64,000 bases of DNA. Origin: Cognaticolwellia mytili (GTDB lineage: Bacteria; Pseudomonadota; Gammaproteobacteria; Enterobacterales; Alteromonadaceae). This document shows positions 1-64,000 of the stretch, one piece after another (the stretch's first letter is position 1; every line of letters starts with the position of its first letter). The translations under genes were made by a program, and so were the position numbers. The notes below the pieces were generated by a model. The model saw only the letters and a list, made by a program, of their open reading frames with translations. It did not search any database and had not been told where the DNA came from. The DNA lies in the NCBI RefSeq assembly GCF_002104475.1, contig NZ_NBOF01000002.1, positions 62,001-126,000 on the forward strand, in the 5' to 3' direction.

Positions 1-475
1 AATGAACCGTTACCAGCATGGCAACTACCAAGCACTATTAACGGCAGAACAAGTAAAAGATAATTCTGATACCGGTGTGAAAAATGCAATTTATGCTGAA
101 GTTTTACGTCCTGAGGCAGAAACCAAAGAGAAGTGGTTTAATGTCGTTGTGAATAACCCAGAAAAATTAAAACTTTCAACCTTGCGTTATATTATGTGGG
201 GCTTGTTCCCATCCGAACAACAAGCATTAGAAACACCATATAAGGCAAGGATACTTGCCCACATACCTAAGCTTAATGAAGGTAGTGACTTATCTCTTCT
301 AGGCTCATTCACGGGTAGTCTTTTACCTGCGCAATGTACACCTGAAAGCGAAAAAGAACTTGCTGCTTTAGTTGTTGAATACAAAGATATGAAACCGCAA
401 GCACTAAAAAGTGTTAAAGCATCACATCAAGATATTGGCCGCTGTATAAAAGCACTTAAGCTTTTAAATAAGTAG
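1..475 (+). CDS. M1 family aminopeptidase, C-terminal part (partial)
   Basis: This is the last 157 or so codons of a gene that begins outside the window; the first Met in view is probably internal. The visible protein is all helical-looking, and its end (a GSFTGSLLPAQC segment followed by a helix finishing GRCIKALKLLNK) resembles the ERAP1-like C-terminal domain of M1 zinc aminopeptidases. No catalytic motif is visible because HExxH lies upstream in this family. A perfect hairpin terminator follows 16 bases after the stop. The family assignment rests on the C-terminal domain alone; another ERAP1_C-containing protein would look the same. Confidence 0.6.
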   Translation, partial: MNRYQHGNYQALLTAEQVKDNSDTGVKNAIYAEVLRPEAETKEKWFNVVVNNPEKLKLSTLRYIMWGLFPSEQQALETPYKARILAHIPKLNEGSDLSLLGSFTGSLLPAQCTPESEKELAALVVEYKDMKPQALKSVKASHQDIGRCIKALKLLNK

Positions 476-490
476 CTATCACGTAAGCAC

Positions 491-521
491 ATTAAAAAGA
501 GGCTATAAGCCTCTTTTTAAT
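491..521. terminator. Bidirectional rho-independent terminator between M1 peptidase and kdsB
   Basis: Perfect 14-bp arms (491-504 and 508-521) surround a 3-base loop. The stem has a GC-rich centre (GAGGCT) with A-tracts on one side and T-tracts on the other, so it can end both convergent genes. Confidence 0.85.
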
Positions 522-544
522 GTTTAGGGGAAATATTTTTTATT

Positions 545-1309
545 TTATATCGATTTTGCGTAAATACGCGCTTTTTCTAGATCTTCAGGCGTATCAACAC
601 CCTCAACTTCTAAACGCGTTTTCGCAACGGCAACATGAATTTTCTCACCTTGCCACAGCACTCGTAGCTGCTCGAGTGATTCTGTTTGCTCAAGCTGACT
701 CGCTGGCCATTGTACGTAATCTTTAATAAACCCAGCTCGGTAGGCATAAATACCAATATGACGGAGATAAAAGTCACCAATTTCATCAATATTATCGTTA
801 TTAAGAAAACGTTCACGATCATAAGGAATCGTCGCGCGACTAAAGTACATTGCATAACCACTTCTATCACAAAGCACTTTAACTGCATTTGGGTTTAATG
901 CTTCAGCAACATCAGTAATGGCCATGGCTAATGTTGCCATACGAGCTTGGTTTTGGCTCGATAAATTAGCCGCTACTTGTGCAATATTCTCAACCGGAAT
1001 AAAGGGTTCATCACCTTGCACATTAACAATAACTTGCTCATCAGCAAACTGATAAGTTTCCATCACTTCAGCAAGGCGTTCAGTACCTGATTGGTGATCG
1101 GCGCGAGTTTTACAAACTTCACCACCAAAACTTTCTACTACGCGAGCGACTTCATCATTGTCTGTTGCCACAATAACTTGCTTTGCACCACTGGCTAACG
1201 CTTTTTCTACAACCCATTGGATCATAGGTTTACCAGCAATATCAGCTAATACCTTACCCGGTAAACGTGACGACTCAAATCGTGCAGGGATCACAACTAC
1301 AAACGACAT
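545..1309 (-). CDS. kdsB: 3-deoxy-manno-octulosonate cytidylyltransferase (CMP-KDO synthetase)
   Basis: Activates KDO with CTP to give CMP-KDO for the inner core of lipopolysaccharide; cytoplasmic. The 254-aa length fits the family. The nucleotide-binding N-terminus ([12 protein letters not shown], residues 8-19), the [11 protein letters not shown] segment and the [10 protein letters not shown] metal/nucleotide motif are all present. It is the last gene of the leftward comEC-msbA-lpxK-ycaR-kdsB cluster, the same order as in E. coli, and begins 42 bases after ycaR. Nothing unusual is seen. Confidence 0.97.
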
Positions 1310-1351
1310 AAAAACCTCATTAATCTATTTTGCTAACATTACTTTTCAACG

Positions 1352-1534
1352 TTATGCATCATCTTCTGTAATGCGGCGAGCTTCACTTTCAAGTAAGACT
1401 GGAATGTCTTTTTCTATTGCATAAGCCAAACGGTCGAACTTACAGATCAGCTCTTTCTGTTCTTTATTATGCTCTAACTTCCCTTTACATACAGGACACG
1501 CAAGGATTTCCATTAACTTAGTATCAAACGCCAT
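1352..1534 (-). CDS. ycaR: Trm112 family protein YcaR
   Basis: A 60-aa protein of the Trm112/UPF0434 family. It has a zinc-ribbon-like CPVC pair near residues 13-16, but the second Cys pair is reduced to one Cys in [12 protein letters not shown], as is common in bacterial members. Bacterial function is unsettled; eukaryotic Trm112 activates methyltransferases. The ATG at 1534 was chosen because a purine-rich AAGAGAGAG lies just upstream and the family starts MAFDxKLLEILACP; a longer frame to 1612 has no support. It sits between lpxK and kdsB as in E. coli. Confidence 0.9.
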
Positions 1535-1668
1535 AACACTCTCTCTTAAATGAATTATATTTCTTAACTTTATTGCTAATTTACTATCGTGCACTTGATG
1601 AACACTCACCAAGTTTTAAATGCTATATATCAATCCAGCTAACTTTTATATCTTACTAGCGCCGCTGG

Positions 1669-2718
1669 CTAATGCGCTAACATGGCAATTTTATCTATTG
1701 CTGTTGCTATCGATGAATCATTATTATTTTCGGTAAATATTGCATCAACAGGCAAATACCAAAAATTATCTTGAGAAAAAGTAGCGCATTTTACCGCATC
1801 TTTTTCTGTCATCAATAACGGCGTATCATTTGGAAATGGTTGCAAATCTTCAGCAGAAAAGGCTTGATGATCAACAAAACCCTTAGCTATATTTAAGGTA
1901 AAACCATAGAGTTCAAGCGTATTAAAAAAACGCTGTGGATCGCCGATGCCGGCAAACGCATTAACCTTCTGATTTCCTATTAAGTTTTTTGCTAAAAAGA
2001 CAGCCAAATCAATACTAATACCCGTTTTAACATTCACCACTTTGCTAGCACTTAATTGCATATGCGCTATTGAGGGAACTAAGTTTTTAGCTTGTGCTAA
2101 CCACTGACTTTCACCATTGACGATAACGCAATCTGCGCGGGCTATTCTATTTGTAGTTTCTCTTAGAGGGCCTGCTGGCAACAGTAAACCATTACCAAAT
2201 AAACGTTTACCATCAACAACAATAAGCTCAAAGTCTCTCTTTAATCGGTAATGTTGCAAGCCATCATCAGCAATAATAATTTCACAACCTAGCTCGATTA
2301 ATTTCTGGCAACCTTTCACTCTATCTGCACCAATAACAACAGGAATACCACTGCGCTGAAATATTAACAAAGGCTCATCGCCTGCTTGTTCTGCGCTACT
2401 TTCTTCGCTAACTTGATAGGGGTAATACGGTGCTTTTGAGCCATAACCACGACTGACGACACCAACCTTTAAGCCTTTCGCGGTTAACTGTTCTACTAAG
2501 TATAAAGTGACAGGAGTTTTACCATTGCCACCAATACCAATATTACCAACAACAACTACGGGTACCGACACTTTAAATGATTTCAATAAACCAAAACTAA
2601 ACGCGATACGGCGGCCAAAGCTTATCACAGCAAAAATAAGCGTTAACGGTAATAACAATGGCACCATAAGCCACTTTGCCCAATGCCCTTGAAACCATAC
2701 TTTTTCAATTAATCGCAT
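1669..2718 (-). CDS. lpxK: Tetraacyldisaccharide 4'-kinase
   Basis: Phosphorylates the 4'-position of the tetraacyldisaccharide to form lipid IVA, the sixth step of the Raetz pathway, at the inner face of the inner membrane. At 349 aa it is of usual length. An N-terminal hydrophobic anchor (about residues 15-35) precedes a P-loop, GNIGIGGNGKTPVT (about 58-71). The EIIIADDGLQHYRL motif and LLPAGPLRE follow as in characterised LpxK. It lies 70 bases downstream of msbA in the same direction, so lipid A synthesis and export are probably co-expressed. Confidence 0.97.
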   Translation of the reverse strand: MRLIEKVWFQGHWAKWLMVPLLLPLTLIFAVISFGRRIAFSFGLLKSFKVSVPVVVVGNIGIGGNGKTPVTLYLVEQLTAKGLKVGVVSRGYGSKAPYYPYQVSEESSAEQAGDEPLLIFQRSGIPVVIGADRVKGCQKLIELGCEIIIADDGLQHYRLKRDFELIVVDGKRLFGNGLLLPAGPLRETTNRIARADCVIVNGESQWLAQAKNLVPSIAHMQLSASKVVNVKTGISIDLAVFLAKNLIGNQKVNAFAGIGDPQRFFNTLELYGFTLNIAKGFVDHQAFSAEDLQPFPNDTPLLMTEKDAVKCATFSQDNFWYLPVDAIFTENNNDSSIATAIDKIAMLAH

Positions 2719-2788
2719 AGTTTAGTAACACATTGTTGATTAAAACTCGGGATATTTAAATAAGCACATTGACTGAATAGCATCTACG

Positions 2789-4549
2789 TTAGGCGCCAAA
2801 CTGAAATTTATGCAATTGGGCATACGCGCCATCTAACGCTAATAATGTTTGATGATCACCTTGCTCTTTAATTTTCCCTTGGTCCATAACAATTATTTTA
2901 TCGGCACTTTCTATAGTGGATAGACGGTGAGCAATAACAATACAAGTACGGTCTTTTTGTAATATGCTCAATGCATCCTGAATATGACGTTCAGACTCTG
3001 TATCTAAAGCACTGGTTGCTTCATCTAAAATTAAGAACGGCGCATCACATAGTAACGCACGAGCAATAGCGACACGTTGTCGTTGCCCCCCCGAGAGCAT
3101 TGCACCATTATCACCGATATTAGTATCTAAACCTTCGGGTAAACCTGCAACAAATTCCATCACATGAGCTTTACGCGCCGCATTTTCAATTTCTGCAAGC
3201 GTTGCTTCAGGTTTGCCATAGGCAATGTTATTAGCGATAGAGTCATTAAACAGCACAACCTGTTGAGAAACATAAGCAAACTGTCGACGTAAATCTTTCA
3301 ACTTATAATCAGTAATATTTCTACCATCGATTAGCACTTTACCTGTTGTGGCGTTATAAAATCGCAGTAATAAAGCACTTGCGGTTGACTTACCACTACC
3401 TGAGCGTCCAACTAATGCAACCGTTTCCCCAACATTGGCAGAGAATGTTAGATCAGTTAGCGCTTGTTTTTCATCTTGTTCATTGTAAAAGAAGTTTACC
3501 TGCTTAAAGGCTAGTGTTCCTTGTGCGCGTTCTAAGGCAATAGTCCCGGTATCTTGTTCAGTTTCTTGGTCAAGCACATCAAAAATACTAACACTTGCCG
3601 CCATACCTTTTTGAAATTCACTGTTAACATTTGTTAGCTGTTTTAAAGGGTTCATCAACATAGTCATATAAGTGACTACCGCAATAAATACCCCAGGCTT
3701 AATATCAGCCATTTCAGGTGTAGTTACTGCATATAGAATAAATGCGAGTGCAAATGAGGCAATAATTTGAATGAGAGGAACACTCGCTGCACGAGCTGAA
3801 ATCATTTTCATTCGTTGTTGTCGATTATTCTTGTTAATACGACTAAAGCGATCCGATTCTCGCTGTTGACCATCAAAGGTTAACACCACTTTATGGCCAT
3901 TAAACGTTTGCTCAGCAGAAGAAGTAACCTCCCCCATTGCCCCTTGAATTTTTTTACTGACTTGACGAAATCGTTTTGAAACATATGTGATAATAAAAGC
4001 AATTAGCGGCACGATGAGTAAGAATATCAATGACAACTGCCAGCTATGATAGAACATCAGCCCAATCAGACCAAAGACAAAAACACCTTGCTGTACCAGG
4101 GTTAGTAAGGCTTTACTTGTAGCATTTAGCACCTGCTCAGTATCAAAAGTTAATTTAGATATTAACGTACCTGTCGAAACATGATCATGAAATGCCACAG
4201 GCATAGAAATGACATGTTCAAAAATATGCTGGCGAAGATCAGATACAACATTATTACCAACCCAAGCTAAAAAATAATTCGCTATAAAATGGCTAATGCC
4301 ACGAATTAAAAAGCAAGAAATAACAAATATTGGCGCCCACTTCATAAAGTTTGGATCAGCCCCAGTTAAACCATCATCAATTAAAGGTTGCAGCTTTGAA
4401 AGAAATAGCAAATCTATACCAGCATAGGTCAACATACCCAATATTGAGAGTAAAAAACCTACTTTATAAGCTTTAGCGTACCCCATTAAACGCACAAAGG
4501 TCTGCCAGGTACTTATTTTTGTTGCCGCTTGCGATGGTTTTGTCGACAT
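2789..4549 (-). CDS. msbA: Lipid A export ABC transporter, permease/ATPase
   Basis: Flips core-lipid A from the inner to the outer leaflet of the inner membrane; acts as a homodimer. The 586-aa protein has an N-terminal six-helix exporter domain (about 20-330) followed by the nucleotide-binding domain. Walker A is GRSGSGKSTAS, the signature is [15 protein letters not shown], and Walker B is FLILDEATSALD; an H-loop (IVIAHRLST) follows. It sits between comEC and lpxK as in E. coli. The sequence is intact. Confidence 0.97.
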   Translation of the reverse strand: MSTKPSQAATKISTWQTFVRLMGYAKAYKVGFLLSILGMLTYAGIDLLFLSKLQPLIDDGLTGADPNFMKWAPIFVISCFLIRGISHFIANYFLAWVGNNVVSDLRQHIFEHVISMPVAFHDHVSTGTLISKLTFDTEQVLNATSKALLTLVQQGVFVFGLIGLMFYHSWQLSLIFLLIVPLIAFIITYVSKRFRQVSKKIQGAMGEVTSSAEQTFNGHKVVLTFDGQQRESDRFSRINKNNRQQRMKMISARAASVPLIQIIASFALAFILYAVTTPEMADIKPGVFIAVVTYMTMLMNPLKQLTNVNSEFQKGMAASVSIFDVLDQETEQDTGTIALERAQGTLAFKQVNFFYNEQDEKQALTDLTFSANVGETVALVGRSGSGKSTASALLLRFYNATTGKVLIDGRNITDYKLKDLRRQFAYVSQQVVLFNDSIANNIAYGKPEATLAEIENAARKAHVMEFVAGLPEGLDTNIGDNGAMLSGGQRQRVAIARALLCDAPFLILDEATSALDTESERHIQDALSILQKDRTCIVIAHRLSTIESADKIIVMDQGKIKEQGDHQTLLALDGAYAQLHKFQFGA

Positions 4550-4670
4550 TTATGCTCTCAATGCGTTATCAAAAAATGTAGTGATGAATTGCGACAGCAT
4601 TTTAGCGCTATTTTGCAAATCAACCAACTTATTAAATGGCGTCACTCTGGAATAATTCAATGTTTATGAT

Positions 4671-7118
4671 TCAATTAACAAACCAATAAGGTTTAAAATC
4701 CTTTCGATAACTCAATGGTTTGATATTCAAAGGGGTGAACATAAATTTTATCATACCTAATTCTGCGGTATTAAATGTCTCAATATTTTGACTATGGTAA
4801 CGTTTTAATATTGGCGCTGATGGCATCTTCCAACGATTCAGGTAACCTGCACTAAATACCGCATACTTTGGTGCAACAGCAGACAGAAAAGTAGCATTTG
4901 AAGATGATTTAGAGCCATGGTGCGGTGCAATCAAAATATCACTAGCGAGTTTTTCTCTCACCTCATTGTTATTCAACAGTCGCTTTTCTTGCTTTGACGA
5001 TATATCACCGGGTAGTAGCACCCGATGGAAACCATCACTAATAACCACGACACAAGAATCATCATTTTTGTCACCTTTAAGCTGACTTGGTGATAGCATT
5101 TCAAAGTGTAAACCTTGCCAAGTAAAACCTTCTCCCAATAAACAATGGCTATTAGGCACTAATGAAAAATCATTGGCGATAACGCTATAAATAGGCATTT
5201 GCTCGCGTAAATAACGCAAACCTCCTGCATGATCATTGTCGTTATGGCTAATAATAACGCCATCAATCGTTTGATAACCCTGATATTTTAAATATGGCAA
5301 TATCGCGGCTTGTGCCATATTAAAACCACTTGGATAACGGGCACCGGTATCATAAATGAAAGCACGTTGATTCTTTTCGATAACAACAGCCAGGCCATGA
5401 CCGACATCAAATATTGAAAGTTGCCAGTGCTGAGCTGTTTTATCTGTTATCAGTTCAAGAGAAAACACAGTAACGATAAAGCCAACAATCAATATTGAGT
5501 AAACTCTGCTCATACGAAAATATAACATTAAGAAAGCCCCCGTAACTGTCAAAAATATAAATGCTAACTCTATATTCGAAACACTTACTTGCGCCCAACT
5601 AATCTCTGCAATATAGCTAAGCCACTGCCAAATAAACACCAAACTTAAATGCGCTAATTCTAAAAAAAACTGACTTATCATCTCACTTATTGGCAACGTA
5701 ATAACGGCCAGAAGCGTAAGTGGTATTGTTGTCATACTCATTAGCGGTACGGCGATAATATTTGCGAAAAATGCAAGCAGTGGCAACTGGTAATTCAATA
5801 ATGCAGAGATAGGTAACATACACACAGTCAATGCCAACTGAATAACAAACAGCGCTTTACACCAGTGGTAAAATTTCGATTTATATTTCCTCCAACGTGT
5901 ATGCTCAGAATATTGGCTAGATACATTAGCAGTATCAAGTATTTTATTTTCACTACTGTGTTCATCAGGTAAATTCACTTTGCTTAAAAAACGCGAAGAG
6001 GTAGCAAAGATAATACTGAGTGCACTGATTGACAGCCAAAAGCTAGCGCTCAACAAACTTAAAGGCCAAAGTAACAAAATGACTAAAATAGTCAGTAATA
6101 GCCAACGGATTAGTGAAACATTAATCGCACCTGCTTTTAATAGCCAAAACATAAAAAGCATCACTAGTGCGCGTAAAGTCGGTATAGAGTAGCCAGCTAA
6201 GTAGGCGTAGTACCATGCCATAAAGCAACTAACAAGAATTGGTAAATATTTAACATTAGTGCGCATCAATCTAATGCTTTGTTTGTCAGATAAAAAAGTG
6301 TAGAAAGGCAAAGTTTTAAAAAGAGCACGAGCAAGGATTAAACTGAAAAGCGCGATAATACCGATATGCAGCCCTGAAATAGCAATCAAATGTATCGTGG
6401 CAGTTGTCGTTAAAACATGCCACTGCTCTTTAGTTAATTCGCCACGCTCACCAAACCCTAAAGCGAGAAGTAAGCCCCCTAGCGGCTTTTCAGACACAAG
6501 CGCAGAAAATTTTTGATATAATAACTGCCGCCAAGAAGTATCTTCAGCAATTAATATATTATTGACGACCCCACGCTTTTTAATTTTTTTCAAGCTAACA
6601 GCTTTAACATAGCCTGTAGCAACAATCCCTTTATGCCTTAGCCAAACCTGATAATTAAAGCCGCCAACATTTGCCAAACCATGCGCGGGTTTAAGCTTTA
6701 CCGCTAACTGCCATTGCTGTCCTTGTAACAGTTTTTTTGTCGGTACTTTCCAATTTAGCCTAACAATAAAAGGGACCTTAAGCTTACTGCCTTGCCAGTG
6801 ACTAACTAGAAAATTAAAACGATTGCTATTTGGTTTTTGATGAACAATATCTATTACTGCCCCACGAATAACAGCAGTTTTTTTTTGTAACGTTTCTAAG
6901 ACAATGTTATTTTCAGATAACTTACTTTGATATTGGTTTGCGGCAATCAAAACCCAACAAGCACCTAAAAGCATTAACCCAATGGGTCGACACTGCTTTA
7001 TTAGCAATAACAATATAGAAAAGGATAAGATCAAGCACAATAAAGAAAACTCTGGCACTATCGCTATGAATAGTGACAAAATAGTACCTAGAAAAAAGGT
7101 TAGCAGCCACCATTCCAT
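4671..7118 (-). CDS. comEC: ComEC/Rec2 family DNA-internalisation protein
   Basis: Inner-membrane channel protein for uptake of single-stranded DNA in natural transformation. Order of parts: N-terminal hydrophobic segments and DUF4131-like region (about 1-190), a polytopic Competence domain containing ISGLHIG (about 245-530), then a C-terminal metallo-beta-lactamase-like domain starting DVGHGLAVVIEK with SHNDNDHAGG as the metal motif. The ATG at 7118 was chosen over a TTG at 7127 because the GGAA element is about 11 bases upstream of the ATG. The gene is full length (815 aa). It is divergent from the DUF2062 gene with about 40 bases between starts. E. coli ycaI occupies the same position. Confidence 0.92.
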   Translation of the reverse strand: MEWWLLTFFLGTILSLFIAIVPEFSLLCLILSFSILLLLIKQCRPIGLMLLGACWVLIAANQYQSKLSENNIVLETLQKKTAVIRGAVIDIVHQKPNSNRFNFLVSHWQGSKLKVPFIVRLNWKVPTKKLLQGQQWQLAVKLKPAHGLANVGGFNYQVWLRHKGIVATGYVKAVSLKKIKKRGVVNNILIAEDTSWRQLLYQKFSALVSEKPLGGLLLALGFGERGELTKEQWHVLTTTATIHLIAISGLHIGIIALFSLILARALFKTLPFYTFLSDKQSIRLMRTNVKYLPILVSCFMAWYYAYLAGYSIPTLRALVMLFMFWLLKAGAINVSLIRWLLLTILVILLLWPLSLLSASFWLSISALSIIFATSSRFLSKVNLPDEHSSENKILDTANVSSQYSEHTRWRKYKSKFYHWCKALFVIQLALTVCMLPISALLNYQLPLLAFFANIIAVPLMSMTTIPLTLLAVITLPISEMISQFFLELAHLSLVFIWQWLSYIAEISWAQVSVSNIELAFIFLTVTGAFLMLYFRMSRVYSILIVGFIVTVFSLELITDKTAQHWQLSIFDVGHGLAVVIEKNQRAFIYDTGARYPSGFNMAQAAILPYLKYQGYQTIDGVIISHNDNDHAGGLRYLREQMPIYSVIANDFSLVPNSHCLLGEGFTWQGLHFEMLSPSQLKGDKNDDSCVVVISDGFHRVLLPGDISSKQEKRLLNNNEVREKLASDILIAPHHGSKSSSNATFLSAVAPKYAVFSAGYLNRWKMPSAPILKRYHSQNIETFNTAELGMIKFMFTPLNIKPLSYRKDFKPYWFVN

Positions 7119-7160
7119 AGTGAGCAATTTCCATTTATAAATTATAAGTTAAGTAAATTT

Positions 7161-7679
7161 ATGCCAAAAAAAATGATTAAACGCCTGATGCCCGATCATC
7201 AAACGATAAAAAATAATAAGCATTTACAGATTTTTGGTGACTTGCTGCATAATGCTAATTTATGGCACTTAAATCGTCGTTCCGTCAGTAAAGCTTTCGC
7301 TGTCGGATTATTTTTTGCGTTTATGCCTGTGCCATTTCAAATGGTTTTATCAGCTGGCTTTGCAATTATAGTACATGCCAATTTGCCCTTATCAATCGCC
7401 TTAGTTTGGATCACCAACCCATTAACAATGCCAGCAATTTTTTATTTTTGTTACTTGGTTGGTACTTGGGTTATTGGCGCGCCTGCAGGTGAGTTTGTGT
7501 TTGAAGCAAGTTGGCAATGGTTAGTTGATAGTGTGTCGACCATTGGCCCAGCGTTCATCATTGGTTGTGGTTTCTTAGCGACTGCTTTTGCCATCTTAGG
7601 CTATATAACTATTAATAGTTTATGGCGTTTTTCAGTTGCGCGTGAGTGGCGAAAACGGCAAGCTAGCAGAAACAAATAG
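7161..7679 (+). CDS. DUF2062 domain-containing inner-membrane protein
   Basis: A 172-aa protein with a basic N-terminus, the conserved segment NRRSVSKAFAVGLFFAFMPV (about 46-65) and three to four hydrophobic helices, including VWITNPLTMP (about 91-100), which is diagnostic of DUF2062. The molecular role is unknown. It is transcribed away from comEC and ends at a strong terminator before lolE. The start ATG follows an AT-rich leader without a strong ribosome-binding site. Confidence 0.88.
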   Translation: MPKKMIKRLMPDHQTIKNNKHLQIFGDLLHNANLWHLNRRSVSKAFAVGLFFAFMPVPFQMVLSAGFAIIVHANLPLSIALVWITNPLTMPAIFYFCYLVGTWVIGAPAGEFVFEASWQWLVDSVSTIGPAFIIGCGFLATAFAILGYITINSLWRFSVAREWRKRQASRNK

Positions 7680-7706
7680 TAAGTATTTGATCAGCTTGTT
7701 AAAAAC

Positions 7707-7735
7707 AAAAAATCAGACACTAGGTCTGATTTTTT
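7707..7735. terminator. Terminator between DUF2062 gene and lolE
   Basis: 12-bp arms (7707-7718 and 7724-7735) enclose a 5-base loop, with an A-tract on the left and a T-tract on the right. It serves the rightward DUF2062 gene and can also serve the leftward lol operon, whose last gene ends at 7791. Confidence 0.85.
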
Positions 7736-7790
7736 ATACTGATGATAAATAACTAATGTCATGGAGATAGACCAATTACTCACGAGTCTA

Positions 7791-9056
7791 TTATGTTTGC
7801 CCCAAGACTTGCGCAGGTTCTACTTTGGTTGCTCGCCACGCAGGATAAATAGTGGCAAGTAAGCTCATTATCAAAGCTATAATTACCGTAGTAATTACAT
7901 CTTCTTCACGTAATACCGTTGGCAAATAATCAATAAAGTAAACATCAGCAGACAAAAATTGAACCGAAAGCATACTTTCTATTGTTTGAATTATTTCCGT
8001 TAAATTCAATGAAATTAATATACCAAAGCAAGTTCCAATAAAGCAGCCCAAAATACCGTTTATAAGGCCTTGAAACATAAAACTGGCCATTATGGTGCTT
8101 GGTTTAGCGCCCATAGTTTTTAAAATAGCGATATCAGATTTTTTTTCGTTTACTGCCATTATGAGCGTTGAAACAATATTAAAACTCGCGACAGCTATCA
8201 CCAAGACTAAAGCGATCAACATTACCAACCGCACCAATTGGATATCATTAAATAGATGTCCATGGCTACGAGTCCAATCGAGCATATAAACATAAGAATC
8301 TAAGTTGAACATAACATTTCGAACAATTTGTGGCGCTGAAAAAACATCATTTACTTTTAAACGAATACCTTGTGCTTCACCTTGCTTATAATCCAGCAGT
8401 TTACTTGCCATCGCTAAGTTGATAAATGCTTGAGTATCATCTACTGTGCCGCCAAATTTAAATACCCCGACCACCCTTGCTTGTTGTTTCATTGGTATAG
8501 GAAATTGCTTAACAGCACTATTCCCCGCTTGACTGCGACTTGGTGGCGGCAATAGTAATTGTACGTTATCACCAACCTTAACAGATAATTTTCTGGCAAT
8601 ACCCGCGCCAATAATAACGCTATTCTTTTGTGCTAAATCTTGCCACTTTCCTGCTGTCATATAAGTGGATATAGCCGATACTTGCTGTTCAAGTGAAATA
8701 TCTACACCGCGAATTTCCACACCTTTTAGCTGGTCGCTATTTTGCATCATAGCTTGAGTTTTGATGAATGGCGCAGCAGCAACTACCTGCTGATGTCGTT
8801 GTATACGAGCTACATTTTGGTGCCAATCATCAATTGGTTCATTCACCCCAACAATTTCGCCATGCGGAACAATAGATAATAAATGCTTTGCTAGCGCTTT
8901 TTCAAAACCATTCATCGCAGAAAGGCCGACAATAAGTACCATAACGCCAATAGCAATGCCAAAAGTAGAAGAGGCCGATATAAATGATGAGAAGCCTTCA
9001 CTCTGACGACTCCGCACATAACGTAAACCAATAAATATACTTAACGGTTTCAACAC
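7791..9056 (-). CDS. lolE: Lipoprotein-releasing ABC transporter permease LolE
   Basis: One of two permeases of LolCDE, which extracts outer-membrane lipoproteins from the inner membrane and passes them to LolA. The 421-aa protein has the N-terminal GLRYVRSRQSEGFSSFIS motif, one membrane helix, a large periplasmic domain (about 50-265), then three helices in the FtsX-like C-terminal domain ending VEPAQVLGQT. It is the third gene of lolC-lolD-lolE and abuts lolD by one base, so translation is probably coupled. Assignment to LolE rather than LolC is by position in the operon. Confidence 0.92.
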   Translation of the reverse strand: MLKPLSIFIGLRYVRSRQSEGFSSFISASSTFGIAIGVMVLIVGLSAMNGFEKALAKHLLSIVPHGEIVGVNEPIDDWHQNVARIQRHQQVVAAAPFIKTQAMMQNSDQLKGVEIRGVDISLEQQVSAISTYMTAGKWQDLAQKNSVIIGAGIARKLSVKVGDNVQLLLPPPSRSQAGNSAVKQFPIPMKQQARVVGVFKFGGTVDDTQAFINLAMASKLLDYKQGEAQGIRLKVNDVFSAPQIVRNVMFNLDSYVYMLDWTRSHGHLFNDIQLVRLVMLIALVLVIAVASFNIVSTLIMAVNEKKSDIAILKTMGAKPSTIMASFMFQGLINGILGCFIGTCFGILISLNLTEIIQTIESMLSVQFLSADVYFIDYLPTVLREEDVITTVIIALIMSLLATIYPAWRATKVEPAQVLGQT

Positions 9057-9866
9057 TTAGCCTTCCCCACTCTTCACCGTTTCATTTTCAATTACTTCGT
9101 TTTTCACAATACCCGCAAGCGGTTTTAAACAACCGTGCTCTAAACGTAATTGACGCTCCATTTTCGCCGCTAGCGTTAAGTCATGGGTAACAATCACGAA
9201 GCTAGTGTTTACCGTGCGGTTTAATTCTTTTAACAATTGATATATTTTTTCAGCGGTATCAAAATCTAAATTTCCTGTTGGCTCATCAGCTAGCACCAAT
9301 GAAGGCTTAGTCACTAATGCTCTGGCAATAGCAACACGCTGACGTTCACCACCAGACAGTTCAGAGGGACGATGGTGACCACGATGTGCCAAACCAACTT
9401 GCTCTAACATAGCTTTAGCTTGTGATAAGGCTGCTTTAGGTCTATCACCGCGTATCAACAGCGGCATAGCGACGTTTTCTTCTGCGGTAAACTCCATCAT
9501 CAAATGATGAAACTGGTATATGAAACCAATATGCTGATTACGAAATTTTGCTCGTTGCTTTTCAGTTAGTTGGTGAATATCAACACCATTGATTAATACC
9601 TCGCCAGAGCTAGGGGCATCTAACGCTCCTGCCAAATGTAAAAACGTACTTTTACCGCATCCTGAGCTTCCAACAATAGCGACAAGTTCGCCTGCTTTTA
9701 TTGCTAAGTCCAATCCCATTAGCACTTGAGTTTTAATCGCGCCTTGCTGATAAACTTTGCTTAATTTTCGGCACTCTAAACCTAAGGCTAATTCACTTTT
9801 TTCTACCATGTTATTAATTTCACTTTTATTTAAGTTTAGATTTAGGTTTGCTAACTTATCATTCAT
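9057..9866 (-). CDS. lolD: Lipoprotein-releasing ABC transporter ATPase LolD
   Basis: ATPase that drives lipoprotein release. Walker A is GSSGCGKSTFLHL; the family signature is [16 protein letters not shown]; Walker B is [12 protein letters not shown]. The ATG at 9866 was chosen because a GAGGT element lies 9 bases upstream and it overlaps the lolC stop by 8 bases. A later Met (MVEKSEL, 19 codons in) is possible and would give a more typical length. The frame upstream to 9926 lies inside lolC and is not coding here. Confidence 0.94.
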   Translation of the reverse strand: MNDKLANLNLNLNKSEINNMVEKSELALGLECRKLSKVYQQGAIKTQVLMGLDLAIKAGELVAIVGSSGCGKSTFLHLAGALDAPSSGEVLINGVDIHQLTEKQRAKFRNQHIGFIYQFHHLMMEFTAEENVAMPLLIRGDRPKAALSQAKAMLEQVGLAHRGHHRPSELSGGERQRVAIARALVTKPSLVLADEPTGNLDFDTAEKIYQLLKELNRTVNTSFVIVTHDLTLAAKMERQLRLEHGCLKPLAGIVKNEVIENETVKSGEG

Positions 9867-11079
9867 TTCGAAGTACCTCAGCAGGCTGAGTTTGCGCCGC
9901 ACGATAAGCAGGGTAAAGCGTAGCAATAAAACTCATTAATAAGGCTGACCCAACAATAGTCGCAATATTCATAGCATCAAGCGCAACCGGCAACACTTGA
10001 CCTGCACCTAAAAGGCTAACACCAAATAACTCAAATAGACTATTGAGATTTAGGGTTGCTATCACGCCAAGCGTCACACCCAATATTACGCCCCAAATAC
10101 CATTAGTTAAGCCTTGGGTAATGAATATTTTAATGATACCGCTACGGTTTAAACCCAGCGTTTGCAAAATACTAATCTCACCTTGTTTGTCAATAACAAC
10201 CATAACTAAAGCAGAAACAATGTTAAATGCCGCAACCGCTACGATAAGACTCAGCATCAACCACATCATTTTCTTTTCCATACCCACCGCAGCGAATAAT
10301 GCTCCTTGGCTTTCTTGCCAGCTCACATAGCTATAGTCTGGGTATTTTAAAATTAATTGCGTAATCACCCTCTGTGCATTAAATGCATCATTTAAATACA
10401 GTCTAAGCTGCTCCACACCATCACCTTTTTTACGATGTAATTTAGCGCCATCTTCAATATTTATATAAACAATAGAGCCATCAACCTGCGAGCCAACATT
10501 GAAAATTCCAACAACGGTAAATGTTCGATGAACAGGCACACGGCCCATTGGCGTAAAAAGAGTTTTATTTGGTAGAGTGAGACGAACAACATCACCTAAA
10601 CTTACCTTTAAATTACGCGCAAGTGCTTGCCCTAAAACAAGTCCAAAAGGCTCATCTGACAACCGTGATAGCTGGCCATACTCCATAGAACTTTGAATAA
10701 TACTATGTTGTTCATATTCAGGTAAAATTCCATGAACTAATACCCCTTGCAGAGCAGACTTTGACTGAATCAATGCTTCGCTTTCTTGAAATGGCGTTAC
10801 CTTTTTAATCTCAGGTAATACATCCAATTCAGCTTGCAACGCTTGCCAACTTCTAAATTTAGCCTTTTCTGGTGAGATTAAAACATGCGGTACTAAGCCT
10901 AAAACACGGCGTTTTTGCTCCTGCTCTAATCCGTCCATTACCGACACAACAGTAATCAAAGAAGCAACACCAAGCATAATCCCAATAATAGAGAAAAAGG
11001 TAATAAAAGAGACAAAGCCTTTGCCATGGTTGCTGCGGCTATACCTTAAGCCAATGTACACACTAACAGGTTGAAACAT
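9859..11079 (-). CDS. lolC: Lipoprotein-releasing ABC transporter permease LolC
   Basis: First gene of the leftward lolCDE operon and partner of LolE in the inner membrane. It is 406 aa with the N-terminal GLRYSRSNHGKGFVSFITFF motif, a periplasmic domain between helix 1 and helix 2, and three C-terminal helices with ILQTLGLNRSGIIKIFITQG, the coupling segment of this family. The ATG at 11079 follows an AAGAAAGGATT-type ribosome-binding site. The three genes are packed without gaps, consistent with one transcript starting in the 11.1-11.4 kb interval. Confidence 0.94.
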   Translation of the reverse strand: MFQPVSVYIGLRYSRSNHGKGFVSFITFFSIIGIMLGVASLITVVSVMDGLEQEQKRRVLGLVPHVLISPEKAKFRSWQALQAELDVLPEIKKVTPFQESEALIQSKSALQGVLVHGILPEYEQHSIIQSSMEYGQLSRLSDEPFGLVLGQALARNLKVSLGDVVRLTLPNKTLFTPMGRVPVHRTFTVVGIFNVGSQVDGSIVYINIEDGAKLHRKKGDGVEQLRLYLNDAFNAQRVITQLILKYPDYSYVSWQESQGALFAAVGMEKKMMWLMLSLIVAVAAFNIVSALVMVVIDKQGEISILQTLGLNRSGIIKIFITQGLTNGIWGVILGVTLGVIATLNLNSLFELFGVSLLGAGQVLPVALDAMNIATIVGSALLMSFIATLYPAYRAAQTQPAEVLRNE

Positions 11080-11481
11080 TAATCCTTTCTTCTATTTAAA
11101 ATGGCAAATTGCCAAACATAATTTACCCACGAGCATATCATAGGTCAGCAAACTATATTTATTCCGTTGATTAGCTTTTTGTTATTTTTATAAAAAAGTG
11201 GTGGAAATAACAAAACTAATAATAAAAATCATTGATAAAATTGTAATTCGTACTTAAATTTACGTAAAACCATGTAAACCTCGCAATTCCAGCCAAACAT
11301 AAAATACTTTAATTACAATTAATTACATGACCTTTTAACTTTATATTATTCATATGTAAATTTAAAAATACGTCCGTCACTCAAGATAATGTAAACAAAC
11401 ATTTCATTGCACTAGTAAATGGTACCGATAGTCTTTAACATCGGCGGGTTGATTAAAAAATTACTAAATTGTGAGTTTAAA
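11080..11481. other. Divergent intergenic region lolC / M13 peptidase
   Basis: About 400 AT-rich bases between two divergent genes must hold both promoters. No convincing operator, hairpin or small gene was recognised in it. An open frame from 11419 joins the peptidase, but the lipoprotein signal begins only at 11482. Confidence 0.5.
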
Positions 11482-13551
11482 ATGAAAACTATAATAACAA
11501 GTGCTGTTTGCACGTCTTTGCTATTCATTGCCGGGTGTAATAATGGCACCACTACAACAGACACTGCTGTTGAAGCACCAGTCATGCAAAAAACAGCTTT
11601 AGCTTCAGGTATTGATAAAGCAAACATGGATTTAACTGTTCGTCCACAAGATAACTTCTATCGTTATGTTAATGGTGCATGGTTAAACAAAAGTGAAATT
11701 CCATCTGACAAAACATCGATCGGTGCTTTTTATGACTTACGCGATGAAGCCGATGATAGCGTTAAAGCCATTATCGAAGAGTTAGCCGCAACTGAAAACC
11801 TAAAAATGGGCAGTGACGAACAAAAAGTTGCAGACCTATTTCGTTCATACATGAATACCGATGCACGTAATGCTGCAGGCATCACACCTGTGCAAGCTAT
11901 TTTTGATAACATTAATAACTTGAAAGACAAAAATGAACTGGCAGCATTCTTTGGTGAAAATCAAAAAATTGGTGTTGGTAGCCCATTAGCATTTTACATC
12001 AGTGTTGATGCTAAAGATTCTACTCGTTATGCAACTCATGTTTGGCAAAGCGGCTTAGGTTTACCTGATAGAGACTATTACTTCAATGAAACTGAGCGTT
12101 TTGAAAAGTTACGTGCGGGTTATGTTGCTCATATTGAAAACATGTTTAAGCTAGCAGGTTTGAAAGGCGGTAAAGCTGCTGCGCAAACTATCATGGCGCT
12201 TGAGACAAAACTAGCTGGCTTCCATTGGACGAAAGTTGATTCTCGCGACAGCACTAAGCGTTATAACAAATTCAGTATTTCAGATTTAAATACTGTAACA
12301 GATGCTTTTAACTGGACTGCTTATCTTGAAGCTCAAGGTGTAGCTGCACAAAAAGATTTAATAATTAACCAGCCATCTTTCGTTAAAGGTTTTGGTGAAA
12401 CGTTTGCCGCAACATCATTAGCTGATTGGCAAACTTACTTAACATTCCACACGCTTAGTAACTTTGCTAGCTCATTAACAACTGCATTGGATAAAGAAAA
12501 CTTTGATTTTTATTCAAACCAGTTAAGCGGTCGTAAAGAACAACGTCCAATGTGGAAGCGTGGTGTTTCAGTCGTCAATGGCAATTTGGGCGAAGTTATT
12601 GGTAAAGTTTATGTTGGTCGTCACTTTAAACCTGAAGCCAAAACACGTATGACACAACTCGTTGAAAACTTACGCGGTGCATACGGTGCAAGTATTGATG
12701 AACTAGATTGGATGTCTGACGCAACTAAAAAAGCGGCACATGTTAAATTAGCAAGTTTTGATCCTAAAATTGGTTACCCAAATAAGTGGGAAGATTATTC
12801 AGCGCTTACTATCAAAAGTGACGACTTAGTTGGTAACAAAATGCGCTCTGGTACTGTTTCTCATCAAAAAGAAGTGGCTAAACTTGGCGGCCCAATCGAC
12901 AGACAAGAATGGGGCATGACACCTCAAACAGTGAATGCTTATTACAATCCAACCAAAAATGAAATTGTATTTCCAGCCGCAATTTTACAACCACCATTTT
13001 TTAACTTAAAAGCAGATGACGCGGTTAATTATGGCGGCATTGGCGCAGTTATTGGTCATGAAATGGGCCATGGTTTCGATGATCAAGGCAGCAAATACGA
13101 TGCCGAAGGTAATCTACGAGATTGGTGGACTAAAGAAGATTTAGCCGCTTTTACAGTACGTGCTGATAACTTGGTTGCTCAATACGATAACTATGCAGTA
13201 TTTGACGACTTAAACGTTAATGGCTCTTTAACATTAGGCGAAAACATCGGTGATTTATCTGGTGTTACTATTGCTTATAAAGCTTACAAAGCCTCGTTAA
13301 ATGGTAAAGACGCACCTGTTATTGATGGTTTAACTGGTGACCAACGTTTCTTTATGGGCTTTGCACAAGTATGGCGTGGAAAGTTTGTTGAAAAAGCACT
13401 ACGTAACCGCGTAGCAACTGACCCGCACTCTCCAGGTGAATTCCGTGCTTTAGGTTCATTATCAAATATGCCTGAGTTTTATAGTGCATTTGACGTAAAA
13501 GAAGGTGACGCTATGTATATTGCACCTGAAAAGCGCGTTAAAATTTGGTAG
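11482..13551 (+). CDS. M13 (neprilysin-like) zinc metallopeptidase, lipoprotein
   Basis: A secreted oligopeptidase anchored by lipid. The N-terminus is a lipoprotein signal with lipobox FIAGC (acylated Cys19), which sets the start at 11482. The mature N-terminal domain carries PQDNFYRYVNGAWL. The catalytic part has NAYYNPTKNEIVFPAAIL, the zinc motif HEMGH (His526-Glu527-His530) and the third ligand Glu587 in GENIGDLSG, with a C-terminal region ending RVKIW as in PepO/neprilysin. The 689-aa length is normal. It is monocistronic, with its own terminator. Confidence 0.95.
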   Translation: MKTIITSAVCTSLLFIAGCNNGTTTTDTAVEAPVMQKTALASGIDKANMDLTVRPQDNFYRYVNGAWLNKSEIPSDKTSIGAFYDLRDEADDSVKAIIEELAATENLKMGSDEQKVADLFRSYMNTDARNAAGITPVQAIFDNINNLKDKNELAAFFGENQKIGVGSPLAFYISVDAKDSTRYATHVWQSGLGLPDRDYYFNETERFEKLRAGYVAHIENMFKLAGLKGGKAAAQTIMALETKLAGFHWTKVDSRDSTKRYNKFSISDLNTVTDAFNWTAYLEAQGVAAQKDLIINQPSFVKGFGETFAATSLADWQTYLTFHTLSNFASSLTTALDKENFDFYSNQLSGRKEQRPMWKRGVSVVNGNLGEVIGKVYVGRHFKPEAKTRMTQLVENLRGAYGASIDELDWMSDATKKAAHVKLASFDPKIGYPNKWEDYSALTIKSDDLVGNKMRSGTVSHQKEVAKLGGPIDRQEWGMTPQTVNAYYNPTKNEIVFPAAILQPPFFNLKADDAVNYGGIGAVIGHEMGHGFDDQGSKYDAEGNLRDWWTKEDLAAFTVRADNLVAQYDNYAVFDDLNVNGSLTLGENIGDLSGVTIAYKAYKASLNGKDAPVIDGLTGDQRFFMGFAQVWRGKFVEKALRNRVATDPHSPGEFRALGSLSNMPEFYSAFDVKEGDAMYIAPEKRVKIW

Positions 13552-13621
13552 TTTTCACCTTTTAGAAGCTTGTGTTGCAGGTTAAAACTTGCATAACATA
13601 AAGTGAAGGTAGTGATTAGTG

Positions 13622-13647
13622 AAAAAGGAGCATTAGCTCCTTTTTTT
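13622..13647 (+). terminator. Terminator of M13 peptidase gene
   Basis: 10-bp arms (13622-13631 and 13636-13645) surround an ATTA loop, followed by a run of T. Confidence 0.88.
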
Positions 13648-13784
13648 ATGCTCATAATTTATCTTACATTAAGTGTAATGATGCAGTTTTCATTGTAAAG
13701 GTGCATGCATCACAGTAAAATCAATTGCTTATTGTATGATATTTTTTAATCAGCCCATTTTGCTATTTTCCTATCACTACTGCA

Positions 13785-13890
13785 TGAATGGTTTGTTTAA
13801 TCAAATAGGGAACACGGTTAAAGTCCGTGACTGTACCCGCAACTGTAAATAGCAAAGAGCTATAAGTCAGGACACCTAACAGTAATATTA
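13785..13890 (+). promoter_or_regulatory. Cobalamin (AdoCbl-type) riboswitch
   Basis: The core of the cobalamin riboswitch is readable: a CACGG/CCGTG stem (about 13813-13828), then GACTGTACCCGCAACTGT (13828-13846), a small TAGC/GCTA hairpin (13850-13863), and AGTCAGGACACC (13865-13876). It lies about 235 bases upstream of the btuDC-cobO-btuF operon. A possible expression-platform hairpin (ACGAG near 13929 with CTCGT near 13965) follows. Boundaries are approximate. Expected action is repression of B12 uptake and adenosylation genes when cobalamin is plentiful. Confidence 0.9.
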
Positions 13891-14125
13891 TTAACAACAT
13901 TTGATAAACTAACGCCGTGCGGGAATACACGAGAGTTACTAATGCTTCTGCTTTCTTGCTGGCACTCGTATACTATTTTCTGCACATTCATTGATACTAA
14001 ATTCAAAATAATTATTTGGGTTGGAGTAGAAAGCACAGTATGAAAGTATTGATAATTAACACTTACCGCCAAATAAAAAAAAATATTCAGGTTAAGCTAT
14101 TTTTTATCTGGTTAAACCAATAACC

Positions 14126-14947
14126 ATGAATAATCTATTAACGCTTGATGCTGTTTCTTGGGCTGTAGAAAATCAAACTATCCTCAGCAATATTTCATTT
14201 GATGTCGCCCAAGGTGATATTCTTGGTATTATTGGCCCAAATGGCGCCGGTAAAACATCACTTTTAAAGTGCTTATTAAATCAAACTAAAAATTGGCAAG
14301 GCAGTATTAAATTAAAAAACAAAAGCATTAGCCATTATAAACCTCACGAGCTTGCACAGACGTTTGCCCTTGTAGTACAAAAGTCCCCACCAATATTTGA
14401 ATTGAAAGTTTATGATGTTGTACGTATGGGCTTATTGCCCTATAAAACCTTATTTGCTCGTGATACTGATATTGATAAAAAAGAAATCATACTAGCGCTA
14501 AAAAAAGTAGGGTTAGCGACTAGTAAAAATAAGCTTTTCAATACTTTATCTGGTGGAGAACAACAACGGGTATTAATTGCTAAAGCCTTAGTCCAAAAAG
14601 CTAAAATATTAGTACTAGATGAACCGACAAATCATTTAGATATATTCTATCAACATCAAATTTTGCAGTTAGTAAAAGCACTAAAAATTACCGTGGTCAT
14701 GACTATTCACGACCTAAACCTTGCAGCTCAATATTGCACACGTATAGTTTTGTTAAACAAAGGTACTTTAGTTAGTGACAGTACAGTTGATGAAGCACTT
14801 AATCCAACAACACTTAGCAAAGTATTCGGTTTACCCTGTTTTCGAGACAATGTTCAACAATACCCAAACTCGAAAGTAGCTACAGTGCCTAGGGTTCATT
14901 TTTATCCGAATAATACCAATATTCCTATTTCTGTAGGTAAAAATTAA
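14126..14947 (+). CDS. btuD: Vitamin B12 ABC transporter ATP-binding protein
   Basis: ATPase of a cobalamin/iron-siderophore type (FecCD family) importer. Walker A is GPNGAGKTSLLK (about residues 36-47), the signature is [16 protein letters not shown], and Walker B is ILVLDEPTNHLD with the H-loop TIHDLNLAA. Substrate is assigned from context: a cobalamin riboswitch upstream, a BtuC-type permease overlapping by one base, and cobO and btuF-like genes following. The 273 aa include a roughly 30-residue C-terminal tail typical of BtuD/FecE-like ATPases. Confidence 0.92.
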   Translation: MNNLLTLDAVSWAVENQTILSNISFDVAQGDILGIIGPNGAGKTSLLKCLLNQTKNWQGSIKLKNKSISHYKPHELAQTFALVVQKSPPIFELKVYDVVRMGLLPYKTLFARDTDIDKKEIILALKKVGLATSKNKLFNTLSGGEQQRVLIAKALVQKAKILVLDEPTNHLDIFYQHQILQLVKALKITVVMTIHDLNLAAQYCTRIVLLNKGTLVSDSTVDEALNPTTLSKVFGLPCFRDNVQQYPNSKVATVPRVHFYPNNTNIPISVGKN

Positions 14948-15954
14948 TGCTTTTATTGAGCAATGTAAAAGGTAAAAATGCCTGGATATTTACCGGCTTA
15001 TTTATACTGACTATTTTCTCGCTAGTTTCTGCGATTACTTTTGGTGCTGCAGAAATTAACAGCGTAGATGTTTTACAGTGTGTCCTTAGTGACTGTGCTA
15101 CCCCCATGCACGACATGGTGGTATGGCAAGTTAGAATTCCTCGAGTGCTGGTTGGTTTAGTGGCAGGAATGGGCTTAGCCTGTGCTGGTGCTATATTACA
15201 GAACGTGACTAGAAACCCGCTCGCAGATCCTTACCTCTTTGGTATTATTTCTGGCGCAGGGTTAGGTGCAACCATCGCCACATTAGTCGTCACTGACGAG
15301 CAAATGTTAGTATTACCGATGGCCGCATTTTTAGGCGCTTTATTTTCTGTCACTATTGTCTTTGGTATCGCAACATTGCTACGCAACATGAATCATTTAC
15401 TGCTAACAGGAGTAGCAGTATCATTTATGCTGAGCTCAATTAGTCACTTTATACTCTACCTTGGTGATCCTTTTGCCACCAACAGAGTAATATTTTGGTT
15501 AATGGGTAGTTTAACCAGTGTTGAAATGTTTCACTTCTATCTCATTGCAACCATGATATTGGTAACCTTAGTCACTATCTTTGCCTTACACCGACAAATT
15601 GATGCGTTACTATTGGGTGACGAGAGTGCGGCAAGCCTTGGTGTGAATGTTGATAAACTGCGAATAATTTTACTTGCCTTATGTGCTGCAGTGACGGCAA
15701 CAATCGTTGCTTACTGCGGTGGTATTGGCTTTGTAGGCTTAATGGTACCGCATATTGTTAGACAACTACTTGGCGTAACAACTATGCCACTTATCATAGG
15801 CTCAGCGCTTGTTGGCGGCTGTTTTCTAGTTTGGGTCGATGTTTTAGCACGTAGTATATTAGCCAACGTTGAAATCCCCATTGGTATTATTACTTCCGCT
15901 ATCGGCAGTATTTTCTTTTTAGCGATCATGTATCGCACTCGTAAAACAGGATAA
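14947..15954 (+). CDS. btuC: Vitamin B12 ABC transporter permease
   Basis: A FecCD-family permease of 335 aa with about ten membrane helices. It carries the family segments WQVRIPRVLVGLVAGMGLA, GAILQNVTRNPLADP and IGFVGLMVPHIVRQL, the last lining the ATPase interface. Start and stop codons overlap in TAATG with btuD. As in other B12 importers the dimer would move cobalamin from the periplasmic BtuF protein to the cytoplasm. Confidence 0.92.
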   Translation: MLLLSNVKGKNAWIFTGLFILTIFSLVSAITFGAAEINSVDVLQCVLSDCATPMHDMVVWQVRIPRVLVGLVAGMGLACAGAILQNVTRNPLADPYLFGIISGAGLGATIATLVVTDEQMLVLPMAAFLGALFSVTIVFGIATLLRNMNHLLLTGVAVSFMLSSISHFILYLGDPFATNRVIFWLMGSLTSVEMFHFYLIATMILVTLVTIFALHRQIDALLLGDESAASLGVNVDKLRIILLALCAAVTATIVAYCGGIGFVGLMVPHIVRQLLGVTTMPLIIGSALVGGCFLVWVDVLARSILANVEIPIGIITSAIGSIFFLAIMYRTRKTG

Positions 15955-15960
15955 TAAATA

Positions 15961-16566
15961 ATGACAACTGAAGCAGATAAAAATCAAAAACACCAAGAGC
16001 GCATGCAACGCATTAAAGAAAAAGTAGATGCTCGTGTTAATTCAGCACAAGAAGAACGTGGCTTACTCATTGTTATCACCGGTAATGGTAAAGGCAAGTC
16101 CACCTCAGGTTTTGGTACGTTAACTCGCGCTGTAGGGCACGGTTACACTGCCGCTGCATTGCAGTTTATCAAAGGTGACTGGGCCTGTGGCGAGCGTAAT
16201 TTATTGGAAAAAAATGGTGTTGAATTTCACGTCATGGCAACAGGTTTTACTTGGGATACTCAAGATAAGTCAAAGGATATTGCCGCAGCAACAAAGGTTT
16301 GGGCAGAAGCAAAACGCTTACTAAAAGATGAAACAATCGATGTAGTTTTACTTGATGAATTAACTTATATGTTGTCATATAAGTACTTAGATTTAGATGA
16401 AGTAATTGAAGCAATTGTTAACCGCCCAGCAATGCAACATGTCATTATTACTGGCCGTGCATGTCATCGTAGCATCATAGAACTTGCTGATACGGTGAGT
16501 GAAGTACAGCCAACGAAGCATGCTTTTGATAACGGCATTAAAGCACAAAGAGGCATCGACTGGTAA
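15961..16566 (+). CDS. cobO: Cob(I)yrinic acid a,c-diamide adenosyltransferase
   Basis: Transfers the adenosyl group of ATP to cob(I)alamin or cobinamide (CobA/CobO/BtuR family). The P-loop GNGKGKST is at residues 41-48; the conserved QFIKGDWACGERN and the DELTYML motif follow. The family-typical C-terminus ends AQRGIDW. It is in the same operon as the B12 importer, 6 bases after btuC, so imported B12 is converted to coenzyme form under riboswitch control. No corrin-ring biosynthesis genes are nearby, so salvage is the likely role. Confidence 0.95.
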   Translation: MTTEADKNQKHQERMQRIKEKVDARVNSAQEERGLLIVITGNGKGKSTSGFGTLTRAVGHGYTAAALQFIKGDWACGERNLLEKNGVEFHVMATGFTWDTQDKSKDIAAATKVWAEAKRLLKDETIDVVLLDELTYMLSYKYLDLDEVIEAIVNRPAMQHVIITGRACHRSIIELADTVSEVQPTKHAFDNGIKAQRGIDW

Positions 16567-16612
16567 ATCACCCCCTTTTATCAACATCAAGTAGCTATCA
16601 CGGAAAGAAATA

Positions 16613-17491
16613 ATGAACCTGAATTATTACCTGTTCACTGTATTAATGAGCTTATTACTTATCGTTATGGGGCAAGCGAATGCCACTAATGATATTGCAA
16701 ATAAAGTACATACTAAGCCGCGTATTATCGCCTTAGCACCACATATTGTTGAAATGCTTTTCGACGTCGGTGCTGGTGACCAAATTATCGCCGCTACACG
16801 ACATGCTGACTACCCTGAAGCAGCTAAAGCTATCCCTAGAATTGGTAGCTCGTCACGTATTCAGATTGAACGCATTATAGAGCTACAACCTGATTTAATT
16901 ATTGCTTGGAAAAACAGTAACCCCAGTGATGATCTAGCGCGTATAAAGCAACTTGGTTTCAATATTGTCTACTCTCAACCCTATACTTTTGACGATGTGG
17001 CAAAAGAAATACGTTTGTTTGGCAAGCTTTCAGGGCATACAGAACAAGGAGAGCATGTCGCAGAAAAATTTTTAGCTGACTTAGCAGAAATTAAAAGCCG
17101 TCACCAAAGAAAGACACCATTATTAGGTTTTTATGAGGTATGGTCGAGACCAATAACCACTATCGCAAAAGATAGTTGGCCACAACAATTTTTAGAGATC
17201 TGCAGTATTAAAAACCCATTTTATCAAGCCAAAGCAAGATACCCGCAAGTTAATATCGAGCAAATACTGCAAGCTAATGTTGATGTAATTATTCAACCAT
17301 TGTCTGAAAATCAGAAAGCTAAAGAAGGCTATGAGTGGCAAAAGTGGCCGATAATACCAGCAGTTAAACACAGGCAGATTATTCAGCTTGACGCTGACGT
17401 TGTTCATCGCATGACAACACGTAGTTTAGGCGCTCTTACTGACTTATGTCAGCAAGCAGAAAAAAGTCGAGAATATTATCATGGTAAATAA
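16613..17491 (+). CDS. btuF: Periplasmic cobalamin-binding protein BtuF-like
   Basis: The 292-aa protein begins with a signal peptide of about 24 residues (ending GQANA). A helical-backbone metal-receptor fold follows, with the motifs RIIALAPHIVEMLFDVGAG, PRIGSSSRIQIERIIELQPDLI and HRMTTRSLGAL, which are typical of BtuF. It is the last gene of the B12 operon. Its TAA stop codon is the outermost triplet of the left inverted terminus of a MITE-like element (17489-17685). The gene itself appears complete. Confidence 0.9.
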   Translation: MNLNYYLFTVLMSLLLIVMGQANATNDIANKVHTKPRIIALAPHIVEMLFDVGAGDQIIAATRHADYPEAAKAIPRIGSSSRIQIERIIELQPDLIIAWKNSNPSDDLARIKQLGFNIVYSQPYTFDDVAKEIRLFGKLSGHTEQGEHVAEKFLADLAEIKSRHQRKTPLLGFYEVWSRPITTIAKDSWPQQFLEICSIKNPFYQAKARYPQVNIEQILQANVDVIIQPLSENQKAKEGYEWQKWPIIPAVKHRQIIQLDADVVHRMTTRSLGALTDLCQQAEKSREYYHGK

Positions 17492-17685
17492 CCTGAACTC
17501 GGGATAAGCAAAATACTACAGCGGCGCTATTAAAACCTATTTCTGCGTTGTTCAAGTTGCCAATAACTCGTTATTGGCAACTTGAACGCTTTGAGCTAAA
17601 CATAAATACCACTACTTTAGATTGAAGTTTGTTAATATTTTGAAATGGTTGTGTTTTTTATTGTCGTTATGCCGAATTCAGGTTA
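17489..17685. mobile_element. MITE-like element A with 19-bp terminal inverted repeats
   Basis: Left terminus 17489-17507 and right terminus 17667-17685 are inverted copies matching at 17 of 19 positions (TAACCTGAACTCGGGATAA against the complement of the right end). The 197-bp interior has no open frame of note but contains a perfect 17-bp stem at 17550-17566 and 17571-17587 with a CTCG loop. The terminal TAA is the stop codon of btuF. A second element with the same termini lies at 59784-59983. There is no transposase, so any movement would depend on one elsewhere. Mobility is inferred. Confidence 0.6.
17550..17587. repeat. Perfect 17-bp inverted repeat (stem-loop) inside element A
   Basis: The arms 17550-17566 and 17571-17587 are perfectly complementary with the four-base loop CTCG, and short GCG/CGC outer pairs continue the stem. 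There is no T-tract, so this is not a canonical terminator. It could still stabilise the 3' end of the B12 operon transcript. Confidence 0.85.
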
Positions 17686-17984
17686 AATAGTAATTGTTAA
17701 GGAAGCTATACAGTTTATTTATCCACAATTTTTGATATTGGTATAACACTTTTGTGTGTTTAGTGAGTCTACTTAAAAATCAACATCTAGGGGCTAACAC
17801 CGGTCACAATAGTGCCTGAGAAATATCTAAAGATCTAAGTTCAGAAACGATAAACCCGTTGCGAACTTCATTCTTGCTTATAAAGCATCATAGCAAAATA
17901 GGCAAACCCACTTTAACCTATTTACTTACTACATAGTTTGCCTTACGCTACCCAACGATTTTTCATAATCTTACGGAGCCACTG
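17686..17984. other. Intergenic region upstream of solute-binding protein gene
   Basis: About 300 bases with no gene seen. It should carry the promoter of the gene starting at 17985; no clear operator was recognised. Confidence 0.4.
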
Positions 17985-18764
17985 TTGCTAAAATTTTTCA
18001 TATTAGCCTTGTTCACTATTTCGTCCGCCGTTCAGGCAGAAATCACAGATAAGAGTTCTGATAAACAATTGACTATGTGCGTTAGCAATTATCCTCCATA
18101 TCAAATAACATCACCACAACAAGCGCCAATAGGTGAAAACATTGCCGTAACAACTCATTTTTTTAACACATTAGGCTTCACCATTAACTTTACCAAAAAT
18201 AACACTTTTTGGCGCTGTTTAGCGATGTTAGAGGCAGGTAAAGTCGACCTTATGTCAGGTTTATTAGATGCGCCAGAGCGACGTAATTTTGCCCATTTAT
18301 TTTCCTATAGCTCATTAAATGAAAAATCATTTTACGTGAAAAATAAAAATTTAAAAATTAGCGACTTTTCAGATCTTAAAGGTTTAAAAGTTGCGGTATT
18401 AAGGGGAATTAAGCAGTTTAAACAATTCGACAATGCCCCTAAGGATTATTTAGAAAAAGTATATGTTACTGATCTCGATGCAGCTATTCGAGTATTGGCT
18501 GCAGATAAGGTAGATGTTTTTATTTCAACTGACTTTTTATATTTAGAGAAATTCAAATATAAAGGCAACACGACTCAACAAATTAAAGAGATTATCGTTA
18601 AATTAGATGATAGCGCTTTATTATTTACAGGCTTATCAAAGAAATCTAAAGTTGCTCATCTTGCGCCAAAGTTTTCCGAGTTATCAAAATCAATGTATAA
18701 AAGCGGTGAGTTCAAAAGAATCATCAATAAATTTAAAATGAATCACCCTGAATACTATCGTTAA
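17985..18764 (+). CDS. Periplasmic solute-binding protein, amino-acid ABC (SBP_bac_3) type
   Basis: 259 aa. A signal peptide (about 1-18, ending VQA) precedes a two-lobed binding fold with the family segments LTMCVSNYPPYQI, GKVDLMSGLLDAPERR and KGLKVAVLRGIKQF. No ABC permease or ATPase is adjacent, so it may be an orphan sensor or binding protein, as is common in marine Alteromonadales. The start is a TTG preceded by CGGAG at suitable spacing; no ATG stands before the signal peptide. The ligand cannot be told from sequence. Confidence 0.82.
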   Translation: MLKFFILALFTISSAVQAEITDKSSDKQLTMCVSNYPPYQITSPQQAPIGENIAVTTHFFNTLGFTINFTKNNTFWRCLAMLEAGKVDLMSGLLDAPERRNFAHLFSYSSLNEKSFYVKNKNLKISDFSDLKGLKVAVLRGIKQFKQFDNAPKDYLEKVYVTDLDAAIRVLAADKVDVFISTDFLYLEKFKYKGNTTQQIKEIIVKLDDSALLFTGLSKKSKVAHLAPKFSELSKSMYKSGEFKRIINKFKMNHPEYYR

Positions 18765-18829
18765 CTCTCGTCTACTTCATTGTATTTAAAAATAAAATGA
18801 TAAACATAAAAAGCTAACGACTCGCCCCA

Positions 18830-18866
18830 AATTAAAAAAGGTTCGCGTTGCGAACCTTTTTTAATT
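18830..18866. terminator. Bidirectional terminator between solute-binding protein and chemoreceptor genes
   Basis: 17-bp perfect arms (18830-18846 and 18850-18866) with a GTT loop, flanked by A- and T-tracts, between convergent genes. Confidence 0.92.
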
Positions 18867-18885
18867 TAATGTTTTAGTTAATTTA

Positions 18886-20052
18886 TCAAACACAAATTCG
18901 ATTCAATGTGCTATCAACTTCATTAGCCGTTTTCTGTTGCATTTCAGTCAGTTCAGCGACTGATGACAAACCAGTATTTAACTCTCGACTCAGCTCTACT
19001 ACCATAGACATATTATCATTAATTGATGCTGTTGATTGTTGCTGTTCATTGGTACCTTGGGCTATTTGTGAGGTCAATGTATCAACTTCAGTAAACATTT
19101 GACCAATTTTTTGCAGTGCATCAACAACTTGCTCTGAATGAACTAAACTATCTTGCGATAAACTTTGGCCACGGCCAATAGCATTTACCGCATTAGTCGA
19201 CTTTTCTTGTAAGCCTTCAACCATGGCATTAATTTCAACTGTAGCTTCTTGCGTACGATGTGCCAACGCTCGAACTTCATCAGCAACAACAGCAAAGCCT
19301 CGCCCTTGTTCACCTGCTCGCGCTGCCTCAATGGCAGCATTTAGCGCCAATAGATTGGTTTGGTCAGCGATACCGCGAATTACCTCTAAAACTGAGCCAA
19401 TGCGTGAACTCTCTTCTTGCAATAACGATAAATCAGCCGCCATTGCCGTAACCTCGTTAGCAAAGTCTTCAATCGTATGCTGGCTAGTGTTCGAAGCATC
19501 AGTCCCTTGCTCTAAAATAGATAACACTTGATTGGTCGTTTCGCTCACTTGCGTAGCACTTTGAGATAACGTCGTCGATGTTAATGCCACTTGGTCAATC
19601 GAACTTGCCATTTGCTCAATTTGCTGTGCAGACTGGTTTACTGCACCAACAGATTCCCCCATTTGCGCAGCCAACGATACAGAGCCATGCTTCAAGTTAT
19701 CGGATTCACCACGAATATCATTCATAACATCAGCCAAGTTAGCAATAAATTTAGCAAGATCATTAGCAACTTTAGCTAAATCATCATCGCTTTTATCTTG
19801 AGCTAACCTTTTAGGTGCCTCATCAATACTAACGACTTGATTTATATATGTCTGCAAACGTTCAAGACGCTGAGTGAGCATTTTTTTTGAATAAACATAA
19901 CCAGTAACTATTTGCACCACAGTCATCACTAGCAGTAAAGCGACGATTGATGATTGGTTAAAGTCACTGCCAAAAAGTAGCGCTGCTAGTATTGCAATAA
20001 CGGCGATGATAACAGTGGGTAAAAGTAATTTAATACTAAGGCGATTCGACAT
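18886..20052 (-). CDS. Methyl-accepting chemotaxis protein without periplasmic sensor domain
   Basis: 388 aa. Two closely spaced membrane helices (about 8-26 and 33-52) are separated by only a few residues, so there is no periplasmic ligand domain. A short linker is followed by the cytoplasmic signalling domain. The hairpin tip [23 protein letters not shown] (split here by description: residues about 227-249) and [15 protein letters not shown] are intact, so CheA/CheW coupling is expected. Input may be intracellular or membrane-related. The C-terminus lacks a CheR/CheB pentapeptide. Family assignment is certain; the stimulus is unknown. Confidence 0.94.
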
Positions 20053-20119
20053 CTACATTCCAAATACTTGTTTATAATTGTTTTTATTTAAATACTGAAG
20101 CTAAGCAAAAATGCCAGCT

Positions 20120-20165
20120 TATGCTCAAACTACTTGAAAATGCATTTTCAAGTAGTTTGAGCATA
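20120..20165. repeat. 46-bp perfect palindrome
   Basis: The arms 20120-20142 and 20143-20165 are exact reverse complements with no spacer; the centre is AATGCATT. It lies 67 bases upstream of the chemoreceptor start and about 118 bases before the small gene at 20283. There is no T-tract, so it is not a standard terminator. It may be a cruciform-forming repeat or a large operator. Confidence 0.9.
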
Positions 20166-20282
20166 TATATGTTCCGAGCTTGCAAATAAATTACATGCTA
20201 TTGTGTTATTTTACTATAGTTTTTTAAGTAAAAATAAAAATATCGCTTTGTCCGTAAAAGGTACACTTACTTTAAGGAAGTT

Positions 20283-20453
20283 ATGATGCCATTCACCACC
20301 ATTTTAGTTATCGTTATTGCGGTTGGCTCTGTTTTTGCTGGAATTTTATTATTGAAGCAATCAGCGAGTAAATTTGAACTCACTGACGAGCAACAACAAA
20401 AAATCAGAGATAGAGAGATTGAGCAACTCGATAGAGATCAAAAGCAAGATTAA
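20283..20453 (+). CDS. Small membrane protein, DUF2897-like
   Basis: A 56-aa protein: an N-terminal hydrophobic helix (about residues 6-24) followed by a charged, Gln/Glu/Arg/Asp-rich tail ending DRDQKQD. A strong AAGGAAG ribosome-binding site stands 3-9 bases before the tandem ATG codons, which supports expression. Size and layout resemble the DUF2897 family of short gammaproteobacterial proteins, but the match is from memory and not tested. Function is unknown. Confidence 0.7.
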   Translation: MMPFTTILVIVIAVGSVFAGILLLKQSASKFELTDEQQQKIRDREIEQLDRDQKQD

Positions 20454-20716
20454 CAAAGTCGAAACTTTAGCTATTTATACTTTTAACTCTTGTTCACGTC
20501 ACACTTCTCACCGAAATATAACGTGAACATACGCTAAGCCCTGCATTCTCCTATTCATTATATAACGCGACTAGAGCTGATTATATTTTCGAGAAAATTA
20601 ATATTTTTCATCAACAGCATCACAAAGTTAATTGCTGTTGATATAAGACCAGTTTTTCCTTTACTTGTTAGCACAACAGCCTAAAATCATCCTATATTTT
20701 CCTGACTGGTTTTCCC

Positions 20717-21319
20717 ATGAGTTCAATACAGCATTTATTTGACAATAATCAGCAATGGTCTGACAAAATAAAAAAAGAAGATCCAAATTTCTTCAAACAT
20801 CTCTCAGAACAACAAAACCCAGAATATTTATGGATAGGATGTTCTGATTCACGCGTACCTGCTAATGAACTGCTAGGTATGCAGCCTGGTGAAGTATTTG
20901 TTCATCGTAACATTGCTAATCAAGTTATTCATACTGATCTTAATTGCCTATCCGTCATCCAATTTGCTGTCGACGTTTTAAAGATAAAGCATATTATTGT
21001 TTGTGGGCATTATGGCTGTGGCGGTGTTATTGCATCACTTGATAACAAAAGTCATGGCTTAATTGATAACTGGCTACACCATATAAAAGATGTCTATCGT
21101 TTCCATAAAGAACGCTTAGATGCGGTTGAAAATAAAGAAGATCGCTTAAAGTTACTATGTGAATTGAACGTAATAGAACAAGTTGCTAACGTATGTAATA
21201 CCACCATATTGAAAAAAGCTTGGGGAATAAACCAAGACATTACTGTACATGGCTTTGTTTACAACCTGCATGATGGAATTCTAAAAGACTTAAATGTCTC
21301 GGTTGATACTGACAAGTAA
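20717..21319 (+). CDS. can: Beta-class carbonic anhydrase
   Basis: Interconverts CO2 and bicarbonate in the cytoplasm. Zinc ligands are Cys42, His98 and Cys101, with the Asp44-Arg46 dyad in CSDSRVPANELL; CGHYGCGGV is also intact. The 200-aa length and the VHRNIANQV segment match the Can type of E. coli. The gene is monocistronic, with a terminator 43 bases downstream. A 10-bp dyad at 20610-20619/20633-20642 lies in the leader; its meaning is unclear. Confidence 0.96.
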   Translation: MSSIQHLFDNNQQWSDKIKKEDPNFFKHLSEQQNPEYLWIGCSDSRVPANELLGMQPGEVFVHRNIANQVIHTDLNCLSVIQFAVDVLKIKHIIVCGHYGCGGVIASLDNKSHGLIDNWLHHIKDVYRFHKERLDAVENKEDRLKLLCELNVIEQVANVCNTTILKKAWGINQDITVHGFVYNLHDGILKDLNVSVDTDK

Positions 21320-21361
21320 TATCCAATGAAATTAAGCGTAAAAAATTAATTCTTCAATACA

Positions 21362-21399
21362 AATAAAAAGGCTTAGCTTTGCGGTTAAGCCTTTTTATT
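21362..21399. terminator. Bidirectional terminator between can and the TonB2 operon
   Basis: 14-bp arms (21362-21375 and 21386-21399) with A- and T-tracts on either side separate the convergent can and TPR genes. Confidence 0.9.
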
Positions 21400-21448
21400 C
21401 CATCCAAAAATGAAGTTAACAGCCCCTAGAAAACATGAAGAAAAAGCA

Positions 21449-22789
21449 TTAATTCAGCATTGCTAATCGTGCACGCTGTCCCTGCTCACGTTCAACATAA
21501 TGAAACCATTGTTTCGCAATTTTTGCTGATTTGGGGATTTTTTGTGCTTGTGTGAAAGCAATAAGCGCATCGTCAAAGGCTTGTAAATTAAATTGCGCCA
21601 TACCAATCACTAAGTGCATATCGCCTACTCGGGTGATCTTGCCCCGTGTTAGGGCTTTATTCGCCGCGGCTATCGCTTCTGGCCAACGCTCCAAATTTAA
21701 ATAAGCTTGGGCAAGTTGTACGTCAAACTTACCGGTATCAGCAATTTCTGAAGCTTTAGTTAAAATCGGCAGTGCTTTTTCATCTTCTTTTGCGGCAACA
21801 TAAGCTTGTGCTAAGGCTGCAAAACTTTTCTCACTCGCCACAACGGTGCCGTTGGCAATCGCTTGTTCTAATAAAACCGCCGCTTTAAAAGGTACTTGAT
21901 GAAAACGATATAATTGCGCCAAGGTCATCACTTCACTTTCTTTCTTAATATGCCCTGCCTGCCATGATGCTTCCATCACTGCTAATTGCTTATCTTCTTC
22001 GCCAACCTCGCCATACATACCCGCCAGTTGCAGCCAATATTCAGGCTTATCGTAAAGACGAACCAGTTGTTCCATCACTTTAACGACTTGCAGGGGCTGT
22101 TTTAGCTCGTAATAACTTGCCCGTTGTAAAATTAGCCAATTCTCTTTAATCGCTGAAGCTTTTTGTTCAGCTAGCGCAATCGCCTGAGCAACTTCTGTGA
22201 TCACGTTATCAAATTGCTTATCTTGATAATAAATTTGCGCAAACATAATATGCTGAGCAGCTGTTAAGGCTTTAGTGTTATTTTCTTGCCATTGTTGTAA
22301 ATAAGCCAATGCCTGTGGGTAGTTTTGCTGCTGCATAGACAACTGAGCTAAGGAATAAATAGTCGATAAATATAATGAATCGGGAATAGCCTCTTCCTTT
22401 ATCACTAACTCAAAGTGCTCAATCGCTGACGCTATATCATCATTGCCGTAATACATAAATGCATAGAAGTTCCATAACATCGCCCTTTCATAGCTATTTA
22501 AGCTATCAACACGTTCTTTAACTTCGTCAAGTACATCAAAGCCTGCAATTTTAACACCTTCATCAGCGAGTTTTTGTGCGCGTGCTAGTTGGCTATACAC
22601 CCGGTTACGCATAGCGGGCACTTTTTTAGCGGTGCGCTTTTTAACGATACTTTTTCCATCAGTACTCGCTGGTTCATCAGCCGTTTGTCCGTAGGCTAGA
22701 TTAGTGCCAATAATAGATCCTAAAAGTATTGGCAGGCAATACCACAAGCCAACACTTAATAAAGGTACAGCTAATTTTTTCAGTAACAT
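21449..22789 (-). CDS. Tetratricopeptide-repeat protein of the TonB2 cluster
   Basis: 446 aa with a signal peptide (about 1-35, ending LAYG) and a chain of TPR helices from about residue 60 to the C-terminus, so it is probably periplasmic. It is the last gene of the DUF3450-ttpC-exbB-exbD-tonB cluster, a position where a TPR protein is usual in Vibrio, Shewanella and Colwellia relatives. Its precise role in energy transfer is not established; a scaffold or stabiliser is plausible. The gap to tonB is 49 bases. Confidence 0.85.
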   Translation of the reverse strand: MLLKKLAVPLLSVGLWYCLPILLGSIIGTNLAYGQTADEPASTDGKSIVKKRTAKKVPAMRNRVYSQLARAQKLADEGVKIAGFDVLDEVKERVDSLNSYERAMLWNFYAFMYYGNDDIASAIEHFELVIKEEAIPDSLYLSTIYSLAQLSMQQQNYPQALAYLQQWQENNTKALTAAQHIMFAQIYYQDKQFDNVITEVAQAIALAEQKASAIKENWLILQRASYYELKQPLQVVKVMEQLVRLYDKPEYWLQLAGMYGEVGEEDKQLAVMEASWQAGHIKKESEVMTLAQLYRFHQVPFKAAVLLEQAIANGTVVASEKSFAALAQAYVAAKEDEKALPILTKASEIADTGKFDVQLAQAYLNLERWPEAIAAANKALTRGKITRVGDMHLVIGMAQFNLQAFDDALIAFTQAQKIPKSAKIAKQWFHYVEREQGQRARLAMLN

Positions 22790-22838
22790 GATCTGCGCTC
22801 CTCTTTTTCAAATTTACTTTCACAAAACGAATTAAACA

Positions 22839-23525
22839 TTAACCGTCAATAGCAAAAGATATTTTATTCTGTACCCCGGCAACTTCCATTGCGACGCCGT
22901 CAACAACACGAGGTTTGTATTTAAATTTCAATGCCGCGTCTAACGCTGCACGGTTAAAAATATTTTCCGGCTCAGCACTTACCACAAATGCATCACGAAC
23001 CGATCCCGTTTTAGAAACAGTAAACTCAACAATAACAAAGCCTTCAATACCACGTGCTTGCGCACGGCGTGGATAAATAGGCGCAACTTTCACTATTGGT
23101 AAATAATCACCATCACCTGTTTCTAAGCTCAAGCCACCACTTAAACCACCATCAAGGGCAATATCAGCAGAAAAACTGCTATTAACCGCATTGGCATTAG
23201 GGTTAGCTTGTGCCATTTGCGGCTGTACCATCGGAGGTGGCGGCGTTTTAGGCTTGGCTGGTTTTTGTGGCTTACGTTCTTTTTTAACTACCTGCTGCTC
23301 TTTTTTCAGGCGAATAAAGTCAAGTACGTTACCACGTGGTGGCTCAGACATCACATCGCTGCCACCTGCTATTAACGCCTGCATTCCCCATAACAAAGCT
23401 ATCGTTGTAACAATGGCTAAAACTAAGCCAATCAGGTATCGGCCCCCAGTATCCAAAAAGCTAGCGGGTGTGTTTGGCGTCGACATACTCGACACCGGGG
23501 CATTCGCCACAGATACATTCGCCAT
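22839..23525 (-). CDS. tonB: Energy transducer TonB (TonB2 type)
   Basis: A 228-aa inner-membrane protein that spans the periplasm and energises outer-membrane receptors. A single membrane helix at about 31-52 is followed by a Lys/Pro-rich stretch (KPQKPAKPKTPPPP) and the C-terminal TonB domain with APIYPRRAQARGIEGFVIVE and KFKYKPR. The proline-rich segment is short, as in TonB2 proteins. A ribosome-binding site AGAGG precedes the ATG. It lies two bases after exbD, so it is probably co-translated with its motor partners. Confidence 0.95.
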   Translation of the reverse strand: MANVSVANAPVSSMSTPNTPASFLDTGGRYLIGLVLAIVTTIALLWGMQALIAGGSDVMSEPPRGNVLDFIRLKKEQQVVKKERKPQKPAKPKTPPPPMVQPQMAQANPNANAVNSSFSADIALDGGLSGGLSLETGDGDYLPIVKVAPIYPRRAQARGIEGFVIVEFTVSKTGSVRDAFVVSAEPENIFNRAALDAALKFKYKPRVVDGVAMEVAGVQNKISFAIDG

Positions 23526-23527
23526 AA

Positions 23528-23941
23528 CTAAGCCTCTTGCGCCGCAATAGAAACATCGTAAACACCGGCTGCACGCGCTGAATCCATCACTTTAATCAAG
23601 ACATCAGTAGTGGCTTTTTTATCTGCTTGAATAACCACAGTACCTTGTGGGTTTTCGGCTTTTAAGCGCTCAATATTTGCTTGTACGGCACGAACATCAA
23701 TACGACGTTTATTAATCCATATTTCGCCTTTGTCGCTAATAGCGACCAAAATATTAGCTCGCTCTTTTTTCACCGCAGTTGCCGCTTCTGGGCGATTGAC
23801 TTCAATGCCTGACTCTTTAACAAAAGACGCAGTTACGATGAAAAATATCAAAAGAATAAAGACCACATCTAACATCGGGGTCATATTTATTTCTTCACTT
23901 TCTTCCTGCTCTTGCAGCATTTTATTTAATTGTGAACGCAT
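23528..23941 (-). CDS. exbD: Biopolymer transporter ExbD
   Basis: Proton-channel subunit of the TonB motor. 137 aa: a short cytoplasmic N-terminus, one membrane helix (about 22-42) with the essential Asp25 in NMTPMLDVVFILLIFF, then a periplasmic domain ending AGVYDVSIAAQ. It lies between exbB and tonB. About 106 bases separate it from exbB upstream, containing the heptad-encoding repeats described separately. Confidence 0.96.
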   Translation of the reverse strand: MRSQLNKMLQEQEESEEINMTPMLDVVFILLIFFIVTASFVKESGIEVNRPEAATAVKKERANILVAISDKGEIWINKRRIDVRAVQANIERLKAENPQGTVVIQADKKATTDVLIKVMDSARAAGVYDVSIAAQEA

Positions 23942-23974
23942 AGTTTTTTCTCTTTATCGTCTATTCTGTGTTGC

Positions 23975-24039
23975 CGGTTATGGCGCTAATACAGCCTGTT
24001 ATGGTGTTAGTGCAACCTGTTATGATGCTAGTACTAAAA
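23975..24039. repeat. Three imperfect 21-bp tandem repeats after the exbB stop
   Basis: Three units (23977-23997, 23998-24018, 24019-24039) each begin GTTATG and share the layout GTTATGxxGxTAxTxCxxCCT, the third being most diverged. Read on the minus strand in the exbB frame, they encode a heptad with a repeated ITG core. They end before a TAG at 23961-23963. Confidence 0.85.
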
Positions 24040-24047
24040 GTAAAGGC

Positions 24048-24575
24048 TTAGTGGTCAACTTCCATCGCATCTTCAAGTAGCTCAGTTTCACGTTTAGCAT
24101 TACGCTGCAACCAAGTTGCGGCAAAAACACCAGATAATGACCCGACCATACCGGCCATTGTTGGTATCGTTGCGCGAGATACGCCTGAGGCCATTGACCG
24201 AGCATTGCCACTACCTGAAATTGCCATCACATCAAACACTTCAATCATGCCAGTAACCGTTCCTAGCAAACCAAGCAACGGACATAACACCACCAAACTT
24301 TGAATCAGTGGTAAGTTAGTGCTTAACAAAGCACTGCCACGAGCAACCAAGGCAATGCGAATTTGCTCTGCATACCAAGAGTGCTGCTCTGTTCGGCTCT
24401 GCCAATTCTGCTGCAATTGTTTTTTAATTCGGCGATAGCCCCAAAAAACAAAAATAAAGCGTTCAAAAATCAGTAACCACATCACACCAATCACGAAAGC
24501 AATAACGGTTAGCACCTGACCACCGGTGTCCATAAATTCACCGATGGTATTCATAAGTTCGATAAACCAAATCAT
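24048..24575 (-). CDS. exbB: MotA/TolQ/ExbB proton channel protein (ExbB2)
   Basis: 175 aa with three membrane helices (about 15-37, 90-110 and 130-150). The family core is LVVLCPLLGLLGTVTGMIEVF, here in the window LGLLGTVTGM. It forms the TonB motor with ExbD. A GGAG ribosome-binding site inside the end of ttpC precedes the ATG, so translation is probably coupled. Beyond its TAA stop the same frame stays open for 28 more codons made of heptad repeats, a feature I have not seen in ordinary exbB genes. Confidence 0.95.
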   Translation of the reverse strand: MIWFIELMNTIGEFMDTGGQVLTVIAFVIGVMWLLIFERFIFVFWGYRRIKKQLQQNWQSRTEQHSWYAEQIRIALVARGSALLSTNLPLIQSLVVLCPLLGLLGTVTGMIEVFDVMAISGSGNARSMASGVSRATIPTMAGMVGSLSGVFAATWLQRNAKRETELLEDAMEVDH

Positions 24576-24578
24576 GGT

Positions 24579-26036
24579 TTATGCTCCTCGCTCACTGCAC
24601 TCTGTTGCTTCAGCCCTCTCCGCAATAATGCCGGCACTTTGCTGCTGAAGTAAGTTAATGATTGAACGACTACGGGTATGTAATAGGGTGAAGATGAACA
24701 CCATAGGAATAGCAACGACCAAACCAAGTACGGTTGTCACTAGGGCTTGAGAAATACCACCTGCCATCAATTTAGGGTCACCTGTACCAAATAGGGTAAT
24801 GGCTTGGAAGGTGTTGATCATCCCTGTCACTGTACCCAATAAACCAATTAATGGTGCAACCACCGAAATGATTTTAATCAGTGTTAATCGGCTTGATAAT
24901 TTAGGCACTTCACGCAAAATTGATTCTGATAAACGCAGCTCTAGCGTTTCAGTATCCGCATTTGGATTTTGCTCTTTGACGAGCATCACACGGCCTAACG
25001 GGTTATCGCTATTAGCCTTATCACTTTTCAATTGGCGATTCACTTTGCCACCAATTAAGAATAAGGTGAAAAATCGTTCGATTGCGATTAACAAGCCGAT
25101 TAAACCGATAGCTAATATGACATAACCAACAGGGCCACCTTGTTCAACACGCTCTTGCGTATCTGGTGCTTGTACCAATAAACCAAGAATTGAGCCACCT
25201 GTCGGGTCTAATGCAAATGGCACAACTTCATGTGATGAAGAACTCAAGGCAGCCGCACTGGCAACATAACGACTAGAAGGCTGGCGAATAAGCTCGGCAA
25301 CAGAGCCTGTTTCGTCGATATATTCAAGGTATTTACCATTAGCGATAAGATTAAAACCACCGACACGTGTTACTTGCGTTAATTGCTTTTCACCATTGGC
25401 CATCACCACATCACGGGTAAAGCTATGTACTTTGCCGCTTTGCGTCATTTCGCGTTGTAGTTCAAACCATAAACGTTCAATTTCTTCAATTGAAGCAAGC
25501 TTTGAAGAAGACCCCATACTTTGCGCAAGTTCATCTAAAAATTCACCTCGGCCAGCAATTTGTGCTGAAACAACAGAGGTTTGAAACTTACTTTTAGTAT
25601 CGCCAGCCACTTGCTGTAAAACACCAAATAGCTCTTTTAATTCCCCCATACGGCGAGTAAGTGCTTCGGTTTTATTGCCAAGGCCAACTTCATTATCTTG
25701 AAATTGTTTTTCTAAGCGAGTACTGGTGTTGATGGCTTGATCGCGTGTCGCTTTAGCTTCGTTAAGTAAACGCCCTTGCTCATTAACTTTTAAGGTAAAC
25801 TCTCTTTCTCTGTTTTGATTTTGCTTAGTTTGCGCAATTTGACCGCTTTGTAAGCGTGATAATAGCTCATCTAAATTACTGACTTGTTGCGCAGAAACCG
25901 TCGTAGTCAAAAATAGTGACGATACCGTTAATGCGGTCATTGCACGGGTTAGTGTTTTTTTAACCTTAGGTGTTTTTATAACAAGAGCCTTCATAACAGC
26001 ATCTTGGATGAAGTTTTTTGGGTTAAACGAAATCAT
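24579..26036 (-). CDS. ttpC: TtpC-like MotA/TolQ/ExbB protein with periplasmic coiled coil
   Basis: A larger ExbB homologue required by TonB2 systems of Vibrio (TtpC). Order of parts: signal-like hydrophobic segment (ending TTTVSAQ), a periplasmic coiled-coil region rich in Gln/Glu/Lys (about 45-200), a membrane helix (VILAIGLIGLLIAIERFF) and a C-terminal ExbB domain with LIGLLGTVTGMINTFQ. The ATG at 26036 has AAGGA 9 bases upstream; the two earlier in-frame ATGs are too close to it. A Met at 25994 would give a neater signal peptide. It is four bases upstream of exbB. Confidence 0.9.
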   Translation of the reverse strand: MISFNPKNFIQDAVMKALVIKTPKVKKTLTRAMTALTVSSLFLTTTVSAQQVSNLDELLSRLQSGQIAQTKQNQNREREFTLKVNEQGRLLNEAKATRDQAINTSTRLEKQFQDNEVGLGNKTEALTRRMGELKELFGVLQQVAGDTKSKFQTSVVSAQIAGRGEFLDELAQSMGSSSKLASIEEIERLWFELQREMTQSGKVHSFTRDVVMANGEKQLTQVTRVGGFNLIANGKYLEYIDETGSVAELIRQPSSRYVASAAALSSSSHEVVPFALDPTGGSILGLLVQAPDTQERVEQGGPVGYVILAIGLIGLLIAIERFFTLFLIGGKVNRQLKSDKANSDNPLGRVMLVKEQNPNADTETLELRLSESILREVPKLSSRLTLIKIISVVAPLIGLLGTVTGMINTFQAITLFGTGDPKLMAGGISQALVTTVLGLVVAIPMVFIFTLLHTRSRSIINLLQQQSAGIIAERAEATECSERGA

Positions 26037-26048
26037 GTTCATCATTCC

Positions 26049-26825
26049 TTATTCTGCTGAGTTTTGCGCAACAGGCACAATAATTAAATCTGGAGCAAGC
26101 TGCTTACGTGCAATACGCAATGCTTTATTAACCGGTAAACGATATTCACCAGAAAGTGGCTGCCAAGACTTCGATGATTGTTGCCACATACCTAACTGCT
26201 GACCATCTCGTGTTTGATAAACAAAACTCACTCGGCCAATACGTAAGAAATCAACATCACGCTCGACACCATTTACTGTCAATAAACCGGTATAAGCTTC
26301 TATTGTGCGACCATAATCAACTTCAACTTGATAAGCTTCTAATACCCGGCGAAATTTTTCAGATACTGCAATATCAGCGCGCTCTAACATGGTTTTTAAT
26401 CCAGCTAAACGTTGACTGCGCTCCGCTGGTAAAAAAGGCATATCAAGAGTGATAAACTCTTCTAACGTGTTGATCATTCGTGCCATTAGTGGAGATATTT
26501 GACGCTCAATAATACTCACTTGTTCCATTGAAATATCTAACTGTGCTAATTCTTTTAGCTGATTTTCAAGCTGTTTGTTCATTTGCTTGTTATAAACATT
26601 TAAGCCATCAAGCTCTTTATTAACGGTTTTAAATTGTTGTAGTTTCGTTAATAATTTAGCGCTAATCGCATCAACTTTTTGTTGAGATTTATTCGCGGAT
26701 TGATTGATTTTTTGTCCGGCTGCTACTACGTTGGTTAGCTGATCTTCTTGTGCCAACGCAGGCATTGCCATCGCTGCGGCGATTAACGCTAATTGCATGC
26801 GTTTAGGTAAAGTATTTTGTTTCAT
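26049..26825 (-). CDS. DUF3450 domain-containing periplasmic protein
   Basis: 258 aa: a signal peptide (about 1-25, ending ALA), a long coiled coil (about 35-110) and a C-terminal globular part with GRVSFVYQTRDGQQLGMW. DUF3450 genes regularly stand first in TonB2 operons beside ttpC, as here. The role is unproven; a periplasmic partner of TtpC's coiled coil is a reasonable inference. The promoter of the operon should lie in 26826-27040; no clear Fur site was recognised there. Confidence 0.88.
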   Translation of the reverse strand: MKQNTLPKRMQLALIAAAMAMPALAQEDQLTNVVAAGQKINQSANKSQQKVDAISAKLLTKLQQFKTVNKELDGLNVYNKQMNKQLENQLKELAQLDISMEQVSIIERQISPLMARMINTLEEFITLDMPFLPAERSQRLAGLKTMLERADIAVSEKFRRVLEAYQVEVDYGRTIEAYTGLLTVNGVERDVDFLRIGRVSFVYQTRDGQQLGMWQQSSKSWQPLSGEYRLPVNKALRIARKQLAPDLIIVPVAQNSAE

Positions 26826-27040
26826 TGTCCATAAAACCTTTTAAAAGCGAGAATTATTAAGTTCAGCATTCATCTTATTAAAAAAGCTACAACCTAATCA
26901 CTTGGCAAAAATTTTAATGCTTCAATGTGACAATCTGGTTTCACAAATATTGCAGATTTATTAAATGACATTTTTCTTACGGTTACTGACAAATTCAGGC
27001 AAAATAGCCTCCTTAAATTAATAGTGATTGATAAATAGCG

Positions 27041-27685
27041 ATGACAAGTGAAGAAAAAATATTCATCATTGGTTTACCTAGAACAGGAACTACCAGTGTT
27101 TGTTCAGCAATGCTAACCCTAGGTTTTCGTGTCGCCCATACCGCGTACACCGATAGCGCATTTAACCAAGCGCAAGTTATCGCCGACACGCCTATTTTTA
27201 ATGACTATCAACAACTAGATATAGCCTATCCAAAGGCAAAATTTATCTATTTGGAGCGTTCATTAGCAAGCTGGTTACCGTCAATTCAACAATTATTGCT
27301 ACGTATGCATGTTAATTTAACTAGAGACGACGGCGGCTTTAACCCAATCATCAAACGCTGTTATCAAGCAACGTTCTCGCCCTACTCTCTAGAGAACATT
27401 AATAGTGTTGAGTTTTTAAGCCATTGTTACCAGCAGCATCAGTCGCAAGCTCAGACATATTTTAAAAATAGAGCAAATGACTTTTTATCCATTGATATCA
27501 GTGCTAACGATAGCTACAGAAAACTAACCCAGTTTTTAGCTATTGAAGAAAGTTTGATTGAAAATTCAGCTTTTGAAAAGCTGAACGTTGGCGGTAAAGT
27601 CACCGCTTGGAAAGACATAAAAAGTGACTTAAAAGTCGACTCGACCAATAAAGGCCGAGTAACAAAATTACCTTACTTAAGATAG
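27041..27685 (+). CDS. Sulfotransferase family protein
   Basis: 214 aa. The N-terminal IIGLPRTGTTSVCSAM matches the PAPS 5'-phosphosulfate loop, and KFIYLERSLASWLPS matches the 3'-phosphate-binding strand-helix, so transfer of sulfate from PAPS is likely. It resembles the short Sulfotransfer_4-type enzymes. No signal peptide is seen, so it is cytoplasmic. The acceptor is unknown. It is convergent with arsJ (17 bases between stops) and divergent from the TonB2 operon. The ribosome-binding site is weak. Confidence 0.82.
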   Translation: MTSEEKIFIIGLPRTGTTSVCSAMLTLGFRVAHTAYTDSAFNQAQVIADTPIFNDYQQLDIAYPKAKFIYLERSLASWLPSIQQLLLRMHVNLTRDDGGFNPIIKRCYQATFSPYSLENINSVEFLSHCYQQHQSQAQTYFKNRANDFLSIDISANDSYRKLTQFLAIEESLIENSAFEKLNVGGKVTAWKDIKSDLKVDSTNKGRVTKLPYLR

Positions 27686-27702
27686 AGTATATTCACTCTC
27701 AA

Positions 27703-28938
27703 TTACTGCGTTGGTTTTAATAACGCAGTATTTTTCGGAGCAATCATGGCTGCGAACATAACCGCTAAGGCAATAAAAATAGCGGCAATAACTAAACAGG
27801 CAATAATACCGTAGGCCTGAAATATCCATCCTGAAAGTACCGTTCCTAATAACCGGCCACCGGCATTCGCCATATAATAAAAACCAACATCAAGTGATAC
27901 ACCATCTTTGCTCGCCATGTCGACAATAAGAAAGCTATGCAAAGAGGAGTTTATCGCGAATAACACCGCAAAAGCAGTTAAACCAACAACAATAACCCAC
28001 ACACTTGAGACGCCAAAACTTAAGGCAAGTGCCATTAAACTGGGCACTATGAAAAGTAACGCTCCCCACTTTGCTGCATCTTGGCCATTAGGTGATTTAC
28101 CTGACGCTTTAGCCGTTATTTTCGGTGCCTGTGTTTGAATAATGCCATACAAAATTATCCATGCGGCAATAAAGCCGCCTACCCAAGTATGTTGCCAAGC
28201 AAATTCAGTAGCTAAAAACACAGGCAGTGCGATAACAAACCAAACATCTCGCGCCGCGAATAAGAATAACCTTGCTGCTGATAATAAGTTTATCGCGCGG
28301 CTTTTCGACAGTACGTCTTTAAATTTAGGTTTATTTTTTGCCTTACCTAAATCTTGCTTCAAGCTCAATAAACTGAACAGCCAAACTACAGACAACGCCA
28401 ACGCCATTAATGTTATCGCACCAGAAAAGCCAAATACCGTTAGCAGCAAACCACCGAGAAAAAAGCCAAGACCTTTCAAGGTGTTTTTTGAACCCGTTAA
28501 TAGCGCAATCCACTGATATAGTTTGCTGCTATTGTCTTCTTGTACAAGCAACTTAATTGAGCTTTTAGCACTCATTTTATTAAGATCTTTAGCAATACCA
28601 GACAATGCCTGCGCAGCCATAACATAAGCTACGGTTAGTAATTCACTTGGTACAACGAGCATAACTAAAGCAACTATTTGTAAGGCTAAACCAATATTCA
28701 TGGTTTTATTTAGGCCTAAACGAGCACCTAACCAACCACCAACCAGATTCGTTACAACACCAAAAATTTCATAGAATAGAAATAACATCGCAATACTTAA
28801 CGGGCTATAACCTAACTGATGAAAATACAACACCACCAGCATACGCAAAGCACCATCGGTTAAGGTGAATGCCCAATAGTTGCCTGTGATGATTAAATAT
28901 TGCTTCACCTGTTCAGATAACCCGCTTAATGCCTTCAT
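27703..28938 (-). CDS. arsJ: Organoarsenical efflux MFS transporter ArsJ
   Basis: A 12-helix major-facilitator protein of 411 aa. In characterised systems ArsJ exports 1-arseno-3-phosphoglycerate made by the partner GAPDH, giving arsenate resistance. The N-terminal segment NYWAFTLTDGALRMLVVLYF and the FLFYEIFGVVTNLVGGWLGARLG segment are typical of ArsJ. Context is decisive: it follows the dedicated gap gene by 59 bases and the arsR regulator, the known arsR-gap-arsJ order. No arsenate reductase gene is nearby. Confidence 0.93.
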   Translation of the reverse strand: MKALSGLSEQVKQYLIITGNYWAFTLTDGALRMLVVLYFHQLGYSPLSIAMLFLFYEIFGVVTNLVGGWLGARLGLNKTMNIGLALQIVALVMLVVPSELLTVAYVMAAQALSGIAKDLNKMSAKSSIKLLVQEDNSSKLYQWIALLTGSKNTLKGLGFFLGGLLLTVFGFSGAITLMALALSVVWLFSLLSLKQDLGKAKNKPKFKDVLSKSRAINLLSAARLFLFAARDVWFVIALPVFLATEFAWQHTWVGGFIAAWIILYGIIQTQAPKITAKASGKSPNGQDAAKWGALLFIVPSLMALALSFGVSSVWVIVVGLTAFAVLFAINSSLHSFLIVDMASKDGVSLDVGFYYMANAGGRLLGTVLSGWIFQAYGIIACLVIAAIFIALAVMFAAMIAPKNTALLKPTQ

Positions 28939-28997
28939 AAAGTTATTTTCTACTTATTCAATTAGTATAAAATGCGATTAGTTAAATGAAAATAAGA

Positions 28998-30014
28998 CTA
29001 CTTTTTAGTTAAATCTGAACGGCCAACCATCCGAGCGATTTCCGCGGTACGGTTTGCATAACCCCACTCGTTGTCATACCAAACATAAAGCTTAACTTGT
29101 GTGCCGTTAACCACCATAGTTGAGGGGGCATCGATAATACTTGAACGTGGATCCGTTTTATAATCGATAGAAACCAAAGGGCGCTCTTCATAACCTAATA
29201 TATTTTTTAGCTCACCATCAGCTGCCGCTTGTAAAAAATCATTCACTTCTTGCTCTGTGGTGGCTCTTTCTAATTCAAAAACACAGTCAGTAAGTGAAGC
29301 ATTTGCCAGAGGAATACGCACAGCATGGCCGTTAAGCTTACCTTTAAGCTCAGGGAAAATATGCGTAATCGCCGTTGCCGAGCCAGTCGTTGTTGGAATT
29401 AAACTCATGCCACAGGCCCTAGCGCGGCGTAAATCTTTGTGTGGCGCATCCAGTATAGTTTGAGTATTGGTAATATCATGAATAGTGGTCATTGAGCCAT
29501 GCTTAATGCCAATTTTTTCGTGAATAACTTTAACAACTGGCGCAAGGCAATTGGTAGTACAAGACGCTGCGGTAACAATTGGAAATTTATCAGCGTCATA
29601 TTCATGGTCATTAACACCGACAACAATATTTAAAATACCGTCTTCTTTTACCGGTGCTGTTACCACTACACGCTTTACGCCTTGGTCTAAATAAGCTTGA
29701 AGTAAAGGTTTTGTTTTCATTACACCTGAGGCTTCAATAACCACATCACAACCTGACCAGTCAGTATCAGCAATACGGCGATTTTGACTACAAACAATTT
29801 TATTATCATTGATAATAATGTCTTCACCAGTGTGCGTTGCTTGATGCTGCCAAATACCGTGAACGGAATCAAAATTTAGTAAATGCGCTAAGGTTTCAGC
29901 ATTACCCGCAGGGTCATTAATTTGCACGATTTCAATGTCATCCCAATCATACGCCGCGCGCATTGATAAACGTCCCATACGGCCAAAACCATTAATACCT
30001 ATTTTAATTGTCAT
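28998..30014 (-). CDS. gap: ArsJ-associated glyceraldehyde-3-phosphate dehydrogenase
   Basis: 338 aa. The NAD-binding [14 protein letters not shown] motif is at residues 7-20, the catalytic Cys152 is in [10 protein letters not shown] and His179 in [10 protein letters not shown]. In the presence of arsenate this enzyme makes 1-arseno-3-phosphoglycerate, which ArsJ exports. It differs from housekeeping GapA in its N-terminus and in lying between arsR and arsJ. All catalytic residues are present. Confidence 0.95.
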
Positions 30015-30069
30015 GATGTTTTCCTATCAAATATGAATTTCAAATCGCTTAGTGAAGCTTGGTAAATAT

Positions 30070-30420
30070 TTACTCGCAGCAATTTGCAGCTCGAGTTGGC
30101 CTGTCGCCCATTTGATTCAAAGCATTTAAATTTGGTGTGATAAACGTTAAGTTTTCAGCTAGCGTTAACGCGATAATTTGCTGTGACCATGAAGGAGTAT
30201 CAGAGCTTAGGGCATAAAAAACCCATTGTTTTTGTTTGCGAGTTACCAATAACCCTGCTTTTTTAAGCTGTGCTAAATGACGGGATATTTTCGGCTGGCT
30301 TGGCTCACTGAGTGCAGCCATTAATTCGCAAACACAAAGCTCACCTTCTTTGGCAATAAGCAATACGCTTTTCAGTCGAATATCATCAGCTAGATTTTTA
30401 TAAAATTCTGTTGGCGACAT
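30070..30420 (-). CDS. arsR: ArsR/SmtB family arsenic-responsive repressor
   Basis: 116 aa with a winged helix (EPSQPKISRHLAQLKKAGL, about 39-57). An As(III)-binding pair Cys29-Val-Cys31 lies in ELCVCEL, and a C-terminal CysCys pair (114-115) may add ligands. The ATG at 30420 is preferred over a GTG at 30426 because GGAAG stands 8 bases upstream of the ATG. It is the first gene of arsR-gap-arsJ. A large AT-rich dyad just upstream is a candidate operator. Confidence 0.93.
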   Translation of the reverse strand: MSPTEFYKNLADDIRLKSVLLIAKEGELCVCELMAALSEPSQPKISRHLAQLKKAGLLVTRKQKQWVFYALSSDTPSWSQQIIALTLAENLTFITPNLNALNQMGDRPTRAANCCE

Positions 30421-30470
30421 AAACACACTTCCGTTCTAATTAATGAAAGCAATCATACAGCAACAGAGAA

Positions 30471-30504
30471 TATAACAAAATAATTATATATTTATTTTGT
30501 TATA
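30471..30504. promoter_or_regulatory. Candidate ArsR operator (AT-rich dyad)
   Basis: Perfect 13-bp arms (30471-30483 and 30492-30504) with an 8-base spacer, about 50 bases upstream of the arsR start. AT-rich dyads are the usual ArsR/SmtB targets. No binding data; assignment is by position. Confidence 0.55.
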
Positions 30505-30654
30505 GAAGAAACAGAACAAACATTGATAAATAGTTTTTTCCACTACGCAGCAGGAAACTTGCATGATAGTGTAAGAGTTATAGGGGAAAACAACTTAGCT
30601 ATAATACTTATTGAATTAAGTATATGCTCAATTATAAGTAAGAATAAATAGCCC

Positions 30655-30690
30655 AATAAAAAAACGCCAGGCAGCTGTTAACTGACTGGC
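30655..30690 (-). terminator. Terminator of FecA-like receptor gene
   Basis: 9-bp arms with one mismatch (30666-30674 and 30682-30690), followed on the minus strand by a T-run (30655-30665 complement), 41 bases after the receptor stop. Confidence 0.7.
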
Positions 30691-30730
30691 ATTAAGCGAT
30701 ATAACTCGTTTTTCAAACTTATAAACTACT

Positions 30731-32908
30731 CTAAAAACTGTACTTATAGCCTAGAGTCACACTACGTGGCTTACCTACCATGATAGAGCCATGCGTACGT
30801 GTTGCCATATATTCTTTATCAAGTAAGTTATCAACGTTAAAGGTTATTTCTTGGTTATCAGCAACGCTATAATGTGCGGCCATATCAACAACTGTACGGC
30901 TGTCAATTGATTGGTTTGAGGCGATAGCACCTTGGCCAGCAGTTGTTCGCATTTCGTCCATATAACGCACTAAAACATCACCGCGCCAATTATCGCCAAC
31001 AACACCTACATTCAATTGCAGCTGGTTTTCTGGAACATAAGGTAATTCAAAGCCAGATTTCACTTCACCCCAAGTATCTAAACCTGATTCAAATGAATTT
31101 TGAAACTCTGTTTCAGTAAAAGTGTAAGTTAACCCAACAGGAATTGTTACTGAGCCTGCAGAAAATTCGTATCCTGCTTTAGCTTCTAAACCTGAAACTT
31201 TTACTTCACCAGCATTGTATTGGTTACCAATATTTTCTTCTTCACAACCTTGACTCGCAGTACAGTTACCATGCATGTTGTTATAATCAGAGTAGAAAAA
31301 TAATGCCTCTGCACTTAACGTTTCTTGATTAAAACGTAAGCCTAACTCGTAGTTAATACTTTCTTCATTTTCTGCTTTGTCATTGCCTGGCGCTGGTGGC
31401 GCAAAACCTTTTTGCACACCGCCAATGATAACCAAATCATTATTTACACGGTAAGTTACTGCTAATGATGGTAGTAACACCTCAACATCATTACTCACAT
31501 CTTTCTTTAAAGGCTGGTTTCTATCAATTACACCTTTATCCCAATCTTTACGAGAAATAGTCATATCTTCATAACGTAAACCCGCATTAATAATGAAATC
31601 ACCAACGGTGTATTCATCATGAACAAATAAAGCAATCGCTTCTGCTGAATCGATACGATTTGAATCTGCCCCATGAATACCGGCTTCTGTTAGCGTCATT
31701 TCATAGTTTGTATTGTCTAAAGTATACTTATCAACCCACTGGAAACGGTCCATTTCATCTTCATGATAACGCGCACCAAACTTCACTTGGTGGTCACCAA
31801 AATCAGCATTTAATATCGTTTGAATACCTTGTGATAGATAATCACGACTATTGGCTTTTACAGCAACACTAATTTCGTCATTATCAAATGAGCCGTTATC
31901 AAATGCTGCGGCAAAGTCTATACCACCACTGCTAAGGCTCTTTCCATTAACTTTACTGGTTTTATACCAATTACGGCTAAATTCGTTATAGTATGCCGTT
32001 GTGCCTAACGTGAATTTCTCAGATAACTTAATGTGGTGATTAATTTGTAATTGCTTATGATCAGTATCCATATTATCAAGTTGTGAAGCTGAGTAACGAG
32101 AGTACGGATTAGATTTAAAATCAGTTTCTGTTAAACCCATATAAGTTTCATCTGAATCTTCATCTGAATACTTTAGTTTGAATTCTAATTCTTGATAGTA
32201 TTTTGCGTCACTATCGCTATTGATCATCACTTTCGCCATGATGTCGTTTTTAACAAAACCAGTATCATCACCTGTGTGATTTACATCTTTAAATCCATCA
32301 GCTTGATAGCGGAAAACTTCAAATATTGAAGATACATTCTTACCGGCTCCACCAACGTAAGCATGTGCTTTACCAAAGCCATCTTGACCTGCGCTTAAAT
32401 TAACTTGTCCCGCTAATGCTTCTTCAGGGATAGTGCGAGATAACATGTTAATCACGCCACCAGTAGTACGAGGGCCGTACATTGCACTTGAAGTACCTTT
32501 CAACACTTCAACTTGTTGCATACGACCAGCCGTTGGAAAGTAATACGCCGAAGGAGCTGAATAAGGTGCAGGAGCAGCTAATACGCCATCTTCCATAATT
32601 GTTACTTTTTCACTGCGATTTTGACCTGTGCCGCGCATACCAATATTCGGGCGTAAGCCGTAACCATCTTCCTCTAGAACGTAAACACCTGGCACCGACG
32701 TTAACGTACGCATAATATCAGTGAAATCAAACCTCTCTAATTCTGTTTGAGAAATCATATGCGCACTGCCTGGCACATCATTTACAGCTTGAGCACTACC
32801 AAAAATAGCTAAGTGCTCCATGTCATCATCTGCCAGGGCAACGTTAGAGATAGCACTAACAACAGATAAAGCAATTAACGCGGGTTGAAAAAGAGAAGGA
32901 ATTCGCAT
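30731..32908 (-). CDS. TonB-dependent outer-membrane receptor, FecA-like
   Basis: 725 aa. A signal peptide (about 1-27, ending ALA) is followed by a plug domain with SVPGVYVLEEDGYGLRPNIG and EVLKGTSSAMYGPRTTGGVI, which resembles FecA/ferric-chelate receptors, and a 22-strand barrel ending in Phe. The ATG at 32908 is preferred to a TTG at 32929. A candidate Fur box is about 55 bases upstream, and bfd and bacterioferritin genes follow on the other side, so an iron-chelate substrate is likely. The exact ligand is unknown. Confidence 0.88.
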   Translation of the reverse strand: MRIPSLFQPALIALSVVSAISNVALADDDMEHLAIFGSAQAVNDVPGSAHMISQTELERFDFTDIMRTLTSVPGVYVLEEDGYGLRPNIGMRGTGQNRSEKVTIMEDGVLAAPAPYSAPSAYYFPTAGRMQQVEVLKGTSSAMYGPRTTGGVINMLSRTIPEEALAGQVNLSAGQDGFGKAHAYVGGAGKNVSSIFEVFRYQADGFKDVNHTGDDTGFVKNDIMAKVMINSDSDAKYYQELEFKLKYSDEDSDETYMGLTETDFKSNPYSRYSASQLDNMDTDHKQLQINHHIKLSEKFTLGTTAYYNEFSRNWYKTSKVNGKSLSSGGIDFAAAFDNGSFDNDEISVAVKANSRDYLSQGIQTILNADFGDHQVKFGARYHEDEMDRFQWVDKYTLDNTNYEMTLTEAGIHGADSNRIDSAEAIALFVHDEYTVGDFIINAGLRYEDMTISRKDWDKGVIDRNQPLKKDVSNDVEVLLPSLAVTYRVNNDLVIIGGVQKGFAPPAPGNDKAENEESINYELGLRFNQETLSAEALFFYSDYNNMHGNCTASQGCEEENIGNQYNAGEVKVSGLEAKAGYEFSAGSVTIPVGLTYTFTETEFQNSFESGLDTWGEVKSGFELPYVPENQLQLNVGVVGDNWRGDVLVRYMDEMRTTAGQGAIASNQSIDSRTVVDMAAHYSVADNQEITFNVDNLLDKEYMATRTHGSIMVGKPRSVTLGYKYSF

Positions 32909-32962
32909 GACTACGCCTATAAAAAACAATAATTTGTATGGCGCGCATTAAAACATGAGATC

Positions 32963-32985
32963 AAATGGCAATCAATATCATTTGC
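32963..32985. promoter_or_regulatory. Candidate Fur box upstream of FecA-like receptor
   Basis: The dyad 32963-32972/32974-32983 matches at 7 of 10 pairs around C32973, and the minus strand reads AAATGATATTGATTGCCATT, close to the Fur consensus GATAATGATAATCATTATC. It is 55-75 bases upstream of the receptor start. Confidence 0.5.
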
Positions 32986-33639
32986 ATTATTTATAATAAC
33001 GGATTGATATAGATCAAACGGGTACGAATAGCACCTTCTCTTTCAAAATTAGCTGCTAGTAACGTCCCCAAATATTACTAGGCAAAACTATCATTATACA
33101 TCCAATTAAATTGAGTGTTTCTTTCCGCTACTCAACTAACATTAGCCAAATATCCGCATAATCGATAGTTACTTGATGCCTTGATTATAATCTTTCCTTC
33201 CGAAGTTTTATCAAGAATAAAAGCTTGTTAGGTGCATAAATAGAGCAACCAAATTTTATAGCGATAGAAATGAGCAGAAGTGCATAAGGTGAAATCACTA
33301 AATTGAGCGTAGGCTCAGATCAGTTAATCACCAAGCCTGTGCTACCGCCACAACTAAATATAGTGATAATAAGGTAAGGTTTTATCGTGCATCTACCCTT
33401 TTCTTATTTTTCAAACAATACTTTTCCTACCTATTTTACTTCCTATATCGTTGATGCATAAAATCAAGTTCAGTTATTTCAATAACTTCAACATTCATCG
33501 TAAGTGCTTTATTATTTACAATCTAGTATTGCTTGCTCTCTCACCAAAAACACTACTGAGAAAAATTAAAGCCTTTATTTTTCAATGCTTTTTTCTTTTA
33601 TGAAAAATTAATCATTGAAAATAAGACAAACAAGAACTA
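32986..33639. other. Intergenic region between FecA-like receptor and bfd
   Basis: About 650 AT-rich bases between divergent genes. No small gene, strong hairpin or repeat family was recognised. Confidence 0.4.
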
Positions 33640-33660
33640 TTATCAATCGCGTTATCAATC
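33640..33660. promoter_or_regulatory. Direct repeat before bfd, possible Fur half-sites
   Basis: TTATCAATC occurs at 33640-33648 and again at 33652-33660, a 12-bp period, ending 16 bases before the bfd start. The half-site resembles the Fur ATTATCA arm, but the arrangement is direct and not inverted. Confidence 0.35.
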
Positions 33661-33676
33661 ATTAGTAGTTATTATT

Positions 33677-33871
33677 ATGTTCGTTTGTATATGTAAAGGC
33701 ATCACAGACCATCAAATTAAGCAGTTAGTCACCGAAGAAGGTGTCGGTTCTATGCGTGAGTTAAAGCAACACCTACCATTAGGTTCACAATGTGGTACTT
33801 GCGTTAAAGTTGCTCAGAACATAATTGATAACACCATTATTGATGAAAGTTTATTTAAAGAAGTTGGATAA
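33677..33871 (+). CDS. bfd: Bacterioferritin-associated ferredoxin
   Basis: A 64-aa [2Fe-2S] protein that passes electrons to bacterioferritin to release stored iron. The four cluster ligands are Cys4, Cys6, Cys39 and Cys42, the CxC-x32-CxxC spacing of Bfd. It stands 183 bases upstream of two bacterioferritin genes on the same strand. Iron-starvation induction via Fur is likely from its known role and the TTATCAATC repeats before the start. Confidence 0.95.
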   Translation: MFVCICKGITDHQIKQLVTEEGVGSMRELKQHLPLGSQCGTCVKVAQNIIDNTIIDESLFKEVG

Positions 33872-33933
33872 GCTTTAGCTAACTTATTCATTTAGTTCAA
33901 ATAGATCTTTATATTCCCATTCCTTATTACAAC

Positions 33934-33948
33934 TGATAACAATTATCA
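33934..33948. promoter_or_regulatory. Fur box upstream of bacterioferritin pair
   Basis: The sequence TGATAACAATTATCA matches the 7-1-7 Fur motif (TGATAAT-N-ATTATCA) at 13 of 14 positions. It lies 107 bases before the first bacterioferritin start and 63 bases after bfd. Confidence 0.7.
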
Positions 33949-34054
33949 TTAGCAAGAGGTTGTTTTTTAAGGTTTTTTATTAATTACCTTTTGCATTTCA
34001 TAATTTTTTTCCTATAATTACTGCCAATATTAAATAACGTTTATCGAGGCACTA

Positions 34055-34519
34055 ATGAAAGGTAACCCCGCAGTTCTCGCAATACTAAATAAAGTACTAA
34101 CCAGCGAACTAACATCTATTAATCAATACTTTCTTCACGCCCGTATGTATAAAAATTGGGGCATCAATGCCTTAAATAGCAAGTGCTACAAAAAATCGAT
34201 ACTTGATATGAAGCAAGCTGATAAAGTGATTGAACGTATCTTGTTTCTTGAAGGTTTACCAAATTTGCAGCAGCTTTCACCACTTGCTATAGGTGAACAT
34301 ACGCAAGAAATGATCGGTTGCGATACCCGCTTTCAAACAGCTCAAATTAATATTGTACGCAGTGCTATTACCTTATGTGAGCAAGAGCAAGACTACGTAA
34401 GTCGCGAAATGCTTGACGGCATATTAAATGACGAGGAAGAACATTTAGACTGGCTAGAAACTCAGCAATATCAAATCGATAACATGGGTATTGAAAAATA
34501 TATCCAAGCACAACTTTAA
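34055..34519 (+). CDS. bfr: Bacterioferritin, haem-binding subunit with degraded ferroxidase site
   Basis: 154 aa, a four-helix ferritin with the typical start MKGNPAVLAILNK and the IERILFLEGLPN segment. Met52, the axial haem ligand, is present. Of the diiron ligands, Glu18, Glu127 and His130 remain, but Glu51 is Asp, His54 is Gln and Glu94 is Gln. It therefore looks like a haem-providing, ferroxidase-poor subunit that would co-assemble with the next gene's product. It shares a transcript with that gene (26-base gap). Confidence 0.94.
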   Translation: MKGNPAVLAILNKVLTSELTSINQYFLHARMYKNWGINALNSKCYKKSILDMKQADKVIERILFLEGLPNLQQLSPLAIGEHTQEMIGCDTRFQTAQINIVRSAITLCEQEQDYVSREMLDGILNDEEEHLDWLETQQYQIDNMGIEKYIQAQL

Positions 34520-34545
34520 ACTGACTAAGTTACAAGGACACTAAA

Positions 34546-35013
34546 ATGAAAGGTAATACTCAAGTTATTTCTGCATTAAACGGCCTATTAGCTTATGAAC
34601 TAGCGGCTATGGATCAGTACTTTATTCATTCACGTATGTATGAAGATTGGGGCATCAATAAACTATTTGAACGCATTGATCACGAATTTGATGATGAAAA
34701 ACTCCATGCATCAATGCTTATTCAGCGCATTCTATTTTTAGAAGGCACGCCAGACATGCAAACTCGCCCAGGCTTACATATCGGTAAAAACGTTCCTGAA
34801 ATGCTGCAAAGTGATTTAGACGTTGAGTATGCAGTTGCGGATGGGCTAAGAAAAGCCATTGCTATTTGTGAGCAAGAAAAAGATTACGTCACCCGTGAAA
34901 TCTTAGAAAAACTACTTGATGATACTGAAGTAGATCACGCTTTTTGGTTAGAGCAACAATTAGGCTTAATCAAAACTATCGGCTTAGAAAACTACATTCA
35001 ATCACAGCTGTAA
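34546..35013 (+). CDS. bfr: Bacterioferritin, ferroxidase subunit lacking the haem Met
   Basis: 155 aa. The ferroxidase ligands Glu18, Glu51, His54 and Glu94 are intact, and Glu128/His131 correspond to 127/130 with a one-residue shift in DDTEVDHAFW. Position 52, the haem-ligating Met in other bacterioferritins, is Lys. It is the complement of the preceding subunit, so a heteropolymeric 24-mer is likely, as in Pseudomonas and Neisseria Bfr pairs. The insertion near the second metal motif is unusual and worth checking. Confidence 0.94.
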   Translation: MKGNTQVISALNGLLAYELAAMDQYFIHSRMYEDWGINKLFERIDHEFDDEKLHASMLIQRILFLEGTPDMQTRPGLHIGKNVPEMLQSDLDVEYAVADGLRKAIAICEQEKDYVTREILEKLLDDTEVDHAFWLEQQLGLIKTIGLENYIQSQL

Positions 35014-35044
35014 AAATAAAATTCTGATCACCTATCAACAAAAG

Positions 35045-35070
35045 CCAGCTTACATAGCTGGTTTTATTTT
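35045..35070 (+). terminator. Terminator of bacterioferritin operon
   Basis: 6-bp stem (35045-35050 and 35056-35061) followed by TTTTATTTT, 32 bases after the second bfr stop. Confidence 0.65.
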
Positions 35071-35411
35071 ACTTACTTCCTCTTTCAGCTAACATAAGTG
35101 AAACAAATTTGGCGATACAAGTCTCAATCACTTTATTTAATATCGCTGAATTCTAAAATCTCTTATATGCTAAAGTGGCAGTTTATTCATTGATTAAATA
35201 AGTTAGCCGTAATATTGAGTAAAGATCAATTCGTCAACTATCATTAAGTGAACCCTATAAAACAGTGTTATTTAAGCTTCACTTTTGCTTGTTTTAACAT
35301 GTTCAACTTTACTTAAATCATAATGTTGAATATTAGTGTTTAACAGCAAATGCCGCGTAGTTATTTAAAGCATAGCTATTTGCATTTAATGACTTAGGAA
35401 AGTTACCTTTC
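35071..35411. other. Intergenic leader of GGDEF-EAL gene
   Basis: About 340 AT-rich bases before the next gene. No gene, riboswitch or clear operator was recognised. Confidence 0.4.
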
Positions 35412-36989
35412 ATGGTTCGTGGTTTGAAGCAAAAAATACTAGCTAAAATATTACCCCTTTCTCAATTTACTATTGACGTAGTTGTCACTACCTTACTTGC
35501 TGTAATTACTTTTTGGTTAGCTCAAAAGTATGATGTTTTCGAATACTTGGTGAAAATTTCAAGAACATATGAAGAATATGAAGTTGATGAAATACTCACT
35601 CTAGTAATGATTTCAGCACTCTCACTTGCCGCACTCACTATTAAAAATAATAAGCGCTTAAAGCAAGAAGTTTTAAAGCGTGTTAAAGCAGAGCAAAGCA
35701 TAAAAAAAATGGCATTCTATGACAGCCTTACTGGTCTTCCTAACAGAGAACTTTGCATTAACCGATTTGAGCACATATTAAACCAGGCTGCTAGAACATC
35801 CGATTTAGCTGCTGTACTGTTCATCGATTTAGATAATTTCAAAGAAGTTAATGATAATTATGGTCATGAAGCAGGTGATGTTCTACTGAAACAATTTACT
35901 GCAAGACTTTTAGGGGAATTACGTAAAGGTGATACCTTATCGCGCTTTGCCGGTGACGAATTTATTATATTATTAGAGTCCGTAAGCTCCGTTAATAATG
36001 TCACTATTCTCGCAAAAAAAATATTAGATTGTATACAGTTGCCTTTCCAAATTGATGTTAATGAAATAACGGTAGGTATGAGTGTTGGTATTGCAATTTA
36101 CCCAAGTGATGGCCAAGAAGCATCGAAACTTTTAAAACATGCAGATACAGCAATGTATCATGCAAAACATGAGGGGAAAAATACCTTTAGGTTTTATTCA
36201 AGCGAGCTTAATACCCAAGCACGAAATAAACTCATTATTGCGAGTCAATTACGACAAGCCTTGGAAAGAAATGAGTTTATGCTTAATTTTCAGCCTATTA
36301 TTGATGTTGCTTCAAAGAAAATAAAAGCTGCAGAAGCCTTGTTACGCTGGGATAATCAAACATTAGGTAATGTGCCACCTGATGTTTTTATACCGATTGC
36401 TGAAGAAATTGGACTGATTAATACCATAGGCGAATGGGTGTTACTGCAAGCATGCAAACAAAGTAAAGTTTGGCATAACATGGGCTATAACCACCTTGTC
36501 ATCTCAGTGAATATGTCAGCGAGACAGCTAGGGCAAAAGAATTTCTTCAATGTCGTAAAGTCTTGTTTAGCAGCAACACAGCTACCGCCAAAAAGCCTAG
36601 AGCTTGAACTCACCGAAACCGCTATCATGAAAGATGTTGATGCGGCACTTTACCAACTTGAAAAATTAAAAAAACTAGGAGTATCTATCGCACTAGATGA
36701 CTTCGGTACTGGCTATTCTTCAATAGCTTACCTACGTAAACTATGCATTAATAGAATAAAAATCGACCGAAGCTTCATTCAACATATTCCTGAAAATCAT
36801 GAAGATATTATGACAACGAATGCGATTGTATCACTTGCTAAAAACCTAGGCATTGCGATTACCGCTGAAGGAATTGAAACCATTGAACAGCAACAGTTTA
36901 TTGAAAATACACCTGTTGACTCCATACAAGGTTATTTCATTGCTAAACCTATGTTAGCCAGCGAATTTGAGCAATTATTGAAAGAGTAA
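35412..36989 (+). CDS. Membrane GGDEF-EAL protein (c-di-GMP turnover)
   Basis: 525 aa. Two membrane helices (about 17-37 and 60-78) are joined by a short charged loop. The GGDEF domain follows (about 98-263) with AGDEF at 180-184 in place of GGDEF and an inhibitory-site RxxD at 171-174. The EAL domain (about 275-525) has EALLRW at 308-313 and the metal/catalytic DDFGTGYSS at 429-437. AGDEF is often still active, so both synthesis and breakdown of c-di-GMP are possible. No sensory domain is present. Confidence 0.94.
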   Translation: MVRGLKQKILAKILPLSQFTIDVVVTTLLAVITFWLAQKYDVFEYLVKISRTYEEYEVDEILTLVMISALSLAALTIKNNKRLKQEVLKRVKAEQSIKKMAFYDSLTGLPNRELCINRFEHILNQAARTSDLAAVLFIDLDNFKEVNDNYGHEAGDVLLKQFTARLLGELRKGDTLSRFAGDEFIILLESVSSVNNVTILAKKILDCIQLPFQIDVNEITVGMSVGIAIYPSDGQEASKLLKHADTAMYHAKHEGKNTFRFYSSELNTQARNKLIIASQLRQALERNEFMLNFQPIIDVASKKIKAAEALLRWDNQTLGNVPPDVFIPIAEEIGLINTIGEWVLLQACKQSKVWHNMGYNHLVISVNMSARQLGQKNFFNVVKSCLAATQLPPKSLELELTETAIMKDVDAALYQLEKLKKLGVSIALDDFGTGYSSIAYLRKLCINRIKIDRSFIQHIPENHEDIMTTNAIVSLAKNLGIAITAEGIETIEQQQFIENTPVDSIQGYFIAKPMLASEFEQLLKE

Positions 36990-37063
36990 AGCCAAATTAA
37001 TTCGGTTAATCTAAAAGTTTAATAAGCCGCATAGATTCAACATTCTGATGACGCTTACCTTCA

Positions 37064-37081
37064 TTTCACAACCATTTCACA
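37064..37081 (+). promoter_or_regulatory. TTTCACA direct repeat, 11-bp phase, upstream of ABC operon
   Basis: TTTCACA at 37064-37070 recurs at 37075-37081, a spacing of 11 bp as bound by OmpR/PhoB-type regulators. The same arrangement precedes the DJ-1-like gene at 40333. It lies about 60 bases before the ABC ATPase start. Confidence 0.6.
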
Positions 37082-37139
37082 AGCTCGCTTTTAAGGTAAT
37101 GAATAATTCCTATTTATTCGCTTAAAAGTGAGCTTTGCT

Positions 37140-37826
37140 ATGCCCTGCTACATTGAACTTAAAAATATCAGCCAGTCGTTTCAAACCAATGACACCAAGG
37201 TGACGTTATTTGAAGATCTCAATTTAACCATGTCGCGTGGCAAATCATACGCCATTACTGGTCCTTCCGGCGCAGGTAAATCAAGTTTACTGATGTTGAT
37301 ATCAGGCTTAGAGCAAGCAACATCGGGAATAGGAAGTTATGTCAATGGCGAACAAAAGCAGTCCTTATCTGAATTAAGAAGCGACATTGGCTTTATATTT
37401 CAGCAATTTCATTTACTACCAGAATTAACCGCACTCAATAACGTAGCCCTGCCACTAAAATTACGAGGCGATAAAACCGCGCTAGCAAAAGCCAAACATT
37501 GGCTAGAAAAAGTCGGTTTGCAACATCGCCTAGATCATAAACCTAGCGAGCTTAGTGGCGGCGAACAACAACGAGTCGCCATAGCACGTGCATTAGTGTT
37601 CGAACCTAAATTTATCTTCGCTGATGAACCTACGGGTAATTTAGACCAAAACAGTGCCAACGAAATCGCTGATATTCTTTTTACTTGCTGCCAAGAAAAC
37701 AACGCAGGCCTTGTGGTGGTTACTCACAGTGAAGCATTAGCTGAGCGAGCCCAGCACAGGTTTTCCTTAGCTGAAGGTCAGCTATGTCTGCAAGAAAACA
37801 AGCTATTAAAGGTGGCGTCATGTTAA
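37140..37826 (+). CDS. ABC transporter ATP-binding protein (LolD/MacB/YbbA type)
   Basis: 228 aa. Walker A is [12 protein letters not shown], the signature is [16 protein letters not shown] and Walker B is [12 protein letters not shown]. This is the ATPase subgroup that pairs with FtsX-like permeases (MacB, LolD, YbbA). The ATG at 37140 was preferred to a GTG at 37128 because an AAAAGTGAG element lies upstream of it. It overlaps the permease gene by 7 bases, so the two form one unit. The substrate is unknown; the pair most resembles YbbA-YbbP. Confidence 0.9.
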
Positions 37827-40303
37827 TAAACAACAGCAAGCTGGCTTGGCATTTTTATCAACAAGAATATCGCTCACCTCACCAACGGTTATTGCGCTGG
37901 ACTCAAGGTATTTTACTGTTATTCATTATTACCTTAGGGCAAACAAGCGAGAGCATTCAAAGTTATTTAAACGACAACTTACAAAGCTTGTTAGGTGCTG
38001 ATGCGGTGCTAAGTCAAGCGACTGCCTTAACCTCTAAACAGCAAAACGAGCTGACAGCAATCACCAACAATCTTGTACAAATCCAAGAGGTAAAAACTAC
38101 GTTAACGCATGAGGAACAATGGCAACGCACCAAATTAAAAGCGGTTGACGCTCAATACCCATTGCAAGGTCAGCTACTCACCTCAACGTCATTAAACGAC
38201 AAAGAAACGGCTACTTTCTCTGGCCCTAAGCAAGGCCATATTTGGCTCGATGCCAGGTTACTGGCCGGCTTATCAATTAACATTGGGGATTACCTACAAA
38301 TCGCCAATCAAACGTTTTTAGTTGCACGGATATTACATCACGAACCCGACCGCTTGATGGAAGGCCATAACGTTGATATGCGGGCGATGATTAATAGCCG
38401 CGATATCACATCGCTAGGTTTTGCTCCCGATCTGATACATTACCGTTACCTAATCGCCGCTACTGATAGCCAAATTGAAACGCTGATAACATGGCAACAA
38501 GAAAACCTGCCAGCGGCGCAAGTGCACCATAAACAAGGGAATCACCCATTAGCCTTATTCTGGAAAAGAACCGAAAACTTTATGGGCTTGGCCTCTATTC
38601 TATTGTTCTTTATGGCAGCCATTGCCATTAACCAATTAACTCAAGTACATATCAAAAAAGATCAATATTTTTCCGCCATTTGTATGAGCCTTGGCGCAAC
38701 AAAAAGCACTGGCATTCAAGTATCAATGTTAAAGTGGTTATTTGGCCTGTTACTGATCATTCCTATTGTTTTAGCGCTTTCAGCAATAAGCCATTGGTTA
38801 ATCATTAACTGGATAAATGAAACATTTGCTGAATTAACTTGGCAGTGGCACCTAACATCAATGGCGAGCTCAATTTTAGCGGTGGCAATCATATTTGCTA
38901 TTTTCCATGCCCCTGTTTGGCTTTCTCTGCGCAATAACTCAGTGGCTAAACTATTTACTGGCAATCAAGGTGGCGTAAGTCATTGGCTAGGCAAACTGAG
39001 CAGTTTGGTGGTGCTAGCCGTAGTCGTTATAAGCTACTCAGACAATGCCTTATTAACCTTAATGATGATCACTGCCATCGCGTTTACTATCGTAATAATG
39101 ATTGTGATCAGCTGGAGCTCCCTAACACTTGGCGAAAAGCTCTGCCAAAATTTTTCGGGCTTAATACCATTTTCATTATTTATGATGAAACAACGTTTGG
39201 TCAGTAAAAGTACACAAATTTTGGGCGTCGGCTTATCTGCATTTTTACTATTATTCACCCTAATGTTGATGAAAGATTTAGGTGCGACGATGGCCTCATA
39301 CCAACGCCAGCACGACGGCAATATCATAGTTTCACAAGCCACCAAACCGCAAATGGACTTTATTGAACACTGGGCTGAGCAACATAGCATTGATATTCGC
39401 CAAGCTAAGCCATTTATGTACGCAAAACTAATTGCTGTTAACAAGCAATCATTAGCCGAATTGAGTAATAAACCTAGCGACAGTTTGGCAACGTTTAGCC
39501 GTGCTATTCGCTTACATTGGAGTGAAGCAGTACCAAAAAATAACGCTGTGGTTAATGGTCAATGGTGGCAAAACGATAGTCAAAACTGGCAACAAATATC
39601 GCTTGAAGAAGAAGTGATGACTGACTTAGGTTTAGCGCTTGGCGACTGGTTAACCTTTTTTATCGGCCAGCAACAAGTAGAATTGAAAATAGTGGCAAGT
39701 CACGTATTCAAGCCCGGTGCCGGCTCTATTACCTTTTGGGTGCAAATGCCACCTGCCGCACTTGCTCATATTCAGTCAGCACACTACAGCATGGCAAGTA
39801 TCGAATTAACGCAACAGCAACAAGCACTATTGCCCGCACTATGGCAAAAATTTCCGACCTTACGCATGGTGTCACTGAAAGAAGTCACCAAACGCTTTGA
39901 TAGCATGCTAGCAATGATCACCAAGGTGATCAGCGGTTTCTCATTAATGATCATTATACTAGCTAGTGTGGTTATTCTCGCCTCTATCAATGCTTTAGAA
40001 TCGCAAGAAAAGAAAAAAAACAGCATCATTATGAGCTTTGGCTTTACTCGAAAAACCTGTTTAAAACTCAACATTATTGAATGGTTAGTTACTGCAAACG
40101 TTACCGCTATTGGCGCTATTTTAGGGACTTATTTTGCAGGTGTGCTTATTTATCAATCGCAGTTCTCGCTGACCTATCAGCCTGACTTTATTTGGTTATT
40201 CGCAACCTTAGCGATCATTTTATCTGTCGTTACCAGCCTAGGTATTTATGCCAGCAGGCACAGCTTGCAAAGCTCGGTTAAACAACTTATGTCTGATACC
40301 TAA
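37820..40303 (+). CDS. ABC transporter permease with two FtsX-like domains (YbbP-like)
   Basis: 827 aa from the ATG at 37820, which has AAAGGTGG upstream and overlaps the ATPase stop. It has about ten membrane helices in two FtsX-type blocks (about 245-450 and 700-820), a periplasmic domain after helix 1 and another between the blocks. This layout matches mechanotransmission-type permeases, which work on periplasmic or membrane substrates and not as classical importers. No lipoprotein or membrane-fusion partner gene is adjacent. Confidence 0.85.
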   Translation: MLINNSKLAWHFYQQEYRSPHQRLLRWTQGILLLFIITLGQTSESIQSYLNDNLQSLLGADAVLSQATALTSKQQNELTAITNNLVQIQEVKTTLTHEEQWQRTKLKAVDAQYPLQGQLLTSTSLNDKETATFSGPKQGHIWLDARLLAGLSINIGDYLQIANQTFLVARILHHEPDRLMEGHNVDMRAMINSRDITSLGFAPDLIHYRYLIAATDSQIETLITWQQENLPAAQVHHKQGNHPLALFWKRTENFMGLASILLFFMAAIAINQLTQVHIKKDQYFSAICMSLGATKSTGIQVSMLKWLFGLLLIIPIVLALSAISHWLIINWINETFAELTWQWHLTSMASSILAVAIIFAIFHAPVWLSLRNNSVAKLFTGNQGGVSHWLGKLSSLVVLAVVVISYSDNALLTLMMITAIAFTIVIMIVISWSSLTLGEKLCQNFSGLIPFSLFMMKQRLVSKSTQILGVGLSAFLLLFTLMLMKDLGATMASYQRQHDGNIIVSQATKPQMDFIEHWAEQHSIDIRQAKPFMYAKLIAVNKQSLAELSNKPSDSLATFSRAIRLHWSEAVPKNNAVVNGQWWQNDSQNWQQISLEEEVMTDLGLALGDWLTFFIGQQQVELKIVASHVFKPGAGSITFWVQMPPAALAHIQSAHYSMASIELTQQQQALLPALWQKFPTLRMVSLKEVTKRFDSMLAMITKVISGFSLMIIILASVVILASINALESQEKKKNSIIMSFGFTRKTCLKLNIIEWLVTANVTAIGAILGTYFAGVLIYQSQFSLTYQPDFIWLFATLAIILSVVTSLGIYASRHSLQSSVKQLMSDT

Positions 40304-40332
40304 GACCTAACACTTAACACTTAGATTTAATA

Positions 40333-40350
40333 TTTCACATCCGTTTCACA
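40333..40350 (+). promoter_or_regulatory. TTTCACA direct repeat, 11-bp phase, upstream of DJ-1-like gene
   Basis: TTTCACA at 40333-40339 and at 40344-40350, the same spacing as the copy at 37064. It is 42 bases before the start codon, so a regulator bound here would contact RNA polymerase near the promoter. Confidence 0.6.
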
Positions 40351-40391
40351 GCAAGCTTGGCACTATTGCAGTAAATGCTAGGAGCAAATTA

Positions 40392-41531
40392 ATGAGAACT
40401 ACAATGAACATATGCAAACAAGCAATAAAACAATTTATCGCCCTATTCATGCTAATTACCATATCGATACAGGTAAACGCAGCAACCGACACTAAGAAAG
40501 TCGTGATGATTGTCAGTGGTTACGGCCAACAACAAGGCGAAGAACAACCGGGCTATGAATTTGACGAATTCTCTAAAGCTTATGCCGTATTCAAAGCCAA
40601 TGGGATAACTGTTGATGTTGCCAGCCCTAACGGCGGCAAGGTCGAAGCAGATAAATACGATGCTAAAAAATCATACAATGCTAGCATATTGGCAGACCAA
40701 GCAATTATGGCAAAGTTAAACAATACCTTGTCTACTGCCACATTAAACGCCAAAGCCTATGACGCAATATTTATTGTTGGTGGTAAAGGCGCAATGTTTG
40801 ATTTACCTAAAGATGAAGCACTTAAAACCATCATTGCCGATATTTATCAGCAACAAGGCACAGTCGCCGCGGTATGCCATGGCCCTGCAGCTTTGGTTGA
40901 TGTAAAACTAAAAGACGGCAGTTATTTAGTCGCCAATAAAGCGGTGAATGGCTTTACCAATAAAGAAGAAAAATTGTTTGGTAAAAAATGGCTGAGCAAA
41001 TTCGAGTTTATGCTAGAAGATAAATTAACTGAGCGTGGCGCGCACTTCCAATCAAGCGACATTATGTTAAGCCATGTCGCGGTTGATGAGCGATTAATTA
41101 CCGGCCAAAATCCTACATCAACCGTTGATGTTGCAACAGCGTTAGTAAAAACGCTCGGCTTAGTACCTGTTTCTCAAACAAAAGATATTGAAGATAACAC
41201 CATGGCAGTTATCGCGAAGTTTTTAGCTGGCGATACATCAGCGGTGCAAGTATTAACGGATAACGTAGAGCAATATCATATTGCCTTAGCGGGCATGTAC
41301 GGCTTTTACTATTTAAAAACCGCTGAAAGCAATCACGATTTTGAACAAGCGCTTACCCTAATGACCATCGCACAAAAAACAATTAACAGCCCAATGTTAG
41401 ATATGACAATTGCGAAAACACAACATAAACTAGGTAAAAACCAAGCGGCCGAAAATACCTTAAAGCAATTGTTAGTATCAAAACCTGATCACAAGCCCGC
41501 ATTAGAGATGTTAAAAAGCTTATCTTTATAA
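40392..41531 (+). CDS. Secreted DJ-1/PfpI-type protein with C-terminal TPR-like tail
   Basis: 379 aa. A signal peptide (about 1-30, ending QVNA) directs it to the periplasm. The DJ-1/PfpI domain (about 35-250) has the nucleophile elbow AAVCHGPAAL with Cys162 and an upstream Glu in the PGYEFDEFSKAY region. The last 110 residues are helical and include one TPR-like motif near the end. Secretion and the added tail are unusual for Hsp31/DJ-1 relatives. The ATG has AGGAG 8 bases upstream. The activity (glyoxalase, chaperone or peptidase) is not predictable. Confidence 0.82.
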   Translation: MRTTMNICKQAIKQFIALFMLITISIQVNAATDTKKVVMIVSGYGQQQGEEQPGYEFDEFSKAYAVFKANGITVDVASPNGGKVEADKYDAKKSYNASILADQAIMAKLNNTLSTATLNAKAYDAIFIVGGKGAMFDLPKDEALKTIIADIYQQQGTVAAVCHGPAALVDVKLKDGSYLVANKAVNGFTNKEEKLFGKKWLSKFEFMLEDKLTERGAHFQSSDIMLSHVAVDERLITGQNPTSTVDVATALVKTLGLVPVSQTKDIEDNTMAVIAKFLAGDTSAVQVLTDNVEQYHIALAGMYGFYYLKTAESNHDFEQALTLMTIAQKTINSPMLDMTIAKTQHKLGKNQAAENTLKQLLVSKPDHKPALEMLKSLSL

Positions 41532-41578
41532 TAAATTAGCACGTAAGTTAACCATTCTTTAAAGTAAAGTTTGAACTA

Positions 41579-41612
41579 AAGCACTGCTAGCAAACACAGT
41601 GCTTAGTTTTAT
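41579..41612 (+). terminator. Possible terminator/attenuator before the two-component genes
   Basis: 8-bp arms (41579-41586 and 41597-41604) with a 10-base loop and a T-rich 3' side. Only 20-50 bases separate it from the regulator gene, so read-through is plausible. Confidence 0.5.
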
Positions 41613-41631
41613 CATATATTGAGTAAGGCAT

Positions 41632-42333
41632 ATGAAAGATCAATCTACAGCACTTAATGTTCTCGTCGTTGAAGACCAACAAAGTATTGCCCGCAATATT
41701 TCTGATTACATGGAAGCCAAAGGTCACCGCTTTGACTTTGCCAGCCAAGGCCAACAAGGGCTCGACTTAGCACTTGAACATCATTTTGACTTAATTATTT
41801 TAGATCTTAACCTACCCAAAATGGACGGACTTGAGGTATGTGAGCAAATACGAAAACACGCTAATCGCCATATTCCTATTTTAATGCTCACCGCTCGCGA
41901 TAGTATCGACGATAAAGTCTCTGGCTTTACCGCAGGCGCTGACGACTACCTCACCAAACCCTTTTCATTGCAAGAGTTAGAAGTACGATGCCTAGCATTA
42001 TCAAGACGCCACTTATTGCAAACATCTGATGTTTTAACTATTGGCCCGTTAGCCATTGATAGACAAAAAAAACAGGTTTCTAGAAACAATAAGCTGCTAG
42101 ACTTACACGCCATGGGCGTACGCATATTAACGCTTTTAGCAGAAGCTTATCCGCAAGTAGTCACTCGTAGCACCTTAACGCAAAAAATTTGGGGTGATGA
42201 CCCTACTGAGTCTGACGCAATGCGCTCGCATATTTACCAACTACGTAACGTTTTAGACAAGCCATTCAACTATCCAATATTAAAAACCGTACATGGCGTT
42301 GGCTTTACCTTAGAGGTTAAAAATGAAGAATAA
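41632..42333 (+). CDS. OmpR-family response regulator
   Basis: 233 aa. The receiver domain has the phospho-acceptor Asp58 in LIILDLNLPKMDG, Thr87 in MLTARD and Lys109 in TKPF. A winged-helix DNA-binding domain (about 135-230) ends with HGVGFTLEV. It overlaps the sensor kinase gene by 11 bases. OmpR-type regulators bind tandem sites with 11-bp phase, which matches the TTTCACA repeats at 37064 and 40333; that link is inferred. Confidence 0.95.
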   Translation: MKDQSTALNVLVVEDQQSIARNISDYMEAKGHRFDFASQGQQGLDLALEHHFDLIILDLNLPKMDGLEVCEQIRKHANRHIPILMLTARDSIDDKVSGFTAGADDYLTKPFSLQELEVRCLALSRRHLLQTSDVLTIGPLAIDRQKKQVSRNNKLLDLHAMGVRILTLLAEAYPQVVTRSTLTQKIWGDDPTESDAMRSHIYQLRNVLDKPFNYPILKTVHGVGFTLEVKNEE

Positions 42334-43600
42334 CACCGGAAAACCTCACAGTTTAAGCCGACGTATTGTCACGCAATTTTGTATTTTCACTTTATTCCTT
42401 TCGACTTTTTATGGCTGTTTCTGTTTTATATTTTTGTACATTTTAGAAGACAACTTTATTGAGCGTGAAGTTGGACAAGAAGCCGACTATTTAATTGCTC
42501 ATTATCAGAAAACAGATCAATGGCCAGCCCCGCGCAGCTCACATATGTCATTGCACTTTTCAAAAAGTGACTTACCTGATGACTTAAACCAACAACTTAC
42601 CGACGAACCACAAAGAAATGAATTCTATGGTTTTGACGGTAGGCATTACCATCTGCTGAATTTATCAAAGCACGATAGCGTTTATTTGGTTGCTGAAGTT
42701 AGTCAAAAGCTTTTAGTACGCCCTATCAGAAGCGGTATAGTGGCATTTTTCTTAGTTTGTACAGGCATATTAACGCTGGTAGCTTTTTTTATTGCTTGGA
42801 TGCTAGGCCGCAAAACCGCAACACCACTTAAGCGCTTAGCTGACTTAGTTGACGGTGTCGCACCCGAAAATATCCCCAGCACTTTCGCCCATAACTTTCC
42901 CAACAACGAAATAGGCGTGTTAGCGCGAACGCTTGAAAACTCCATGCAACAAATTAGCAAAGCACTCGAGCGCGAAAAATGCTTTACCCGTGATACCAGT
43001 CACGAATTGCGAACCCCTGTCGCGATTGTCAAAAATGCTGTTGAGGTGTACCACAGTAAAAATACCGATAATGATGACAATCAGCAATTAATCAGCCGCA
43101 TTTCTGACGCCGCTATGCAAATGGAGCAAACGGTAAACACGCTATTAATGCTCGCTAGAGAAGAACATAACAGCGACGAAAAAACACAAGTTCAACTGTT
43201 GCCATTGGTTGAACAATCGATATTAGATCATAGCTATATACTTAACGACAAAGCGGTTGAAGTTGATGTATCAAACAACTGTAATACCCAAGTACACGCG
43301 CTATCAGGCATGTTAAAAGTGTTACTTGATAACTTGCTCAGTAACGCTTTTCAATACACTAACCTTGGCGAAGTTAAGGTTGATTTTATCGATAATCAGT
43401 TAATCATCAGCGATACTGGCCCAGGTATAGAGGAAGGTATTTCTTCGCTTGTTACCGCGCCAGCAGTCAAAGGGAGCCAAAGCACCGGCTATGGGTTTGG
43501 TTTATCCATCGTAAAACGTTTATGCGAACATCAAGGCTGGCAACTCACGGTTGAAAGTAACAAAGGTACGGTTGTTTCTGTGTTATTTTCAGTAAAATAA
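42323..43600 (+). CDS. Sensor histidine kinase
   Basis: 425 aa. Two membrane helices (about 18-41 and 138-160) flank a periplasmic domain of about 95 residues. A HAMP region (about 162-215) is followed by the H-box with His227 in DTSHELRTPVAI, the N-box DNLLSNAFQYTN, and G-boxes ISDTGPGIEEG and GYGFGLSIV. It is the cognate kinase of the overlapping regulator. The periplasmic domain is not one I recognise, so the signal is unknown. Confidence 0.94.
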   Translation: MKNNTGKPHSLSRRIVTQFCIFTLFLSTFYGCFCFIFLYILEDNFIEREVGQEADYLIAHYQKTDQWPAPRSSHMSLHFSKSDLPDDLNQQLTDEPQRNEFYGFDGRHYHLLNLSKHDSVYLVAEVSQKLLVRPIRSGIVAFFLVCTGILTLVAFFIAWMLGRKTATPLKRLADLVDGVAPENIPSTFAHNFPNNEIGVLARTLENSMQQISKALEREKCFTRDTSHELRTPVAIVKNAVEVYHSKNTDNDDNQQLISRISDAAMQMEQTVNTLLMLAREEHNSDEKTQVQLLPLVEQSILDHSYILNDKAVEVDVSNNCNTQVHALSGMLKVLLDNLLSNAFQYTNLGEVKVDFIDNQLIISDTGPGIEEGISSLVTAPAVKGSQSTGYGFGLSIVKRLCEHQGWQLTVESNKGTVVSVLFSVK

Positions 43601-43708
43601 AACTAGAAAAGCAATCTACTAGGCAATAAATCGCTCTGCCCTCTTTCGCTGCAGCATTTGAAGCGTTATTATCGCCGCTTAATTTCAATCGCATATTGTT
43701 AAGTGTTT

Positions 43709-44020
43709 ATGAAAATTGTTGCAGGCTTTTGGTATACCTTAGTATTTGTTGTATTGGCGATAGGCTTCTTAACTGGTACAGTTCAGCAATACTATTATGT
43801 CGGTGGCTGGACCAACGCGCCATTGTTGGCAAAAATTGGTATTCCGCTAACATTCATTACTTTCATTGGTTTTTGGATAATGATGTTGGAAGACTTTATT
43901 GAAAACAAAACTAAACAGCACCGCGTGTTGATTGGCCTGAGTTTGTTTTTTCTGCATTGGATAGCGATTTTGGTGTACTTTTGGGCGGTGGTTTATCGCC
44001 GAGAAAATCAAGGAAACTAA
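43709..44020 (+). CDS. Small three-helix membrane protein, unknown
   Basis: 103 aa, unrecognised. Three hydrophobic helices lie at about 8-26, 45-62 and 74-95, with a short charged loop DFIENKTKQHR between the second and third and an RRENQGN tail. The ATG at 43709 was preferred to a GTG at 43703. It follows the sensor kinase by 108 bases on the same strand and could be co-transcribed. No family motif was recognised. Confidence 0.6.
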   Translation: MKIVAGFWYTLVFVVLAIGFLTGTVQQYYYVGGWTNAPLLAKIGIPLTFITFIGFWIMMLEDFIENKTKQHRVLIGLSLFFLHWIAILVYFWAVVYRRENQGN

Positions 44021-44282
44021 GACTAATTGGCTTCTAAATAAATATTAATCCAAGCACTTCAATTAACCGGAACACTCGTTCTAAATCGAATAATGCTAGC
44101 CTTTGCACTAGGCTAAGTTCACCATTTTTTTAATTCAGTGGTTTATGGCCCCCAAGAAAACAACAAATCAGTTGAGTGGATACACCGTATTATCATTTTA
44201 TTTCCCGCGGTGTTCGGCGAGCTTTTTCATTGTCATTTGCTATGATAAATGTGTCACTCGAAACCCATAGAGAATCTAAAAA

Positions 44283-44636
44283 ATGAATTATGTTGATGGA
44301 TTTGTTTTAGCTGTTCCAACTGATAAAAAAGAAGCTTATATAAAACATGCAAATGAGGCGGCTGAGGTATTTAAAGAGTATGGAGCGCTTTCACTTGTCG
44401 ATTGTTGGGGCGATGACGTGCCAGCAGGAGAAGTAACATCATTTCCGATGGCGGTGAAATGTGAGCCTCATGAAACAGTTTGCTTTTCTTGGCTTACATG
44501 GCCGTCCAAAAAAGTTCGAGATGAAAACATGGAAAAAATCATGGACGATCCTAGAATGCGGCCAGACAATAATCCGATGCCGTTTGATGGAAGGAGAATG
44601 ATTTTTGGTGGCTTTGAAGTTATTGTAGATAAATGA
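44283..44636 (+). CDS. DUF1428 family protein
   Basis: 117 aa with the family features MNYVDGFVLAVPTDKKEAY, VDCWGDDVPAGEVTSFPMAV and PFDGRRMIFGGFEVIV. This matches DUF1428 (E. coli YbaA relatives), a dimeric alpha/beta-barrel fold with no proven function. The protein is cytoplasmic and the gene monocistronic. Its 262-base upstream interval contains only a fragment of open frame (see rejected items). Confidence 0.9.
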   Translation: MNYVDGFVLAVPTDKKEAYIKHANEAAEVFKEYGALSLVDCWGDDVPAGEVTSFPMAVKCEPHETVCFSWLTWPSKKVRDENMEKIMDDPRMRPDNNPMPFDGRRMIFGGFEVIVDK

Positions 44637-44697
44637 CGCAAAAAACACTTACTAGCAATTCAAACTAAACAATGTTCTGCCCTTAGTTTTAATGGGC

Positions 44698-44721
44698 ACC
44701 TCCTCATCACTATGAGGAGGT
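44698..44721. terminator. Possible terminator between DUF1428 and secreted-protein genes
   Basis: 10-bp perfect arms (44698-44707 and 44712-44721) with a CACT loop. T-tracts are weak on both sides, so it may serve as a processing stem and not a strong terminator. Confidence 0.5.
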
Positions 44722-44800
44722 TAAACTTCCAAGTATTATAGTCAATATAGCAAACTAGTACCAGCAAGAGCCGTCACCTAACCTGAAACCTGTGCTGTTA

Positions 44801-45532
44801 TCACTCTACAAGTGTCTGGTACTGATAATCAGAGTACGTATCTTTAGACACTTCATCTATCTCAACAAAATAAGCGAACGTGCCTTTCATTTCTAAGGTG
44901 TGTTCGCGAAATAAAATCGCATCATCAATATTGATAAAATTAAAAGTTAATGAAAATTCATTAATAGCTGCGCTAAACATGGGTGAAAATTCAGCGTTGT
45001 TAGTGATGGTAATAGTTTCAATAAATGCGTCTTGTTTGTTGTACGACAATAAGCCGTCTAGCTTTTCCTTAGTGTCGTCACCAAACTGACTTAAGGTAAC
45101 TTGAAAGCTCATTTCTATATGAGTAGCACTTTCGCTTTGGTAACGAAGTGACTCTAGGTTAATTATTTCCCTAAACTTCACTGAATAGCTTTTATCACTT
45201 TGTTTTTTATTGGCACGTTTACGCTTAGCTTTTATAAATTTCTTCTGTTGTTTTGTTGTTGGCTCGTTACCGTTTATACGCATCAGCGACCATTGCTTGT
45301 TAACGTCATGCCATGGGGTGAACTGTTCAAGGCTACTGGTTATGTCGCCCTCTTCATTCTCAAAGCGGTCAACCTGAAAGGCCCACTGTTTCCTGTCAGT
45401 TTGCTCAAACTTAATAATCGCCTGATGTACTTTTTGTTTAAGTGATGTTTGATCCTTGATCTCGATGTTTGCTGCATTCGAGCCAAAAACCACTCCCAAG
45501 CAAGCCAACACTAGCCAATAGCGATACGCCAT
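44801..45532 (-). CDS. Secreted protein of unknown function
   Basis: 243 aa with a signal peptide (about 1-20, ending SNA). The mature part is beta-rich, with a basic stretch KQQKKFIKAKRKRANKKQ near residues 93-110. It is unrecognised. It lies downstream of the TonB receptor/lipoprotein pair on the same strand, but a terminator between them suggests a separate transcript. Base composition is like its neighbours. Confidence 0.6.
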   Translation of the reverse strand: MAYRYWLVLACLGVVFGSNAANIEIKDQTSLKQKVHQAIIKFEQTDRKQWAFQVDRFENEEGDITSSLEQFTPWHDVNKQWSLMRINGNEPTTKQQKKFIKAKRKRANKKQSDKSYSVKFREIINLESLRYQSESATHIEMSFQVTLSQFGDDTKEKLDGLLSYNKQDAFIETITITNNAEFSPMFSAAINEFSLTFNFINIDDAILFREHTLEMKGTFAYFVEIDEVSKDTYSDYQYQTLVE

Positions 45533-45628
45533 AACATTCTCTTTTAAGATATTTGATTAATCGGTATTTTATCTTTGAACTTGTGAAATATTCGTGAAAA
45601 ACTTTAGGACGAGACAGTAAAATAATTG

Positions 45629-45660
45629 AAAAAGCCAATGAGCGTCCTCATTGGCTTTTT
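45629..45660 (-). terminator. Terminator of TonB receptor operon
   Basis: 14-bp perfect arms (45629-45642 and 45647-45660), CGTC loop, flanking A- and T-tracts, 58 bases past the receptor stop. Confidence 0.9.
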
Positions 45661-45717
45661 AGTTTTTAACCCGCCTAAGTTCAATTTAATTCAGTAAACT
45701 TAGCTGTATTCGTTTAA

Positions 45718-48411
45718 CTAAAAATCGTAGGTGTAGCTAACGCTAAATATCGTGCCGACTTCTTTCGAGCGTACGATAATATCAGATTGCGTTACTTCTT
45801 GATCTTCATCGAGTAAGTTCTTCACTTTAACTTTAATTTTGGAGTTAAAGTCAGGGTAGTAAGTGTAAACCGCATCAAGTGAGTGGAATGGCTGCTCTAA
45901 CGCATCTTCCCTACCACCAACACCTGAAGCGATAATACGTTCACCAAAGACATTATACACCAATGAGCTACTATGATTACCGTTAGCAGAGTCATAATTA
46001 AGTTGTAAATTCACCACGTACTCTGAATGCCCTGTCATGCGTTTTTTTGGGTTGGTTAAGTTACCGGCAAACGCTGGATCAATTGAGACTTCTGAGTCAC
46101 TTAAGGTGATGTTACCTGAGGTAAAGAAGCCGTCTGCTAGCCACGTTAAGTCGTGTAACCATTCTGCTTCAATGCCGTAAACTTCAGCCGTTTCACCGTT
46201 AACAAATGATAAGGTGTAATCTTCGTCACCAATGGATAAAACCGACTCAATTGGGTTGGTAATATCTTTATAAAACACACCGACAGAGTAATTATCGCCG
46301 TTATCAGCATAGTATTCATAACGGGCATCGTAGTTTTTAATTGGGCTACTTTTAAGCCCAACACGGCCGATGGTACGAATATCGGTTAGTGGGTCATAGT
46401 AGGCTACTGGCACCACTTCGCGTAAATCAGGACGAACAACCGTTTCACCGTAACCAAAGCGTATTTGATAGTCATCACCGCCAATGTAGGTAAGCGACAA
46501 CGCACTAAAGAAGTCGTCTTCTATGATGCTACCATTTTTGATTTTCTCTTCTGAAAAGAAAATATCTAAATCTTCTTTTTTGAAAATCAAACTTGAAGTT
46601 GCTAGCGACGTTTGTTTGAACTCTTCATAGCGAATACCACCACTAACACGCCATTTGCCTTGATACATCAAGTCAAAAGCACCGTAACCGGCATCTATCT
46701 TCTGGCCTGCTAAGTAATCGTCAGCGTCGGGTGCCGTTGGTTCATTAAAATCGACCAAAATACTATTGTTATCAAGTAGTTCGTCACTCAGGTAATTTGT
46801 CACGCTAAGTACGGAGTCAGCACCGGTGTTGACGGGGATTTTAATGCCGCTTTTATTATTAACGGTAAAGCTTGAGGTGCTGTAGTAACGGCCTTTATCT
46901 GAAAAGTCGTACCCAACTTTAAACTCAAGTTCGATATCTTGAAAATACAAAGGTAAAGTCACATTACCATTGTATGATTTAACGTTATCTTCTAACGATA
47001 AATATGAAAATACCGCTCGGTTGTCATCACCCGTGATATGTGAGCTTTGATACGCGCCATCGGCATAGGTATCAATAAACTTATATTTCACGTCGGTTGG
47101 AATTTCAGTTTCTGCGGTAGACTCGGTATATTGCCAATCAGCACCTAAACCTAAAAGCTTGGTAAAGGTATGCTTACCGGTGAACTGCATAATTTTAAGT
47201 GAACGTTCTTCATAGTTAAGTTCATGCAAACGCTGCGCTTGGCCATTACCATAAATGGTATCGACGGTACTGCCGTTCGGGCTTTCGATAACACCAATAA
47301 CACTTTCGTCTTCATTATCTTCTAAGTAAATATTACTCCAAGACAATTCATGATTATCCAGTTTATAACCGAGATTAAATACTGCACTTAAGCGCTCATT
47401 TCCAGTGGTAACTTGCGAGTTTTTTACGGTGTTATAACAAGCGTTTGCAATTTGTTCATCATTGAGTAGCGTTTCACTACAGTCATCAGAAAAGTTTTCG
47501 CTGACTACCGCTGATTTTTTGTTAGTGAATTGCCATTTGTTATCGTATGAAACCGCAGCCAAGAAGCCTATTTGACCGCCAAAATAACTTTCGTCAAACG
47601 AGTTACCTATTGAGGCCTTTACGTTATATGTAGGGTCAAGTGAGTCGTCTTTCATCACCATATTACGTGGCAATGACTTTAATAAACCTTGGTTAATAGT
47701 TTGCGCTTGTTCACCACGCGTGGCGGCATCGGTATCAACCAAGTTATCTTTTAAAATAATATTACGGGGCGAAAAATCACCTTTGTATTGGCTAATGGCA
47801 TCTTTAAGTTCATTAGGTAGGCCATTGCCTTGGCGGTTGTAGGTAAAACCGTCTTGTGAATTCTCATCATAAGCTAAACCGACTTCAACACTGGCGACAA
47901 AATCTTTAGGGACTGATTTTGTTCGAATGTCGATAGCACCACCGCCAAACGCCGCAGGCATAGACGGTGAATAGGCTTTTTGTACTGATAAGCTTTCAAT
48001 AATGCTCGCGGGGAATAAATCAAGCGGTACCACATTTCGAGTTAAGTCAGGGCTTGGAATATTTGCGCCGTTTAACCGTACGCTTGAATAGCGTTCGCCT
48101 AAACCACGTACATAGATAAACTTACCGTCAACTAACGTTAAGCCCGTCACTCGTCGTAATGCGGCGGCGGCATCACTATCACCCGTTTTTGAAATTTGGT
48201 CTGCACCTAAAATATCAGCAACAAACGCCTGGCTGCGTCGTTCTTCTATAACGGCGGCCGCACTGCCCTGTAATCGAGTTGCTTTAACTACAACCTCTTC
48301 CATTACATCGTTCTCTTCGGGTGTGCCTTGTGCAATTACGTTGGAAGTTTGGGCAAGTAGTGCCAGCCCCACGGCAAAAGAAACTCTTTTAAGTCTATGT
48401 TGAGTTGTCAT
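45718..48411 (-). CDS. TonB-dependent outer-membrane receptor with RGLGERY plug
   Basis: 897 aa. A signal peptide (about 1-28) is followed by a TonB box-like VMEEVVVKA and a plug with YVRGLGERYSSVRLNGANIP and YSPSMPAAFGGGAIDIRTK; the long beta-barrel ends SYTYDF. This subfamily is common in Alteromonadales and is not a siderophore type. It lies 78 bases downstream of a surface lipoprotein gene that is probably its partner. The substrate is unknown; Pho-box-like sites upstream suggest a phosphorus compound, which is inference. Confidence 0.88.
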   Translation of the reverse strand: MTTQHRLKRVSFAVGLALLAQTSNVIAQGTPEENDVMEEVVVKATRLQGSAAAVIEERRSQAFVADILGADQISKTGDSDAAAALRRVTGLTLVDGKFIYVRGLGERYSSVRLNGANIPSPDLTRNVVPLDLFPASIIESLSVQKAYSPSMPAAFGGGAIDIRTKSVPKDFVASVEVGLAYDENSQDGFTYNRQGNGLPNELKDAISQYKGDFSPRNIILKDNLVDTDAATRGEQAQTINQGLLKSLPRNMVMKDDSLDPTYNVKASIGNSFDESYFGGQIGFLAAVSYDNKWQFTNKKSAVVSENFSDDCSETLLNDEQIANACYNTVKNSQVTTGNERLSAVFNLGYKLDNHELSWSNIYLEDNEDESVIGVIESPNGSTVDTIYGNGQAQRLHELNYEERSLKIMQFTGKHTFTKLLGLGADWQYTESTAETEIPTDVKYKFIDTYADGAYQSSHITGDDNRAVFSYLSLEDNVKSYNGNVTLPLYFQDIELEFKVGYDFSDKGRYYSTSSFTVNNKSGIKIPVNTGADSVLSVTNYLSDELLDNNSILVDFNEPTAPDADDYLAGQKIDAGYGAFDLMYQGKWRVSGGIRYEEFKQTSLATSSLIFKKEDLDIFFSEEKIKNGSIIEDDFFSALSLTYIGGDDYQIRFGYGETVVRPDLREVVPVAYYDPLTDIRTIGRVGLKSSPIKNYDARYEYYADNGDNYSVGVFYKDITNPIESVLSIGDEDYTLSFVNGETAEVYGIEAEWLHDLTWLADGFFTSGNITLSDSEVSIDPAFAGNLTNPKKRMTGHSEYVVNLQLNYDSANGNHSSSLVYNVFGERIIASGVGGREDALEQPFHSLDAVYTYYPDFNSKIKVKVKNLLDEDQEVTQSDIIVRSKEVGTIFSVSYTYDF

Positions 48412-48444
48412 TTTTAAATCCTGCTCTCAAATCAAGTCATTTAA

Positions 48445-48468
48445 AAGGCGTAGGATTAGCTACGCCTT
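48445..48468 (-). terminator. Intercistronic hairpin between lipoprotein and TonB receptor genes
   Basis: 9-bp arms (48445-48453 and 48460-48468) with a 6-base loop; on the minus strand TTTT follows. It may be an attenuator or RNA-stability stem giving more lipoprotein than receptor. Confidence 0.55.
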
Positions 48469-48489
48469 ATTAGCTAAATAAGCGTTTAA

Positions 48490-50127
48490 TTAGTCTTGAT
48501 CTGCTGCGGTAACCGCGGCTTCAACCCATTTATACCAATCTGAGTTTGTGTCATTTTCAGATACGGCGCCGATGTAATTACCCGCTTGGAAAAAAGCATC
48601 TAAGCCTGATAAGTCATTTGCCGTTATCGTGATATCAGCTGAATCAACATCAGTTGCAAAGGCATTGGCAAGTACACTTGATGTGCTAGAAATACGTTGG
48701 CTTGTAGCGCTATTATCAAACCAGTCAGCTTTTGCTGTACCTGTTAATGCTACAGGCTCTTTACCTGAAATAAATGTTTGCTCACCTTTAAATTCATTAA
48801 TACACGCCATCACAGAGTTTGAGAACGATACGGAATCAACATTGATTTCGCCATCAGACTTATGCTCGATACAGTTAGTACCATTAGCACCTTCTGTTTT
48901 AACAATTAAGGTGTTGTAGTACATTGATTTAATCGCATCATCGAATTTAAAAGCTTGTGATGGGTCGTCATCGCGCACTGAACTACCGTCAGTTGTTATA
49001 ACCGTTACGTTTGCAAACGTTGGGTTTGAGGTTGGTGCTTGTGAGTATTCTGCCCCGCCATTTTTTTCACCGTCAGTTTCAAAACCGTTGTTACCCATAA
49101 ATACATCTGAGCCTGCAGGAATGGTCACACCGTCAACAATCACATCGCTTTTAGTTTTAACTGTTCCGTGCTTAACAAATATGTATTGGCCGTTACCCTG
49201 CCAACCAGCGTCAACATCAATGGCGTCATCTTGAGTATCTGTTACCACAATATGGCTAATATCTGCAGCGCCACCGAAGAATTCAATACCGTCATCAAAG
49301 CCTTGATGAATATGAATATAGTCAAATGCTGAACCTGAGCCAACAGCATTCAATGTTAGTGAGTTAAGGTCATCACCTTCACCACCTGAACGTGGACCTG
49401 AGCCTGCGTACCAAATGTTAGCAAATTCAATAGTACCACTACTGTCAGCATTGTTATTACCACCAAAGTAGCTGGTAACACCTTCTGTTGTTACGTTACA
49501 TGTACTTGCCGCACGTTGTGCATCAGTACATTGGTTAGTAATACCAAAACCATTAATGATAATGCCGCCCCAGTCGGCAAACTGAGCACCGTTACCGACA
49601 ACATCTAAACGGTCGTAGGCATTAGCAGAAGTAAAGGTAATAGGTTTTTCTAAAGTGCCGATAGCATTAATTTTTGCGCCACGGCCAATACGAATAATGG
49701 CTTCACCGGAAGTAAACGCTAAATTGGCTCCTTCAACAACAGTTAACGTTGGGCCATTAGCCGCAATAGTACAACCTGTAGTAGTGTCACAGTCTTTACC
49801 CATTAACAGGGCGCCATTGAAAACGTGAACACCGTCATTAGGTAATTCATTGAATGTTAAGTCTGTTTCTATTTCGATATTTTTACTAGCAAATGCGGCA
49901 GTGTAATTACAATCGCGACCGTCGTACGAACCTTGTAATTCGCCGCGTGTTGCACATGGATTAGTATCACCACTATTGCCGCCACCGTCGGTGTTGTTTG
50001 AGTTATTGGTACTATTATCAACACTGTTATCATTTACGGTTGGCTCAATTTTGATATCGCCACCACAACCAACTAAAGCGATAGCACTTGCAATTACACT
50101 TACTTTAAATAGATTTTTGATACTCAT
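48490..50127 (-). CDS. Surface lipoprotein with beta-helix-like repeats, partner of TonB receptor
   Basis: 545 aa. The signal ends with a lipobox ALVGC (Cys21). A low-complexity Asn/Ser/Gly linker (about 30-57) leads to a long domain with repeated short strands, Asp/Asn-rich loops and WGGIIINGFG, IEFANIWYAGSG and GIEFFGGAADISHIVVTD, suggesting a right-handed beta-helix. Several Cys pairs may form disulfides. It is first in the operon with the RGLGERY receptor, so it probably acts as a substrate-capturing surface protein, by analogy with SusD-like pairs but with a different fold. Confidence 0.75.
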   Translation of the reverse strand: MSIKNLFKVSVIASAIALVGCGGDIKIEPTVNDNSVDNSTNNSNNTDGGGNSGDTNPCATRGELQGSYDGRDCNYTAAFASKNIEIETDLTFNELPNDGVHVFNGALLMGKDCDTTTGCTIAANGPTLTVVEGANLAFTSGEAIIRIGRGAKINAIGTLEKPITFTSANAYDRLDVVGNGAQFADWGGIIINGFGITNQCTDAQRAASTCNVTTEGVTSYFGGNNNADSSGTIEFANIWYAGSGPRSGGEGDDLNSLTLNAVGSGSAFDYIHIHQGFDDGIEFFGGAADISHIVVTDTQDDAIDVDAGWQGNGQYIFVKHGTVKTKSDVIVDGVTIPAGSDVFMGNNGFETDGEKNGGAEYSQAPTSNPTFANVTVITTDGSSVRDDDPSQAFKFDDAIKSMYYNTLIVKTEGANGTNCIEHKSDGEINVDSVSFSNSVMACINEFKGEQTFISGKEPVALTGTAKADWFDNSATSQRISSTSSVLANAFATDVDSADITITANDLSGLDAFFQAGNYIGAVSENDTNSDWYKWVEAAVTAADQD

Positions 50128-50188
50128 TTCGGTTCTGCTCCGCAGATTTATTATTAAAAAATTTGCGATAATAGTACGGAGCGAAAAT

Positions 50189-50248
50189 GACAGAATTGTT
50201 GAAATAATATGTAGTTTTTGTTTCAGTAACTTGACGGGACGATGACAA
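50189..50248. promoter_or_regulatory. Candidate Pho-box-like sites upstream of lipoprotein-TonB receptor operon
   Basis: On the minus strand TTGTCATCGTCCCGTCAA (complement of 50231-50248) has TGTCA and CGTCA 11 bp apart, the Pho-box geometry. A second TGACA/TGAAA pair, also 11 bp apart, starts at 50189. They lie about 62-121 bases before the start codon. The match is degenerate. Confidence 0.4.
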
Positions 50249-50433
50249 TAATAAGTTAGAAATATTACAATCGTTCATGGGGTGTTATATATACGATGGT
50301 GTGCAAGGGGGAACAATAAAATAAAGCGCTGTTGGTGGTTTTTTAGAAAAATATTATTGGCTCACTTGCTATCTTGATTTAGGTTATTTGAGGAGCATCG
50401 TCACTCTTTACCACTTTTGGCATCATGACATTG
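50249..50433. other. Intergenic stretch without recognised features
   Basis: About 185 bases between the operator-like sites and the hairpin repeats. Nothing recognised. Confidence 0.4.
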
Positions 50434-50541
50434 CCTACACGGATGTAGGTACTTAGCTTTTGTCTGGAACAAAAAAGCTGACCATTCATCGACGTGCATG
50501 GATGCACTAATGCCGTGAAGCCATGGATGGCTAAGAACGGC
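50434..50541. repeat. GG-loop hairpin repeat, copy 1
   Basis: Three small palindromes occur: 50434-50449 (loop CGGA), 50494-50507 (GTGCAT-GG-ATGCAC) and 50519-50532 (AGCCAT-GG-ATGGCT). They are followed by AAGAACGGCC. The last two and their spacer (TAATGCCGTGA) correspond to the repeats at 62339-62623, with different but complementary arm bases. The copy runs directly into the secF terminator. Confidence 0.75.
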
Positions 50542-50587
50542 CTGAATATAAAAAGCCGAGCAAAGTTGCTCGGCTTTTTATATTCAG
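50542..50587. terminator. Terminator of sec operon
   Basis: 22-bp perfect arms (50542-50563 and 50566-50587) around a 2-base loop, with a GCCGAGC core and A/T tracts. The left half up to GCCGAGC is identical to the napC terminator at 62631. Confidence 0.93.
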
Positions 50588-50621
50588 TAAATGATCAATT
50601 GAACAAATTATTTACTACTGG

Positions 50622-51569
50622 TTACGGTGTCATTTCTTCTTGATCCGCGCCTTCTTTTTCAATCACTTCAGGAATTAAGTCTTCTTTTGAAATACCTAAT
50701 GCTAATGCAATTGAGCTAGCAACGTAAACTGAAGAGTAGGTACCAACAAATACACCTAATAATAATGCCGTAGCAAAACCATGTATTAGTGCGCCACCTT
50801 GAAAGAACAAGGCTGCTAATACTAATAAAGTTGTTATTGAAGTAATAACAGTACGTGACAAGGTTTGTGTTAAAGAAATATTAATCACTTCTTCCGGACC
50901 ACCTACACGTATTTTTCTAAAGTTTTCTCGAATACGATCCGAGACAACAATAGTATCATTAAGCGAGTAACCTATTACCGCTAATATTGCCGCGAGTACC
51001 GTTAAATCGAACTCTAGTTGCAACACCGAGAATAAACCTAAGGTCAGTAATACATCGTGAAATAACGCGATAACAGAGCCTAAAGCAAAGCGCCATTCAA
51101 AACGAAAAGCAACATAAACGAGTATACAGATAAGGGCTGTTAGCATCGCTAAACCGCCCTGCTCTGCTAGTTCATCACCAACACTAGCGCCAACAAACTC
51201 AATACGACGCATATCGATTTTATCGCCAGTGCCCGATTGAAGAATATCAAGCACTTGGTTACCAAGCATCTCTGCTTTTACACCTTCACGAGTTGCAAGG
51301 CGAATAACCACATCACGGCTTGAGCCATAAAATTTAACCACAGCATCATCAAAACCATTAGTTTCCATGATTGCGCGAATTTTATTCAAATCAGCCGTTT
51401 GCTCAAAGCCAACTTCAATTAAGGTACCGCCTGTAAAATCTAAACCAAAGTTAAGTTTGTTAGTTGCCAACGAAAAAACCGAAGCTAACATAAGTACGAT
51501 ACTTAACAATAGAGCTACCTTACGGTAACTCATAAAGGCAACAGTATCTTTTAATTGTAATATTTGCAT
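50622..51569 (-). CDS. secF: Protein translocase subunit SecF
   Basis: 315 aa. Together with SecD and YajC it uses the proton motive force to finish Sec-dependent export. There are six membrane helices with a periplasmic domain after helix 1; GLDFTGGTLIEVGF and the VIGYSLNDTIVVSDRIREN motif are diagnostic. Last gene of queA-tgt-yajC-secD-secF, 12 bases after secD. Confidence 0.97.
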   Translation of the reverse strand: MQILQLKDTVAFMSYRKVALLLSIVLMLASVFSLATNKLNFGLDFTGGTLIEVGFEQTADLNKIRAIMETNGFDDAVVKFYGSSRDVVIRLATREGVKAEMLGNQVLDILQSGTGDKIDMRRIEFVGASVGDELAEQGGLAMLTALICILVYVAFRFEWRFALGSVIALFHDVLLTLGLFSVLQLEFDLTVLAAILAVIGYSLNDTIVVSDRIRENFRKIRVGGPEEVINISLTQTLSRTVITSITTLLVLAALFFQGGALIHGFATALLLGVFVGTYSSVYVASSIALALGISKEDLIPEVIEKEGADQEEMTP

Positions 51570-51581
51570 AATATTGAAGCC

Positions 51582-53432
51582 CTATATAGACAGTTTATCG
51601 AGACGTTTACCGCCCCAAACAGCATTAACGACGGTACGAGTACCGACAACAGCTGTAAACATTGACGTAAGAATACCGATTGATAATGTTATCGCGAAAC
51701 CTTTGATAGGCCCTGTACCAACAGCAAATAGAATCAATGCGGCAATTAAGGTGGTGATGTTAGCATCAATAATTGTCGAAAATGCTGCATCATAACCTTG
51801 GTGAATTGATTGCTGAATTGATTTACCTTCACGAATTTCTTCACGTATACGTTCAAAAATAAGTACGTTGGCGTCAACTGCCATACCGACGGTTAATACA
51901 ATACCGGCCATACCAGGTAACGTTAATGCCGCACCTCCTGGCATCATTGACATAACACCAATAATCATCACTAAGTTTGCGCCTAACGCTAAGTTGGCAA
52001 CTATGCCAAAAGCTCGGTAATAAACCAGCATGAATAAGAATACTAAGCCAAAACCTAACATAATAGCTTGAAAACCCAACTGTACGTTTTCAGCACCTAA
52101 TGTTGGACCAACAGTACGCTCTTCTACAATTTGAATTGGTGCAACTAAAGCACCTGCTCGAAGTAATAATGCTAAGTTATGTGCTTCAGCTTGACTACCA
52201 GCACCAGTAATACGGAAAGTTTTACCTAAGCGCGCTTGAATAGTGGCAACACTGATCACTTCTTCAACTTTTTCGAAGATAGTATTACCTTCTGAATCGA
52301 CGCGATCAGTTGGCTTAAATTCGATAAATACTGTCGCCATAGGCTTACCAATATTACTTTTGGTGTTGCTTGACATTTTGTTACCGCCAGCAGAATCTAA
52401 AGTAATATTAACTTGTGGTCGGCTATATTCATCAAAACTTGAACCAGCGTCAACAATATGATCACCAGTAAGCATCACACGTTTTTTCAACAACACAGGT
52501 TGACCGTTACGTTCTTTTAATAATTGTGAGCTACCTGGAACTCGGCCGTTAAGCGCCGCACCTAAATCGCCTTCAGTATCAACTAAACGAAATTCAATGG
52601 TTGCCGTAGCACTTAAAATTTCTTTTGCTTTCGCAGTATCTTGAACACCCGGTAATTCAATAACAATGTGCTTTTTACCTTGGCGTTGTACTAATGGCTC
52701 AGCAACACCTAGTTCGTTAACACGGTTACGAATAATAGTAATGTTTTGTTGCAGTGCATACTCGCGAGTTTCTTTTAGTTTTTGCTCAGTCATGCTTGCT
52801 GATAATGTTAAGTTACCTTCATTACTAACAAACAATAAATCACGATTTTGCTTTGAAAGAAAAGTTTCTGCTTTTTCTAAGTCTTCAGCATTACGAAATT
52901 GCACATTGATGCTATCGTTAGTATTTTTCACTGAACGGTAACGTATTTTTTCGCCACGTAAGCCTGTGCGGAAATCATCAACTAAGCTTTTTTGTACCTT
53001 AACGATAGCTTCCTGCATGTTAACTTCCATTAGGAAGCTAACACCACCACTTAAATCTAAACCTAACTTCATTGGCGTACCGCCAATACTTGCTAACCAT
53101 GAAGGTGTTGCTGGAGTCAGGTTTAAAGCGACTGAATACTCTTCGCCCATAATGTCATCAAGTAAATCACGTGCTTTAAGCTGCTCTTCAGTGTTCTTAA
53201 AACGCGCTAACACTTGACCTTTTTCCATCGCGATATTCGCGTAAGAAATATTGTTTTCGTCTAAGTGTGACTTAACTGTATCTAAAGTTGCTGCGGTTGT
53301 TTCTACGCCACGTAAGCCAGAAAGTTGTACTGCAGGGTCTTCAGGATATAGGTTTGGCGACGCATAGATTGCACCAATGGCGACTATAAATAGCACCATT
53401 AATGACTTCCATAATGGATATTTGTTTAACAC
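51582..53432 (-). CDS. secD: Protein translocase subunit SecD
   Basis: 616 aa. Helix 1 at the N-terminus is followed by the large periplasmic P1 domain with [15 protein letters not shown] and [17 protein letters not shown], then five membrane helices with [15 protein letters not shown], the RND-type proton-relay region. Length and motifs are normal. It is preceded at 172 bases by yajC. Confidence 0.97.
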
Positions 53433-53596
53433 AATATCATCCTATTTTCTTTTAACTCGCTTTAATTCAACAACGTATTTAACAACGCAAAATCAAAGTG
53501 AAATTCATAAATATTTCATTGTTATAGTTACGCAAAAGTGCCAATTGACAAATTATCAAGCAGCACTTTCAATGTAACTATGTAGCTAAAACAATA

Positions 53597-53616
53597 AAGT
53601 CTCCTTATAGAGACTT
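53597..53616 (-). terminator. Possible attenuator at the yajC 3' end
   Basis: 7-bp stem (53597-53603 and 53610-53616) overlapping the yajC stop codon, followed on the minus strand by TTATTGTTTT. Could reduce read-through into secDF. Confidence 0.45.
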
Positions 53617-53940
53617 CATTGTGCCTTTTGGTAATACCGCGTTAATAGCACCTTTTTGCACTGTAACCTCGGTACCTTCAGCAATGCTTACTACGATAAA
53701 GTCTTTTTCATCAGAAACTTTAACAATTTTACCAACAATGCCACCTTGTGTTAATACTTCATCACCTTTCGACAATTCAGACATCAAGCTCTTGTGCTCT
53801 TTTACACGCTTAGCTTGTGGACGGTAAATCATAAAATAAAACACTAAACCAAATACCGCTAACATAATTAACATTGAAGTTCCGTCAGCTGATTGAGCAG
53901 GTGCTGCAGCGGCGTGGGCTTGGCTAATAAATAAACTCAT
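53605..53940 (-). CDS. yajC: Sec translocon accessory subunit YajC
   Basis: 111 aa. A single membrane helix at about 22-42 (MLIMLAVFGLVFYFMIYRPQ) and a cytoplasmic SH3-like tail with GDEVLTQGGIVGKIVKV. It is an auxiliary component of SecDF. It follows tgt by 80 bases. Confidence 0.97.
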   Translation of the reverse strand: MSLFISQAHAAAAPAQSADGTSMLIMLAVFGLVFYFMIYRPQAKRVKEHKSLMSELSKGDEVLTQGGIVGKIVKVSDEKDFIVVSIAEGTEVTVQKGAINAVLPKGTMKSL

Positions 53941-54020
53941 AAATTCCTCTTATTATTTTCTCTAATTAGGTGTTCTAATTAATGCTTTTTGTAAATGGTG
54001 AATGTAAACCGGTTAAAGTT

Positions 54021-55193
<1,173 letters not shown>

Positions 55194-55331
55194 CTATCCT
55201 TCACCAACTAGCGAAACAGGCTAGCAGCTCTTTCGTGTTAACAACTAGAGGTGCTAGTTGCTGATAATCTTTCAATTGGGTATCTATAAATTTTCGAGCT
55301 TAATCTTTTAATCTGTTAATCTTTTATTTTC

Positions 55332-56381
55332 TTAGCATTTTGCTTTTTTAGTTAAGAACATCGCGTCACCATAACTAAAAAACCTGTATTGCTTAGCAAC
55401 TGCGTGTTTATAAGCTGTGATAATATTATCGTAGCCAGAAAAGGCACTAACTAACATCAATAAGGTTGATTCTGATAAATGAAAATTAGTCACTAACGCG
55501 TCGACTATTTGAAATTCGTAGCCTGGAGTGATAAAAATATCGGTATCTCCATAATACTCACCAAATTCCTTGTTCTGATTCTTAGCAATTTTGGCTGCAC
55601 TTTCTAAAGAGCGCACGGAAGTGGTGCCAACAGCAATAACTTTACCGCCATTGGCTTTGGTTTGATTAATTTGTTCGACAACTTCAATTGGTACTTCAAT
55701 ATATTCAGCATGCATAACGTGATCGGCAATTTCATCAACTTTTACTGGTTGAAAGGTGCCTGCGCCCACATGCAAAGTAACAAAAGCGAAATTAACGCCT
55801 TTGGCTTTAAGTTGTGCCATCATTTCATTATCAAAGTGTAAACCTGCCGTAGGCGCTGCTACCGCACCTGGTTTTTCGTTATAAACCGTTTGATAGCGTT
55901 CACGATCGCTATCTTCATCAGGTCGGTCAATATATGGCGGTAATGGCATATGGCCAATTTCATCTAAGACTGTAAGTACTGACTTTTCACCATGAAATTT
56001 AAGTTCAAATAAAGCATCGTGTCTTGCGACCATAGTCGCTTTAACTTCACCTTCAAGTAAAATTTCACTGCCTGGTTTAGGTGATTTGCTACAGCGAATA
56101 TGCGCAAGCACTCGATTTTCATCCAATAAACGTTCAACCAGTACTTCTAGCTTGCCACCACTGGCTTTTTGGCCAAACAGGCGTGCAGGAATAACGCGGG
56201 TATTGTTAAATACTAACAAATCTCCTGGCTCAATATGGTCAATCAAGTCAGTAAAGGTCTCATCAGTAATTGTGCCACTATCACCATTCATCGCCATCAA
56301 GCGGCTAGCTGAACGATCGGCTTTTGGATAACGAGCGATAAGCTCTTCGGGTAATTCAAATGAAAAATCGGCTACGCGCAT
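55332..56381 (-). CDS. queA: S-adenosylmethionine:tRNA ribosyltransferase-isomerase
   Basis: Converts preQ1 in tRNA to epoxyqueuosine using the ribosyl group of SAM. 349 aa, normal length. Motifs include [23 protein letters not shown] and [17 protein letters not shown]. It is the first gene of the leftward queA-tgt-yajC-secD-secF cluster and is divergent from aceK. Confidence 0.97.
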
Positions 56382-56605
56382 GATAATTTTATTAGTTTAA
56401 AAAGTGAAAAAACGCGTAATTTTAGTGCTGCATGCCACTAATAGCAAGCAATAACTGATAAAACTACACGAGAATTAAGAGCAAAATTTATTCACTAATG
56501 CTAAAGCGCTATCACCATGGTTAATAGTGACTATAATTTAAAAACAATCACTTAAAACAACCATTTTGGCGTATGCTGAAATCAAACTTTTTAATAGGTA
56601 AGCCC

Positions 56606-58333
56606 ATGAAAAATCTTGCTTTCGCAATAGCTAAAACCATTGTTAATGGCTTTGAACGCCACATTTACCTTTATAGTGAAATAACTCAAACGGCAAAACA
56701 ACGTTTCGAGCAATACCAATGGTCACAAGTGCAAAATGCCGCGAAAGCACGTACTGACTTTTACGAGCAACGGGTCGAAGAAACCTTATGTACCATAAAA
56801 CAAGATTTTTTTATTACTTCCTTAGATGATGAACTTTGGCAATATGTTAAAAACTCCTACATAGAGTTACTGAGCAAACACCGGCAACCAGAACTAGCAG
56901 AAAGCTTTTATAATTCGGTTTTTTGCCATTTATTTGAGCGTAAGTATTATCACAACGCCTATATTTTTGTGCAATCAACAGCCACACGATTAGATGCCTT
57001 GCCAACACCGAAAATATTCACCAGTTACCACCCTGCAGAAACTGGGCTTTTTCAAACGATTAGTCATATTATGAAAAGCCAAAATTTTTCAGTGCCTTTT
57101 GCTCATTTAAAAAAAGATGTTAATACTCTTATTGCCAAATTTCGCCAGCAAGCCCATAAAACTCGCTACCAGTTGTCTGATTTACAATTTGATATTTTAG
57201 ATTCTGTTTTTTATCGCAATAAAGGGGCTTACATTATTGGCCGAGTTATTTCACCTGCAGGTAAAACCCCTTTCATTATTTCACTACTAAATAATGAAAA
57301 AGACGGGCTTTATATTGATGCCTTGATCACTGACGGTGAACAAATGGCAGTCGTATTTGGCTTTGCCCGCGCTTACTTTTTTGTTGATTGTCAGCACCCT
57401 CATGCGCTGGTTGAGTTTCTTAATCGCTTAATTCCCCACAAAACACAAGCTGACTTATATTCTGCTATTGGATTTCATAAACAAGGGAAAACCCAGTTTT
57501 ATCGCGATTTCTTAAACCATCTTGATAACAGTGAGGATAAACTTGACCTTGCACCCGGCATTAAAGGTATGGTGATGTCGGTATTCACCTTACCATCGTA
57601 CCCTTATGTTTTTAAAATTATAAAAGACAAGTTCTCCCCTAGTAAAAATATGACCCGTGCAGATGTAAAAGGTAAATACCGTTTAGTTAAATTGCATGAC
57701 CGTGTTGGTCGTATGGCAGATACCATGGAATATTCAGAAGTGGCGTTTCCTAGAGATAGGTTTTCTGCAGAGCTATTAACAGAACTTAATACGGTTGCTC
57801 CTTCATTATTGCGCTATGAGAATGGTTTAGTTGTCATAAAACATATGTATATTGAACGTAAAATGACACCACTCAACCTATACCTTGTTAACGCCAGTGA
57901 TGAAGAAGTTGATAATGCTATGTACGGCTATGGTAAAGCGATAAAACAATTAATTGCTGCCGATATATTTCCAGGCGATATGCTATTGAAAAATTTTGGT
58001 GTTACCCGCCATGGCCGAGTGATTTTTTATGACTACGATGAAATCACCTATATGAATGAAGTAAACTTTCGCGTTAAACCAGAAGCAATAACTGAAGAAC
58101 AAATCTACGCTTCCGAGCCTTGGTATTCAGTAGATCCTGGAGATGTTTTCCCAGAAGAAATAGCCACTTTTGCATTAGCAAATAAACGCTACCGAGAAGC
58201 CTTTCTACGTCATCACGCAAACCTATTGGAAGCAAAATATTGGCAAAGTTGTCAACGCGCCGTCGCTAAAGGCGTTTATGCCGATGTTTATCCTTACCCT
58301 GAAAAATCAAGATTTTGTTATTGGCAAAAATAA
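56606..58333 (+). CDS. aceK: Isocitrate dehydrogenase kinase/phosphatase
   Basis: 575 aa. Controls flux between the TCA cycle and the glyoxylate bypass by phosphorylating or dephosphorylating isocitrate dehydrogenase. The ATP loop APGIKGMVMSVF, KVIKDKF-like KIIKDKFSP and the catalytic NFGVTRHGRVIFYDYDEI are present. Start at 56606 (MKNLAF) rather than 56573 because it aligns with the family N-terminus. Unlike in E. coli, aceA and aceB are not adjacent. Confidence 0.96.
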   Translation: MKNLAFAIAKTIVNGFERHIYLYSEITQTAKQRFEQYQWSQVQNAAKARTDFYEQRVEETLCTIKQDFFITSLDDELWQYVKNSYIELLSKHRQPELAESFYNSVFCHLFERKYYHNAYIFVQSTATRLDALPTPKIFTSYHPAETGLFQTISHIMKSQNFSVPFAHLKKDVNTLIAKFRQQAHKTRYQLSDLQFDILDSVFYRNKGAYIIGRVISPAGKTPFIISLLNNEKDGLYIDALITDGEQMAVVFGFARAYFFVDCQHPHALVEFLNRLIPHKTQADLYSAIGFHKQGKTQFYRDFLNHLDNSEDKLDLAPGIKGMVMSVFTLPSYPYVFKIIKDKFSPSKNMTRADVKGKYRLVKLHDRVGRMADTMEYSEVAFPRDRFSAELLTELNTVAPSLLRYENGLVVIKHMYIERKMTPLNLYLVNASDEEVDNAMYGYGKAIKQLIAADIFPGDMLLKNFGVTRHGRVIFYDYDEITYMNEVNFRVKPEAITEEQIYASEPWYSVDPGDVFPEEIATFALANKRYREAFLRHHANLLEAKYWQSCQRAVAKGVYADVYPYPEKSRFCYWQK

Positions 58334-58463
58334 ACTAAATTAATATACACAACTATCGGCATGCAATCTTGAGCAATAAAACAGCAACAGACAGGCTAAC
58401 TGCTCTAAAAACGACTGATTAGCTGATTATTTAAGCGAACAGTCATTTTTTTTAAATTACCCC

Positions 58464-58491
58464 TTTACCTTTGGCTTTGCATCAGTATAAT
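58464..58491 (+). promoter_or_regulatory. tRNA-Trp promoter
   Basis: A consensus -10 TATAAT (58486-58491) has a -35-like TTTACC (58464-58469) 16 bases upstream; the tRNA starts 13 bases after the -10. Confidence 0.6.
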
Positions 58492-58504
58492 TCGAGTCCG
58501 TTGC

Positions 58505-58581
58505 AGGGGTGTAGTTCCAATTGGTAGAACAGCGGTCTCCAAAACCGACGGTTGGGAGTTCGAATCTCTCCACCCCTGCCA
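58505..58581 (+). tRNA. tRNA-Trp (anticodon CCA)
   Basis: Cloverleaf of 77 nt with encoded CCA (58579-58581). Acceptor stem AGGGGTG (58505-58511) pairs with CACCCCT (58571-58577). The anticodon CCA is at 58539-58541 and the T-loop TTCGAAT is intact. It is very close to E. coli tRNA-Trp. Confidence 0.98.
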
Positions 58582-58587
58582 TATTCT

Positions 58588-58616
58588 AAAGCCTCGACTT
58601 ATGTCGAGGCTTTTCT
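58588..58616 (+). terminator. Terminator of tRNA-Trp
   Basis: 11-bp arms (58588-58598 and 58603-58613) with a TTAT loop, followed by T residues. Confidence 0.9.
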
Positions 58617-58806
58617 CGTTTTAAGACTATATAAAATTTTTTTGATATGTCTAACCCGTAAGTTCGAAGCTTTCTATTATTTAATTCCTTGAAGCTATTT
58701 TTAAATTTGTTACCCGTTATTTATAAATTCTAGTTTTTCCACTATCTAAACTCTGTCATGATAGCAGTGATTTAAAACATGTCTTATTACAGAGTAATTA
58801 TTGAAA

Positions 58807-59262
58807 ATGAGCATAACTAAAAGACAATTCGATTTATTACACGCCATGGGAATAACTGTGTGGCAAAGGCGAGACTTACCTGCTCATGTATACCAGTCTG
58901 CACCAATAAGTGATGAAAGTACTACTAACACTAACGAAACTAAAAACAAGCAAATACCAACGAATAATGATGAATTAACTCAATCGCTAGCAACTACTGA
59001 AGTTATTAGTATCGATTTACAAGAATTACTCAACCAACAGCTCTTTAGAGATGTTATTCAATGTTTGGGTGTAAGCCGAGCTGACTTATCTGTTCAAAAT
59101 AATCAAATTGATTTAGGCCTGATCAATTGGCAATTAAGCAAAGGTGATCAAATTGAATTTAGCCATAATTGTCTAATAACTCCCGATTTAAATACCATTG
59201 CTAATTCAGCACAGTTGAAGAAGTCGCTTTGGCAATCAATAGGATCTTTAAGCTCGACATGA
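58807..59262 (+). CDS. holD: DNA polymerase III subunit psi
   Basis: 151 aa from the ATG at 58807. The clamp-loader accessory subunit links chi and SSB to the clamp loader. The N-terminus (RQFDLLHAMGITVWQRRD) fits the psi N-terminal QLGITQW segment, and the C-terminus (TPDLNTIANSAQLKKSLWQSI) fits the SPAL..L..NP..K..LW.QI end. The middle is a variable low-complexity linker rich in Thr/Asn. It overlaps rimI by 4 bases, the conserved holD-rimI pairing. The sequence is divergent, as psi usually is. Confidence 0.8.
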   Translation: MSITKRQFDLLHAMGITVWQRRDLPAHVYQSAPISDESTTNTNETKNKQIPTNNDELTQSLATTEVISIDLQELLNQQLFRDVIQCLGVSRADLSVQNNQIDLGLINWQLSKGDQIEFSHNCLITPDLNTIANSAQLKKSLWQSIGSLSST

Positions 59263-59720
59263 ATCAAAAAACAAACAACCTTTTTACGCCGATCAGCCAA
59301 GACAGTGTTGATGAACTGATGATTATTGAACTCGCTTGCCATCCACATCCATGGAGTGAAAAAACATTTCGCAGCTGTATTGATGGCCGCTACTTTGGCA
59401 AGTATTTAACAGTTAGCGATAACGCCGTCGGTTTTTATGTTGGCGAGCACGTTGCGGGGGAATCAACCTTAATGGATATATGTGTTGCACCAGAGCAACA
59501 AGGTAATGGCCATGGTAAAACCCTGTTATTACAATTTATTTATCACTGTAAAATGTTAAATACAGAGAAAATCTTTCTAGAAGTGCGAGCAAAAAATATT
59601 AGTGCACAAATGCTATATATCAACCAAGGTTTTACCGAGATATCGCGTAGAACAGGGTATTACCCAAGTAACACTGGCTTTGGTTATGAAGATGCGATAG
59701 TAATGTCTAAAAAGCTTTAA
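59259..59720 (+). CDS. rimI: Ribosomal protein S18 alanine N-acetyltransferase
   Basis: 153 aa GNAT enzyme that acetylates the N-terminal Ala of ribosomal protein S18. Motif A (LMDICVAPEQQGNGHGKTLL) has the acetyl-CoA loop QGNGHG, and motif B follows with EVRAKNISAQMLYINQGF. The ATG at 59259 sits in an ATGA overlap with the holD stop, preferred over a frame reaching back to 59229. Confidence 0.95.
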   Translation: MNQKTNNLFTPISQDSVDELMIIELACHPHPWSEKTFRSCIDGRYFGKYLTVSDNAVGFYVGEHVAGESTLMDICVAPEQQGNGHGKTLLLQFIYHCKMLNTEKIFLEVRAKNISAQMLYINQGFTEISRRTGYYPSNTGFGYEDAIVMSKKL

Positions 59721-59735
59721 ACTACAAAAAGCCTA

Positions 59736-59766
59736 TCCCCAAGTCCGTTAAAGATGAACTTGGGGA
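59736..59766. terminator. Stem-loop after rimI
   Basis: 9-bp arms (59736-59744 and 59758-59766) with a 13-base loop but no T-tract, 16 bases after the rimI stop. A weak terminator or 3'-end stabiliser. Confidence 0.5.
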
Positions 59767-59783
59767 CAGCGCTAAAAACTAGT

Positions 59784-59983
59784 TAACCTCAACTCGGTTT
59801 AATGGATGTCATAATTCATTGATAAGGAAGGCTTTTGATGAATCCTCTATTTCCAATGGTGATAGTTAAGTGGATATCAAAACGTTTATGTATCCGAATA
59901 GCGAGCTATTTGGTACATCAACAACGTAGATAGGCAATTAAATAGCTTTATTGGATGGCATTGCTTAAGCCGAACTGAGGTTA
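59784..59983. mobile_element. MITE-like element B with 19-bp terminal inverted repeats
   Basis: Left terminus 59784-59802 and right terminus 59965-59983 match in inverted orientation at 16 of 19 positions, and both match element A's ends (TAACCTxAxxTCGGxxTAA). Length is 200 bp, against 197 for element A, but the interiors differ. The outermost triplet of the right end is the ceramidase stop codon. The motif TAGTTAACCT occurs at both borders (59780-59789, 59982-59991). No transposase. Confidence 0.6.
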
Positions 59984-61987
59984 GTTAACCTGAAAGTTTC
60001 GACTAACCCCTGTATAAGACTTTATGCTGCCACTAAATGGCTTTTTCTCATGGCCATAATGAACCAATCTATAATCCCCTGCCTTTACATTATTTGGAAT
60101 ATGCCATTCAATCGTGACTTGACTTGTGCCCCAAAAACCGTCTATTCGCTGCCAATGATAACGAGTTTCCCAGTCATTATCATTTAACACCGTCTTCCAT
60201 GTATTCCCGATCAACTGTTGTACAGCCAAAAAACTGCCCATTGTATTCAAGTTATTTTTCGGATGACCTGACCAAAAAGTAGCCTTGGCAATCTCACCAG
60301 CACTATATTGACGTCTTGGTTGATTAACTACCTGCCCTATTGATTTAAAAATTGGTGCTTGATCATGCACAACACCCGTTTGAAAATTAAGTTGACTATC
60401 AGCAAGCTCTCTCAAAGTCGGTTCATTTTCAGGGAACTCTGGCGCGATATCAGTTGCTAGACTATTCGCTAAGCGCTTAAATGACTGCTGATAAGCCGCT
60501 AATGTCCATGGTCCAAAGTGCGTTGACCCCCCTTCATAATGTTGCACATCATATTCTTCTTTTGTTGTAACATAACCAGAATATGCATTCGCATAACCAG
60601 CGACTACCAGATGATTTATCCCTGTGCCATCAACCGTCGCCACTGTATTTTTCAAACGACGACCAGCGGTTATTGTAAACTCACCGGGTACCGCTAAAAG
60701 ACCCAATTGACCTATTTTAATGATAGAAACAGGTAAAACGTCAGGGCTCCACGGGTAAGGTTGAAAGTTTCCTTGCGCAACAAGAATAGGTTTTGGCAAA
60801 TGACATTCAGCCTGTTCAGCCGTTGGCTGACTGAGTACCCACGTGATAACAGACCAAAAGGGGTTTGAATTTAAGTCACCTTCACTAAAAAAATCTAAAC
60901 CTCGCCCGTCTTCCGTTCCGGCACCAAAAGCCGTACCTAAAGCCGCTTTGCATGTCGATTTCGCCACACCATCAGTGAATTCAGCACCAACGGTTTGAGC
61001 TGAAAAGTCAACATGGCGATGGCGAAAGTCAATATCCCCTGTCACTTTTTCTGAGGCGCTATTATATAAACTAACGGCTTTATCATACTGTCTTTGTCCG
61101 ATAATTTTAGTACTGCTTAATGGGTCACTCGCAGGGCCAGTACCATCTAAATTAAGGTTTGGTGTCATATCACCAGCATTACTTTGTGCAAAAGCAGCAA
61201 CAAAGTCATCATTATCGCGGTAATTAGAGTTTTTTAATTTCTTTTCAAATAGGTATTGCGCATAACCTTTATTATCAGAAGTCAATAAGGTATTAGTTTT
61301 TGGCATTGATACGCCATGCGTTGCAAACCAATTGATCATGCCAACTTCATGGCCATTTTGCGTAAACTTTAATACCGTCATCTCAGGATCAATGCTCGAA
61401 GTATTTCCGCTTTCAGGATTACTATTAAACGCTTCTATAGAGCGATTAATGCTCGCTGTTGTTAAGTCACCCTTATTTAGATATAAGCTGCCGGGTTTAA
61501 GATCGTTATGTGCTTTAACAATAGCTTGATAGATACCATCAACAATTACATCATAATTTTGCTTAATAAATCCTAAAACGGTTACATTATAAAGGGCATA
61601 GTTTGAATGTCCGCCAGCTGAACCATGGGTATGCGTTGCGCTTAATATAATATTATCTTCATGGTAAAGACCGTTATATTTATTTTTTAACTTTGCTACA
61701 ACTCCTTGTGTAATAGATTGAAATACTGCACCTTGGTCAACATTGACGAAAACTACTCGCTTGCCATTCGGCTCCGCAACAACAAACGCACGTGCCCACT
61801 GCCTGTCGAGTATACCTGAGGTTTTTTGATTTAGTTCTGCATACCCCATCATGCCGACTTCTGCGGCAGGTCCCGTTACATCATGGATGCCACGCCCGAC
61901 AAGGTAATTGTCACTAGCTAAAGAGTAGAAGCTGGCTAAGCACCATGTGGTTGCTATGGCCAGTCGAGTCATAATTTTTTTAATCAC
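59981..61987 (-). CDS. Neutral/alkaline ceramidase family hydrolase
   Basis: 668 aa. A signal peptide (about 1-25, ending SLAS) directs secretion. It has the neutral-ceramidase N-terminus VGRGIHDVTGPAAEVGMMGY, the zinc motif SATHTHGSAGG, and a nucleophile region SINRSIEAF equivalent to NINRSPSAY of the Pseudomonas enzyme. GEFTITAGRRL follows, and a C-terminal immunoglobulin-like domain ends NFQVN. It would hydrolyse N-acyl-sphingosines or similar lipids outside the cell. Its TAA stop is the first triplet of element B. Bacterial ceramides are rare, so a eukaryote-derived or non-ceramide substrate is possible. Confidence 0.92.
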   Translation of the reverse strand: MIKKIMTRLAIATTWCLASFYSLASDNYLVGRGIHDVTGPAAEVGMMGYAELNQKTSGILDRQWARAFVVAEPNGKRVVFVNVDQGAVFQSITQGVVAKLKNKYNGLYHEDNIILSATHTHGSAGGHSNYALYNVTVLGFIKQNYDVIVDGIYQAIVKAHNDLKPGSLYLNKGDLTTASINRSIEAFNSNPESGNTSSIDPEMTVLKFTQNGHEVGMINWFATHGVSMPKTNTLLTSDNKGYAQYLFEKKLKNSNYRDNDDFVAAFAQSNAGDMTPNLNLDGTGPASDPLSSTKIIGQRQYDKAVSLYNSASEKVTGDIDFRHRHVDFSAQTVGAEFTDGVAKSTCKAALGTAFGAGTEDGRGLDFFSEGDLNSNPFWSVITWVLSQPTAEQAECHLPKPILVAQGNFQPYPWSPDVLPVSIIKIGQLGLLAVPGEFTITAGRRLKNTVATVDGTGINHLVVAGYANAYSGYVTTKEEYDVQHYEGGSTHFGPWTLAAYQQSFKRLANSLATDIAPEFPENEPTLRELADSQLNFQTGVVHDQAPIFKSIGQVVNQPRRQYSAGEIAKATFWSGHPKNNLNTMGSFLAVQQLIGNTWKTVLNDNDWETRYHWQRIDGFWGTSQVTIEWHIPNNVKAGDYRLVHYGHEKKPFSGSIKSYTGVSRNFQVN

Positions 61988-62338
61988 TGTAAAATCCCTA
62001 TATTATTATTTTTAAGTTTGGGAGACTTTAACCATTACTTTTTGCGCGTAGTTTAAATACTTAGACAGATTTTTTGTCGTCAGATTCATAATCACTCATG
62101 TGTTAAAGCTCTAGAAATCCAACCAGCGGCGCTATAACCGCTAATATTGCTAATGAATTTCATTATTTTAGAGTAGGCCACACTCTAAATCGCTTTATTT
62201 TTATACAACTATTTCGTCTGAATGTCTACAACTGGTCGATGGTCTAATGACTAAAAAACAATCACCGTAATTAAAACACCTTCAGCATCCGCCGCTAGTA
62301 TTGAATAATCAGAACTAAGCTTTACCTTTGGGTAAAGT
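61988..62338. other. Intergenic region upstream of ceramidase gene
   Basis: About 350 AT-rich bases that must hold the leftward ceramidase promoter. One small dyad (62167-62174/62182-62189) is visible. No gene was recognised. Confidence 0.4.
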
Positions 62339-62623
62339 GTGCATGAATGCACTAATGTTTAGAAAAGCTGGATGCCTGAAAAAGAGCTTAATATCGACGT
62401 TCGTTCACATCAACCTACATGGATTTATTAGCGCCAAAGAATCATGGATGACTATAAACGGCCATATGGTCACGACATTACATATATGGATGTACTAAGG
62501 CCTCGAAAAACAGGATGTCAGGGGAGGCCTGAATATCGTCGTTCTTTCACATCGACATACATGGATGTATTAATGCCGAGGAGTCATGGATGACTATGAA
62601 CGGCCATGTGACCATGACATACC
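62339..62623. repeat. GG-loop hairpin repeat, tandemly duplicated (copies 2 and 3)
   Basis: Two diverged units of about 142 bp (62339-62480 and 62481-62623) have the same order of parts: a CATGxATG hairpin, an AAAAGCTGG- or AAAACAGG-type spacer, ATATCG(A/T)CG, TTC-TTCACATC, a second hairpin, and a third hairpin ending ACTAT-AACGGCC. Clear small palindromes with a two-base GG or GA loop are at 62339-62352, 62440-62453, 62483-62494, 62557-62570 and 62582-62595. Copy 1 is at 50434-50541. Confidence 0.75.
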
Positions 62624-62630
62624 ATTCGTC

Positions 62631-62667
62631 CTGAATATAAAAAGCCGAGCATTTAGCTCGGCTTTTT
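62631..62667. terminator. Terminator of nap operon
   Basis: 12-bp arms (62639-62650 and 62656-62667) with an ATTTA loop, preceded by CTGAATAT exactly as at the sec-operon terminator (50542). It lies 32 bases after the napC stop on the minus strand. Confidence 0.9.
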
Positions 62668-62698
62668 GATGTTTAAAACTTCAGCTTATAATTAGGCT

Positions 62699-63274
62699 CT
62701 ACCAGTTTTCAACACCTTTCATATCTGGTAATTCATGTGCGATGCCTTTATGACAATCAATACAAGTTTTCTCTCCCGATGCGAGAGCGTCTGAGTGCAT
62801 TTTCACACTACGATTACCCTGTTCGGTGAAGTCCATATACTCAAAGTTATGGCAGTTGCGACACTCTAGTGAATCGTTATCTTTCATACGCTTCCACTCT
62901 CGTTCAGCCATAGAACGGCGATGATCAACAAACTCTTCACGAGTGTCAATCAGGCCAGTTAGAGCTCCCCAAACCTCTTTACTCGCGGCAATTTTACGAA
63001 CAATTTTATCAGTCCATTTTTTCGGCACATGACAATCAGGACAAGTAGCACGAACACCAGAACGGTTGGCATAGTGAATAGTTTCTTTATACTCTTGATA
63101 AACATTGTCTTGCATTTCATGACAACCAATACAGAACTCTTCAGTGTTAGTCACTTCCAGTGCGGTATTAAAACCGCCCCAAAAGATAACCCCACCTGCG
63201 AAACCAATGGCAAGAATTAACCACATAGCCGCGCTGCTTGGCGATTTTAAAAACGTCCAAAAATTTTTTAGCAT
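62699..63274 (-). CDS. napC: NapC/NirT-type tetrahaem cytochrome c
   Basis: 191 aa. An N-terminal membrane anchor (about 16-36) is followed by four CxxCH sites: CIGCH, CPDCH, CRNCH and CIDCH. It oxidises quinol in the inner membrane and passes electrons to the NapB/NapA periplasmic nitrate reductase. It is the last gene seen, 26 bases after napB, and is followed by a strong terminator. Confidence 0.96.
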
Positions 63275-63300
63275 GTTATACCCCTTATTATCGCCACTGT

Positions 63301-63756
63301 TTATTCATTATTTAATGAATCAACGGGTTTAAAGGTATTCTCTACCAGTGGTGCTGCATCGGCTTGAGTTACATGGCACTGTAAGCAAAAATAGCGACGA
63401 GGCGATACATCTGATAGTGTTTTACCATCACGAGTCTCAAAATGCGTTAAACTAATTTTTGTCGCACCTGTCTCTCTTGCATATTTCCAGCTATGGCAAT
63501 TTAAACATTTATTGCTATTTAGGTCGACACGATACCCTCTAGTTTGATGAGGAACTACAGGAGGCTGATGTACATAGTTACGCTTAATTGGGCTTCTATC
63601 TTTAGGTACTCGTTTTAATGCTTCCGGTTTTTTAGTTTCGTCAAGTGTTGCCGCACCACGAATAGTTGCTAAACCACCAGGGTTTACTTCTTCAGCTAAC
63701 GATGAACTCGCTAGAAATGTTCCCAATATGATTATTATAATCGGTAATATTCTCAT
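63301..63756 (-). CDS. napB: Periplasmic nitrate reductase dihaem cytochrome c subunit
   Basis: 151 aa with a signal peptide (about 1-21, ending SLA) and two haem sites, CLNCH and CLQCH. The family motif [12 protein letters not shown] precedes the first haem. It hands electrons from NapC to the NapA catalytic subunit. It overlaps the upstream gene by 4 bases (ATGA). napA is not in the window and presumably lies further upstream in the operon. Confidence 0.96.
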
Positions 63757-64000
63757 TGTTTTACCTCCGCCTTAATAGGCAATCTTGTCGTTATTTTAAA
63801 AACATCTTGTGAACACACGTCAATACAACGTGCACAATTTGTACAATCAGCTGATGATATCATTGGACCAAAGCCCTTATTCTCACCAAACAATGGCATT
63901 TTAAGCACCTCTGGCTCTGGACAAACAGTAAAGCAGTCCATGCATTTATCACATTTTTCACGCTGATATGCTGATACTTTGATTGGGCTATATCGACCTA
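63753..64000 (-). CDS. napH: Ferredoxin-type quinol dehydrogenase NapH, C-terminal part (partial)
   Basis: The last 82 or so codons; the start lies beyond the right edge. The frame is open from 64000, so the Met at 63941 is internal. Two [4Fe-4S] motifs are visible, CDKCMDCFTVCPEP and CTNCARCIDVC, as in the cytoplasmic tail of NapH, and the end SQDVFKITTR matches NapH. It is the first visible gene of the leftward napH-napB-napC transcript. NapG was considered, but the tail motif fits NapH better. Confidence 0.88.
   Translation of the reverse strand, partial: GRYSPIKVSAYQREKCDKCMDCFTVCPEPEVLKMPLFGENKGFGPMISSADCTNCARCIDVCSQDVFKITTRLPIKAEVKQ

Follow-up and report, generated by a model that had tools for sequence, protein, structure and literature searches.

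Two arrays of small hairpin elements lie within the window, i.e. the whole stretch of 64,000 nucleotides that was analysed, one adjoining the intrinsic terminator of secF and the other adjoining that of a cytochrome gene. Copy 1 of the element constitutes the first array, whereas copies 2 and 3, together with two decayed or truncated modules, make up the second one. The parts of the two arrays are as follows.

50399..50549, minus strand (the GGA reading strand): cd unit of copy 1, from module match and sequence reading, in three pieces (50399-50431, 50481-50490 and 50542-50549) separated by two insertions
50432..50480, plus strand: e module of copy 1, 98% match to the e module
50491..50541, plus strand: core module of copy 1, 81.5 bits with model R2
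50542..50587, minus strand: intrinsic terminator of secF, its T-run adjoining the cd unit, which ends at 50549
62339..62387, plus strand: leftmost part of the second array, a core-like module in a decayed state, a weak assignment from sequence reading
62392..62488, plus strand: copy 2, a partly decayed cd unit whose d loop contains a core (62412-62462), 73.3 bits with model R1
62480..62529, plus strand: truncated core-like module with an ATGGAT hexaloop and a CAGGATG loop, from sequence reading and module match
62535..62638, minus strand: cd unit of copy 3 (62535-62553 and 62605-62638), 110.8 bits with model R1
62554..62604, plus strand: core module of copy 3, from hairpin scan and module match
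62639..62667, minus strand: intrinsic terminator of the cytochrome gene (62699-63274, minus strand), adjoining the second array

The span 50434-50541 of the first-pass annotation is not a single unit; it is composed of an e module and a core, both of them located inside a third unit, the cd unit at 50399-50549. Four recurring modules of 48-51 nt can be distinguished, each with two GGA-loop hairpins at a distance of 25-26 nt whose loops mostly follow the form A(N)GGAX, and their ends are CGTCACTC...CCTGAACAT (CGTC...CAT) for cd, GAC...GGC for core, TGCC...CTG for e and TTCTTAC...CCGA for f. In copy 1 the e module contains a first hairpin, CCTAC-ACGGAT-GTAGG, and a long hairpin, AGCTTTTGT-CTGGA-ACAAAAAAGCT, the core forms H1 (GTGC-ATGGAT-GCAC), H2 (GCC-ATGGAT-GGC) and a basal stem (GCCGT/ACGGC), and the d hairpin of the surrounding cd unit is decayed. 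The core of copy 3 has ATAC-ATGGAT-GTAT as H1 and AGTC-ATGGAT-GACT as H2, and the right end of its cd unit is the c hairpin ATTC-GTCCT-GAAT, which presents an AGGAC loop on the minus strand.

When the 64 kb were scanned for A-N-GGA-N hexaloops closed by four or more base pairs, five were obtained, all on the plus strand and all within the two elements, and the sole AGGAN pentaloop hairpin (at 62628, minus strand) is also located there. Copy 1 folds into four hairpins with a z of -2.4 compared with shuffled sequence; copies 2 and 3, taken as whole units, fold no better than shuffled sequence. The stem-loop of the secF terminator is flanked by an A-run/T-run on both sides. At some distance from the arrays, the window also harbours a cobalamin riboswitch (13764-13897; Rfam RF00174, 61.5 bits).

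Nested insertion into hairpin loops

The core is found between the two central bases of the loops of its host hairpins, e.g. TCACATC|CATGTGA, GCCATC|CATGGC, TTCATC|CTGAA and CCTACATC|CATGTAGG. In the window, the core of copy 1 separates the two Cs in the loop of the c hairpin (TTCATC|CTGAA) and that of copy 3 is inserted in the d loop (TCACATC|CATGTGA). When the flanks of the core are joined, a stem of at least 4 pairs results for 35 of 77 copies; in 1000 shuffles of the right flanks the number is 11.5 on average and never exceeds 21. The rule repeats in other genera of the order, where the host stems are unrelated (GGTACA/TGTACC, GGGACA/TGTCCC, GGCGGCA/TGCCGCC), and in Shewanella mangrovi one hairpin, CGCCAGCATC|CATGCTGGCG, can be observed both filled (L118) and empty (L106). 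As to the terminal inverted repeats and target-site duplication of a MITE, the core ends have no clear inverted repeat, and a duplication would comprise about one base at most, the empty sites at terminators being too diverged for exact ends. The f module, in turn, is inserted at G|G of core H1 or H2 in 16 of 41 cases (shuffled: 6.5, maximum 13). Loop insertion was also considered for e but is not supported, with 0 of 37 copies; e is located at GACAT|ACCG, outside loops, and the e module of copy 1 sits at GACAT|ACC of the cd unit, an insertion point that is identical in most e copies.

Insertion at terminators, mobility and spread

The cd units have one end against a terminator. About 49 of about 61 free c-ends, i.e. 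ends without another unit following, lie at a terminator, as compared with 48 of 20000 random positions; 42 of these c-ends were called by script from an A-run plus a hairpin and about seven more by eye. In most cases the gene on the c-end side points into the element (core, 74 of 82 copies; cd, 47 of 51). At the secF terminator the element is present here, and the site is empty in four relatives in which the next gene is the same. The cytochrome terminator carries a 330-nt array here and two tandem 51-nt units in one relative (G008), and is empty in seven relatives that share the gene order of the latter, i.e. the gain of elements is recurrent at this one target. Filled and empty orthologous sites, as expected of a mobile element, are thus present at both terminators. 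We consider it very probable that the arrays represent a mobile, nested double-hairpin element.

The genome itself has 31 matches to a 152-nt query and 54 to a 97-nt covariance model, mostly outside ORFs, and all 17 of the 17 genomes of the genus carry it. Named records are from Colwellia; further copies occur in Shewanella mangrovi and in a few more records, either gammaproteobacterial or from MAGs. Within the order, the core model has hits in 37 of 295 genomes, which fall into 16 of 101 genera, with at most 20 matches per genome under a stricter filter. Six cd-type repeats are arranged in tandem with a 51-nt period at G010:C1:461684-461979, and in L172 and L197 core-like matches fall into possibly coding stretches. 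In two related genomes (G149 and G092; loci L186 and L188) a core is located between the 23S and 5S rRNA genes, with its GGA strand antisense; G149 has several near-identical copies of this arrangement, probably one per rRNA operon. Finally, Colwellia sp. C1TZA3 contains an element of ~465 bp with inverted ends TATACCCGTTCCACTTCAAG in six copies that are 97-98% alike (L099, L103, L096, L108, L105, L115) and that carry core, e and f modules as cargo.

Well-known bacterial palindromic repeats, e.g. REPs, are tied to RAYT transposases, and the modules resemble REP/BIME elements, being clustered, dispersed, extragenic, multicopy palindromes with dozens of copies per genome. RAYT-like Y1 genes, some of them IS200-like, were detected by Pfam search in 13 of the 17 genomes of the genus, which would be compatible with mobilisation by a RAYT. 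Nevertheless, we regard this origin as improbable. No module lies near any of the 28 Y1 loci of the genus, G015, which has the most R1 matches of all, is devoid of a Y1 gene, and the module ends are missing the conserved 5' tetranucleotide GTAG/GTGG at the palindrome foot that is part of the REP definition (PMC3686654). Membership in the REP/RAYT group was thus rejected, there being neither a cognate RAYT flanked by modules nor a foot tetranucleotide, and the modules further differ from REP/BIME in that the loop is conserved rather than the stem and in their insertion into loops and after terminators. What remains of the REP-like unit proposed in the first-pass annotation is its dispersed, intergenic and mobile nature. 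Several RAYT-like genes here are flanked by a different repeat, inverted CCTGACCCC, and the Y1 genes with these flanks (L201, L217, L218) apparently belong to a separate REP-type family of the genus. Template switching at microhomologies between the CATG/GATG flanks, instead of a transposase, was considered as another route of insertion.

Stems change in pairs around a fixed loop

The paired arm changes noted on first inspection of this DNA, GTG/CAC at 50494 against ATA/TAT at 62557 and AGCC/GGCT at 50519 against AGTC/GACT at 62582, are all confirmed in the sequence, and comparison of copy 1 with copy 3 reveals three compensatory pairs, two from G-C to A-T and one from C-G to T-A. The first-pass annotation had proposed a covariation test over related genomes, and there, too, the arm changes are paired. 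For 26 copies from 14 genomes the covariation score is 0.337, compared with 0.158 for shuffled sequences, and none of 500 shuffles reaches this value; in a hand-drawn structure of these copies 89.6% of the cells are paired and double changes occur in 15 of 26 pairs. A set of 43 cores that spans several genera and contains copies from Shewanella and MAGs has a score of 0.451 as compared with 0.213 (0 of 500 shuffles). The shuffles ignore relatedness, whereas a control with slid partners, which takes relatedness into account, gives 0.04-0.12, and 0.04-0.11 for the 26 copies. Compensatory change is real and general, and the covariation builds up across mobile lineages.

As the stems vary in pairs while the loop A and the GGA are fixed, what is kept appears to be a single strand in a fold that displays GGA loops, and on the strength of these alignments we consider selection on the single-stranded fold to be probable. 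The wide covariation hence supports the part of the original proposal that invoked selection for the folded form. The part that invoked dyad symmetry, i.e. a double-stranded DNA site, is not supported. The loop is an asymmetric A-N-GGA-X without fixed bases other than A and GGA, and CAT-GG-ATG is not a kept palindromic core, its innermost T-A step not being retained as a pair: the base preceding GGA may be T, A, C or G opposite a constant A. A binding array of duplex DNA would account for near-palindromic units in intergenic DNA, yet it would hardly be compatible with a central step that is not kept palindromic, with asymmetric internal loops and with the wide variation of the stems, and the free N and X positions effectively refute it, so that we assign it next to no likelihood. 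The balance of G-T against A-C mismatches leans weakly towards RNA (69 vs 48, a count that includes a few misregistered pairs from f.2 and some H2a rows).

The loops match the consensus of CsrA binding sites

The loop consensus is A-N-G-G-A-X, with A and GGA fixed and N and X variable. In H1 the first A is present in 57 of 57 loops and GGA is nearly invariant, while N is T (35), G (8), C (8) or A (6) and X is T (38), C (10), A (7) or G (2). The first loop A recurs in 29/29 loops of e.1, 21/22 of f.1, 30/30 of d and 30/30 of c, the ANGGAX rule being common to e, f and d and the form A-GGA-X being found in c. As determined by NMR, an ANGGAX hexaloop directly on a stem is a high-affinity site of RsmE in which N and X are looped out and variable (PMC4005645), and the loops of the modules, hexaloops or A-GGA-X located directly on the stem, correspond to this definition of the high-affinity CsrA/RsmE site. 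From one A(N)GGAX hairpin to the next on the same strand, the distance is 25-26 nt for 93 of 185 unique pairs.

The genome has a single CsrA gene, whose product is canonical (MLILTRRVGETL...VHREEIY), and contains a CsrB-like RNA with a terminator (L063 1515-1830; G000:C1:345214-345545), which scores 43.2 bits against RF00018 (gathering score 71; E 2.9e-10) and has 15 GGA motifs on one strand and 0 on the other. Its AGGAT and ANGGAT loops, e.g. TCATC-AGGAT-GATGA and GGCT-AAGGAT-AGCT, match those of the elements. A shorter CsrB-like candidate is located 2 kb further (L064; G000:C1:347216-347377). Since the fixed and free loop positions agree exactly, the sites are paired, and identical loops occur in the genome's own CsrB-like RNA, we tentatively propose that the rule is maintained by a dimer which reads the loops, the dimeric regulator CsrA being the most likely reader of the fold.

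Several observations speak against CsrA. In one array GGA loops are present on both strands, those of core, e and f on one and those of c and d on the other. Of 82 placed cores, 41 have a GGA strand that is antisense to both neighbouring genes and 5 have one that is sense to both, and the cores between 23S and 5S are likewise in antisense. Loops are not significantly more often intact at places where transcription of the GGA strand is to be expected, and no promoters above chance were found at the elements. The poor folding of copies 2 and 3 as whole units and the weak lean of the mismatches count on the same side. The RNA element envisaged in the first-pass annotation is thus possible in view of the CsrA-type loops, but with GGA loops on both strands it would not be one simple RNA. 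In line with this, a CsrB/RsmZ-type sRNA was rejected on account of the GGA sites on both strands and the results of Rfam scans, in which the elements gave no family at threshold and no Csr/Rsm match at any threshold used. One might still think of a stand-alone CsrB/RsmZ-like sRNA gene on the plus strand that ends at the terminator 50550-50579, as the plus strand of copy 1 forms four hairpins, GGA is present in every loop region, and the hairpin that comes next has a T-run on this strand, too. However, apart from lacking an Rfam Csr match and a promoter above chance, such a gene is at odds with more than 50 matches per genome, with the many adjoining terminators that are one-sided and point at the element, and with the location of the CsrB-like RNA elsewhere in the genome, all of which renders it very improbable.

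The strongest rival to CsrA is the reading of the loops as single-stranded DNA by a mobilising enzyme, since the insertions fall between the two conserved Gs. GGA loops would then be kept because this enzyme recognises single-stranded DNA in its folded form and cleaves it between the two Gs, without any role of CsrA; in a variant, a hairpin-loop nuclease followed by microhomology repair would take the place of the mobilising enzyme. Core and f insertions lie exactly between both Gs of the conserved loop, neither GGA loops on both strands nor the antisense placement would be an obstacle to a DNA process, and single strands can be exposed at terminators and hairpins. On the other hand, e inserts outside loops, the match of fixed and free loop positions to CsrA/RsmE would not be predicted, and there is no candidate enzyme, Y1 being absent from the element-richest genome and having no module nearby elsewhere. 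We regard cutting of DNA loops as possible, if somewhat doubtful.

A model for the elements and its implications

Based on our findings we favour, with a probability of roughly 0.6, an account in which the arrays represent a family of ~50 nt non-autonomous mobile double-hairpin elements of Colwellia and related marine bacteria with a putative readout by CsrA. The cd units would insert immediately after intrinsic terminators, whereas the core would insert between the middle two loop bases of cd units and of other hairpins, and f would insert into core loops, successive insertions finally resulting in nested arrays. Read-through of the terminator or antisense transcription would give rise to array transcripts, which may bind CsrA and thus serve as dispersed low-level decoys. 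One may speculate further that tiny elements, each with about one site for a CsrA dimer, have spread to the 3' ends of genes and use the putative CsrA-binding loops themselves as insertion sites, i.e. that they constitute a mobile self-nesting CsrA decoy system which ties CsrA activity to global transcription via read-through, but we consider this extension rather unlikely. In terms of classification, the elements would be a variant of dispersed palindromic mobile elements that is kept as a folded single strand, with CsrA binding as the leading, still tentative, reason.

The distinctive features of this family are that loops are conserved while stems drift in pairs, that insertion is directed to the loops of hairpins and to the ends of terminators, and that the loop is the same as the site bound by a global RNA regulator. 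Provided that CsrA binds, there would be dozens of mobile CsrA sites per genome outside CsrB/C and a route for repeats to rewire post-transcriptional control; if it does not, the elements would point to a mobility mechanism that targets hairpin loops.

Comparison with known systems

No earlier description of these elements was found in the open-licence literature, but several known systems share individual features with them. The stem-loops of CsrB, CsrC and RsmX/Y/Z also present A(N)GGAX directly on the stem, with variable N/X and with sites in series; unlike in the modules, however, the sites are on one strand, in single genes, and are neither mobile nor nested. The E. coli RNAs RrA/RrB/RrF, which are located between the twin terminators of rRNA operons, resemble the modules in that a CsrA-binding GGA sequence lies just past a terminator and is transcribed by read-through (PMC8144298), but they are restricted to three rRNA operons and are neither mobile nor nested. 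Mitochondrial double-hairpin and repetitive hairpin-forming elements are likewise tiny and potentially mobile (PMC10085805, PMC2800124), no homology being claimed. Those of sponges have conserved stems and variable loops (PMC2800124), whereas the modules show the reverse, i.e. loops that are kept and stems that drift in pairs.

TwoAYGGAY RNA (Rfam RF01731), which is predicted to bind CsrA (PMC4333381), consists, like the modules, of two hairpins with AYGGAY-type loops. Membership of the window elements in this family was rejected, the score at 50450-50600 being 18.8 bits vs a threshold of 43, and linkers and outer stem differ. TwoAYGGAY RNAs above threshold do occur near core copies, all on the minus strand (L107:123-234, L045:165-283, L044:1232-1349), and are part of a larger repeat, several hundred bases long, in Colwellia/Cognaticolwellia.
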